Of a stretch of 39,642 nt of DNA, positions 1 to 39,642 are shown piece by piece. The stretch comes from Erysipelotrichaceae bacterium (GTDB lineage Bacteria > Bacillota_I > Bacilli_A > Erysipelotrichales > Erysipelotrichaceae). Numbering within the stretch: position 1 is the stretch's first letter; every line of letters begins with the position of its first letter. Location: NCBI GenBank assembly GCA_022767445.1, contig JALENJ010000001.1:1-39642 (forward strand). The letters are read 5' to 3'. Under the pieces are notes generated by a model. That model worked only from the letters and a program-made list of their open reading frames with translations, was not told the origin of the DNA and ran no database searches. The position numbers and the translations under genes were made by a program.

Positions 1-792
1 ATCGTTATCCATACCAGGATAATAAGTGCTTAGGTGATGCTTGCAATTTGGATGGAATAATCCACCAGATATAGCCGTACTTAACAAAGGTAAGTTAAGT
101 TCATCAGCTTCTTCTGGTGTTCCTCCGCTATACACATCATCAACATACACACGCCCCTGCCACGGTTGACATGTTTTAGAACACATACCATACTTTGAAA
201 CCTTTACGGTATGTACACCTAACTCCTGACGTTTAGCACCGTCCGCATACATACCTATACGTTTATTCGTTGTACGTAGTGACATCTCTGAGTATGTTGC
301 CATGTTGACGTGTCTACCACCTTTGTACACAACACAATTAATACCTCTAGTAAGAAAGTCATTACTGGCCATATCAACCGCTTTATCAAGTGTTCCTGCG
401 CCACTTGCTAAATATGTTTGAGCATTGTAAATGACTTTGCGATACTCATCGTTAGCTTTACGCAGCATTGCGTGCTCAGCCTTTACTAGATCGCCAGTCG
501 TCGCTTTAACTAAAGCCTGCACCTTACGGGAATGCACTCCAAAGAAGTTTGTTTCTTTTTGACCAAGAATGCAATTAAGAAACTGCTCATTGATTGCTTT
601 GAATTCCGAAGAAAAAAGTCTTGGATTTTTCTTCTTAAATTCCTCCAAAGACTTTAATTGCTCAGCCTGCCATCTAGACCAGGTGAAACCGTATTTATTT
701 TCTTCTTCATTGTGCCTTTTCCAATTTCGTTTCATAGATGAAATCAGTTCAAGCTCAATGCGTCTAAATGCTTCAGCAATATCGTAATCCAT
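1..792 (-). CDS. Phage minor capsid protein (Phage_min_cap2-like), 3' end outside window
   Basis: 264 codons stay open from an ATG at 792 to the window edge, so the C terminus is missing. The N-terminal 120 residues are charged and helical (start MDYDIAEAFRRIELELISSM). A later part holds GINCVVYKGGRHVNMATYSE, then paired cysteines and a GGLFHPNCKHHLSTYYPG stretch. The Cys/His-rich end and the position directly after the portal gene fit the minor capsid protein 2 / head morphogenesis family, which joins portal and capsid during head assembly. The start codon overlaps the portal stop codon by one base (TAATG), so translation is probably coupled. Family assignment is by motif recall; the capsid-module role is well supported by context. 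Confidence 0.8.
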   Translation of the reverse strand, partial: MDYDIAEAFRRIELELISSMKRNWKRHNEEENKYGFTWSRWQAEQLKSLEEFKKKNPRLFSSEFKAINEQFLNCILGQKETNFFGVHSRKVQALVKATTGDLVKAEHAMLRKANDEYRKVIYNAQTYLASGAGTLDKAVDMASNDFLTRGINCVVYKGGRHVNMATYSEMSLRTTNKRIGMYADGAKRQELGVHTVKVSKYGMCSKTCQPWQGRVYVDDVYSGGTPEEADELNLPLLSTAISGGLFHPNCKHHLSTYYPGMDND

Positions 793-2309
793 TAACTAAA
801 CATATCCATATCTGCAGGCACATTCGGCTCCGGCAGCTGCACTGCACCACTTTCTTCTGCAATGCGTTGTGCTTCTTCATCTTTCCAAGCATCTTCTTTA
901 GATTCGCCATACATCTCGTCTAGCGCGGTTCTAATTGACATTACTCCGCCTTGCTTAGCCTTAGTGACAGTTTCGACAACAGCCTCAAACGATGGATTTG
1001 CATACTCGCCAAAATCAACATTCACATCAAGATCAAGCAATTGTGACGATCCTTTATTTGTCATACCGTCTTTCGTCATAAGCACACTTGTAATTAGCTT
1101 AGGAACCATCTCTGTAAAGGCCTCAATGATTGCGTTTCTTGTGTACAGAGTTGTTTTTTCTTTTTCCCGCTGTGCTTCAGCATTCTCTAACTTCTTTGTA
1201 TCAATGCCTAATGTGGATGGGCTAATCAAGCCTTGTAGGCATAAGTCCAAATAAGTAATGTAACTCTGCAGATAGTTCTCTGTCGGAATTGAAGGCTGTA
1301 CAACGCTGATTTGCTGTTTTGCATCCTCACCAATAGCATTTCCTGTTTTTATAAAGCGATCGTCAAAGTCATTTGGTGGTAAGTCCATTCCATTAGCGCC
1401 TTTAGGTACTAATGAATCAGGGATATACTTTGTCGCACGCCCTGCTCTGACCGCATCTGCCCATTGCGAAACAACCTCATCTAAAGCGTCGTATGAGTCC
1501 CTTTTCTTATCGAAAATCGACTCACCTCGACCTTTGTACATGGCTGATTCGAAGATAGAAAAAGGGATTGCCATCATAAAGCTTCCCTTTATTTTTGTTT
1601 CCTCGTTATACCCACCAAACTGCACGTCTACTAGGTCCTTTGTTTCTTCCAACTCGTACAAGTCTGTCTTATCTAAGCTGTATCCATTCACGTGAAATAG
1701 CTCATACTTAACATAGCCATATCCATAGCGTTCCTTTAGTAAGTACTTACGTGTTGTGCCTTCTTGAATCTTAACAGTCTTAAAAACAATCTCCACTAAT
1801 CTTCCACGCTTGTGGATTAAATCAATCTTGTCTCCTGGATAAAACTCAATGATTGGCTCATCTGAAACATCGCTATCAACTGAAATTTTGAAAGCGCCAT
1901 CCCCAACATACAGAGTATCTTTGATTGCTTGCTTAAACAGTTTCTTCAAATTGTTATCATCTGCAATCTTCTGCCATTCGTCATTACGCTCATTGACTTC
2001 GATTTTATTCAAATCACGAATAACAATATCCGTTAGCACTCTTACCGTTAATCCTGGCAAGCCTGTATGAATCTTGTGAATCGGTGTAGACGGCGTTGCT
2101 CCCCAGAATGTTGCATTCTTATTGCTAGTACCCTTTATTTGCTTATAAAGCGCCGATAATTCTGCTGGCTGACCACGCATCCATACTCGGTTGATTCCTG
2201 CGTTAAATTCATAATCGTAGGCTTCATCAATCGTTACACCTTCTCGATCAGCAGGTTTTATTTCAAGCCATGATTGAATCGCTTGCTTGATGTTCATTCC
2301 AATACCCAT
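792..2309 (-). CDS. Phage portal protein (SPP1 gp6-like)
   Basis: 505 residues, the usual size of an SPP1/A118-type portal. Portals form the dodecameric ring at one head vertex through which the terminase pumps DNA. Visible features are an N-terminal WLEIKPADREG segment, a core with EPIIEFYPGDKIDLIHKRGR and KERYGYGYVKYELFHVNGY, and a helical C-terminal half with SPSTLGIDTKKLENAEAQRE, a pattern common in Gram-positive phage portals. The C-terminal acidic tail ends in DMDMFS. It lies 3 bp after terL and overlaps the minor capsid gene by one base, the normal packaging-head order. A start at MNIKQAIQ a few codons inside is possible. Confidence 0.9.
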   Translation of the reverse strand: MGIGMNIKQAIQSWLEIKPADREGVTIDEAYDYEFNAGINRVWMRGQPAELSALYKQIKGTSNKNATFWGATPSTPIHKIHTGLPGLTVRVLTDIVIRDLNKIEVNERNDEWQKIADDNNLKKLFKQAIKDTLYVGDGAFKISVDSDVSDEPIIEFYPGDKIDLIHKRGRLVEIVFKTVKIQEGTTRKYLLKERYGYGYVKYELFHVNGYSLDKTDLYELEETKDLVDVQFGGYNEETKIKGSFMMAIPFSIFESAMYKGRGESIFDKKRDSYDALDEVVSQWADAVRAGRATKYIPDSLVPKGANGMDLPPNDFDDRFIKTGNAIGEDAKQQISVVQPSIPTENYLQSYITYLDLCLQGLISPSTLGIDTKKLENAEAQREKEKTTLYTRNAIIEAFTEMVPKLITSVLMTKDGMTNKGSSQLLDLDVNVDFGEYANPSFEAVVETVTKAKQGGVMSIRTALDEMYGESKEDAWKDEEAQRIAEESGAVQLPEPNVPADMDMFS

Positions 2310-2312
2310 TGG

Positions 2313-3680
2313 TTACTTTCCTCCAATTCCTATTTCTCTCTTAAATGGCAACCAAGCATACTGATTTGCATTAATCGTATGATCGTTACCATCTTCAGGT
2401 TCATATTTGTTTTCCTTCCAGCTGTAGACTTCCATTTCGTGGATGTGATTCTTGCAGTGGTCTAATACCAGGTAATCACCTTTAGCAATCCAACCCAGCT
2501 GCAGGTTGATTCGGTCAATAATCTTTGTTTTCTTGTATGCTGGTATCACCTCGTAGATACTGCCATTCAAGCGTTTATATTTCTGCCATTCTGTGATGGT
2601 CGCTTGATCGGCTGAATCCAAGAACATGTACTTCGCATATCCCCACTTCTCTCGATTTCGTTCCGCAAAGTCAACTAATCTTTGTACTGTGTCGCTTGGA
2701 GCAATCGGAATCTGCAGATCTGCATTGTTGTAAACTTCTTCATCAAGCGTTATCAGTTTGCCGTTAAACGTTATTCCTTGGAACAGCATTGCAATCGTAT
2801 CGGGTGATTTTTGTGAGTAGGCTGTATCAATGCCTACAGTGAAAACCTTAAAGGCATTCCTGAACTCGTCTTTGCCGCCTATTAGAGCGATTAATCGCTC
2901 GCATGTAATAACATTCGTCTTACGCTCAAAGTTGCTAAAAACGAGCCCTGTGGCTCTTCCACGAAGCCCTTTGATTTTATTCTTCCAAAGCTTGGTCCCG
3001 ACTGGCACAGATTCGATAATCTGCTTTTTCTTTTCTGCAGATAATCCATAGTTATCATCGAAATTAAAAAACCAGTGTATCCAGTTTGGATGCTCCGGCT
3101 CGTTTAGGTCATTTAAAATCTCTTGTGGCGTTTCCTTTGTCCATTTCTGAATAGGACGGCAACGGTTGATGTATTCCTTGTATACAGGGAGTGATGGATC
3201 ATCGGGGTTCAATGTCATCATGGTATAGTCTGCACGCATAATAGACTCGCGCACAAATTCCATGTTAGCTGTATTTACCTCATCAATAAGCAGACAACCG
3301 TACTGGCCACCTAATGCATCCTTCCATTTCTCTTTTGTGGAATAGCCAACGATAAAGACAATCTTGTCTCCAGTTGTAGCATGCACGATCAAGTGTGGCA
3401 TCTTGTACTCTTTGGAGCCATTGCCGCGGTACTCAACCAAATCCCCGAAATCATCCAAAATCCCTAGGTCTTTGTTAATCAGGTTCTTTTCTACAGTACC
3501 TGTATCATCACCTGCGATGATGTGAAGCTTCTTAGGGGATTGCCAAACTTTCAAGATAAACTTGTAGACCCCAACGGTTGTCTTGCCTGCAGCAGTTGAG
3601 CCTTCAAGTGCTTCCAGTTCTGCATCATATTTTAGAAATGCTTTGAACTTAGGTGATAAGATTAATCGCAAATCGCTCAT
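2313..3680 (-). CDS. terL: Phage terminase large subunit
   Basis: 455 residues. The ATPase-nuclease motor that translocates DNA into the prohead and cuts it. A Walker A motif GSTAAGKTTVGVYKF is near residue 27 and the Walker B-like CLLIDEVN near residue 133. The C-terminal nuclease half shows VFTVGIDTAY (first acidic metal ligand) and MFLDSADQATITEWQKYK (second acidic cluster), as in Terminase_3/Terminase_6C (RNase H fold) proteins. The start overlaps the end of terS by 4 bp, suggesting translational coupling. Length and motif order are normal and no lesion is seen. Confidence 0.95.
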   Translation of the reverse strand: MSDLRLILSPKFKAFLKYDAELEALEGSTAAGKTTVGVYKFILKVWQSPKKLHIIAGDDTGTVEKNLINKDLGILDDFGDLVEYRGNGSKEYKMPHLIVHATTGDKIVFIVGYSTKEKWKDALGGQYGCLLIDEVNTANMEFVRESIMRADYTMMTLNPDDPSLPVYKEYINRCRPIQKWTKETPQEILNDLNEPEHPNWIHWFFNFDDNYGLSAEKKKQIIESVPVGTKLWKNKIKGLRGRATGLVFSNFERKTNVITCERLIALIGGKDEFRNAFKVFTVGIDTAYSQKSPDTIAMLFQGITFNGKLITLDEEVYNNADLQIPIAPSDTVQRLVDFAERNREKWGYAKYMFLDSADQATITEWQKYKRLNGSIYEVIPAYKKTKIIDRINLQLGWIAKGDYLVLDHCKNHIHEMEVYSWKENKYEPEDGNDHTINANQYAWLPFKREIGIGGK

Positions 3681-4153
3681 TCTTCATCAGCAACCTTCAA
3701 TTGTTCGATTACATCATCAACCTTAGACTGCTTTGTTTCTAATCCACCTGACAGCTCGACTTTCTTTTGGAACATGCCTAGATGTTCACCTATCAGTTTC
3801 AAGGCCGTATTAGCGCCCTTGCTATCAAAGGTAAATTCTGCATCGGAATTAACATACGAATGCGAATCGGAATCCCACACCTTAACAGGAGTAGCTTGCA
3901 TACATCTGTTTTTAACTTCAATAAGATCTTTAAGTACATCTGCTGCAGTTATCTTAGCCTCTTGAGCGATCTGTTTCTTCAGCTCACGCACGTACGCGGC
4001 AACGTTAGCATTTGTTAGCAACCTACTAGAATTAGCAGATGCTGTTCTATCGCTTTTACAGTTAGCATATACTAACTTGTAAGCGCGTATTGCATTGAGA
4101 TCGACCACATACTCTTCGCAGAAACGCTTTTGCTTGTCTGTTAATTTCTTCAT
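3677..4153 (-). CDS. terS: Phage terminase small subunit
   Basis: 158 residues, matching the Terminase_2 family. The N terminus KLTDKQKRFCEEYVVDLNA, then AIRAYKLVYANCKSD and a helix-turn-helix-like region up to VAAYVRELKKQI, is the DNA-binding half that recognises the pac or cos site. The C-terminal part (GANTALKLIGEHLGMFQKKV) is the oligomerisation/TerL-contact segment typical of the family. It is the first gene of the packaging module and is separated from the upstream toxin-antitoxin pair by a strong terminator and about 200 bp, so it probably has its own late promoter, which I could not pin down. Confidence 0.92.
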   Translation of the reverse strand: MKKLTDKQKRFCEEYVVDLNAIRAYKLVYANCKSDRTASANSSRLLTNANVAAYVRELKKQIAQEAKITAADVLKDLIEVKNRCMQATPVKVWDSDSHSYVNSDAEFTFDSKGANTALKLIGEHLGMFQKKVELSGGLETKQSKVDDVIEQLKVADEE

Positions 4154-4293
4154 AGGCTTGCCCCCTTTCTACGTCATTGTCATACACACATTGGAAACTA
4201 TCAGCCGGAAAGCTATATACACAAAAGGAGTACTTATTGAATAGTTTTAGGGTGATTTCAAATGTTAAGCTGATAGCTCCGAATGTGCATACG
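4154..4293. other. Non-coding gap upstream of terS; possible packaging-site/late-promoter region
   Basis: No convincing gene. Two inverted copies of CTATCAGC/GCTGATAG (about 4198 and 4268) flank some 65 bp, so the stretch could form a large stem-loop. Packaging sites commonly lie in or next to terS, so a pac/cos or late-promoter role is possible, but nothing in the sequence proves it. Confidence 0.3.
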
Positions 4294-4325
4294 AAAAAAA
4301 ACCACAAGCTGATTGCTCATGGTTT
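4294..4325 (-). terminator. Rho-independent terminator after the Panacea toxin-antitoxin operon
   Basis: On the minus strand the stem AAACCATGAGC / GCTTGTGGTTT (11 pairs including two G-U) with a 5-nt loop is followed by a run of eight T. It lies about 50 bp after the end of the toxin-like gene and isolates that pair from terS. Confidence 0.8.
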
Positions 4326-4373
4326 TCGCCTACGCCCATTATACACCTAAAAGTCGTGGGACATGTCCCAAAA

Positions 4374-4850
4374 TTAAATTAGTTTATGTTTTGGATCAAT
4401 TGCCAAAATAAATAAAATATCGTTTAAACAAAATCCAATAATAATGTACTGACCTTTTCCATTTGGCTTTAAATGTAAATGTATCAATTCATCCTTCGCA
4501 ATTAATTGAACAGATTCAGGAAGAACCTCTATTAAATATCGATAGTCTTTATAATTTAGACTGCTCCCATTATTATGGGAAGAATAAGTTTTTAACGCCT
4601 TACTGATTGATATTTGATTCGAAAAATCAAATATAAATTTTTGAAAACAATCAATGAATATGTTTTTCTCAGTTCTACTATCGCCTCTAATTTCATCCAT
4701 TGCATATTTAATACATTTATTTGATTGGTGAAGAAATCTAAGATCAACCATTGGCTGATCTTCTATTGTCTGAACAAATCTTTCCTTTTGCTCTGTAGGA
4801 TTTGATACTTCTTGCTTTAATGTATTCCTGAGATTAAATGAATTCTGCAT
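4374..4850 (-). CDS. Putative toxin paired with Panacea antitoxin
   Basis: 158 residues if translation starts at MQNSFNLRN (ATG 4850), which overlaps the antitoxin gene by 17 bp; upstream in-frame ATGs would overlap more. I do not recognise the family with certainty. The middle (RFLHQSNKCIKYAMDEIRG) is helical and the C terminus is beta-rich (GQYIIIGFCLNDILFILAID then PKHKLI), a layout seen in small single-domain toxins whose last strand ends in a DPxH-type motif. In Panacea (PanAT) systems, described as modules in which one antitoxin fold neutralises many unrelated toxins, the partner is the toxin, so the role is inferred from the neighbour. Visibly more AT-rich than the flanking packaging genes, consistent with recent acquisition. 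Confidence 0.55.
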   Translation of the reverse strand: MQNSFNLRNTLKQEVSNPTEQKERFVQTIEDQPMVDLRFLHQSNKCIKYAMDEIRGDSRTEKNIFIDCFQKFIFDFSNQISISKALKTYSSHNNGSSLNYKDYRYLIEVLPESVQLIAKDELIHLHLKPNGKGQYIIIGFCLNDILFILAIDPKHKLI

Positions 4851-5346
4851 ATTTTTCAGAATAATATTTAACAATTGCTTCAGAAGTAATTTCATTTTGA
4901 GATGGTTCAAACATATTCAAACCTTTTCTTGCATTTTTCCACGGGTCTTCACTATGTGTTAATGATTCTAATTCATCAGCCGTTAATTCACCATAAGACT
5001 CCCAGACAAACTGTAAAATCTTCTTTTGATCATCACTCAATTGTGTATTTAAATCATTTTTTACAAACTCTTTAAACTCATCTGCAATCATAATTTTACG
5101 CCAACCAAACTTTTTTAGTGAATCATATAGTTTTGGACAAACAGGCCCGTGTACCCATGCTTCGAATCTCACATCTGGAACAATATCAATTCCTAATGTA
5201 AGTAGACTCCACACTTCAGAATAAAAACATAATTTTTGAATCTTCTTATGGCTCATGTTCGCCTTTTCTACAAACCATTGAGCAATTAGGACAATGTCTG
5301 AATTTGGATGAATTTTCGGATTTTCCGCACTTAAAAATTTCTCCAT
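4834..5346 (-). CDS. Panacea-domain (DUF4065/SocA-like) antitoxin
   Basis: 170 residues from an ATG at 5346 preceded by AAGGAGATTAACT; an upstream in-frame start lacks this ribosome site. The sequence has the hallmarks of the Panacea/DUF4065 fold (GepA, SocA, PanA): MSHKKIQKLCFYSEVWSL, then RFEAWVHGPVCPKLYDSLKK, then DDQKKILQFVWESYGELTAD, and LESLTHSEDPWKNARKG near the end. The HGPV and SEDPW motifs are diagnostic. Panacea proteins act as antitoxins or protease adaptors that neutralise a toxin encoded next door; the downstream overlapping gene is that candidate. The pair lies between the late regulator and terS, a common prophage cargo position, and has its own terminator. Confidence 0.85.
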   Translation of the reverse strand: MEKFLSAENPKIHPNSDIVLIAQWFVEKANMSHKKIQKLCFYSEVWSLLTLGIDIVPDVRFEAWVHGPVCPKLYDSLKKFGWRKIMIADEFKEFVKNDLNTQLSDDQKKILQFVWESYGELTADELESLTHSEDPWKNARKGLNMFEPSQNEITSEAIVKYYSEKYAEFI

Positions 5347-5485
5347 AGTTAATCTCCTTTTAGTTCGTTCTACAAACAATCAAAGCAAGAAACACTATCA
5401 TTGCATCCCTTGCTAGTCTTACATTCCACACCATTAATATATCACGGTTTTTAATTTTTTGGTGATTTTGCCTAATTTTTAATAT

Positions 5486-5929
5486 TTACTTGATTATTTT
5501 TAATAACACTTCATCTAATTTTCTAGACATCGTGCTTTTACCATTGTATGTGTTCTGTGCCAACTCCCTTAGAGTCTTCTTATACTTGTACCTCTGCTCA
5601 ATAAGTTTCAACTCCTCAGCGTTCAGCTTGTTCAACTTCACCTGCACTCTGCCAATCAAGTAAAGCAGCTCTGGCTTCTTTTTCATCAGCTCATCCTGCT
5701 CTTGAAATAAATCCAGCATATTAAGATTACTGTAAATTTTAGTGCCCTTCTGGTACTTCGCCTCATCAGGACTCATGATCCTAGGACTCCCAATCGAAGT
5801 AAGCTGCGCATCAATCTCGGCGATGCGCTCGTTCACAGCTTCAAGTTGTTTCTTGTATTCGTAGTGATTTCTAAGTTCCCTATCTATCACCTGCAGATCG
5901 CTTCTGTCATGGTAATCATAATCAGTCAT
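5486..5929 (-). CDS. ArpU/RinA-like phage late transcription regulator
   Basis: 147 residues using the ATG at 5929. GGAGG lies 9 nt before this ATG but only 3 nt before the ATG at 5935, so the shorter form is preferred. The N-terminal half is a long coiled-coil-like segment (YEYKKQLEAVNERIAEIDAQ). The C-terminal half (KLNAEELKLIEQRYKYKKTL then RELAQNTYNGKSTMSRKLDE) resembles a sigma-70 region 4 helix-turn-helix, as in the ArpU and RinA families that activate late packaging and structural operons. Its place as last early gene just before the packaging module fits that job. Confidence 0.75.
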   Translation of the reverse strand: MTDYDYHDRSDLQVIDRELRNHYEYKKQLEAVNERIAEIDAQLTSIGSPRIMSPDEAKYQKGTKIYSNLNMLDLFQEQDELMKKKPELLYLIGRVQVKLNKLNAEELKLIEQRYKYKKTLRELAQNTYNGKSTMSRKLDEVLLKIIK

Positions 5930-6080
5930 CTTCATCGTCCTCCGTAAAAAACAGTTTCTTAAAATCCTCTTTATGCCGAATGAAATGTATAGTCATTGCC
6001 ATCAAAATGACTATAAAGACACATGCCGCTACCGCTAAGATAATCAGAACTGCCTGTGCTAAATAAATCAAACCTGTCAT
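5922..6080 (-). CDS. Small single-pass membrane protein
   Basis: 52 residues beginning MTGLIYLAQAVLIILAVAAC, one hydrophobic helix of about 25 residues, then a basic stretch and an acidic tail ending EDDEDD. The ATG overlaps the stop of the upstream gene in an ATGA arrangement, and its 3' end overlaps the late-regulator start by 8 bp while carrying that gene's GGAGG, so the three are translationally linked. No family recognised. Confidence 0.65.
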   Translation of the reverse strand: MTGLIYLAQAVLIILAVAACVFIVILMAMTIHFIRHKEDFKKLFFTEDDEDD

Positions 6081-6319
6081 AACACCCTTTCATAAGTTTC
6101 TTCAAATATATCCGGCTTGCATGGATAGTACTCACCGTGTACGCCTTTGATAATATAATCACCATCAGTCACTTTCATATGTCCTTCTAATGTCTTTACG
6201 TAATATTCATTGTCATGTGGATTATAGTCCAACACGCCACAGAAACTTAATGCTTTGCCAATATGCACTTTTTCATATTTAATTGCTTCAATTACCACTG
6301 GTTTCTTTCTGTATTTCAT
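6077..6319 (-). CDS. Conserved phage protein (MKYRKKPVVIEA family)
   Basis: 80 residues. The opening MKYRKKPVVIEAIKYE and the closing GDYIIKGVHGEYYPCKPDIF ending FEETYE are a well-conserved small phage protein pattern (PGDYG-like) found in many Firmicutes and some proteobacterial phages. Function is unknown. It is the first of three overlapping short genes leading to the late regulator. Confidence 0.7.
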   Translation of the reverse strand: MKYRKKPVVIEAIKYEKVHIGKALSFCGVLDYNPHDNEYYVKTLEGHMKVTDGDYIIKGVHGEYYPCKPDIFEETYERVL

Positions 6320-6331
6320 TTTTCACTCCAA

Positions 6332-6661
6332 TCAATAAAATTCACCACATAAAAATCTGTAACCGTTTATATTTTCGTTATATCTAAAATCTTCGGGATT
6401 GCTGCAACTTTGCTTTTTTGCAACCAATTCAAGAAAATCATTAACGTCTATAACTTCATCATATTCATTCATAATTATTACATTGTTATTTTTTAACAGT
6501 TCCTCCCACTTTTCATAAGTGTTTAGTTCCTCACCATCGAAATAATTCTCGTATGAGTTAACATGATGAAATAAGAACTTCCATCCTATTGATAACTTAC
6601 CGATATGAATGGGGCTGCGGTAAGTCGGCTTCTTGCTTACTGCGTAATAATTAGTTCCCAT
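6332..6661 (-). CDS. Phage protein of unknown function
   Basis: 109 residues starting MGTNYYAVSKKPTYRSPIHI; this ATG overlaps the end of the zinc-ribbon gene and has GGAG about 9 nt upstream, whereas longer versions run through that gene. The MGTNYY start with a following HIGK-like stretch and a WKFLFHH motif recurs in uncharacterised phage proteins. The interior is acidic with a NTYEKWEELLKNNN helix. No catalytic motif seen. Confidence 0.6.
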   Translation of the reverse strand: MGTNYYAVSKKPTYRSPIHIGKLSIGWKFLFHHVNSYENYFDGEELNTYEKWEELLKNNNVIIMNEYDEVIDVNDFLELVAKKQSCSNPEDFRYNENINGYRFLCGEFY

Positions 6662-6950
6662 TATCGTTGCTCCAATCCAGTGCCTGACCGCAACGATAAC
6701 AATAATTTGACAATTTCCCGCCAGTGAACTCTTTACCACAAGTAGGACATACATAAGTTTGAACATATCTAATTTTTTGCTCATTTGATAGCTTAGCTTT
6801 CTTCGGTGTAGCCTTATCTACTAATTCCTGTAATGCTTTAGCTGATTTAAATAGACATACATTTTCTTGAGATGTCTGTATGTATTTTATCAAATAATTT
6901 TCGTATGCCCATTCTTTCAGAAATTCTAATGCTTCTTGATATTTATTCAT
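6651..6950 (-). CDS. Phage zinc-ribbon protein
   Basis: 99 residues from the ATG at 6950, with GGAG 10 nt upstream; the in-frame TTG two codons earlier is less likely. The N-terminal 60 residues are helical (NKYQEALEFLKEWAYENYL). The C terminus has two CxxC pairs, CPTCGKEF and CYRCGQAL, forming a zinc ribbon. Such phage proteins may contact nucleic acid or protein, but no activity can be assigned. Overlaps both neighbours by about 10 bp. Confidence 0.65.
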   Translation of the reverse strand: MNKYQEALEFLKEWAYENYLIKYIQTSQENVCLFKSAKALQELVDKATPKKAKLSNEQKIRYVQTYVCPTCGKEFTGGKLSNYCYRCGQALDWSNDNGN

Positions 6951-7152
6951 GTTCAAGCATCTCCATTATTTCATCGACTGTTTCACTAACCTTTATCCAA
7001 TTTTCATCATCCTGTGAAAGATAGACTTTTACGCATTTTAAAGGAGTATCATCTTCCATAATTGAATCTTCTTTAAATTTGCAAATGTCAGCTCTTCTTA
7101 CACATATCATTTCCTTGCTTTTAACATAGGTTAATTTTATAAAATCATTCAT
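6943..7152 (-). CDS. Small phage protein, unknown
   Basis: 69 residues. Mostly beta-strand-like with FIKLTYVKSKEMICVRRADI and an acidic C terminus ending EIMEMLEHE. Start supported by AAGGAG 8 nt before the ATG and by an ATGA overlap with the previous gene. Resembles small proteins of the form YVxVxRxxIxxF that are common in early phage operons; no function known to me. Confidence 0.55.
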   Translation of the reverse strand: MNDFIKLTYVKSKEMICVRRADICKFKEDSIMEDDTPLKCVKVYLSQDDENWIKVSETVDEIMEMLEHE

Positions 7153-7358
7153 AACCCCAACTCCTTTAAAGAAACAATGCTTTCAATTTCTTCTTGGACA
7201 GAATTATCGTCATAATATGAAGCAAATTCATTAAGATCCCAATATGCAACGACATATCTACCATCTGCTAGTTTCAATAAATATTTTTCATCTCCATTAA
7301 ACGGAAATGGTTGTAATTTTGATTTTTGCTCTTGTGCTAATACTTTTTCTTTCTTCAT
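7149..7358 (-). CDS. Small phage protein, unknown
   Basis: 69 residues. Contains KYLLKLADGRYVVAYWDLNE followed by an acidic helix; the DGRYVVAYWD core suggests a small beta barrel or SH3-like fold, but that is only an impression. AGGTGG before the ATG lies inside the end of the upstream lipoprotein gene, so the two are probably coupled. Confidence 0.5.
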   Translation of the reverse strand: MKKEKVLAQEQKSKLQPFPFNGDEKYLLKLADGRYVVAYWDLNEFASYYDDNSVQEEIESIVSLKELGL

Positions 7359-7359
7359 C

Positions 7360-7749
7360 TTATTTATCCACCTTTATATCTAATAGTCCGCTCTCTAGTA
7401 CTTCTGGTAAGAAATGAATTTCGTATGCTGAACGTGATACATCAGCACCGCCGACATCTTCCATAACGTATGTTGTGTCATCGTTTAGATAGATTAAATG
7501 CTTGTAGTATGTTTCGCCATCTTTTACTAAGACATTCAACTCTTTTGTATCTGAGTCTGTTTTAATGCTCATTACACCTGTCATCTGCATTAAGACTTTG
7601 TCAGTACGTGTGTTAAAAACAGTGATACGTCTTGTGATATTGAAACTATCTGCATCTTCTGTAAAGTTGTGTCTTACAGTATCCGCTTGTGTGCATCCTG
7701 TTGTAGTTAATAGTGTTGCTAATGCTAATGCTTTAATTATTTTCTTCAT
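7360..7749 (-). CDS. Phage beta-sandwich lipoprotein
   Basis: 129 residues. A lipoprotein signal peptide MKKIIKALALATLLTTTGC ends in a TTGC lipobox, so the product should be lipid-anchored outside the membrane. The mature part (ADSFNITRRITVFNTRTDKV, then YVMEDVGGADVSRSAYEIHF) matches a conserved phage lipoprotein family found across unrelated phages. Its role is not established. A lipoprotein made from an early operon may alter the cell surface, for example in superinfection exclusion, but that is inference. ATG is 14 nt from AAGGAG, a long spacing. Confidence 0.7.
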   Translation of the reverse strand: MKKIIKALALATLLTTTGCTQADTVRHNFTEDADSFNITRRITVFNTRTDKVLMQMTGVMSIKTDSDTKELNVLVKDGETYYKHLIYLNDDTTYVMEDVGGADVSRSAYEIHFLPEVLESGLLDIKVDK

Positions 7750-7754
7750 AAGTT

Positions 7755-8189
7755 TTAATATTGCTCCTTTTCGTTTTCAATATTTACGTTAATTTTCGTG
7801 CGATATGAGTTAGACAAATTATCAATAATGCTCGAATAAAATGCAGATACAAATTTGTCCATAGTTGCTTTCTTCTGCATTTCCTTTTTTATTGCTTCGC
7901 GAATTACAGGCTTTTTTTCTTCTATCGTTTCTTTTGCAATTTCAACGATTTGTTCTTTTAACTCTTTGTTTACTAAATGTTGTAATAACGGTTGTGTCTT
8001 GGTATATGAACTGGTTGGTATTCTTCCGTTCTCATCAACTTGTTTGTTTAAAACTTCACTAACGATTGCACCGACTAGATTTTCATTACCTAAAGTCTCA
8101 ACCATTCCTTGCTTTATAATTTCTTTTGTTAAATTCTTGATGTATTCTGTATCGAGTTGTAAACTCATTCCCATTAAATTTTTTTCCAT
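7755..8189 (-). CDS. Helical phage protein, unknown
   Basis: 144 residues, predominantly charged helix (KELKEQIVEIAKETIEEKKP then VIREAIKKEMQKKA). No family recognised. GAAGGAAA upstream of the ATG at 8189 supports the start, although MGMSLQ five codons later is possible. The ends are polar and there is no signal or membrane segment. Probably a cytoplasmic early protein. Confidence 0.5.
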   Translation of the reverse strand: MEKNLMGMSLQLDTEYIKNLTKEIIKQGMVETLGNENLVGAIVSEVLNKQVDENGRIPTSSYTKTQPLLQHLVNKELKEQIVEIAKETIEEKKPVIREAIKKEMQKKATMDKFVSAFYSSIIDNLSNSYRTKINVNIENEKEQY

Positions 8190-8231
8190 AATTTATTTTC
8201 CTTCTATATAAGTCTTTCTTATCCTTTCTGT

Positions 8232-8999
8232 TTATAAAATTAGACTTTGCTGTACGTCTTTTAATATTTTCTGCTTTGCTAATTTGTAATAGTCTTTCTT
8301 GATTTCAAAACCATAACAAGATCTATTTATTTCTGCACATGCCCTTAGTGTTGAACCACTACCAGCACACGGATCTATCACAACATCACCCTCATCTGTA
8401 AATATTTCTATTAGTTGCTTCAATAACTGTACTGGTTTCTGTGTGGGGTGTATTTTCGGTGTTGTTGTATCTCTTTCCCACTTAAACCAGTTGAATATCA
8501 TGCGATTGTTGTTATTAAATTTCGGTAATTTATCACGGTACAAAACAACCGCATACTCAGTAGCGCCGACTATCTTCATATTTGCTTTTAGGACTTGTCC
8601 TGAATAGTTTTTTACAAATACTAGTGGATAACTTTTCATAAATCCGTACTTCTTCCCATACTCAATAATTTGTTGCATTTGTTCAAAGGCACAGAACACG
8701 ATCATTGCCGGTGCTTTTCCGACTTCTTTCGGCTCTTTAATTAGCATCTTTGAGCAAAAGTGCATGTATTCAGGAATTCTGAAGTAGCCATCGGTATCAA
8801 AGAATGATGATTTTGCCTTTTTGCTTTCACCGTTCTTGTTATCGCCGTCCACATACCATTGGGGACTGCTTGCGTATGCATTTTCAGCAAGGTTATACGG
8901 GATATCGGCAATAACCAATTGCGCCTTTGGGATTTGGTAACGTTTGTAATTTTGAAAGCTATCGTTAAATAGTTCTATTTTCTGCTGTTTTGTTTTCAT
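8232..8999 (-). CDS. Phage DNA methyltransferase (beta-class, N6-adenine or N4-cytosine)
   Basis: 255 residues. Motif IV comes first (LVIADIPYNLAEN near residue 30) and the AdoMet-binding motif I last (VVIDPCAGSGSTLRACAEIN), after HPTQKPVQLLKQLIEIF. This order is that of beta-class amino-methyltransferases (CcrM, DpnA types). The usual DPPY or SPPY is here DIPY, a change in the second position. No restriction enzyme gene is nearby, so it is an orphan, most likely protecting phage DNA from host restriction or regulating it. Its first 35 bp overlap the end of the helicase-loader gene. Target sequence cannot be read from the gene. Confidence 0.88.
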   Translation of the reverse strand: MKTKQQKIELFNDSFQNYKRYQIPKAQLVIADIPYNLAENAYASSPQWYVDGDNKNGESKKAKSSFFDTDGYFRIPEYMHFCSKMLIKEPKEVGKAPAMIVFCAFEQMQQIIEYGKKYGFMKSYPLVFVKNYSGQVLKANMKIVGATEYAVVLYRDKLPKFNNNNRMIFNWFKWERDTTTPKIHPTQKPVQLLKQLIEIFTDEGDVVIDPCAGSGSTLRACAEINRSCYGFEIKKDYYKLAKQKILKDVQQSLIL

Positions 9000-9447
9000 A
9001 CGCTTTATCCCATACCCTTTCTATTTCTTCATCTGTTAGTGGTGTGTTATCTGCGTATGTGTTCCACCACTTCACTAATTCTTCTTTTGTATCAACATCA
9101 TGTGTAGCAATCAGTACAGCGCAATCTAGCAATATTTCTCTTCTTATTCTCTGTGTCCCAGCTATTGCTAGTGGTTGCTGTTTTTCTTCTAGCATCTGCC
9201 CCCACATGTACTCAGGCATCGCCATGACCTTTGATTTTAATTGTGCTGCTGTAGGAGGATAGTTTGAGTTACCACTCTTGAAGTAACTATCTAACGCTCC
9301 TGCTACTGCAATCTGATCAACATCTGCAAGTGTGATTACAAAAGAGTTAAAAATATCAATAATTTCCTTTTTTGTTTTTCTTGCGTAGTACTCCGGATAT
9401 CTTACTCGCAAAGTTTTCAACAAATTTCTTACTTGTGATTTTTCCAA
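8965..9447 (-). CDS. Replicative helicase loader/inhibitor (G39P-like)
   Basis: 160 residues. The N terminus (LLKTLRVRYPEYYARKTKKE then IIDIFNSFV) and the following ALDSYFKSGNSNYPPTAAQL with a Pro-Pro-Thr/Ser turn fit the G39P family, which brings the hexameric helicase to the phage origin. The C-terminal part is acidic and helical. The frame has no early ATG; the start is a TTG at 9447 with AGGAGG about 11 nt upstream. It follows the origin-like region and replisome gene, as expected for a loader. Confidence 0.65.
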   Translation of the reverse strand: MEKSQVRNLLKTLRVRYPEYYARKTKKEIIDIFNSFVITLADVDQIAVAGALDSYFKSGNSNYPPTAAQLKSKVMAMPEYMWGQMLEEKQQPLAIAGTQRIRREILLDCAVLIATHDVDTKEELVKWWNTYADNTPLTDEEIERVWDKAYENKTAENRTI

Positions 9448-9479
9448 TTTTCGAAAATCCTCCTAATATAGATAAAAGT

Positions 9480-9596
9480 TGCAACTTTCGCCAGCACACA
9501 CTATTTATATTTCTTATATATGTATGCACTATCTATATTTCTTATTATTCTTATACTTCTTTATATTCTTATCTTTCTTATATTCTTATATTGCTG
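9480..9596. other. AT-rich, pyrimidine-biased non-coding stretch (probable origin unwinding region)
   Basis: On the plus strand 9501-9592 is nearly all A, T and C, with repeated TATATTTCTTAT/TATATTCTTAT units (about 9506, 9533, 9562 and 9580). No gene fits. It adjoins the tandem repeats in the replisome gene, so an easily melted origin element is a reasonable reading; not proven. Confidence 0.5.
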
Positions 9597-9645
9597 TTAG
9601 CTCCCTGTTAGCTCCCTGTTAGATTCCCTGTTAGATTCCCTGTTA
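9593..9645. repeat. Tandem 11/12-bp repeats, iteron-like (CCCTGTTAG core)
   Basis: Plus-strand units are partial CTGTTAG at 9594-9600, CTCCCTGTTAG at 9601-9611 and 9612-9622, ATTCCCTGTTAG at 9623-9634, and ATTCCCTGTTA at 9635-9645. A further CCCTGTTAG is at 9705-9713. They form the 3' end of the replisome gene, where lambda-type phages often carry their origin iterons. The unit length switches from 12 to 11 bp, which changes frame and sets the stop codon. Confidence 0.75.
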
Positions 9646-9983
9646 CCCTGTGAGTCTGTGGCTTGATATTTTGCGTAATTTACTATCGTTATAAGCCTTC
9701 CACACCCTGTTAGTTCGTCTGTTATTTCCCCTGTTGATTTTAGGTGATTTAGTGCAGTGCGTACATTCATGCATGTTAAACCTGTATTTTTAGATAGCGA
9801 TGGTAAGGATTCAAGAACTTGACCTTTTTTTATTTTGATTGTTCTAAATTCTTGTTCTTCATCCAGCCAACTAGCACGCAATAGCAGATAGTGCCACAAG
9901 TGCGCAGTATTAGGGTCTTTAAACCATCGCCAATTCAGCAATGAACGATAATCCTTAATCCATCCACTATCATTTCTACTCAT
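9597..9983 (-). CDS. Phage replisome organiser, N-terminal winged-helix type
   Basis: 128 residues. The N-terminal part (KDYRSLLNWRWFKDPNTAHL then WHYLLLRASWL, KKGQVLESLPSLSKNTGLT and VRTALNHLKSTGEIT) is the winged-helix DNA-binding domain of Firmicutes phage replication initiators. It then ends in a repetitive NRESNRESNRELTGS tail encoded by the tandem repeats. Full-length relatives often continue into a DnaD-like domain; here the frame stops within the repeats, so this is either a short form or a slippage-truncated one. AAGAGG before the ATG at 9983. Likely binds the adjacent repeats to start phage replication. Confidence 0.75.
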   Translation of the reverse strand: MSRNDSGWIKDYRSLLNWRWFKDPNTAHLWHYLLLRASWLDEEQEFRTIKIKKGQVLESLPSLSKNTGLTCMNVRTALNHLKSTGEITDELTGCGRLITIVNYAKYQATDSQGNRESNRESNRELTGS

Positions 9984-9993
9984 ACTTCACCTC

Positions 9994-10440
9994 TTAGAAC
10001 GGTAAATCATCAGAACTTACATCTACGTTAGGAAGATAATCGAAGTCTGACATTTGCTGCGGTTTTGGTGCCTGTGTTGGTTTAGGAGCATATGTTTGTT
10101 CCTGCTGTCTTGGCTGAGTGCTGTGTAACAAATTGACTGAATTAGCTAATACTTCAACCACATACACCCTCTGACCATCACGATCATAGCTGCGTGTCTG
10201 TAGCCTTCCTTCAACGCCAACTGTATCGCCTTTGTGCGCATAATTTCCTAGAAAATCAGCACTTCCACGCCATGCAACACAGTTAATAAAGTCTGCTGAT
10301 TGCTCGTTATTGTTCTTCTGCGCTTGCGATAATCGTCTATCGCACGCAACTGTGAATGAAGCAACGGATAATCCGCTTTGTGTTTTTCTGAGTTCAACAT
10401 CCTTAGTTAGTCTACCGACCAAAACCACACTGTTGATCAT
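9994..10440 (-). CDS. ssb: Single-stranded DNA-binding protein
   Basis: 148 residues from the ATG at 10440 with AAGGAG 8 nt upstream; an in-frame TTG two codons earlier is only 2 nt from that site and is rejected. OB-fold core with MINSVVLVGRLTKDVELRKT, FINCVAWRGSADFLGNYAHK and KGDTVGVEGRLQTRSY, then a Pro/Gln-rich linker and the acidic DDLPF tip that recruits partner proteins. Works with RecT and YqaJ in phage recombination and replication. ATGA overlap with rusA. Confidence 0.95.
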   Translation of the reverse strand: MINSVVLVGRLTKDVELRKTQSGLSVASFTVACDRRLSQAQKNNNEQSADFINCVAWRGSADFLGNYAHKGDTVGVEGRLQTRSYDRDGQRVYVVEVLANSVNLLHSTQPRQQEQTYAPKPTQAPKPQQMSDFDYLPNVDVSSDDLPF

Positions 10441-10868
10441 TGGCAATTCTCCTTATTTATTTCTGACAATCTCACTACAACTCTAGGATTGTCATCATAT
10501 GCTTTGTATACATACAGCTCTGTTACCTGCTTATCGTCCAAGAACGCTACGCCATTCAAGCTATCAAGAATAATCTTGGCAATGTTATCGGAATCAGGTT
10601 TAACAGTTGGAAGCAATGTACATGCGATTGCTTCGCGTTGCTTTTTCTTACTGAATGATTTTGGAATTGGGAAGTATGCAAGTATCTGAGCCTTTAATGC
10701 TGTATCAGTTGGCTGATATCCAATCGGCAATGATTCTTGTGCACAGAATCTAACTTTTCGCTCATAATCTGCTGTATCTTTTGGGGTATAAGTGAAACCA
10801 CGCTTTGTAAAACGTGGTCTCCCTTTTCCCTTTGGTTCACCTGGAACGGTAATGATGATGTCATTCAT
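10437..10868 (-). CDS. rusA: RusA-family Holliday junction resolvase
   Basis: 143 residues starting MNDIIITVPGEPKGKGRPRF, with AGGAG about 7 nt upstream of the ATG at 10868; longer in-frame starts run through recT. The PKGKGRPR loop and the VKPDSDNIAKIILDSLNG stretch with DDKQVTEL carry the acidic metal ligands (two Asp in KPDSDN and one in FLDDKQ) of RusA nucleases, which cut four-way junctions made during replication and recombination. It overlaps recT and ssb, forming a recombination cluster. Confidence 0.93.
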   Translation of the reverse strand: MNDIIITVPGEPKGKGRPRFTKRGFTYTPKDTADYERKVRFCAQESLPIGYQPTDTALKAQILAYFPIPKSFSKKKQREAIACTLLPTVKPDSDNIAKIILDSLNGVAFLDDKQVTELYVYKAYDDNPRVVVRLSEINKENCQ

Positions 10869-11649
10869 GGATTTCTCCTGTTTCTGCATCGATGATTTGT
10901 GATAAGTCAATATCATTCTTAACTTCTTCCATATGATCAGAAATCGAGGATTTAACTGTTTCATCCGTATTGATCTTCGAAACTAACTCTGTGGAAAGTG
11001 GTGCATATTTTAATGCTTGTTTTAGAACTGTTTTCTTTGCCATGCTTTCAAAGTCTGATTGCCATGGCCCATTATTGAAAGTTTTTGAAAACTTCTTCGC
11101 ATGCTTTAATACATCATCATGAGACATTACTTCAAAACCATATCCACCATTTGTATATTCAATAACCGCATAGTATGCAGTAGGGTTTCCACGATTGCTC
11201 ATTGCTGGAACATGCACTAAATCGGAATGCAACCCTAACTCATACTTGAATTCATCATTTTCATATACTGTTTCTGTGCGGATGGTTTTTATTTGTCCTG
11301 AATTGTACGCTAGTTGTAATAGTCCTTTATATCCAAGTTGGAATTGACAACTATTTCCATAAGGAATTAAGTATGCTTGACCTAAAGGTGTATTAGGCTC
11401 TAGTCCTAATTGTGCACTCTGCATCATTGCAGATAAGAATGTTGATGGTGAACATGCCTGTAACTTAGGATTGTTAGATACTGCAGATAATGTGATACGT
11501 GTAAAACGCTCTGGAGTAATTGTTGAAGGAAGAGCCTTCTCAATCTCCGGTTTCATGATTGCAATATAGTCTTTAATTGTTTTATTTTGTGTTGATACTC
11601 CAGCTTTTGATACTGTTGCTGGTGCCTTAGCTGCTTTAATTTCTGTCAT
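10861..11649 (-). CDS. recT: RecT-family single-strand annealing protein
   Basis: 262 residues, the usual length. N terminus low-complexity, then LSAVSNNPKLQACSPSTFLS, MMQSAQLGLEPNTPLGQAYL and CQFQLGYKGLLQLAYNSGQI, all strong RecT signatures, followed by YYAVIEYTNGGYGFEVMS and DFESMAKKTVLKQALKYAPL. Anneals complementary strands made single-stranded by the exonuclease encoded just upstream. ATGA overlap with that nuclease gene; AAGGAG 8 nt before the ATG. Confidence 0.97.
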   Translation of the reverse strand: MTEIKAAKAPATVSKAGVSTQNKTIKDYIAIMKPEIEKALPSTITPERFTRITLSAVSNNPKLQACSPSTFLSAMMQSAQLGLEPNTPLGQAYLIPYGNSCQFQLGYKGLLQLAYNSGQIKTIRTETVYENDEFKYELGLHSDLVHVPAMSNRGNPTAYYAVIEYTNGGYGFEVMSHDDVLKHAKKFSKTFNNGPWQSDFESMAKKTVLKQALKYAPLSTELVSKINTDETVKSSISDHMEEVKNDIDLSQIIDAETGEIHE

Positions 11650-12599
11650 AATGTTTTCTCCTTGATTTTTGTTATTTTGAATACTCTTGATTGAGTTGTT
11701 TTTAGATATTTTTGGTAAATATCTGGATGCTCACTTTCTAATCGTTTGGCATCGATTGATGATCTATTTTGCGTTTTCCATGAGATTTTGTACGCGGCTG
11801 TGAATCCGCCTTCATGCTCACCAATCTCTGCTTTAATTTTGTTTTGATACTCCGCTTTGATTTTGTTTAAAGCATCTATCTGTACATCTACATCTTGAAT
11901 GGATTGTAAGCATTGTGTGACTGTGCTTGAGTAGCTTAGATCAATCACATCTTGTGTATCATTTTGATATCGTTTCTGGAGCGCGTTAGATGTGCTTCCC
12001 GAGCCGTCTATATCTGGGGTAGTATTATTTACCACCAAATCCCAAAACGCTTGTTCTGCGCTTAATAACGCGTCTATATGCTCGTCATTTCGGTCAATCT
12101 GTAGGATATGAAATTGTGTGTTGTCTTTTTTGACTGCGATGTACCACTTTTCGCACCCCGTCAGCATCATGTAATGCATGCACTGCCAGTAGTACTGTGG
12201 CGGAATCTCTCCATCCTGATAAGCCGTCTTATTCCAGGCAGATGTTGTCTTACACTCCAATCCAGCATTTTCACCAACGACCATACGATCAACATGTCCA
12301 GCTAAGAATGGATATTCTTTGCAAAGGTATGTCATGTTAGAACGTCGTACAGATTTGCTTGTTTCTAAGCAGAATCGTTTAGCTACGATTTCCTCTTCTT
12401 CTGTACCAAACCAAACCTGTAGCTTATTGCTAATATCATCTGGTTCAAGCTGACCAGTTTTCTCAAGCCATAATTCATATTGAGATTTCCACGGATTGAC
12501 ATTCATTATCGTTCCAGCATCACTTCCACCAATAAACTTATGTCTATCCTTTGCTGGATCTCCGCTAAATGGCTTTTTATAAAGTGTTAATTTTTCCAT
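11646..12599 (-). CDS. YqaJ-type viral recombinase exonuclease
   Basis: 317 residues. The lambda-exonuclease/PD-(D/E)XK fold is visible: HKFIGGSDAGTIMNVNPWKS, then AGHVDRMVVGENAGLECKTT (catalytic Asp, Glu and Lys in DxnExK order), and GEIPPQYYWQCMHYMMLTG. Digests double-stranded ends so that RecT can anneal the exposed strand, giving a two-component phage recombination system. A C-terminal helical region may contact RecT. GAGG before the ATG lies in the end of a 49-residue upstream gene. Confidence 0.93.
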   Translation of the reverse strand: MEKLTLYKKPFSGDPAKDRHKFIGGSDAGTIMNVNPWKSQYELWLEKTGQLEPDDISNKLQVWFGTEEEEIVAKRFCLETSKSVRRSNMTYLCKEYPFLAGHVDRMVVGENAGLECKTTSAWNKTAYQDGEIPPQYYWQCMHYMMLTGCEKWYIAVKKDNTQFHILQIDRNDEHIDALLSAEQAFWDLVVNNTTPDIDGSGSTSNALQKRYQNDTQDVIDLSYSSTVTQCLQSIQDVDVQIDALNKIKAEYQNKIKAEIGEHEGGFTAAYKISWKTQNRSSIDAKRLESEHPDIYQKYLKTTQSRVFKITKIKEKTL

Positions 12600-12736
12600 T
12601 TGATTTCCTCGTATTTCTTATTCCAATTGAGTTCTGCATTCTCCATTGCTTCATCAAACATCTCTTCATATTTATCTTCTTCAGATGTGATAAATGATGG
12701 GAAATCTTCTTCTATAATCACTAGATCACTCTTCAT
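12587..12736 (-). CDS. Small acidic phage protein
   Basis: 49 residues, MKSDLVIIEEDFPSFITSEE then helical and acidic (EEMFDEAMENAELNWNKKYE). The start overlaps the end of the preceding zinc-binding gene and the 3' end overlaps the exonuclease start by 13 bp, supplying its GAGG. No family recognised; coding status supported by tight operon packing. Confidence 0.55.
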   Translation of the reverse strand: MKSDLVIIEEDFPSFITSEEDKYEEMFDEAMENAELNWNKKYEEIKWKN

Positions 12737-12887
12737 CTTCTGTATCATCTTCCTTTTCCTCTATATCCTCCGATGAGCAAAATGGGCATACTGGATAAGT
12801 CCGATAAGAATAATCGTGATATCCCTTTTTCCATTTCATATCGTCATCTGCAAATGTTCTTTGACAGTGTTCGCATATCATCTTCAT
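12726..12887 (-). CDS. Small zinc-finger-like phage protein
   Basis: 53 residues starting MKMICEHCQRTFADDDMKWK. Two Cys pairs, CEHC and CPFC, separated by 29 residues suggest one zinc site, and the C terminus is very acidic (EDIEEKEDDTEDEE). Overlaps its downstream neighbour by 11 bp. Function unknown. Confidence 0.6.
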   Translation of the reverse strand: MKMICEHCQRTFADDDMKWKKGYHDYSYRTYPVCPFCSSEDIEEKEDDTEDEE

Positions 12888-12891
12888 AGCC

Positions 12892-13032
12892 TTACTCTGC
12901 CATCTCCTCTGCAGTTAAAGGACGTTGAGAATAAGAGTATTGAAGAACGGCGTTACCTAGCATGTATGCGATAAATGCAAGCCCTAGAAACACAGCTAAT
13001 GCTGCTTTAATTGTGTTTTTGATTGTCTTCAT
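12892..13032 (-). CDS. Small single-pass membrane protein
   Basis: 46 residues starting MKTIKNTIKAALAVFLGLAF, one hydrophobic segment of about 20 residues then a polar tail (SYSQRPLTAEEMAE). Its start lies inside the end of the upstream gene, in another frame. No family recognised. Confidence 0.5.
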   Translation of the reverse strand: MKTIKNTIKAALAVFLGLAFIAYMLGNAVLQYSYSQRPLTAEEMAE

Positions 13033-13363
13033 GGCTTAATTCATCTTCTATCAACTTTCTAAGGCCATCAACTAGCTTTTTAGCTTCCTGTTCGATTGCT
13101 TTTTCAAGTTCTTCATTGTTTAGCTTGTTGTTTGGAATCTTTCCTTTTTTGGCGTAATCTTCCGCTTTCTTGATTGCCTCTTCTTTACTTCCGCAATCTT
13201 TGCCACACATATATGCGTTCTTTGCGATTAAATTTGCTAAATTCTTTATTTTTGGATGTTCATCTAAGTATGATAGAAGCGTTGCGAATTCGCATGCGAC
13301 ATCTATTTCTTTTCCTTGTACTGATATGGCGATTGCTCCCTTGTGATTTTCTACTGTAATCAT
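13007..13363 (-). CDS. Helical phage early protein
   Basis: 118 residues from the ATG at 13363 (MITVENHKGAIAISVQGKEI), preceded by a purine-rich GAGAGAAAAG. The first 30 residues look beta-rich, then ATLLSYLDEHPKIKNLANLI and a long charged helix (EELEKAIEQEAKKLVDGLRK). Two cysteines in YMCGKDCGSKEE. Not recognised. Confidence 0.5.
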   Translation of the reverse strand: MITVENHKGAIAISVQGKEIDVACEFATLLSYLDEHPKIKNLANLIAKNAYMCGKDCGSKEEAIKKAEDYAKKGKIPNNKLNNEELEKAIEQEAKKLVDGLRKLIEDELSHEDNQKHN

Positions 13364-13456
13364 TTTTTTACTTTTCTCTCTTTCTTTGTTAGAATTTGAG
13401 TGACATATTTCTGATGTCACTTAAGCGCTCTTTCTTTAGACGGTTGGTGCGCTTTT

Positions 13457-13699
13457 TTAATATCCAAGTGCTGCATAGTCTCTGATCCTCTTCTCATCAA
13501 TCCTTGCCCAGGAAACAAAATCTCCTGTAGGAACCTGTCTTCGATACAGTGGCTGCTTGTACTTTGTTTCGAACCACTCGCGGAAAGCGGTAATCATTTC
13601 CATAGCTTTCTGTTGCCCACAGGCCTCTAAGATCTGTACATCGCGAACTGTGAGATGTGGTTTTGCTAAAATCGCTAATTTATCCTTGTTTGTATACAT
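13457..13699 (-). CDS. Small phage protein, possible DNA-binding
   Basis: 80 residues. LTVRDVQILEACGQQKAMEM then ITAFREWFETKYKQPL looks like a helix-turn-helix, followed by RRQVPTGDFVSWARIDEKRI and a conserved-looking GY end. Position between the antirepressor and early genes, and AAAGGAG before the ATG, suggest a regulator or excision helper, but this is inference. Confidence 0.5.
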   Translation of the reverse strand: MYTNKDKLAILAKPHLTVRDVQILEACGQQKAMEMITAFREWFETKYKQPLYRRQVPTGDFVSWARIDEKRIRDYAALGY

Positions 13700-13710
13700 G
13701 ACGCTCCTTT

Positions 13711-14463
13711 CTAGCTTCCTAAAAACTTGTTGATGAAGTACTGCTGGCCTTTACCTGTTACAGTGACAGTTTTTGTGGTGATATTTACTCCATTACCATC
13801 CAGATGAGTACTTTCTTTAATTTCAAAAATTCCTTGTTCAACGTATCGCTGTTGTGGCATATTCCAGTCAGCTCCTTTTCTGCTGCTTAGAAAGCCTTCA
13901 TTTCTCAACTTTTCAAACAATCTATTCTGTCCGATTTGATAACCGTTCTGTGTAAGTATCTTGGCTAACTGACCGATTAAGATTGATGTTTTAGAACTCG
14001 CTACCGCATCAGCAAATAGTGCTTTAGGCTTCATTTCTTGAATGATGATTTCCTTTTGCTTTAACTGCTCACCTGCTTGTAGAAGCAAATCAGCGAGTGA
14101 TTGCGGATTGTGGGTGATGTCGTACGCTTTCTCATCCGTTAGATAAACACCGTGCTTTCTGATTGCTGGCAACACTTCAGATGTGACCCACTTTCTGAAT
14201 TCTTTAGCGTTTGGCTTATCGCTTCTTAGAATGACTGCGTATAGTCCGCTTTCTGTGATGACAGTAGTATTCTGAATTCTGCCAAGCGCATCGATGATAT
14301 GAGTCTGACTCACCTCATCTCCCTCTAGTCTTTCTGCAACCCTACTAGGTGTCGTTAGTCCTAAAACGTCGCATACATCTTTCAATACCCAATATGGCTG
14401 ATTGTTTAGTTGTACTGTTCGTACAGGTAGATTTTGAAAATTGAATGTTTGTAAATTGTTCAT
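13711..14463 (-). CDS. Phage antirepressor (BRO-N plus KilAC/ANT domains)
   Basis: 250 residues. N-terminal BRO domain: VRTVQLNNQPYWVLKDVCDV, LGLTTPSRVAERL, VITESGLYAVILRSDKPNAK and EFRKWVTSEVLPAIRKHGVY. C-terminal ANT/KilAC domain: KALFADAVASSKTSILIGQL, IGQNRLFEKLRNEGFLSS and VTVTGKGQQYFINKFLG. Such antirepressors bind and inactivate the CI repressor, favouring lytic growth. Encoded early in the leftward operon, and the ATG overlaps the upstream stop (ATGA). Confidence 0.92.
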   Translation of the reverse strand: MNNLQTFNFQNLPVRTVQLNNQPYWVLKDVCDVLGLTTPSRVAERLEGDEVSQTHIIDALGRIQNTTVITESGLYAVILRSDKPNAKEFRKWVTSEVLPAIRKHGVYLTDEKAYDITHNPQSLADLLLQAGEQLKQKEIIIQEMKPKALFADAVASSKTSILIGQLAKILTQNGYQIGQNRLFEKLRNEGFLSSRKGADWNMPQQRYVEQGIFEIKESTHLDGNGVNITTKTVTVTGKGQQYFINKFLGS

Positions 14464-14789
14464 GCTATCTTTTCCTTTCGTTCCTTAAGTGCCTTGATAA
14501 TTTGCTCACACAGTTCCTTTGCTGTATTTGCTACCTTTTCAGCATCTGAATTCTGTACCCATCTCTGTTGTGAATATCCGTTCATCATGCACGCAATACG
14601 TTGTATATTCGTCCACTGATAGCTTCCAGCTAATTTCTGAACTTGCTTCTCGTACTCATACTGAACGGCTTTCATTGCCTTTTTAACAGGGCTTACCTGT
14701 CTTTCCCTTTGTTGACCCACCATCTCTTGCGTGAGTTCTGCTTTGATTTGTTGTTTCAGTTCTTCAAATTGTTTTTGTGTTAGTTCCAT
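14460..14789 (-). CDS. Phage protein, helical, unknown
   Basis: 109 residues. Gln/Glu-rich coiled N terminus (ELTQKQFEELKQQIKAELTQ), then YQWTNIQRIACMMNGYSQQR and a basic helical end. It resembles the C-terminal helper part of some phage antirepressor-type proteins, but I cannot place it. AGGAGG 8 nt before the ATG. Co-translated with the antirepressor. Confidence 0.5.
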   Translation of the reverse strand: MELTQKQFEELKQQIKAELTQEMVGQQRERQVSPVKKAMKAVQYEYEKQVQKLAGSYQWTNIQRIACMMNGYSQQRWVQNSDAEKVANTAKELCEQIIKALKERKEKIA

Positions 14790-14920
14790 ATAAAAAACCT
14801 CCTATGTATTTTCTGTTTTTTGAAAATCCATACGAGGCGTGGTATTATTACCCTGTCCCGTATGGGATGATGCGTATGGTTCGGTGTTCGTCGGCAAACT
14901 TACTTCCGTTCCATACTTTT

Positions 14921-15085
14921 TTATTTCCGATTAATTAATCGGCGTACACACTCAGATTGACTAACTCCTTCTTGCTTACACATTTCATTGAGCTTTTTTA
15001 AAGTATCTTCATCAACTCTTATAGTCAATCTAATGTCTTTGGCTTTCCCTATGATGGGTCTGCCCATTTTCTTTTCACCCGACAT
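14921..15085 (-). CDS. Ribbon-helix-helix (CopG/Arc-type) regulator
   Basis: 54 residues. KDIRLTIRVDEDTLKKLNEM then CKQEGVSQSECVRRLINRK is a clear ribbon-helix-helix: a beta strand (IRLTIRVDE) followed by two helices. The N-terminal extension is basic (MSGEKKMGRPIIGKA). Start supported by AAAGGGGG 4 nt upstream. First gene of the leftward early operon, directly downstream of a promoter overlapped by two 21-bp direct repeats, so autoregulation is likely. Could act like Arc or as the phage's early-operon brake. Confidence 0.85.
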   Translation of the reverse strand: MSGEKKMGRPIIGKAKDIRLTIRVDEDTLKKLNEMCKQEGVSQSECVRRLINRK

Positions 15086-15101
15086 ATACCCCCTTTCCAC
15101 T

Positions 15102-15151
15102 TACTTTTGTTCGTCGGTAAGTATACTATATACTTTTGTACGTCAGTAAGT
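15102..15151. promoter_or_regulatory. Two 21-bp direct repeats, putative RHH operator
   Basis: Copies at 15102-15122 and 15131-15151 match at 19 of 21 positions (core TACTTTTGT then CGTC, GTAAGT), with starts 29 bp apart. They flank the -10 region of the leftward promoter. A further TGTTCGTCGG identical to part of copy 1 occurs at about 14886, after the regulator gene. The placement suggests binding by the ribbon-helix-helix protein. Confidence 0.65.
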
Positions 15152-15154
15152 CAA
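15125..15154 (-). promoter_or_regulatory. Leftward early promoter
   Basis: Minus strand: TTGACT (15154-15149), 18-bp spacer, TATAGT (15130-15125). It would transcribe the ribbon-helix-helix gene and then the early operon. The -10 lies between the two direct repeats. Confidence 0.65.
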
Positions 15155-15200
15155 GAGGCTTATATGGATTTTCTATTTAATTTTTAAAGAACTATGATTT

Positions 15201-15243
15201 TTGTACTTTCTAACCCCCCCTATAATTGAGATGAAAGGAGGTG
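15201..15243 (+). promoter_or_regulatory. Rightward promoter with C7 tract and strong ribosome site
   Basis: TTGTAC (15201-15206), then a seven-C run (15214-15220) and TATAAT (15221-15226); AAAGGAGGTG follows at 15234. The -35/-10 spacing is only 14 bp in this form. Drives the 59-residue plus-strand gene with a very short leader. Confidence 0.5.
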
Positions 15244-15250
15244 AAATCTG

Positions 15251-15430
15251 ATGTTAAAATATAACGTTGATTCAGCACGCCAACTTGCAGTGGTGCTTGC
15301 TGAAAAAGCAATTGAATCAGGTCTTTTCCCTACAAGAAATAACGGCGAGGAACTAGCAGTAGAAATCACAAAATTTATTCGATATGTTGCTGATGACCTC
15401 TCGTCCGATATTCCGACCAAAAACGACTAA
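15251..15430 (+). CDS. Small phage protein (59 aa), unknown
   Basis: MLKYNVDSARQLAVVLAEKA opens a mostly helical protein ending SSDIPTKND. The AGGAGG 9-10 nt upstream and its own TATAAT box are the best evidence that it is real. Reads against the leftward early operon. Its last 4 bp overlap the end of the convergent 48-residue gene. No family recognised; it could be an independently expressed lysogenic gene. Confidence 0.55.
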   Translation: MLKYNVDSARQLAVVLAEKAIESGLFPTRNNGEELAVEITKFIRYVADDLSSDIPTKND

Positions 15431-15573
15431 ACGCGATTTGATTCAAAAAGTTTTGCAGTTGCTTCAATTACTGCTGGTAAAATGCTTTCAGTCTGCATAC
15501 TGGAAGCATTTTTTAATTCTGCTTTTATCCAGTCACATAATTCATTGATTGTTTCGTTTATTTTGTTGTTCAT
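15427..15573 (-). CDS. Small phage protein (48 aa), unknown
   Basis: From the ATG at 15573 (MNNKINETINELCDWIKAEL), preceded by GGAAAGGAGAAAAC; a longer in-frame version lacks such a site. Helical, ending LPAVIEATAKLFESNRV. Lies between two plus-strand genes, converging with the first and diverging from the second. Confidence 0.5.
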   Translation of the reverse strand: MNNKINETINELCDWIKAELKNASSMQTESILPAVIEATAKLFESNRV

Positions 15574-15608
15574 GTTTTCTCCTTTCCTTACTGTGATTGC
15601 TCCTTTTT

Positions 15609-15625
15609 GTTGATGTATAATCAAC
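15609..15625. promoter_or_regulatory. Dyad over a TATAAT box upstream of the DUF2513 gene
   Basis: GTTGATGTATAATCAAC is a perfect 6-bp dyad with a 5-nt centre, and its centre contains TATAAT (15616-15621). It probably combines a plus-strand promoter -10 with an operator; no good -35 is seen. Confidence 0.45.
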
Positions 15626-15644
15626 CTGAAAGGAGGTTATAATA

Positions 15645-16019
15645 ATGCGATTGAATGCTGATTGTGTGAGAGACGTTATGCTGTTTTTAGAAGAAAATTT
15701 AGAGCTTGTATCGTTTCTCGAATGCTCAAATATCGAGATTAATTACAATAGCAGTGATGTCACTTACACTTGTGCAAAGTTAATTGAAGCGGGATATCTT
15801 ATAGGCAATACTACAGTTGACCTTAGCGGGCACATGAAAGTGGTAATCAATTCCATCACTTGGAATGGTCATCAATTCTTAGACAACGTTCGGAGCAATA
15901 CTGTTTGGAATAAGACTAAAGAAACCGCCATCAAATTAGGTTCTGTATCTGTCTCATTCCTTTCAAACATTGCCGCTCAAATCATTGCAAATGTTATTAG
16001 CGGAAAAATTCAAATCTAA
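15645..16019 (+). CDS. DUF2513-family phage protein
   Basis: 124 residues. The opening MRLNADCVRDVMLFLEENLE and the middle VINSITWNGHQFLDNVRSNT then VWNKTKETAIKLGSVSVSFL are the DUF2513 signature. The family has a winged-helix look and is common near phage immunity regions, but has no known function. Excellent ribosome site (AAAGGAGG 8 nt before ATG) and a dyad-covered promoter. Transcribed opposite to the early operon and so probably a lysogenic gene. Its 3' end overlaps the convergent minus-strand gene by 57 bp. Confidence 0.8.
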   Translation: MRLNADCVRDVMLFLEENLELVSFLECSNIEINYNSSDVTYTCAKLIEAGYLIGNTTVDLSGHMKVVINSITWNGHQFLDNVRSNTVWNKTKETAIKLGSVSVSFLSNIAAQIIANVISGKIQI

Positions 16020-16175
16020 ATCTTTTTCATTTGTAACGATTCGAATCATTAGATGTGTTGTTTCAGAAGCACATCTTTTTATTTCATAGCCCATAACATT
16101 TTGTAGTTCTACATCATCAATAAAGATTCTTCCGATACCGTCATGATCCTCAATTCTTATTTTTTGCTTGGTCAT
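15963..16175 (-). CDS. Small phage protein in the cro operon
   Basis: 70 residues from the ATG at 16175 (MTKQKIRIEDHDGIGRIFID), with AAAGGAGAAGG upstream; an upstream in-frame start is less supported. Beta-rich with IKRCASETTHLMIRIVTNE, resembling small phage proteins of the form KIRIEDxDGxGxIFIDD. The end is antisense to the DUF2513 gene. Downstream of, and probably cotranscribed with, the Cro-like gene. Confidence 0.55.
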   Translation of the reverse strand: MTKQKIRIEDHDGIGRIFIDDVELQNVMGYEIKRCASETTHLMIRIVTNEKDLDLNFSANNICNDLSGNV

Positions 16176-16225
16176 CGATATATCCTTCTCCTTTCTACTT
16201 CTGTCTAATTTATTAGTCTTTCGAT

Positions 16226-16414
16226 TCAAGAAAAAATATCAGATATCTTTAGATCAAGTGCATCAGCAATCTTTTTTAATGTTATCGCTGTTGTATTACC
16301 GGCCTTATCAGACTCAAGATTTACTATAATCTGTCGAGATATTCCAGCCTTTTTCGCGAGTTCTTCCTGAGATAGTCCGAGCTTTTCTCGCCATTCTTTT
16401 ACTTTGTATTGCAT
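16226..16414 (-). CDS. Cro-like XRE-family HTH regulator
   Basis: 62 residues, a bare HTH_3 domain: VKEWREKLGLSQEELAKKAG, ISRQIIVNLESDKAGNTTAI then TLKKIADALDLKISDIFS. Ribosome site AGGAGGTG precedes the ATG. Divergent from the CI-like repressor with a 22-bp palindrome between, so it is the likely Cro partner opening the leftward lytic transcript. Size is normal for a Cro. Confidence 0.88.
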   Translation of the reverse strand: MQYKVKEWREKLGLSQEELAKKAGISRQIIVNLESDKAGNTTAITLKKIADALDLKISDIFS

Positions 16415-16433
16415 CTCTGTTCACCTCCTGATA

Positions 16434-16455
16434 AAAGTCTAATAAGTTAGACTTT
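16434..16455. promoter_or_regulatory. Operator palindrome of the immunity switch
   Basis: AAAGTCTAA, 4-nt centre, TTAGACTTT: a perfect 9-bp inverted repeat. It overlaps the -10 and spacer of the leftward cro promoter. Related half sites TTAGTC occur at about 16470 and 16213. Probable binding site for the CI-like and Cro-like proteins. Confidence 0.75.
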
Positions 16456-16464
16456 AAATGTCAA
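16436..16464 (-). promoter_or_regulatory. Leftward cro-like promoter
   Basis: Minus strand TTGACA (16464-16459), 17-bp spacer, TAGACT (16441-16436). The -10 lies inside the palindrome, so repressor binding would block it. Confidence 0.7.
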
Positions 16465-16484
16465 GCAAATTAGTCAAAAAGATG

Positions 16485-16490
16485 TATAAT
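16485..16490 (+). promoter_or_regulatory. Repressor promoter -10 box
   Basis: TATAAT about 24 bp before the repressor ATG, followed by AGAGGT as ribosome site. No clear -35 at 17 bp, as expected for a promoter needing activation or one overlapped by operator half sites. Confidence 0.45.
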
Positions 16491-16513
16491 AAATTTAACA
16501 AAGAGGTAAACGC

Positions 16514-17176
16514 ATGAAATTAGGCAGAATACTAAAAGATTTTAGAAATCTTCATAAAATAAGCATGGAAGAAATGGCAAAAAGGTGTGGAGTAAGTAAA
16601 GCCTATATAGGTTTTATTGAATCTGGAATAAACCCTTCTACTGGAAAGTCATTAGCTCCATCAATAGACACACTCAAAAAACTTGCTAATGGAATGGGTA
16701 TGTCAATTGATGATTTAATCCCCCTAATGGGTGATGATGAAATCAGCTTATCTAATGAGCCCGACCCATCCAGCATCCCAGGCATTATTCCCGTTCGTAA
16801 AATTAAAAAAATTCCTATACTCGGCATAACATGTGCCGGAGACGGTGTATGGTGCGAAGAAAATTATGAGGATTATATATCTGTAGATAATCATATCAAA
16901 GCGGACTTCGCTTTACATGTTCAAGGTGACAGTATGATAGACGCAAATATTCATGATGGAGATATCGCTTTTTTTCAAAAAACAGATGTTGTAGACAACG
17001 GAAATATTGCTTGTGTATTATTAACAGAAACAAATGAAGTAATGCTTAAAAAAGTCTTACTTGCTAATGATACTGCGATACTACAACCCTGTAATGATGA
17101 ATATAAATCTATCATTACAAATGATTTTATTGTACTTGGTTTGCTAAAAGGAATATATAAAGAAATAAAACAATAG
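16514..17176 (+). CDS. CI/LexA-like phage repressor with S24 self-cleavage domain
   Basis: 220 residues. N-terminal HTH (MKLGRILKDFRNLHKISMEE, MAKRCGVSKAYIGFIESGI), a linker, then the LexA/S24 protease: probable Ala-Gly cleavage site in GITCAGDGVW (near residue 112), catalytic Ser in FALHVQGDSMIDANIHDGD, and catalytic Lys in NEVMLKKVLLAND. Keeps the prophage silent and is inactivated through RecA after DNA damage, unless the antirepressor acts first. First gene of the rightward lysogeny transcript. Confidence 0.93.
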   Translation: MKLGRILKDFRNLHKISMEEMAKRCGVSKAYIGFIESGINPSTGKSLAPSIDTLKKLANGMGMSIDDLIPLMGDDEISLSNEPDPSSIPGIIPVRKIKKIPILGITCAGDGVWCEENYEDYISVDNHIKADFALHVQGDSMIDANIHDGDIAFFQKTDVVDNGNIACVLLTETNEVMLKKVLLANDTAILQPCNDEYKSIITNDFIVLGLLKGIYKEIKQ

Positions 17177-17212
17177 GTGAATTTCATTAAGAAAAAATTA
17201 GGAGAAAAAATC

Positions 17213-17668
17213 ATGGAAAAACTACCATCTTACATTATCGGAATTATCGTTTGGTCATTTATTATCTATTTTGCTTATAAGTATTATACTGATCCAATGC
17301 GTAAGTATAAAAAAGAAGCCAAAATTGCATTTAAACGAGAAGAAAAACTGAAAAAACTTGAACTACGAAAAATTAAAGCGCAAGCAATGGCACAAGCTGT
17401 TGTTGAACGTAAGGTCAAAGGACACTCTGACGCCAATTTCGTTAAACATGCTATTAGCTCTGCTCATCAAGGTGAAAATGTAGCCCGCTGTCCAAAGTGT
17501 GGTTCAGTAAGCATTAGCGGAAATAAAAAAGGATTTGGAATTGGTAAAGCAGTTGTTGGGGCTGCAGCATTAGGACCGATAGGCTTGGTAGCAGGAAACG
17601 CTGGTGCAAAGAAAATTAGATGTACATGTCTAAATTGCGGGCATCAATGGTGGGCAGGGCAAAAGTAA
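17213..17668 (+). CDS. Membrane-anchored zinc-ribbon protein
   Basis: 151 residues from the ATG at 17213 with AGGAG 9 nt upstream; a GTG 12 codons earlier is less likely. One N-terminal membrane helix (YIIGIIVWSFIIYFAYKYY), a basic coiled segment (KEAKIAFKREEKLKKLELRK), then CPKCGSVSISGNKKGFGIGK, a Gly/Ala-rich hydrophobic stretch, and CTCLNCGHQWWAG: two CxxC pairs separated by a glycine-rich loop. This zinc-ribbon with internal hydrophobic segment recurs in phage lysogeny modules. Role unknown; superinfection immunity would be a guess. Confidence 0.65.
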   Translation: MEKLPSYIIGIIVWSFIIYFAYKYYTDPMRKYKKEAKIAFKREEKLKKLELRKIKAQAMAQAVVERKVKGHSDANFVKHAISSAHQGENVARCPKCGSVSISGNKKGFGIGKAVVGAAALGPIGLVAGNAGAKKIRCTCLNCGHQWWAGQK

Positions 17669-17681
17669 GGAGTAATAAATC

Positions 17682-18602
17682 GTGGACAACACATATAATA
17701 TTTTTACCGTTGAACGTCGTATCGATATAAAAAAGGAATGTATTCGCATCCTGAGAACTTGTAAGGATAAACGTTTTTTTTACCCAATAGACACTTTTGA
17801 ATATAATTTTTATAATTTATTTCTTAATGACTCTCATATTGATATGGCGTATGCATCTATGTATATAAAATTTAACCTATTCACAATTTTTAATAATATA
17901 ATCGAAACTTGGAAATATAGGAATTCAGCCACAAACATAAATGAATATTTTGAAGATTTGGGCATACAAGACTTTAATAATCCATTAGATGACTCTCAGT
18001 CGATATTGATACTATTAACAATTACTAATCTTTTGGATTATAGCAAGAACTGTTTAATAAACATTTTTCTCTCTGACCCAGATGACGAACCCTATGATTT
18101 TGAACCATATCTAAGTCTGCTTACTAATTTATATGATAATTCAACAAAAATAATTAGGCAAAATATTGATTATGCCATAGAACAAATCAACTATAAAATT
18201 TCGGATTATGGAGAAGATAGAAAAATTTTTACTAAACGTGATGCTGACGTTGATTCTGTGCTAGGTGTTGATATTAAATTGGATCAGTATCTATTAGGTT
18301 ATTTAGATATACAAAATCAAGACAATATCCAATTCAAAAAACATGCTTTAAAAGCAATTGCTGATTATCTTGAACCACATACACAAAAATTCAACGGAAC
18401 AACGATGAAAAGTCTTTATGATACTTTTGCGTTTTCAGTAAATAATATGGATATTCGTCATAATAATGAATCTCAGATAAATTTAAATAACTCCGAGCGC
18501 AAAGAAGTTTATGACAAAATTTTCCGAATAGGGATACATTTGATTCGAGATTTAAACGTGCGGGAAATCAAAAAAGAAATCGATCAATATAAACCGAAAT
18601 AA
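17682..18602 (+). CDS. AT-rich gene of unknown function in the lysogeny arm (possible Abi/defence)
   Basis: 306 residues beginning at a GTG (17682) with AAGGAG 9 nt upstream. Largely helical and very AT-rich compared with the integrase next door. The C-terminal third (FKKHALKAIADYLEPHTQKF, SLYDTFAFSVNNMDIRHNNE then YDKIFRIGIHLIRDLNV) looks like the end of AbiJ-type or other HEPN-related abortive infection proteins, where an RHN motif lies between two helices. A canonical RxxxxH pair is not seen, so nuclease activity is doubtful. Position between repressor and integrase is a favourite site for phage-exclusion genes. Function is inferred only. Confidence 0.5.
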   Translation: MDNTYNIFTVERRIDIKKECIRILRTCKDKRFFYPIDTFEYNFYNLFLNDSHIDMAYASMYIKFNLFTIFNNIIETWKYRNSATNINEYFEDLGIQDFNNPLDDSQSILILLTITNLLDYSKNCLINIFLSDPDDEPYDFEPYLSLLTNLYDNSTKIIRQNIDYAIEQINYKISDYGEDRKIFTKRDADVDSVLGVDIKLDQYLLGYLDIQNQDNIQFKKHALKAIADYLEPHTQKFNGTTMKSLYDTFAFSVNNMDIRHNNESQINLNNSERKEVYDKIFRIGIHLIRDLNVREIKKEIDQYKPK

Positions 18603-18607
18603 AAAAA

Positions 18608-18630
18608 TCCGACTGCTACCAACAGTCGGA
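18608..18630 (-). terminator. Stem-loop with T-run on the minus strand
   Basis: TCCGACTG, 7-nt loop, CAGTCGGA. On the minus strand it is followed by seven T (plus-strand A run 18601-18607). It therefore terminates leftward transcripts coming from the integrase side; on the plus strand it lacks a T-run but may still act as a 3' hairpin for the 306-residue gene. Confidence 0.6.
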
Positions 18631-18707
18631 CGGCAGTAAACTCACAACCAATGTGCTTTTACTATACTCAATTTTAGCACAGATCATACAGAAAGGAAGT
18701 GATCGCT

Positions 18708-19751
18708 ATGGCAACCGCACGCAAATCATCAACATCCAAGAAAGTTTCATGGGAAGCCAGGTACTACGTAAGAAAACCGGACGGCAGTCTGGCATATAAG
18801 ATCAAAAAAGGGTTTTCCACAAAGTCAGAAGCCCAGGCATACGGTATTGCACATGAGCATGAGTCTTCTGTTTCTTCAAGCACTACGATGCTGCAGATGT
18901 TCGAGCTGATGAGTCAGTCCAACAACGCCAGCAAGACGACCACAGACACGCGCAGGAACCGCCTTCTTAAGTATGCTGATACGATCATCAACCAGCCAAT
19001 GAATCGCGTCACCAAGGCTGTATTGCAGGCCTGGAGAAGCGATTTAGAAGCAGATGACCGAATAGCTACGGCAACAAAAAATGATCTTATCGGCTTTGTG
19101 AAGCAGATTTTCGTTTTTGCGTATAACACTTATGATTTCTACGATTCCGCAAAAGTACTAAAGCCCTTCAAAAAGACGTTGGACGACTCCCACGAGATGC
19201 ACATCATTACTCCGGAAGATTTTAACAGAATGATTGACTTTGAAACGGATGAAATTATCAAGGCGATTCTGATCTTCATGTTCCGCACCGGATGCCGTAA
19301 GGGTGAAGCCAGAGCACTGTATAAAGAGGACTATGATCCGGGTTCTAAAAGCGTACACATATATAAATCCATGCGTCGCTATGAATCTTCACTCAAGACG
19401 ACCAAAACAGCGGGTTCTGTGCGTCGCATTCCTCTGGATGATAAAACTATCGAGATTATCAAACCCCTGCTTAAACGCCACGGAAAGTGGCTGTTTGGCG
19501 ATACGACAACCGTATGCCTCAGTACTTTGCAGGATCACTTCAAAGCAGATCTGAGGGCAGCCGAGCTTCCGGATATGAGGCTTCACGATCTGAGGCACAG
19601 TCACGTATCCCTCTTATGGGCAAACCATGTACCTGTACCGGAGATATCCAAGCGTATCGGCCATAGTTCTCCTGCACAGACGATGCAAACATACGCTCAC
19701 ATTTTCGACAATAACCAGAGCGCAACACTGGCGGTTTTAAACAGTTTTTAG
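18708..19751 (+). CDS. int: Tyrosine-family phage integrase
   Basis: 347 residues from the ATG at 18708 (MATARKSSTSKKVSWEARYY) with AAGGAAGTG upstream; a GTG three codons earlier is too close to that site. N-terminal AP2-like arm-binding domain (KKGFSTKSEAQAYGIAHEHE), SAM-like core-binding domain, then the catalytic domain: FRTGCRKGEARAL (first Arg), LHDLRHSHVSLLW (His-x-x-Arg), IGHSSPAQTMQTYAHIF (His and nucleophilic Tyr). Clearly richer in G+C than the neighbouring phage genes, suggesting modular exchange. Sits directly before a tRNA gene, as normal for such integrases. Confidence 0.95.
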   Translation: MATARKSSTSKKVSWEARYYVRKPDGSLAYKIKKGFSTKSEAQAYGIAHEHESSVSSSTTMLQMFELMSQSNNASKTTTDTRRNRLLKYADTIINQPMNRVTKAVLQAWRSDLEADDRIATATKNDLIGFVKQIFVFAYNTYDFYDSAKVLKPFKKTLDDSHEMHIITPEDFNRMIDFETDEIIKAILIFMFRTGCRKGEARALYKEDYDPGSKSVHIYKSMRRYESSLKTTKTAGSVRRIPLDDKTIEIIKPLLKRHGKWLFGDTTTVCLSTLQDHFKADLRAAELPDMRLHDLRHSHVSLLWANHVPVPEISKRIGHSSPAQTMQTYAHIFDNNQSATLAVLNSF

Positions 19752-19758
19752 TAAAAAG

Positions 19759-19850
19759 TGCTAACTTTTTGCTAACGTTTTTTCATAAAACATAAAGAAA
19801 AGCCCTTAAAATAGGGCTTTTTAAGACTATGGTGCCGCTTAGCAGAATTG
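19759..19850. other. Probable prophage attachment-site end
   Basis: Inference from layout: the integrase stops at 19751 and the 3' end of tRNA-Thr lies at 19830. Tyrosine integrases usually recombine within tRNA 3' halves. Two TGCTAAC direct repeats (19759, 19770) just after int could be arm-type integrase sites. The partner site lies outside the left edge, so the exact core cannot be fixed. Confidence 0.45.
19799..19822 (+). terminator. Terminator after the integrase
   Basis: AAAGCCCT, 6-nt loop, AGGGCTTT followed by TT. Plus-strand orientation suits the integrase transcript; it may also serve leftward transcription from the tRNA. Confidence 0.7.
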
Positions 19851-19903
19851 AACTGCTCGTTCATCCTTACCATGGATGCGTATTACCACTATACTAAAGC
19901 GGC
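19830..19903 (-). tRNA. tRNA-Thr (GGT anticodon)
   Basis: The minus strand folds as a full cloverleaf: acceptor GCCGCTT/AAGCGGC, D stem GTAT/ATAC, anticodon stem CATCC/GGATG with loop ATGGTAA (anticodon GGT at 19871-19869), T arm AGCAG/CTGCT with loop TTCAATT, discriminator A and an encoded CCA. 74 nt. Its 3' end faces the prophage, so it is intact after integration. Confidence 0.9.
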
Positions 19904-19938
19904 TTAGCCTTTATATCATAACAAACTATATTCAAAAA

Positions 19939-20502
19939 TCAATAATCGTTATGATTTTTGAGTTCGTCATATACGACATGTAGTGGTAGGCCCATAATTG
20001 CATAATAATCGCCACGAATTTCTTTGATATATCGACCACCAATCCCTTGGATTGCATACGCACCTGCTTTATCATTTGTCTCACCAGTGTGGATATATTC
20101 CCATATCTCTTCATCACTCATTTTTACAAAGTATACATCTGCTATGCATGCATACTGAAAGCACTTTTCACTACTCAATATACATAGACTAGTTACTACC
20201 TGACTTTTATGATTTTGTAGATTCTTTAGCATCGTAAATGCTTGATTATCATCGGCAGGCTTTCCCATGACTTTTCCATTTAGTAAGACAAGCGTATCAC
20301 TGCCAATGATAATATCCTGTGGATGTCTTGATAGAACTTCCTTCGCTTTTCGATAGGATAGATTCTTGCTTTCATCAACAATATCACCATGAATATCTAT
20401 GGTCTCATCGATATCTGCAGGATCGCATGTAAATGGAAATCCTGTCTTTTCTAATAGTTCTTTTCTTCTTGGACTTTGGGATGCTAAAACAATATTTTTC
20501 AT
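19939..20502 (-). CDS. maf: Maf-like nucleotide pyrophosphatase
   Basis: 187 residues from MKNIVLASQSPRRKELLEKT (ATG 20502); upstream in-frame starts only add a non-conserved tail. The SQSPRRKELL loop, the LSYRKAKEVL segment, IIIGSDTLVLLNGKVMGKP, GETNDKAGAYAIQGIGGRYI and the IRGDYYAIMGLP end are all diagnostic of Maf/HAM1-related proteins, which hydrolyse non-canonical or modified nucleoside triphosphates (housecleaning) and are linked to septum control. First host gene after the prophage. Confidence 0.93.
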   Translation of the reverse strand: MKNIVLASQSPRRKELLEKTGFPFTCDPADIDETIDIHGDIVDESKNLSYRKAKEVLSRHPQDIIIGSDTLVLLNGKVMGKPADDNQAFTMLKNLQNHKSQVVTSLCILSSEKCFQYACIADVYFVKMSDEEIWEYIHTGETNDKAGAYAIQGIGGRYIKEIRGDYYAIMGLPLHVVYDELKNHNDY

Positions 20503-20595
20503 ATATGTATTACTCGATAGTATTTTATTAGAAAATGACAATAATTGAAAGCACTTACGTGATATAATAAGAAGTGAGATTGAAAGGAATATCGT

Positions 20596-21504
20596 ATGAA
20601 TAAACCTACATTAGTAATTTTAGCTGCCGGTATGGGTAGTCGTTATGGTGGAATGAAACAGATTGATGGAGTTGGCAATCATGGTGAACCTATCATTGAA
20701 TTCTCTATCTATGACGCAAAAGAAGCTGGCTTTGAAAATGTTGTACTCATCATTCGTCGTGAACACGAAGAAGCTTTCCATAAAGCATTAACAGATCGTG
20801 TCTCAAAGGGTATGAACGTTAAGTTTGCTTACCAGGATATCAACAATATCCCAAGTGATCTTAAGGTTCCTGAAGAACGACAAAAGCCTTGGGGAACAAC
20901 ACATGCATTACTTGCATGCAAGGGTGTTGTGGATGGACCATTCGCAATCATCAACGCTGATGACTTCTATGGTAAAGACGCATATAAAGTGATCTATAAC
21001 TTCCTAACAACACAAGTTAGTGATGATCATTATGCGATGGTTGGATACGCTGCCAATAACACTCTTACAGATCATGGAACAGTGACACGTGGTGTATGCC
21101 AAGAAGATGAACAAGGTAATCTAACAAGCATCGTTGAGATTCAAAAAATTGCTCGTCAGGATGGTAAAGTTGTTTATGATGAAAATGGTACCTGGAAAGA
21201 GCTTGATCCAAACGCACTTGTATCCATGAACTTCTGGGGATTTACTCCTAAAGTATTTGATGATATGGACAAGTATTTTGATGAATTTATCCATGCAAAC
21301 ATTGATCAAAATCCAATGAAGTGTGAATATGTCATCCCAACAACCGTTGGTCAGATGGTAAAAGATGGCGTATGTTCTGTTAAGGTACTATCCTCTAAGG
21401 ACCAATGGTTTGGTGTTACATATCAAGAAGATAAACCAATTGTTGTTGAAAAGATAGCACAGATGAAAGAAAAAGGAATTTATCCTGATATACTTTGGAA
21501 ATAA
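20596..21504 (+). CDS. Sugar-nucleotidyltransferase-like protein
   Basis: 302 residues. The NTP-transferase signature LVILAAGMGSRYGGMKQ (near residue 5) is followed by a sugar-nucleotide fold: VVLIIRREHEEAFHKAL, QKPWGTTHALLACKGVVDGP, FAIINADDFYGKDAYKVI with a metal-binding Asp, and FWGFTPKVFDDMDKYFDEFI. It is not GalU (its KxxLP region differs) and belongs to an uncharacterised nucleotidyltransferase subfamily common in Firmicutes. Substrate unknown; a sugar-1-phosphate is likely. Single gene with a strong terminator. Confidence 0.8.
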   Translation: MNKPTLVILAAGMGSRYGGMKQIDGVGNHGEPIIEFSIYDAKEAGFENVVLIIRREHEEAFHKALTDRVSKGMNVKFAYQDINNIPSDLKVPEERQKPWGTTHALLACKGVVDGPFAIINADDFYGKDAYKVIYNFLTTQVSDDHYAMVGYAANNTLTDHGTVTRGVCQEDEQGNLTSIVEIQKIARQDGKVVYDENGTWKELDPNALVSMNFWGFTPKVFDDMDKYFDEFIHANIDQNPMKCEYVIPTTVGQMVKDGVCSVKVLSSKDQWFGVTYQEDKPIVVEKIAQMKEKGIYPDILWK

Positions 21505-21507
21505 GTG

Positions 21508-21540
21508 ATACCCGTATGAATTATCATACGGGTATTTTTT
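21508..21540 (+). terminator. Terminator after the nucleotidyltransferase gene
   Basis: 12-bp stem ATACCCGTATGA / TCATACGGGTAT with a 4-nt loop and a T-run. It abuts the end of the convergent dipeptidase gene and may work both ways. Confidence 0.9.
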
Positions 21541-22462
21541 ACATATATTGTCTTAGGAAGCGAAGTACATTGCGATATGCAATATCTTTGATTTCCTCTT
21601 GTGTAAATCCGACTGTTTCTAGGCCTTTGATGAAGTTTTGTGCTTGTGATGGTCCATACATATTGTGTTCTTCACCATCATTGTAGTATTCTCCAAAATC
21701 AAAGCCACAAGCCACATGTCTAACACCTACTAAATCTGCTATGTATCTAGCATGTTTGGCAAGATGCAGGGCATCTTGTTTCTTTTCTTCCGGATGAATA
21801 AATGAACAACATGCATTCATACCAATCAATCCATCTTTACTTGCGATTGCACGAATCTGTTGATTCGTTAGATTACGTTCTACAAAACAACGTGCTTTCG
21901 CATTGGAATGCGTTGCGATAATTGGTTGTTTTGAGCAACTGAGTATATCCCAGAATGTTTTTTCATTTGCATGGGATACATCGACAATCATGTGTAATTC
22001 ATTCATCTTTGCGATTGCCTCAGCACCCTTATCAGTTATTCCTCTTGTTGGATCTCCTGAATTTCCAGTTGCCAGTGCATTTTGGTCATTCCAACACAAT
22101 GAACCAATGCGATTACCCATGTTGTATAACCACTCAATCTTGTTGTATACATCATCTTGTATACCGCACATCCCTTCGATGGTCATTAGGTATGCTGTAT
22201 CTTTTTGATTGTCATCTAAATCATCTTTTGTATAAATGATTTTATTACCTGAGGCTAATAAATCATTTTTCACTTTAGTAACGACATCCATCATCTGTTG
22301 CCAAGATTCGCTACCGATGAAAAAGCTAGCAGCGGATGTATAGGCAATCTGTCCCTGTTGAAGGCATGTTTGCCAATCTCTTTTTAGGATGGATATTTTC
22401 CCATCCGTATAATAGGGCTTTATCGCCTCTGCTAAATCAGCGTGTAAATCAAAGATTTTCAT
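21539..22462 (-). CDS. Membrane dipeptidase family (peptidase M19)
   Basis: 307 residues. Zinc ligands of the renal dipeptidase family are seen: HxD in IFDLHADLAEA, bridging Glu in YLMTIEGMCGIQ, His in MIVDVSHANEKTFWDIL, His in PIIATHSNAKARC, and HVACGFDFGEYY. NRIGSLCWNDQNALATGNSG is the family loop. Hydrolyses dipeptides, including peptidoglycan-derived or D-amino-acid dipeptides in bacterial members. Cytoplasmic (no signal). Ends 4 bp before coaX in the same direction, hence probably one operon with coaX and coaBC. Confidence 0.92.
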   Translation of the reverse strand: MKIFDLHADLAEAIKPYYTDGKISILKRDWQTCLQQGQIAYTSAASFFIGSESWQQMMDVVTKVKNDLLASGNKIIYTKDDLDDNQKDTAYLMTIEGMCGIQDDVYNKIEWLYNMGNRIGSLCWNDQNALATGNSGDPTRGITDKGAEAIAKMNELHMIVDVSHANEKTFWDILSCSKQPIIATHSNAKARCFVERNLTNQQIRAIASKDGLIGMNACCSFIHPEEKKQDALHLAKHARYIADLVGVRHVACGFDFGEYYNDGEEHNMYGPSQAQNFIKGLETVGFTQEEIKDIAYRNVLRFLRQYM

Positions 22463-22466
22463 TCTT

Positions 22467-23237
22467 TCACCCCTTATTCATATCGTATAGGATCTTCATA
22501 CCCTTATATGCGATATCTTCATCGTATTCATGTATCTCTTTAGCTTCCTTGGCAATGACTTTGCCAAGTCCTCCTGTAGCGATCACCATGCATTCAGGGT
22601 CATTTAGTTGTTCCTTCATCGTCTTGATGATGTAATCAACAGAACCGATATAACCATATACAACACCTGCTTGCATGCCTTCGATTGTATTTGTTCCTAG
22701 GATTGATTTTGGTCTAGCAATTTCAATTTCTGGAAGTTTGGCAGCTTTAGCGGTCAGTGCATTTAAACTAATTCCAAGTCCTGGTTGAATGACAACATAT
22801 TTAAAGACACCATTCTTATCGATGTAGTCATAGGTTGTGGCAGTCCCAAAATCAACGATAATGCATGATGTATGAAATGTTCTCCATGCATAGGATGTAT
22901 TCACGATACGATCTGCACCAATCGATGATGGGGCTTGGGTATCCAGTTGAATCTCCATCTTTAACTCATTGCTAACAATCATCGGTGTTTTGTGAATATA
23001 CTTGATGATTGCGGATGTCAATGAATACATTAGTTTTGGTACAACGGATGAAATGATGACATCCTCTATTTGTGTTTCACTTACATGTAATGTATTTAAG
23101 AATGTTGTAATGAAGAAACCATACTCATCACTGGTACGGATAGTTTCAGTCATTAAGCGATATCGACCGATGATTTTATCACCATCTAAGATACCCATTG
23201 AGATATTCGTATTTCCTACATCAATTGTTAGTAACAT
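22467..23237 (-). CDS. coaX: Type III pantothenate kinase
   Basis: 256 residues. The ASKHA phosphate-binding start MLLTIDVGNTNISMGILDGD, then SIGADRIVNTSYAWRTFHTS, the second phosphate motif IIVDFGTATTYDYIDKNGVF, and PGLGISLNALTAKAAKLPEI define CoaX. Phosphorylates pantothenate, the first step of coenzyme A synthesis, using a monovalent cation. Neighbour coaBC does the next two steps, making a clean pathway cluster. Confidence 0.96.
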   Translation of the reverse strand: MLLTIDVGNTNISMGILDGDKIIGRYRLMTETIRTSDEYGFFITTFLNTLHVSETQIEDVIISSVVPKLMYSLTSAIIKYIHKTPMIVSNELKMEIQLDTQAPSSIGADRIVNTSYAWRTFHTSCIIVDFGTATTYDYIDKNGVFKYVVIQPGLGISLNALTAKAAKLPEIEIARPKSILGTNTIEGMQAGVVYGYIGSVDYIIKTMKEQLNDPECMVIATGGLGKVIAKEAKEIHEYDEDIAYKGMKILYDMNKG

Positions 23238-23244
23238 CGTGTCC

Positions 23245-24429
23245 TCATTTCTTTAAGCAGTGGCGTAAGATTTCTTTGGCTGTATCATCCTTTGAAAGTA
23301 GGCCTAAGTTTTCAACGCTATGGGCAGATACAATCTTTACCACATTGGTATCTACACCAAAGCCAGCACCTATATCCTTTAAGCTATTTGCGATAATATA
23401 GTCAACGTTTTTCTCATGGAGCTTCTTCTCTGCATTCTCCATCAGATTTTCAGTTTCCATCGCAAAGCCAATAATCATTTGATACTCTTTCTTCTTTTCA
23501 CCGATGGTATGTAGGATGTCTTGGGTTCTCTGTAAGTTTAAAGACCAATTCCCTTCAGACTTCTTAATCTTCTGGTCTGCCTTTTCAACTGGCGTATAAT
23601 CCGCTACTGCAGCCGCCATAATTGTGACATCACTATGATCAAATTCACTTATGACAGCATCGTACATTTCACTTGCACTATTTACATTAATCTGATTGAT
23701 GCCATATGGCTTTCTTAGATTTGTTTGTCCAGATATCAGTGTGACATTGGCACCTGCATTGCGTGCAGCTCTAGCTAGGGCATAACCCATCTTTCCACTG
23801 GAATGATTGGTAATATAACGCACTGGATCAATTTCCTCACGTGTTGCGCCTGCTGAAATGAGTATATTCTTGCCAGTTAGATATCTATCTTTTTCAATTA
23901 ACGATGTAATCGCATCTTCAATATCCTCAGGATCTGGAAGTCTACCAGCACCTAAATCTCCACATGCAAGGTAGCCAGCATAAGCCTCCATCACATGCAT
24001 ACCATACTCTCTGCACTTTGTGATATTTGCTTGCGTGATTGGATTGTTCAACATATATGTATTCATCGCCGGAACAATCAACTTAGGACAAGTGGCAGCT
24101 AGAAATGTTGTTGTTAACAAATCATCCGCAATCCCATTGGATACCTTAGCGATAATATTTGCGGTAGCTGGTGCAATCACAAATAAATCGGCCTTCTTGG
24201 CAAGGGAGATATGATGTACATCCGGTATATAATCCACCGTAAACATATCTGTAATGACTTTTTGCTTACTAAGAGTTTGAAACGTCAATGGCGTTACAAA
24301 CTTCTCAGCATCCTTTGTCATAATGACATGAACTTCATCCCCCTGCTTTGTTAGAGAGGATACAAGTTGACATATTTTATACGCCGCAATTCCTGCAGTC
24401 ACTCCTACTACAACACATTTATTTTCCAT
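23245..24429 (-). CDS. coaBC: Bifunctional phosphopantothenoylcysteine decarboxylase/synthetase
   Basis: 394 residues. N-terminal CoaC flavoprotein: GVTAGIAAYKICQLVSSL, catalytic His in PDVHHISLAKKADLFVIAPA, PAMNTYMLNNP substrate clamp, and the active Cys in YLACGDLGAGRL. C-terminal CoaB: ISAGATREEIDPVRYITNHS then SGKMGYALARAA, with VADYTPVEKADQKIKKSEG containing the CTP-ligand Lys. Makes 4'-phosphopantetheine from 4'-phosphopantothenate and cysteine with CTP. ATG at 24429 with an extended -10 (TGTTATAAT) upstream on the minus strand at about 24456-24451. Confidence 0.96.
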   Translation of the reverse strand: MENKCVVVGVTAGIAAYKICQLVSSLTKQGDEVHVIMTKDAEKFVTPLTFQTLSKQKVITDMFTVDYIPDVHHISLAKKADLFVIAPATANIIAKVSNGIADDLLTTTFLAATCPKLIVPAMNTYMLNNPITQANITKCREYGMHVMEAYAGYLACGDLGAGRLPDPEDIEDAITSLIEKDRYLTGKNILISAGATREEIDPVRYITNHSSGKMGYALARAARNAGANVTLISGQTNLRKPYGINQINVNSASEMYDAVISEFDHSDVTIMAAAVADYTPVEKADQKIKKSEGNWSLNLQRTQDILHTIGEKKKEYQMIIGFAMETENLMENAEKKLHEKNVDYIIANSLKDIGAGFGVDTNVVKIVSAHSVENLGLLSKDDTAKEILRHCLKK

Positions 24430-24498
24430 AACATATACCTTCTTGCCAGTATTATAACACGATGAGTATGCTAATATTAAATAAAGAGGTATATGAAA

Positions 24499-25050
24499 AT
24501 GACACAGAAATTCCTAGTAGTATCTGATATTCACGGTGACTTTGATAGTGCAAACGCAATGGCGGAAGCCTTCAGCTATCACCAAGCTGATCAAATCCTA
24601 TGTCTAGGTGATATTTTGTACCACGGACCTAGAAATGTTTTGCCTAGCGGTTATGCACCAAAGAAAGTCATTCAATTGATGAATCAATACAAAGATAAAA
24701 TTATCGCAGTACGTGGTAATTGTGATGGGGAAGTAGATCAAATGGTACTTGAATTCCCTATTACTTCCGACTACAACGTCTTATATTTTGAAAATCACAA
24801 GATTTTCATGTCCCATGGACATATCTATTCACCAGATAAGCTACCACCACTCAATACTGGCGCTGCATTTCTATCAGGACATACACATATTCCAACCACC
24901 ACAAATCGTGATGGTATCTTACTATTAAATCCAGGATCAATCGCCCTACCAAAACAGAATCATCCCCAAACCTATGCAATTTTAGATGAGAATGGATTTA
25001 CGATATACACCCTTGATCATCAAATTTACATGCATACAAACTGGCTATAA
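24499..25050 (+). CDS. yfcE: YfcE-like metallophosphodiesterase
   Basis: 183 residues from the ATG at 24499 (MTQKFLVVSDIHGDFDSANA); AGAGG is 9 nt from it but only 3 nt from an ATG two codons earlier. Metal-binding motifs of calcineurin-like enzymes are seen: DIHGD, ILCLGDILYHGPR, VRGNCDGEVDQM, FMSHGHIYSP, LSGHTHIPTT, LLNPGSIALPK. YfcE-type enzymes cleave phosphodiester bonds in vitro; the in vivo substrate is unknown. Divergent from coaBC. Confidence 0.88.
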   Translation: MTQKFLVVSDIHGDFDSANAMAEAFSYHQADQILCLGDILYHGPRNVLPSGYAPKKVIQLMNQYKDKIIAVRGNCDGEVDQMVLEFPITSDYNVLYFENHKIFMSHGHIYSPDKLPPLNTGAAFLSGHTHIPTTTNRDGILLLNPGSIALPKQNHPQTYAILDENGFTIYTLDHQIYMHTNWL

Positions 25051-25088
25051 ATCATGTATAATGAATACAAAGAAAGTTGAGGTCTATT

Positions 25089-25805
25089 ATGTCTACACCA
25101 CACAACAGTGCAAATAAAGGCGACTTTGCAAAAACTGTATTAATGCCTGGCGATCCATTACGTGCTAAATTTATCGCTGAAACATTCTTAGAAAATCCAC
25201 GTCTCGTAAATAACGTACGTGGCGTACAAGGATATACAGGAACATGGAAAGGAAAACCAGTTTCTGTAATGGCATCTGGCATGGGCATGCCATCCATCGG
25301 AATTTACTCTTATGAGTTATTCAAGGAATACGATGTTGAGAATATCATTCGTATTGGTTCTGCTGGAGCCTATCAGCCAGAGTTAAAGCTATTCGATGTA
25401 GTACTTGCTTCAGGTGCTTACTCTGAATCTTCATTTGCGAAGGAACAATGCGGAAATACAGATGAGATTATCGAGCCTTCTGCATCTCTCAATGAGAAGA
25501 TCAAGAAAGCTGCAGATAATCTTGGCATGAAGATTTCTGAAGGAACAATTCACTCCTCTGATGTTTTCTACCGTGAAAAGAACATCAACTACCTACCTAA
25601 GGTTGTTGATGAACTACATTGCTTAGCAGTAGAGATGGAAAGCTTTGCGCTGTTCTCCAACGCAAAAGTATTAGGCAAGAACGCTTCCTGCTTATTAACA
25701 ATCTCTGATAGCTTTGTAACACCAGAGATCACAACAGCTGAACAACGTCAAACAGCCTTCACTGATATGATGAAGATTGCCCTTGACGCCGCAATTGCTG
25801 AATAA
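25089..25805 (+). CDS. deoD: Purine nucleoside phosphorylase, DeoD type
   Basis: 238 residues from the ATG at 25089 (MSTPHNSANKGDFAKTVLMP); GAGG is 7 nt upstream and a TTG four codons earlier lies inside that site. Motifs VLMPGDPLRAKFIAETF, VMASGMGMPSIGIYSYELF, IIRIGSAGAYQ, HSSDVFYREK, CLAVEMESFALF and LLTISDSFVTPE (catalytic Asp) are those of the hexameric enzyme, which splits purine nucleosides with phosphate. TATAAT at 25057-25062 suggests its own promoter. Confidence 0.97.
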   Translation: MSTPHNSANKGDFAKTVLMPGDPLRAKFIAETFLENPRLVNNVRGVQGYTGTWKGKPVSVMASGMGMPSIGIYSYELFKEYDVENIIRIGSAGAYQPELKLFDVVLASGAYSESSFAKEQCGNTDEIIEPSASLNEKIKKAADNLGMKISEGTIHSSDVFYREKNINYLPKVVDELHCLAVEMESFALFSNAKVLGKNASCLLTISDSFVTPEITTAEQRQTAFTDMMKIALDAAIAE

Positions 25806-25811
25806 AAACTT

Positions 25812-25844
25812 GGATATCATCTTCTGATGATATCCTTTTCTTTT
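25812..25844 (+). terminator. Terminator after deoD
   Basis: Perfect 10-bp stem GGATATCATC / GATGATATCC with a TTCT loop and a TTTTCTTTT tail. It touches the stop codon of the convergent gene. Confidence 0.9.
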
Positions 25845-26376
25845 ACATATGATTCAACTCATATTGGATGATGTCTTTAAGGACTTCAATCTGTTTTGTA
25901 AATCCAAGACGATTAGGTAAATCTATAAATACTTTTTGAAACTCTTCGTTGACTCTTTGTTCAACTACAATATCCTCACGCTTGCCCATCCCAAAGAAAT
26001 ACGAACGACTTTGATTCTCTTTGCTTAGACGGATATACATTTTTGCAAAGTGTTTCCATTCCGCAAGTAATTCAACAGTTTGTAATTCATATAAGCCTAA
26101 TTCTTTTAATAACTTTTGATACTCTTGTTTATTCTTAGTTAATGAAAATGTACTAAACTTTTCATCTGCCATCACTTTCATCATCATACATGCATGCATA
26201 AAGTGATCTGCAGGCTTTCTTAGCTTTGCATTCCCATATCTTAGATTTAGTACACTTAACATTTCTTTGCCAGTATTATCTTCTGGATACTCAGATAGAT
26301 ACTCAGTTAACAACAGATATCGATCATAACTGTTATCCAATTGATAATATTGTTTTTTTAATTCATCAATATTCAT
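25843..26376 (-). CDS. Conserved hypothetical cytoplasmic protein
   Basis: 177 residues, all helical, no signal or membrane segment. Segments YDRYLLLTEYLSEYPEDNTG, LNLRYGNAKLRKPADHFMHA and MMKVMADEKFSTF recur in an uncharacterised family of gut Firmicutes. ATG preceded by TATAAT at about 26385 so the leader is very short. No function proposed. Confidence 0.6.
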   Translation of the reverse strand: MNIDELKKQYYQLDNSYDRYLLLTEYLSEYPEDNTGKEMLSVLNLRYGNAKLRKPADHFMHACMMMKVMADEKFSTFSLTKNKQEYQKLLKELGLYELQTVELLAEWKHFAKMYIRLSKENQSRSYFFGMGKREDIVVEQRVNEEFQKVFIDLPNRLGFTKQIEVLKDIIQYELNHM

Positions 26377-26405
26377 ATTTGCATTATACCCAATATAGAA
26401 AGAAA

Positions 26406-26424
26406 GCGGAACATTTCGTTCCGC
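26406..26424 (-). terminator. Terminator of the mgl operon
   Basis: GCGGAAC, 5-nt loop, GTTCCGC; on the minus strand TTTCTTTCT follows. Lies just past mglC. Confidence 0.85.
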
Positions 26425-26431
26425 ATTTCAA

Positions 26432-28114
26432 TTATTTCTTTTGAACGTACTTCAAGCAGTCCAGTGTAACTGCAGCTAAGATAATAATACCTTCAAATAC
26501 GAACTGTAGGTTAGTATCAATACCTAGGATCGTTAATGAGTATGTTAGAGCTGTAAAGATCATAACACCTACAACAACACCAGAGATCTTACCAATACCA
26601 CCCGAGAAGGAGACACCACCTACTACACAAGCAGCGATTGCGTCCATATCCCAACCTTGTCCATACGCAGCAGATCCTGATCCAACCATACGATTACATT
26701 CCAACCATGCGCCAAATCCATAGAGAACACCAGCCATTGCGAATGCCATAATCGTTACTTTAAATACATCGATACCAGATACTGCAGCGGCTTCTGGATT
26801 TCCACCAACCGCATATAAGTTCTTACCAAATGTCGTCTTATTCCAGATAAACCATACAATTACCACTGCGGCTGCTGCCCATAAGATAATTGTTGGGAAG
26901 TTACCAATCTTTGGAATAATCATCGCTGGAATTTCATTTTCGATTGCGCCGAAAGATACACCCTTTGTTGCATAAGTAACGATACCGAAAATGATTAACA
27001 TATTTGACATCGAAGAAATAAATGGATGCATCTTATACTTAGCTTTAAAGAAACCAGCTAAAGATGTAAAGATAGTACATAGTACGATACATACAAGTAA
27101 GGCAAATACAGCTCTTACACCAATTGGTAATCCTGTAAAATCAAACACTTTACCAAATACAGCACCTGTATTAATACCTTTATGCATGATGATTGTTGAG
27201 GCTACCATACCCATACCAATCATACGACCGATAGATAAGTCGGTGCCTGCCAACATCAATAGACCTGCAGCACCCAAAGCCAAGAACATTCTAGGAGATG
27301 CCTGTTGTAGAATATTCAAGATGTTATTTACAGTAAATAACTGTGTATGCTTGATTAATGGTGTCACAATACCTAAACCAATGAATACCAAGATAATAAC
27401 CAAATACAATCCATTACGTAATAACCACTCTTTGCGGTTGAATGTGTATTTGTAGTGTTCATAGCGCTGTGCCATGTTTTCTGTAAAGCTGAACTTCGAC
27501 ATCTTTAACAGATCAATCAAGCGATAGCGTTGTACGAAAGCTTCATGTTTACGATCCTTGATAGCCTGTAAATCTTTTTGATAGGTTAGTTTGGCATCAA
27601 AGAGTTTGTTCTTAAAAACATAGTTTTCATCTTTGATTTCCTGTTTTGCGTCTGCGTCATTGCCTGAAAGCTTGGATAGATTCTGTGCATGTACCTTCTT
27701 GACTTCCGCAGCAGTTTCACTATATCTCTTTGCGGCCAACTCCTTTTCAGCAGCACAGCTAGCTACAACTTTGTTGTAGTAGTCTTTATCAAAGTGCTCA
27801 TTTAGATAACTAACGGCTTGTTTGATTAACTCATCAACCTGTGGCTTATTTTCTTTTTCTTTTGCTTGGGCAATTTGTAAAGCTTTCTTCGCTTCTAAGA
27901 TACGATTTTCTCTTTCTGCTTTTGTTAAGCTCTTATCACTCTTCGTATTTTGAATTGTACTTAAGAGTTCAAGTGTTTTATCTGTTCCATCTTTACGAAG
28001 TAAATCAATCTTAGATTGAATTTCACCTACGTAATCCGTAATCGGTTTTAATAAATTTTCTTCTTGGTCAACAGAGAGAACCCCTGCTTGTAATTTTTCG
28101 TTATTCTGACTCAT
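26432..28114 (-). CDS. mglC: Galactose/methyl-galactoside ABC permease with large N-terminal extension
   Basis: 560 residues from the ATG at 28114 (MSQNNEKLQAGVLSVDQEEN) with GGAGGGG 8 nt upstream. The C-terminal 325 residues are a standard MglC/RbsC permease: first membrane helix LYLVIILVFIGLGIVTPLI near residue 236, PRMFLALGAAGLLMLAGTDL then SIGRMIGMGM, the EAA-like GGNPEAAAVSGIDVFKVTIM, and AACVVGGVSFSGGIGKISGV. The preceding 230 residues are unusual: charged, helical, probably coiled coil (AERENRILEAKKALQIAQAK, KYTFNRKEWLLRNG at the junction), on the cytoplasmic side. E. coli MglC is about 336 residues. Last gene of mglBAC. Confidence 0.93.
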   Translation of the reverse strand: MSQNNEKLQAGVLSVDQEENLLKPITDYVGEIQSKIDLLRKDGTDKTLELLSTIQNTKSDKSLTKAERENRILEAKKALQIAQAKEKENKPQVDELIKQAVSYLNEHFDKDYYNKVVASCAAEKELAAKRYSETAAEVKKVHAQNLSKLSGNDADAKQEIKDENYVFKNKLFDAKLTYQKDLQAIKDRKHEAFVQRYRLIDLLKMSKFSFTENMAQRYEHYKYTFNRKEWLLRNGLYLVIILVFIGLGIVTPLIKHTQLFTVNNILNILQQASPRMFLALGAAGLLMLAGTDLSIGRMIGMGMVASTIIMHKGINTGAVFGKVFDFTGLPIGVRAVFALLVCIVLCTIFTSLAGFFKAKYKMHPFISSMSNMLIIFGIVTYATKGVSFGAIENEIPAMIIPKIGNFPTIILWAAAAVVIVWFIWNKTTFGKNLYAVGGNPEAAAVSGIDVFKVTIMAFAMAGVLYGFGAWLECNRMVGSGSAAYGQGWDMDAIAACVVGGVSFSGGIGKISGVVVGVMIFTALTYSLTILGIDTNLQFVFEGIIILAAVTLDCLKYVQKK

Positions 28115-28129
28115 ATATAACCCCTCCAA

Positions 28130-29638
28130 TTACAAATACATTGCGCTGAGTCTCAGGAGCTCTTCCTGATTTGTTTCTTTGGTATTTACAATACCTGCTA
28201 AACGTCCATTGGACATAACCCCTATACGGTTTGTAATACCCAATATCTCTGGCATTTCAGATGAACATACAATGATTGTCTTACCCATCTTTGCCATCTT
28301 GATAATTAAGTCATAGATTTCATACTTAGCACCTACATCAATACCTCTGGTAGGTTCATCCATCATGAATACTTTTGGATCTCTTTCTAACCATTTACCG
28401 AAGATAATCTTCTGTTGGTTGCCACCAGATAGTGATGTAATCGCATCATCTGGTCCCATGCATTTTGTATGCATGATTGCGATTTCTTTGACGGTTGCTT
28501 TTGTCATTTTCGCATCTGAGACAACAATACCATTCTTATAATGGTCAATATTTGCAATGCATGTATTGAATGTTAAATCACTCTTTAAGAATAGACCATT
28601 TGCTTTTCTTTCTTCTGTAATCATCGCAAAGCCACTATCCATCGCCTCTTTCGCACTATTGAAGTTCATGAGCTTACCATCGTAATACACGCGACCTGCA
28701 GCACGTGTACGAACACCGAAGATTGTCTCCATGAGTTCTGTTCTACCTGCACCTACAAGTCCATATAGACCAAATATCTCACCTTGTTTTACTTCAAAGT
28801 TGATATCATCCAAGTATGGAGCGTACTTCGTAGATAGATCACGTACGGTAAGTATTGTTTCACCTGGTGTATTGTCCACTGGTGGGAAACGATTATCGAG
28901 TGAGCGTCCAACCATGGCCGCAATTAGATCATTCATATTTGTCTCTGTCACGTTTTTGGTCATGATCATCTTACCATCACGCAATACAGAAACCTGATCA
29001 CAGATATCAAAGATTTCATCCATCTTATGAGAGATATAGATAATTGAGATGCCCTGATCTCTTAATTTTCTCATCATCTGGAATAGCTTTTTAACCTCAG
29101 GTTCCGTTAGGGAAGACGTAGGTTCATCTAATACAATTAATTTAGAATGATAAGATATCGCCTTGGCAATCTCACACATCTGTCTTGCGGATACGGACAT
29201 CGTACGCATTGGTTGTGTTAGATTTACAGTAATTCCCAAGCTTCTAAATAGTTCTGAAGCCTCTTTCTTCATACGACCTTCATCGATGACTCCAATCGCA
29301 TTCTTTGGATATCTTCCCAAGAATAAATTATCGACAACACTACGTTCTAGACATTGATTTAACTCTTGATGTACCATCGCAATTCCATTTTCAAGAGCAT
29401 CTTTTGGGCCTGAGAAATTCACTTCTCTTCCATTTAGAAAAATACTACCCTCATCTTTTTGGTATGTACCGAATAGGCACTTCATCATCGTAGATTTTCC
29501 TGCACCATTTTCACCCATCAATCCCATGATTGAACCTGGCTTGACATCTAGGTTAATGTGATCAAGAACACGATTTCTACCAAATGATTTCGACATACCT
29601 TTGATTGATAAAATTGTCTTATCGTTTGTTTCTCTCAT
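28130..29638 (-). CDS. mglA: Galactose/methyl-galactoside ABC transporter ATPase (double domain)
   Basis: 502 residues with two ABC domains. First: Walker A GLMGENGAGKSTMMKCLFG, signature SVSARQMCEIAKAISYHSK, Walker B LIVLDEPTSSLTE. Second: degenerate Walker A GLYGLVGAGRTELMETIFG, signature SLSGGNQQKIIFGKWLERDP, Walker B VFMMDEPTRGIDVGAKYEI. This is the usual MglA/RbsA arrangement, energising sugar import by MglC. Encoded between mglB and mglC; 15 bp separates it from mglC. Confidence 0.97.
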   Translation of the reverse strand: MRETNDKTILSIKGMSKSFGRNRVLDHINLDVKPGSIMGLMGENGAGKSTMMKCLFGTYQKDEGSIFLNGREVNFSGPKDALENGIAMVHQELNQCLERSVVDNLFLGRYPKNAIGVIDEGRMKKEASELFRSLGITVNLTQPMRTMSVSARQMCEIAKAISYHSKLIVLDEPTSSLTEPEVKKLFQMMRKLRDQGISIIYISHKMDEIFDICDQVSVLRDGKMIMTKNVTETNMNDLIAAMVGRSLDNRFPPVDNTPGETILTVRDLSTKYAPYLDDINFEVKQGEIFGLYGLVGAGRTELMETIFGVRTRAAGRVYYDGKLMNFNSAKEAMDSGFAMITEERKANGLFLKSDLTFNTCIANIDHYKNGIVVSDAKMTKATVKEIAIMHTKCMGPDDAITSLSGGNQQKIIFGKWLERDPKVFMMDEPTRGIDVGAKYEIYDLIIKMAKMGKTIIVCSSEMPEILGITNRIGVMSNGRLAGIVNTKETNQEELLRLSAMYL

Positions 29639-29691
29639 AACTTTTACCTCTATATATCATTCATAACATCTAAGTACATACACTACTTAGA

Positions 29692-29732
29692 AAGAGGCTA
29701 CCAGGTTATATTTGCATCCCTGTTAGCCTCTT
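29692..29732 (-). terminator. Intercistronic stem-loop between mglB and mglA
   Basis: AAGAGGCTA pairs with TAGCCTCTT, and an inner CAGG/CCTG extends the stem. On the minus strand TTTCT follows. Probably a partial terminator or 3' mRNA stabiliser giving more binding protein than ATPase, as common in ABC operons. Confidence 0.7.
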
Positions 29733-29750
29733 AAAAATTCTCTTACTAAA

Positions 29751-31001
29751 TTACTTTAGAAGTGAAGTGTAGGATGTTGCGTTATCTGTCTTAACCATGT
29801 TAATCGCAAACGCATCATACTGACTAGGGTTACCTAGACGATTTGTGATATTAGACTCTGTTTGTCCATCACCACCGATGTATTCAACATCAAGTTTTAG
29901 AAGATCATCATATTTCTCAAGCAATGGTTGATATGTTGAACTTAAGAAATTATCAGAAGCGTTATAGATATTTAACCAAACTTTCTTAGTTTCACTATTT
30001 ACTTCCTTAGATATTGGTTCATAAACCTTTGTTGCGTCCATGAAGTCCGTGTAGTTTTCAGCAGTTACAGCTAGGTTCAATGCATAGAATGAACGATCTT
30101 CTTCGTTGTATTCATAGTCAACGCCCTCTTCAAGAACGTTACCAGCTTCATCTGCTGTTGCGATACCAGTATTTACATCAACACCATCTAAAGCATTACG
30201 TAATACTCTAAGTGTTAAGTAAGCCTGTACGTCAGCATGTTGTGAAATTGTTCCACCGTAACCCTCAGCGATAGCTGCTACAGCATCACTATTTGCGTCA
30301 TATCCAAATGTAGGTACCTTGTTTTCTTTCGCCCAAGCTGTAAACATTGACATACCCATACCATCATTGTTAGAAACGATGACATCAATCTGATCACCAA
30401 ATGAAGCAGACCATGTACCAATAGCGTTACCAGCTGTTGCGGCATCCCATGTGGCACCTGCAGAGTTCTTCATCTCTTGAGAAGCTAACTCACGAATTGT
30501 GAAATCTAGACCGTCAATCTTACCATCCTTAACGATAGAAGAAGAACCATCAGTATTTGTTCCAGCTGGTGATGGATCAATATCTCCATCCTTTTCAACA
30601 CCTGTACCAAGAGCCTTACGAGCACCTCTTGTACGAGCGATAGAATCATTATGACCAACGTCACCGATTGCTAATACATAACCGATAACACCGTCACCAT
30701 TGCGGTCGATCACATCTTTGTGGGCAGCGATGTAATCAGCTACCATCTGACCTTGCAACTCAGCACCCTGGTTTGCATCAAATCCTACATAGTATGTATC
30801 CTTGTTGAAATTGAGAGCTTCTTTGTCTAATTCACCTGTCGTACTGTTTGAAGGCTGGCGATTATACCAAACAAGTGGCTTGCTAGCATTCTCTGAACTA
30901 GATCCAGAATTTCCACCATCGGCAGTACTAGAACCACCTCCACATCCAACAAGTGATAGAGCTACCACTGCAGATGTCATAACCGTAAATAATTTCCTCA
31001 T
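29751..31001 (-). CDS. mglB: Galactose/glucose-binding lipoprotein, circularly permuted
   Basis: 416 residues. Lipobox ALSLVGCGGG (lipidated Cys20) and a Gly/Ser linker. The mature chain starts with PLVWYNRQPSN (residue 42), which matches the middle of E. coli MglB (VPVVFFNKEP), continues through YYVGFDANQG, the EF-hand-like calcium loop DRNGDGVIG (99-107), VGHNDSIAR (His117, Asp119, Arg123), TWDAA (Trp185), VSNNDGM and FGYDAN (Asp235). It ends with VWLNIYNASDNFLSSTYQPL (341-360, Asp350/Phe352) and AFAINMVKTDNATSY, which match the start of normal MglB (IGVTIYKYDDNF, ALAINLVDPA). So the first ~80 residues of the family sit at the C terminus, after a linker (about 300-338). Sugar ligands Asp14, Phe16, Asn91, His152, Asp154, Arg158, Trp183, Asn211 and Asp236 of E. 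coli all have counterparts. Probably functional. Confidence 0.93.
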   Translation of the reverse strand: MRKLFTVMTSAVVALSLVGCGGGSSTADGGNSGSSSENASKPLVWYNRQPSNSTTGELDKEALNFNKDTYYVGFDANQGAELQGQMVADYIAAHKDVIDRNGDGVIGYVLAIGDVGHNDSIARTRGARKALGTGVEKDGDIDPSPAGTNTDGSSSIVKDGKIDGLDFTIRELASQEMKNSAGATWDAATAGNAIGTWSASFGDQIDVIVSNNDGMGMSMFTAWAKENKVPTFGYDANSDAVAAIAEGYGGTISQHADVQAYLTLRVLRNALDGVDVNTGIATADEAGNVLEEGVDYEYNEEDRSFYALNLAVTAENYTDFMDATKVYEPISKEVNSETKKVWLNIYNASDNFLSSTYQPLLEKYDDLLKLDVEYIGGDGQTESNITNRLGNPSQYDAFAINMVKTDNATSYTSLLK

Positions 31002-31043
31002 AAAAATTTTCTTTTCCCTCCTAAAATTATTTGGTTTAAACTA

Positions 31044-31057
31044 TGAAAGCGTTTTCA
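31044..31057. promoter_or_regulatory. cre site (CcpA operator) for mglBAC
   Basis: TGAAAGCGTTTTCA fits the consensus TGNAANCGNTTNCA at every fixed position. It lies about 10-20 bp downstream of the predicted transcription start, so CcpA binding would block elongation when preferred sugars are present. Confidence 0.85.
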
Positions 31058-31072
31058 CTTTCAACTATAAAA

Positions 31073-31101
31073 ATGATAGCACCCACTTTTTTGACCGTCA
31101 A
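31073..31101 (-). promoter_or_regulatory. Promoter of mglBAC
   Basis: Minus strand TTGACG (31101-31096), 17-bp spacer, TATCAT (31078-31073). Start predicted near 31066; leader about 65 nt to the mglB ATG at 31001. Confidence 0.75.
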
Positions 31102-31239
31102 CACAAAAAAACTAGACTTGAAACCACTAAGTGAAAACGATAAAAACCAATATCACTCTACAAGCATAAAGATAAAAAAGAAAAAACTCGGCTATTTATC
31201 ACATCATTTTCACATAACTATTTCATCAAATTATATTAA

Positions 31240-31277
31240 AAATTCGGTAAATACACATCATAATATTTACCGAATTT
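31240..31277 (-). terminator. Terminator of the DUF1653 gene
   Basis: Perfect 14-bp stem AAATTCGGTAAATA / TATTTACCGAATTT with a 10-nt loop; on the minus strand TTTTTAAT follows. Likely works for the gene ending at 31298. Confidence 0.85.
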
Positions 31278-31297
31278 TACAAATTCACTGTTAAAAA

Positions 31298-31570
31298 TTA
31301 CCCTATGTTACTTTTACTTGTCTCACGTTCAAAACGATACTTTTGTCTGATATTAGGATACTTATTGTGATCCACCTCTTCCATAAACATTTCATAAGGG
31401 CGTATAAACAATTCTTCCTCTCCATACAAAGCCCTGTAAACGACAAATTTCTCTATGGACTCAGAGTGGATCGCAATACCAACATACTGATACAGATACT
31501 GCATACTGTCTTGATCAACTGTTTCTCTTTTGAAGTGTCTGAGTATATCTCCTTCTCTAAATTCTCTCAT
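31298..31570 (-). CDS. DUF1653 protein
   Basis: 90 residues from the ATG at 31570 (MREFREGDILRHFKRETVDQ) with AGGAGG 6 nt upstream; the GTG one codon earlier is unlikely. YQYVGIAIHSESIEKFVVYR and ALYGEEELFIRPYEMFMEEV with a KYRFE end give a complete DUF1653 domain. The family is widespread and small with no established function; nearby sugar genes may be coincidence. Divergent from the esterase. Confidence 0.88.
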   Translation of the reverse strand: MREFREGDILRHFKRETVDQDSMQYLYQYVGIAIHSESIEKFVVYRALYGEEELFIRPYEMFMEEVDHNKYPNIRQKYRFERETSKSNIG

Positions 31571-31654
31571 CACGTCCTCCTATCTAGTTTCATATTATAT
31601 TTTATACAATATTATTTGATTTTGTTATATAATAGCTACTGCGAGGTAAATTCT

Positions 31655-33394
31655 ATGTATTATTTTTTCTTAGTTCTCACATTACTACTTACCGATTTAT
31701 ACTTATTTCTAAATCGTAATCTTTGGATTAGTTTACTATTTACATTTATAGCTCTTATCCTATTTATACTATTACACAAAAAGTATTTAAAAGGAATTCT
31801 TGGTTTCTTATGCTTTGTGGTAGTGATGGTTGCCATTGTACTTTTAACATCTGCCCCTAAGAAGTTAAAGCCGGCCACATTTGAAGGTGCCAAGATCACA
31901 GATCCTATCCATGTAACTGAAGGTACTTTAACAGGTGTCTATAATCAGGATGAAAGTGTTGAAGTCTATGCTGGCATTCCATATGCACAAGCACCTGTTG
32001 GTGATTTACGTTGGAAAGAGCCACAGGATGCCCTACCTTATGATGAAATATTGGCTGCTGATCACTTCGCCCCTATGAGCATGCAGAAACAGACAAACCA
32101 AGCAATCAGCTCCTTATCTGAGATTATCTTCTATCACAATATCAATCGCACGATACACGATCGCTATACACCTATGATGAGCGAGGACTCCCTCTATCTA
32201 AATATCTATAAACCAGCTGGTAATAAAGAGAATCTTCCTGTTGTATTCTATGTACATGGTGGATCTCTTACAACAGGACAATCATGGTGGGAAGACTACA
32301 ATGGAGAGTCTTTTGCCAAAAACGATGTCATCTTTGTGACATTTGGTTATCGTCTTGGTGCACTTGGATATTATGCGGATGAAAACCTACAAGTAGAATC
32401 ACCAAATCATACTACTGGCATGTATGGCTTCCTAGATCAAGTCAAAGCATTACAGTGGGTTAATGAAAATATCGAAAACTTTGGTGGAGATAGCAGTAAC
32501 ATCACCATCGCTGGTGAATCTGCAGGCTCCTCCTCCGTCAATGCACTATCTACTTCTCCACTTACTAAAGGCTTATTCAAATATGCGATTGCAGAAAGTT
32601 CATCCATTACTGCCAAAACACCAGCGCATTCATACATGAACTTTGATCAAGCGATTGCATTGGGTCAATCATTACGTGATGACTTGCATGCGTATACACC
32701 AGAAGAGTTGCGTAATGTTCCAGCGGAAAAGATAGCAAACACATCTACAACATACGGCACCATCAACGCAATGACCAACGATGGCTATGCCCTAACAAAA
32801 TCCCCATATGAAACATACCTAGCAAATGAACAAAACGAACAAGCACTTCTTACAGGTTATAATGAACATGACGGTGATTTCTTCATGTTGCTAAGTGGAA
32901 ATATCAACGCTAAGAATTACGCTGAAAAGATTCAAGAAAGCTATCCAGATATTGCGGATCAGCTACTACAGATGTATCCAGCAACCACTGATTCACAAGC
33001 AAAAGAAAACTACACAACCATCTATAATGCATATACATTTGGATATGGGCATCATGTATGGTCTAACCTAGCAAGTCAAAATGAACCAGTATACCGCTAC
33101 TACTTTACAAAAGAAAACGGCTCTATCGGCAGCAATCACACTGGTGAATTACCATATGCATATGGTAACCTTTGGGTAAACCCATCCGCATACAATGACT
33201 CAGACTATGCACTCTCCAACACGATGATGCATGCATGGATACAATTCGCAAAAACCGGTAATCCAAATTCACCAGATTTCAACCTATGGCAACAATACTC
33301 CAACAACAACGTCATTGAATTTGGTGAACAAGTTCGAATGATACAAGATCCAAACATAGCTATCTATCAATTACTAGATTCTAAAAATCAGTAG
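31655..33394 (+). CDS. Membrane-anchored type B carboxylesterase
   Basis: 579 residues from the ATG at 31655 (GAGGTAAATTCT upstream). The reading frame stays open upstream, but that part is antisense to the DUF1653 gene. Three hydrophobic helices fill the first 70 residues (MYYFFLVLTLLLTDLYLFLN, FTFIALILFILLHKKYLKGI, LGFLCFVVVMVAIVLLTSA), an unusual anchor for the family, so the catalytic domain is probably outside the cell. Domain motifs: GVYNQDESVEVYAGIPYAQA, EDSLYLNIYKP, FYVHGGSLTTGQ oxyanion loop, nucleophile in IAGESAGSSSVNA, catalytic His in IGSNHTGELPYAYG. Hydrolyses carboxylic esters; substrate unknown, perhaps polysaccharide or lipid esters. Confidence 0.9.
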   Translation: MYYFFLVLTLLLTDLYLFLNRNLWISLLFTFIALILFILLHKKYLKGILGFLCFVVVMVAIVLLTSAPKKLKPATFEGAKITDPIHVTEGTLTGVYNQDESVEVYAGIPYAQAPVGDLRWKEPQDALPYDEILAADHFAPMSMQKQTNQAISSLSEIIFYHNINRTIHDRYTPMMSEDSLYLNIYKPAGNKENLPVVFYVHGGSLTTGQSWWEDYNGESFAKNDVIFVTFGYRLGALGYYADENLQVESPNHTTGMYGFLDQVKALQWVNENIENFGGDSSNITIAGESAGSSSVNALSTSPLTKGLFKYAIAESSSITAKTPAHSYMNFDQAIALGQSLRDDLHAYTPEELRNVPAEKIANTSTTYGTINAMTNDGYALTKSPYETYLANEQNEQALLTGYNEHDGDFFMLLSGNINAKNYAEKIQESYPDIADQLLQMYPATTDSQAKENYTTIYNAYTFGYGHHVWSNLASQNEPVYRYYFTKENGSIGSNHTGELPYAYGNLWVNPSAYNDSDYALSNTMMHAWIQFAKTGNPNSPDFNLWQQYSNNNVIEFGEQVRMIQDPNIAIYQLLDSKNQ

Positions 33395-33399
33395 GTTAT

Positions 33400-33431
33400 A
33401 AAAAAGCTTTCCCTTATTGGAAAGCTTTTTT
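33400..33431. terminator. Bidirectional terminator between esterase and DUF4352 gene
   Basis: AAAAAAGCTTTCC, 6-nt loop, GGAAAGCTTTTTT. A- and T-runs on both sides let it work for the two convergent genes. Confidence 0.9.
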
Positions 33432-33990
33432 AGTATAGTGACTCAGTAATGAAATAAACATCCCCTTGGTGACTATTACCTTCTTTATCAGAGTAAATGT
33501 CTTGTGCAGAATAAGATACTTCATCAACTTCTTTAGGCACCTGGAAAACCAATACACCTGTTCTTGATTCATCTACATCAAGAGCATATTCTTTTTCAAA
33601 TTCATTGTCATATAATGGAGCTTTATCATAGTAAGAGTTAGGTCCAGCAATCGCGTCATCATCTTCACTTAATTGATCCCACTCAAGAACAAAGTCTGTA
33701 GAGTACATTGAAATAGAACTTGTAAATGTGTTTTTGATTGTCATATCTACAACAACAAACTTCTTACCCTCATCAGGTGCAGTGCCATTAATTGTTTCTT
33801 CTTGTGAAATGTTATTGACTACAAAATCAAAGAATAGAGTATGAACAGTTTCACCAACATCATATTTATGATAGCTTGAATCTTCGGAGTCTGAATTGCC
33901 ATTGACAATATCAGAAAGTGTTTTGTTTGAGCAACCTACGGATGTTAAACCTAGTAAAAGCAACATCGCTACTGTCATTATTTTCTTCAT
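33430..33990 (-). CDS. DUF4352-type lipoprotein
   Basis: 186 residues from the ATG at 33990 (MKKIMTVAMLLLLGLTSVGC); a TTG four codons earlier is the alternative. Lipobox LTSVGC. After a Ser/Asp-rich linker comes a beta-sandwich typical of DUF4352 (telokin-like) lipoproteins: HKYDVGETVHTLFFDFVVNN, KKFVVVDMTIKNTFTSSISM, and SRTGVLVFQVPKEVDEVSYS. Surface-exposed and lipid-anchored; the family's function is unknown. GGAAG 7 nt before the start. Confidence 0.85.
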   Translation of the reverse strand: MKKIMTVAMLLLLGLTSVGCSNKTLSDIVNGNSDSEDSSYHKYDVGETVHTLFFDFVVNNISQEETINGTAPDEGKKFVVVDMTIKNTFTSSISMYSTDFVLEWDQLSEDDDAIAGPNSYYDKAPLYDNEFEKEYALDVDESRTGVLVFQVPKEVDEVSYSAQDIYSDKEGNSHQGDVYFITESLY

Positions 33991-34087
33991 AATTTCTTCC
34001 AATATAATATTTAAACAATCAATTTGTTCATCTACATTATAACAAATTCTACAATTTGTAACTACACAATTTCAACTTTTATAAAAA

Positions 34088-34108
34088 GGTAGAACACAAT
34101 GTCCTACC
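34088..34108 (-). terminator. Terminator of the adhesin pseudogene
   Basis: Minus strand GGTAGGACA / TGTTCTACC with a 3-nt loop (one G-U pair) followed by TTTTTATA. Confidence 0.75.
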
Positions 34109-34124
34109 CTATATAATATTGATT

Positions 34125-35752
34125 TTAGTTATTACATGTTTGTTTGTAATAGAAAGCATAACCACCAACAAGGACTGCCATCAACAACATTCCAGCATAA
34201 ATGGATAAGTTGTTTGTATCAGATGTCTTTGGTGTGCTTGGTGGGATATCCTTTGTATTCGTAACTACGAAACCAGTTGTCGCATCACCTGTGATACTAA
34301 CTGTATATCCAGCCATTGGGTCCTCAACAATAGAATACTGGATATATACACCTTGATGATAGAGTTCAAGATTCGTGAAAGTATGTTGCCAATTGTTGTT
34401 AGCATCTAATACTGCACTCAAACCTGTATCTACCCCATCCGCATATAGATGTACGACTGCTTGTGTTCCAGCTAATCCAGACCATCTCTTTTCAACCGGA
34501 ATATCCACTTTAATAGAGCTGTTTTGGATTGTACGGATTGCACCACCATGGTATATGGTGTTGGATCTAATTGATAACCTGTAGGAGCTACCTTTTCTCT
34601 AACTGTATATGTACCCTGTGTCAATATACCAGAAGTCACCGTTCCATCTGGTTGGATGACATCAAATGTCGCGCCAGGTAAAGTAACAGTATTATCATCA
34701 GCATCCACCTTGATTAGCTTAATCCTATTTGCTAATTCACCAGCTGCTGTACCACCAGAAATAGCTGATTCATAAGTTGATACGCTTGTTACTGTTTGTT
34801 CATCAGCAGTCAGATTAGCGGAATTCTTTAACTTTGTTCCTTGTGTATATGTTGACTTATATTCCAAGATTTAGGAATCATTTACGATGTTACCCATTTG
34901 GATTGTAAATGACTTATTATCAGGGCTAAATGTAAGAATTGGTGCTAGGTTGATTGTTGCATCATAGCTTTGAATATCACCAATTGCGTCCATTGTTACT
35001 TTTCTTAATAAGAAAGAACTTGGGATATATGTTTCGTTTGTGGTTGCGTTATTTAAGTTATCTGTAATGACTAAGTTTGTAAGTATTCTACCCGCATGGT
35101 TAATACGTACCAACCAATCAGCTTTATCATGATCAGCGCTATCTCTATATCCCCCACTTCATCAAATACTCATTTGAAAGTGGAGCTGGTCCCTCGATTA
35201 CAATATTAGTGCCATTACCAGTTGTGATACTACCAACACTACCATTTACAGTAACATCGAGTTGATTTGTACCATTTGTGACAATTAAATCTCTCTTAAA
35301 TGTAGCAGCTAACCCAAGAGTTCCACTAACATTATATTGATTTTCAACCCAGTTCGTAAATGTAACTCTGATATTGCCACCACTATATGCATATGGATTA
35401 ACATGGGCTGTTGCGATAACTGTCACACCATCTGCACCATATAGATTAAAGTCAACCGCTGATGAATTCGTAGGAAATGCCATTTGATTTGGAAGCTCGA
35501 TTTCAAAATAATCACCTGCATGAAAACCTGTTCCATTCGCACTTGCCTCCCAATCCATGCTCAAAAAGAAATCAGCACTATGATAGATATGGTCTACTTC
35601 TTGACGTTGGCTATTCAAAATTCTAAGATCACTTACTGTCGCATAAACCTGTGTTGGTCCTGCCGCATTTACTTTCATTGATAATAATGAAATACACAAT
35701 AAAAAAAGCATAATCAATGCTAATAAAATCCATGACTTCTCTGTTTCCTCAT
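34125..35752 (-). pseudogene. Sortase-type surface adhesin, decayed (four or more lesions)
   Basis: Parts of one protein are spread over frames. From the ATG at 35752 (GGGAGG upstream) only ten codons are open; a missing base is needed to join the signal peptide SWILLALIMLFLLCISLLS. The adhesive-domain part runs to EYLMKWGI, where a G5 run (35155-35151; four G expected) shifts frame; the next part starts YRDSADHDKADWLVRINHAG. A TAA interrupts after IQMGNIVNDS (34873-34871) in the same frame (ILEYKSTYTQGTKLKNSANL). A further shift near YTMVV (about 34550) leads to the Cna-B-like piece VDIPVEKRWSGLAGTQAVVH and GYTVSITGDATTGFVVTNTK, then TPKTSD, a membrane helix and a KQTCNN end. Domain order (adhesive, SpaA/Cna-B repeats, sorting signal) fits MSCRAMM/pilin-type proteins. 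Confidence 0.9.
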
Positions 35753-36192
35753 TTTGTAACCTCCCTACTCAATAAGTTGACTTTATTACTTAAGAAATTC
35801 TTAAACTTCTTGTATAAAACAACTTAGAAAACATATAACTGCCAACATTATATAGCACTATAGCACTGATGAAGAGCTTACATTCTTTAGATATTATTAA
35901 TTTTGCCAGTCTTTGTATTTGTAAATTACAATTAGTAGTAAACACACAAGTATATTTGTCATCATTCATGTATGTTGTAAAAATCTACATTTTTAATCTT
36001 AATATACTATTAAAATATTACTTATATATTTCTATCTCACGCAAAAAGATGACTATATCAAAATGTTAAAAAACACTTATAGTCATCTTATTTTCTTTAC
36101 CAAAGTAAAGAGGTTATACATCTTAAGCAATACTGCCTAGTTGTACAACCTCTTTAACATCATGATTAGCACTTTAAGAAATAGAAATTATA
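35753..36192. other. 440-bp non-coding, AT-rich gap with two stem-loops
   Basis: No convincing gene. A perfect 12-bp inverted repeat AAGATGACTATA / TATAGTCATCTT (36046-36057 and 36078-36089) has T-runs on both strands and is probably a terminator. A second hairpin, AAAGAGGTT / AACCTCTTT, with a larger loop lies at about 36106-36154, after the small membrane gene on the minus strand. Confidence 0.55.
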
Positions 36193-36378
36193 CTAATTCT
36201 CTTTGATTGCTAATTTCTTGTGATTGCTGAATTTAAGAACAATGTTTATTGCAAATAATGCAACCAACACAATTCCATTCACCAACAACATATGTGATGG
36301 ATTGTCTCCAAACGTCCAATACATCAATTGGAAATATACGGGTGCGAATAAAATTAGATCAAGCTTTGTAGTTTTCAT
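36193..36378 (-). CDS. Small two-helix membrane protein
   Basis: 61 residues. MKTTKLDLILFAPVYFQLMY and LLVNGIVLVALFAINIVLKF form two membrane helices joined by a polar turn; basic tail (NHKKLAIKEN). AAAGGACGG 5-6 nt before the ATG. No family recognised. The flanking terminators suggest a single-gene transcript. Confidence 0.6.
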   Translation of the reverse strand: MKTTKLDLILFAPVYFQLMYWTFGDNPSHMLLVNGIVLVALFAINIVLKFSNHKKLAIKEN

Positions 36379-36445
36379 AACAACCGTCCTTTCTAAAATT
36401 ACATGATTAGAACCTATTTCTATTTGTATTTTACCATTTGTTCAC

Positions 36446-36469
36446 AAAAAACAGTCGAAACTGTTTTTT
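36446..36469. terminator. Terminator after the Sel1-repeat gene
   Basis: Perfect 10-bp stem AAAAAACAGT / ACTGTTTTTT with a CGAA loop; A- and T-runs make it bidirectional. Confidence 0.85.
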
Positions 36470-36483
36470 AGGAAATAGATCAA

Positions 36484-37050
36484 CTAGTTTATGATAGGTA
36501 CATCTTCCTCATCCCAATAAGGTTGAAAACGTTTTTGATGAAGTATATCTATAACTTCCATCAACATCTTTTCATAGTATTTATCGCCTTGTGCAATCAT
36601 CATCTCATATCCCTCTTTAGCAAACTTCAAGAGTTCATACACATTTTCTAGATTAACGTTTTTTGATTTGCTCTTAAGTGATGACTTAGCAGCCGAATAA
36701 AATACACTTGGATATTCTTTTGCAACCTGAACTGGAAGGCCATTTAACTCATCCAGTGCTGCCCTTAGATAGTAATCTGCAATATCCTCGTCCTTCTCAA
36801 CACCTATACCAGATGCATACATATTACTTAGCTTGTACAATGCATCAACATTCCTTTGATATGCGGCCATCTTAAAATATGCAAATGCTAAATCATAATT
36901 CTTCTCACATGCCCTACCGTAGAAATAACAATAGCCAAGATTTGCCAATGCTTGTACGTCCCCCATCGCTGCTGCGATCCGATAAAACTCAATTGCAGTT
37001 TCATAATGACATGTACCCTCCTTACTGTTATCCAGTAAAGAGGGTACATG
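36484..37050 (-). pseudogene. Sel1-repeat protein, 5' truncated
   Basis: In-frame coding extends from 37050 to 36484 but has no start codon in its upstream part; the first ATG is inside, at 36966. Two Sel1-like repeats are visible: CHYETAIEFYRIAAAMGDVQ then ALANLGYCYFYGRACEKNY, and DLAFAYFKMAAYQRNVDALY followed by KLSNMYASGIGVEKDEDIA. The C-terminal half is helical and ends DEEDVPIIN. A TGA at 37053-37051 and a 25-bp palindrome sit exactly where the upstream repeat should continue. The rest of the gene appears lost. A short protein from the inner ATG could still be made. Confidence 0.7.
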
Positions 37051-37057
37051 TCATTAT
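37003..37057. repeat. 25-bp near-perfect inverted repeat at the Sel1 gene breakpoint
   Basis: Arms 37003-37027 and 37033-37057, one mismatch, loop TTATC. The left arm is part of the Sel1 coding frame (ending CATTAT), and the right arm is its inverted copy. No T-run follows, so it is not a typical terminator. Confidence 0.85.
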
Positions 37058-37115
37058 AAAGCTACACACTAAATATTTATTCAGTTTTTCTTTTTCCTTA
37101 TCCATACTTCACACC

Positions 37116-37141
37116 TTCAAATAGACTATAGCCTATTTGAA
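37116..37141. other. 9-bp inverted repeat
   Basis: TTCAAATAG, 8-nt centre containing CTATAG, CTATTTGAA. Could be a terminator (T-rich CATTTTCCTTTTT follows on the plus strand) or an operator; no adjacent gene decides. Confidence 0.4.
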
Positions 37142-37223
37142 CATTTTCCTTTTTACATATTAAATGTGTATTTAAGATATATTGAATACCCTTAATACAC
37201 TTTTTTGTTTTACTATAAAATAA

Positions 37224-37400
37224 AACCTAAAAATTCAAAACGAGAAGATAGATAGGTCATCACAAAAAATAAAAGCTTCCGCAGAAGCTATAAAACGTTC
37301 CAATGAGAAGCTAAACAAGATAGACCTAGATAGCCTAGAATACATCACCAATACACTAAAAGAGTTGAATAGCAGACCGGTTCAAACCTATACTGCTTAA
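37224..37400 (+). pseudogene. Start-less ORF remnant
   Basis: An open frame of 58 codons from just after a TAA to a TAA at 37398 encodes QNEKIDRSSQKIKASAEAIK then RSNEKLNKIDLDSLEYITNT and KELNSRPVQTYTA. The residue mix looks like real helical protein, with a repeated NEK(I/L)...ID pattern, but no ATG, GTG or TTG start is usable. Probably the 3' end of a deleted gene; family unknown. Confidence 0.4.
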
Positions 37401-37546
37401 CTTAATGACATTGGTTTTCTATCATTTTCTTTTCTATTTTACCAAATATAATTATAACGCTTTTCTAACACAAATTACAGACTGTTTTTTAATAACTATG
37501 AATACTAAAATTTATATAGATGATACAGAAAGAAAGGATAATTATT

Positions 37547-38205
37547 ATGTGTGTTGCAAGGTATAAGACCGGAGACCGGTATTTAAGTTTAATGTAGTAA
37601 TCGTTTTGCCAACTAAAGTTTTAGCTGAAGAAACAGAAAATAATATTACAGATGAATATAAATATACTGATTTAGATGGTAAAACTCATCAATATTACGA
37701 TGTTCATGGAAATCCACTTACAATTAGTGAAGTTGAACAGTTAATGCAACCAAAATTAGTATCATTAGAAATTCAACCAACAAGAGCACCAATTTATCCG
37801 GAAGCCGATGTTGTTCTTGTAAACTCTTCTTATGAAACAACAGGAACTCGTAGACAAGTATCCCCAAGTGTTGTTGGACCAGCCACGCTTACGTATGGAC
37901 AGTCTGTTTCGGTATCGAGTTCTATTGGTGTAAATTTTGGAGCTGAAATTAATAGTAGAATTTTTAGAGCACTTGCACTACGATTTGGGGTTACATATAC
38001 ACAAACAACTACTTCAAATACTTCATTTGGTGCTGCCTTCCCAGTTCCTGCAGGTAAAACAGGTGCAGTTTATTTTACCCCATTCTTATATTCTGGATAT
38101 TGCACATATGTTGATACAAACTATCAAGGGACTGGAACATATGTTTCATTCCCAAAAATGAATGGAGTTTTTGCCGCTGGAGTTTATGAATTGATTACTT
38201 GGTAA
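37547..38205 (+). pseudogene. Secreted beta-rich protein; signal peptide apparently frameshifted
   Basis: The ATG at 37547 has a good AAAGGA site but its frame stops after 16 codons. A second frame, open from 37567 without a start codon, reads FNVVIVLPTKVLAEETENN, the end of a signal peptide with an Ala-x-Ala-like site, followed by about 195 residues. Joining the two needs one frameshift near 37561-37587, where ACCGG-AGA-CCGGT forms a small palindrome. Mature part: YKYTDLDGKTHQYYDVHGNP, then a Ser/Thr-rich beta region (YGQSVSVSSSIGVNFGAEIN, FGVTYTQTTTSNTSFGAAFP, VPAGKTGAVYFTPFLYSGY). It resembles secreted bacteriocin- or pore-forming-like beta proteins in feel, but no family is recognised. 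The mature part is intact, so the break is recent or a sequencing error. Confidence 0.55.
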
Positions 38206-38306
38206 TTATTATCTAGTTTATTTGGTTTTGGTAATTAATCATATATTTCTTTGAATATGTTAGCAATCTTTTAAGAACATAGCATTCGAGAGATAGGAGG
38301 TAAATA

Positions 38307-38954
38307 ATGAAAAAAAGTATATCAGTTATATTATTGATGGCAGCTATATTAAATTTGTTGACAGGGTGTACTGTTCAAAACCAAAGTGAACAAAAACATA
38401 AATCTTCTGAACATAATCAATCTAAGAAAGAAGAAACTGCTATTGATATTAATAAATTGTCATCACTACATGAAATTTCAATCTCTGAAGAATCCTTATC
38501 AGATAAGTCTAAATTTTTTGATTTGGAAGGCAATCCGATTGACATGAGAGAAATATCATTAAAAAGTGGTGAATATTATATAATTGATGATTGTTCTATA
38601 GCCATTAGTGAAGTGATTTTATCTCCTATTCAGATTGATGCAAATTATAAAGTTTTAAAAGATCAATACGTTGAATTTGCAAATATTGCAAGTTATTCAA
38701 GTGTTGAAAATGACAACATACAGATGAAAAATATATTGCAACGTATTATTGGTTTTAATACGATACTTCCAATATCACATAACTTAAGCCAAATACAATT
38801 TATTCCATCTTCAGATATTGTTATTACAATCTATTTCTATCCAATTTGTTATAAAGTGGATGCAATTAATTACTCATTTTATACATTAAAAGGAGCTCAT
38901 CAATTTGATGGATTATATTGTGATGGCATTTATGAAATTCGAATAGTTGAATAG
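38307..38954 (+). CDS. Lipoprotein paired with the secreted protein
   Basis: 215 residues, start MKKSISVILLMAAILNLLTG with lipobox LLTGC and a Lys/Glu/Ser-rich linker. Contains SKFFDLEGNPIDMREISLKS, which shares the pattern aromatic-aromatic-Asp-(V/L)-x-Gly-Asn-Pro-hydrophobic with the upstream secreted protein (YYDVHGNPL). Remaining part beta-rich (YYIIDDCSIAISEVILSPIQ, SSDIVITIYFYPICYKVD). AGGAGG 7-8 nt before the ATG; about 100 bp downstream of the first gene, so probably one operon. Could be an immunity or accessory lipoprotein; inference only. Confidence 0.6.
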   Translation: MKKSISVILLMAAILNLLTGCTVQNQSEQKHKSSEHNQSKKEETAIDINKLSSLHEISISEESLSDKSKFFDLEGNPIDMREISLKSGEYYIIDDCSIAISEVILSPIQIDANYKVLKDQYVEFANIASYSSVENDNIQMKNILQRIIGFNTILPISHNLSQIQFIPSSDIVITIYFYPICYKVDAINYSFYTLKGAHQFDGLYCDGIYEIRIVE

Positions 38955-38992
38955 TTAAAAAATTTTAATCAATAGTATATAACCATAATGTT

Positions 38993-39026
38993 GTAACAGC
39001 GTAATTTTAAATAATTACGCTGTTAC
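38993..39026 (+). terminator. Terminator after the lipoprotein gene
   Basis: Perfect 14-bp stem GTAACAGCGTAATT / AATTACGCTGTTAC with a 6-nt loop, followed by TTTATATT. Confidence 0.85.
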
Positions 39027-39099
39027 TTTATATTACTTCTATGAAATTGAATTGATAATTTGCTACACGTTTTTTTATTTTATTTTTTATATTCAACTT

Positions 39100-39642
39100 T
39101 CATCTCCTATATATTAGCTTAGATTTCTTTTCTCTATGCTTTCGAAGTATATTCCACTCCATTCTCATCAGTTCAAGATCGTGTAACAATTCCTCTTTCC
39201 TTCTTTTCTTATGCAAAAACGGGTGCAGTTTTGTACCGACCTCCTAGTCATTAGATTTTGGTCTAACTTTCGGGGGTCGGTACATTTCTCGTTAACTGTA
39301 CTTGTAGAGAAGTTACGTTTGTAATATGTATTATGATTCTCTTCATCAACTACCTTTTCTAGTAAGTGATTCTCTACTGTACCATTCATATTGCCTTTGT
39401 ATCGTCTTATGATTGATCGTTGGATACAGCTTTCTGATTTCCAGATAAATACGTCGATATCCGTATCTTCCCTTATGGGTATAGAAAACATTGATGATGT
39501 CATTCATTACATCATCATATTTGAAATCACTGTCTTGTTTGTCTTTCCAATAATAGTAATCAGAACGGCTGATATGATAAGGCAATTGTGTACTGGTATT
39601 TATCGTTTGGATGATATATCCAACAGGTACATGTAGTTCTTG
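39100..39642 (-). pseudogene. IS3-family transposase (OrfB) remnant
   Basis: From the right edge the frame reads QELHVPVGYIIQTIN..., then LPYHISRSDYYYWKDKQDSD and VFYTHKGRYGYRRIYLEIRK with LYPTINHKTIQR, the HTH-like part of IS3 OrfB. A deletion/frameshift at about 39408 moves into a second frame: YKGNMNGTVENHLLEKVVDE then TYYKRNFSTSTVNEK. The DDE catalytic core that should follow is missing. Instead a 53-bp inverted-end element interrupts, and beyond it a short basic stretch (HKKRRKEELLHDLELMRMEW) runs to a TGA at 39100. Not functional; the 5' end lies outside the window. Confidence 0.85.
39232..39284. mobile_element. 53-bp ends-only insertion element (IS3-type termini)
   Basis: Both ends are TGTACCGACC(T/C)CC read inward (12 of 13 identical), start TG and end CA as in IS3-family elements, and TTT flanks each side as a possible 3-bp target duplication. 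Nothing but about 27 bp lies between. Looks like an IS3-family element with its whole interior deleted, or a miniature element. Confidence 0.6.

Follow-up and report, generated by a model that had tools for sequence, protein, structure and literature searches.

The closest described systems to the importer analysed here are Escherichia coli MglABC and Treponema pallidum MglB-2 (Tp0684). The retrieved portion of PMC4990184 reports the permuted residue order of T. pallidum MglB-2 together with its spread in treponemes and Gram-positives, and a distribution of Tp0686 homologues similar to that of MglB-2. Within that portion Tp0686 is named once and MglC never, no N-terminal permease domain is described, and the MglB orders that we call P2 and P3 below are not mentioned. 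In our literature searches 'TP0686' was found in PMC4990184 only, and searches on the domain, the permease and the operon found no paper describing the MglC N-terminal domain.

We analysed a stretch of 39,642 nucleotides from an Erysipelotrichaceae bacterium (contig JALENJ010000001.1), referred to here as the window. It encodes an operon in the order mglB-mglA-mglC on the minus strand, with a long mglC in third place. The locus resembles E. coli MglABC in its B-A-C gene order, in an MglA with two nucleotide-binding domains, in an MglC-type core and in having MglC and MglA as its best NCBIfam models. It differs in that the window MglB is permuted and both subunits scored under the NCBIfam cut-offs. 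The features were as follows:

26432-28114, minus strand: long mglC, ATG at 28114, stop at 26432-26434, 560 aa
27437..28114, minus strand: residues 1-226 of the MglC-like permease, its cytoplasmic N-terminal domain (predicted helices, profile A3, dN/dS)
26432..27436, minus strand: CUT2/MglC-type permease core, residues 227-560 and stop (PF02653, NCBIfam MglC, fold)
28121..28127, minus strand: Shine-Dalgarno GGAGGGG of long mglC, read directly, 6 nt 5' of the ATG
28130..29638, minus strand: MglA-like ATPase of 502 aa, with both nucleotide-binding domains in a single chain (NCBIfam MglA, 665.7 bits)
29751..31001, minus strand: mglB-like lipoprotein, circularly permuted, order P1 (doubled-profile offset 380 of 381; 5jx2 match)
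29754..29987, minus strand: MglB residues 339-416, corresponding to the N-terminal piece of canonical MglB (doubled profile)
31044..31057, minus strand: cre-like palindrome TGAAAACGCTTTCA upstream of mglB, read directly

The palindrome, which resembles the cre consensus, is a possible catabolite control site. Elsewhere in the window, at 34125-35717 on the minus strand, three neighbouring ORFs resembled pieces of one cell-wall-anchored surface protein, possibly broken, with a secretion-like start, Cna-B-like repeats and a sorting-signal-like end.

The long mglC gene and its permease core

The gene product is a membrane subunit with an MglC-like core and about 226 predicted cytoplasmic residues in front of it. 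The core matched BPD_transp_2 (PF02653) over residues 264-548 with 101.3 bits, above the curated cut-off of 26.8. Its best NCBIfam match was MglC (NF007014), which aligned from residue 227 with 271.4 bits, and as this is under the cut-off of 386 we named the protein MglC-like. The MglC model (336 positions) was matched from its position 9 and therefore contains no such N-terminal domain. Hydropathy was calculated in 19-residue windows; the first with a mean above 1.6 started at residue 229, placing the first membrane helix at about 229, and none of those starting at residues 1-214 exceeded 0.33. Together the three boundaries (264, 227 and 229) gave an extension of about 226 residues, close to the roughly 230 of the preliminary description.

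AlphaFold2 modelling of the whole protein (86 sequences) resulted in a mean pLDDT of 74.3 and a pTM of 0.52, with about 76-92 per block in the domain (residues 10-230). The core had the fold of a type II importer, matching HmuU with Z 16.7 over 244 residues and BtuC with Z 14.8 over 287, a match that rests on a model with a core pLDDT of only about 50-86 per block. As the best BtuC alignment started only at model residue 218, the N-terminal domain has no counterpart in BtuC. The N-terminus of the core is presumably cytoplasmic as in BtuC, and the cytoplasmic orientation of the extension follows from this.

The extension is real, translated and under purifying selection, the last judged by dN/dS against one near relative. 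The ATG is preceded by the strong Shine-Dalgarno sequence listed above, and at least 4 contiguous Shine-Dalgarno matches were found at 78 of the 90 long-mglC starts examined (own copy and 89 relatives), compared to 18 of 271 internal candidate starts at codons 185-235 in the same rows. Against the nearest relative, L010, the extension gave a dN of 0.169 and a dS of 1.289 (ratio 0.131), with 41, 32 and 90 differences at the three codon positions over 226 codons; the ratio for the permease core was 0.048. The ribosome site, the start kept in relatives and the third-position bias of the substitutions thus bear out the earlier claim that the start is fixed and the extension translated. It had also been asked whether the extension was a misannotated separate gene. 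A separate gene or wrong start was ruled out by a single open frame, found in the window and in 89 aligned relatives (selected by a match beginning at or before residue 30). A 565-aa form of MglC starting at TTG was discarded as a mechanical artefact.

Structure, conservation and distribution of the N-terminal domain

The domain is conserved and predicted to form a long, all-helical bundle, and it matches no Pfam family or solved structure convincingly. When modelled by itself with AlphaFold2 (76 sequences) it reached a mean pLDDT of 95.0 and a pTM of 0.84, with predicted helices at residues 15-59, 65-148, 154-204 and 210-224. The helix lengths, taken without coordinates, suggest two antiparallel hairpins that have the 84-residue helix in common and are linked to the membrane close to the centre. 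The spacing between the columns of residues 132 and 163 ranged from 28 to 51 residues, and the length variation of distant members was centred at about residue 150, which fits a hairpin tip. K, R, D and E made up 39% of the domain with a net charge near zero (mean net -0.1 for residues 13-204 over 76 rows), in agreement with the charged helical region previously described before the first membrane helix.

Six positions were invariant in the 76 divergent rows (L39, R40, G43, A82, K186 and F225), and D187, H190, E219, N220, Y221 and Y223 were kept at 90% or more. The positions that persist over this deep divergence lie towards the membrane and at two places on the rod. The juxtamembrane E-N-Y-x-Y-x-F stretch reads EHYKYTF in the window and ENYKY[TNS]F in most relatives.

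Pfam searches with residues 1-232 matched no family in the window copy at E 0.01 and none in more than 2 of the 76 members. Sequence and profile searches of the PDB found no relative of the domain, and Foldseek against the PDB gave nothing for the domain or the whole protein at E<=0.001, which is not the same as a new fold. Foldseek against viral models likewise returned no domain match at E<=0.001. Structure comparison with VIA produced helical-bundle background only, with a best Z of 8.6. BAR/F-BAR domains (Foldseek best E 0.10, Z about 7) fell within this background, and the 14-3-3 fold scored Z 7-8 over about 120-134 residues.

We gathered 105 long-MglC records, from Bacillota, Atopobiaceae and Treponema saccharophilum. 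In the family of the window, 10 of 145 genomes had a whole-length match running from residue 1-11 to the end at 64-100% identity (own copy counted); the other matches listed started no earlier than residue 185, and in 34 of the genomes there was no match at E<=0.001. A search of 84,980 named species genomes gave 350 relatives, and the best 80 of these 350, which were retained, all had an identity of 66% or more in the best segment, with a match beginning at or before residue 16. Mean pairwise identity over 90 rows (1,500 random pairs; own copy and 89 relatives) was 61% for the domain and 86% for the core. In 100 rows compared, two pairs of records had identical MglC (L116/L161 and L085/L091). 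Distant long MglC were obtained by profile searches of the phylum and the class, from which 11 and 2 operons were opened, respectively. The first 11 were 20-27% identical to the window in the domain and 48-56% in the core. A plasmid of T. saccharophilum encodes a long MglC of 562 aa, annotated 'galactoside ABC transporter permease', with a domain profile E of 8e-33 and an MglA 66% identical to that of the window. A plasmid of Agathobacter rectalis also encodes a long MglC.

In the operons opened the domain was always joined to a permease. At E<=1e-4, profile A3 hit 20 of the 395 class genomes, with the domain fused to MglC in 19; the 20th had only a hairpin in a PotA-type ATPase, which two of the 19 also have. 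The first profile search, of 392 phylum genomes at E<=0.01, gave 28 genomes, 17 of them with long MglC and the other 11 with weak, short matches (E 5e-4 to 8e-3). A profile of the hairpin only matched in 25 of the 392 genomes at E<=0.001, with weak hits to several further proteins among them, so the hairpin likeness may be that of a generic coiled coil. In the PotA-type ABC ATPases L208, L209 and L210 the signature motif is preceded by an inserted helical hairpin similar to MglC domain residues 41-97 (E 1e-5 to 1e-6). These ATPases belong to another ABC transporter in genomes of the group with long MglC; the insert differs in lying within an ATPase and in spanning only about 55 residues, and the similarity may be convergent coiled coil. 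The domain as phage or mobile cargo was considered and dropped, as viral contigs contained no relative. The domain is also encoded, at 48-49% identity, in two human faecal 'Bacteriophage sp.' records of 4.9 and 9.8 kb that carry no annotation; these (accessions MT838761.1 and MT836545.1) are perhaps bacterial DNA filed as phage.

Trees of MglA and the MglC core, with the domain columns excluded, place long MglC in one clade apart from short MglC. The branch separating 31 long from 19 short rows had 100/100 support, and a second tree, in which T. saccharophilum and two more distant operons were added and some rows thinned, again split 29 long from 16 short rows at 100/100. In both trees the short rows are all from the family of the window, the short operon L176 is omitted (run of N), and the tree program warned that long branches meet.

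The neighbourhood downstream of mglC was also recorded. Among the 11 distant operons opened first, 7 (L150, L151, L152, L153, L155, L157 and L159) have a small predicted membrane protein of one family (open frame of about 110-137 aa) directly after mglC. In many Lachnospiraceae long operons (L039-L118, for example L242 at 7873-13358) the genes downstream encode a sensor histidine kinase and a response regulator, along with one or two canonical sugar-binding proteins, and the set is perhaps a sugar-sensing system controlling the importer.

Residue order of the partner MglB

MglB order was called with a profile doubled head-to-tail (unit of 381 positions), in which a permuted protein appears as one match at a shifted offset. 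The window MglB matched the solved glucose-binding lipoprotein 5jx2, which we take to be Tp0684, in a single stretch (39-416, E 2e-88), whereas canonical entries such as 1glg were matched in two stretches. It thereby shares its order with T. pallidum MglB-2. The window MglB is of type Ic, a circularly permuted sugar-binding protein with the canonical N-terminal strands at the C-terminus, and the permuted MglB previously reported in the same operon was recovered as order P1.

Four orders were found beside long MglC, with offsets of about 0 (P1), 55-63 (P2), 142 (P3) and about 298 (canonical); in the P2 rows L150, L151, L152 and L159 the main match runs from 124-128, and the first piece, at offset 63-64, scores only 2-7 bits as a weak second match. 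P2 begins near the calcium loop and P3 inside the C lobe. MglB was readable in 102 records (it was unreadable at L040, L044 and L099), and 100 of these were permuted: 92 P1, 7 P2 and 1 P3, leaving 2 canonical. P1 was the order in all 10 long operons of the window's family, its own included, and in both plasmid operons (T. saccharophilum and A. rectalis). Among the loci of the best 80 of the 350 relatives, 77 had a readable MglB, 72 a complete P1 and 5 cut by a contig end with a P1 C-terminus. The 13 distant long operons were more mixed, with 3 P1, 7 P2, 1 P3 (L149) and 2 canonical (L153 and L154); L149 and L153/L154 share one genus code. All 19 short operons classified had canonical MglB, which in most cases gave a pair of separate matches that followed each other in canonical sequence. 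On the tree MglB order changes at least 5 times, and P2 as a single clade is compatible (AU p 0.27). The four orders look like repeated circular permutation within one clade.

Searching the same 145 genomes with the window MglB (E<=1e-10) gave 21 genomes with matches, 10 full-length and 11 partial within residues 27-313. The full-length matches fell in exactly the 10 genomes with full-length long MglC, so in the family of the window neither long MglC nor permuted MglB occurs without the other. This answers the concern that the extension might be absent in all relatives with permuted MglB. The co-occurrence that the preliminary description asked about held at the level of the family but was not strict beyond it. 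L153 and L154 have canonical MglB beside long MglC, indicating a link that is clade-wide and not obligatory, and the P2, P3 and canonical orders beside long MglC indicate that the domain is independent of one particular permutation.

Possible roles of the domain

The importer to which this membrane subunit belongs is a glucose/galactose ABC transporter of CUT2 type, from a distinct clade that combines long MglC, MglA and a usually permuted MglB. Our working reading is that the domain serves as an arm packing against MglA; we hold it tentatively, at clearly less than an even chance. Two MglC subunits pair with one MglA in this family, so the importer would carry two domains beside the ATPase. 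Each would be an arm resting on MglA, with the conserved juxtamembrane stretch (EHYKYTF in the window) as its anchor, and may stabilise or gate the MglA-MglC assembly. The two rod ends tolerate changes in sequence and length and would thus probably be spacers rather than a specific docking surface.

The ATPase offers hints only in this direction. Of the binding partners proposed in the preliminary description (the ATPase, a regulator or another membrane complex), it is the ATPase to which the rate data below weakly point. The window MglA scored below the cut-off of its best NCBIfam model (NF008215, cut-off 828). In 100 of 100 operons checked mglA lies directly upstream of long mglC on the same strand, and in the 13 distant long operons MglA was 60-70% identical. 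At a core distance of 0.5-0.6, MglA distance was 0.331 in long (38 pairs) versus 0.458 in short operons (42 pairs). At 0.4-0.5 the values were 0.338 (225 pairs) and 0.345 (37 pairs), and at 0.3-0.4 they were reversed, 0.354 (2 pairs) versus 0.300 (31 pairs). The mean MglA/core ratio was 0.646 in long and 0.735 in short operons, from pairs that are not independent. Measured against the MglC core, MglA thus seems to evolve a little more slowly in the long clade, a weak and partly inconsistent signal. We counted 34 long-specific MglA positions, 13 of them within 201-250 and 451-502 (binomial p 0.013, with the bins picked after seeing the data); these regions are the C-terminal parts of both nucleotide-binding domains. 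We read the slower MglA at 0.5-0.6 and the long-specific positions as no more than hints of such packing; a rapidly diverging domain fits a loose tether equally well.

The domain and the permuted MglB may instead have no functional relation, both having been fixed in one ancestor and travelling since as an mglBAC unit, a reading to which we give only slightly under an even chance. One gain is enough to account for long MglC on the trees. The operon has a patchy spread across genera and is present on plasmids of A. rectalis and T. saccharophilum, and L153 and L154 keep the domain with a canonical MglB. Chance linkage does not, however, predict that the changes in MglB order would all lie within the long clade and none among the short rows, which here are a small sample of 19 from one family.

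Other readings look beyond MglA for a partner. The domain could be a docking platform for a separate cytosolic protein (for instance a sugar kinase, HPr or another PTS regulator, or a protein of signalling or the cytoskeleton) that couples uptake to metabolism or regulation. The highly conserved polar residues R40, K186, D187, H190 and K161, which a plain coiled coil would not need, favour such a platform, as does the presence of a sensor kinase in 53 and a response regulator in 42 of the 100 loci examined (RefSeq names them so in L242). This kinase/regulator pair acts at transcription, however, and is missing from the operon of the window and from most distant long operons; no cytosolic gene is constant in the neighbourhood, and the 20-27% identity of the domain over the clade is low for a conserved partner surface. 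We consider docking unlikely. We rate as more improbable still that importers are clustered in the membrane through coiled-coil pairing between the domains of adjacent transporters. The long helical prediction and a non-significant Foldseek list dominated by dimeric BAR/F-BAR domains (best E 0.10) would agree with pairing, but the fold scores stay within the helical-bundle background (best Z 8.6) and the charge of residues 13-204 is near neutral over the 76 rows (mean net -0.1), which is not the case for membrane-binding BAR domains.

The importer type and the permuted MglB order were known; the long permease domain of this importer is new to the literature searched. This domain of about 226 residues, absent from Pfam, is the hallmark of a transporter class found in abundant gut bacteria and in at least one treponeme. 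In its boldest form, which we regard as a long shot, long MglC would define a separate glucose/galactose importer class that extends from Bacillota of the gut to treponemes and probably takes in the main glucose importer of T. pallidum. Its arms would take over part of assembly or gating from the binding protein, loosening the docking demands on MglB and allowing repeated permutation into four orders, one a possible return to canonical. With four MglB orders, the clade offers a natural series in which to study the effects of circular permutation and of membrane tethering on a solute-binding protein. Should the orthologue in T. pallidum also carry the domain, it would be an unexamined part of that spirochete's glucose uptake.
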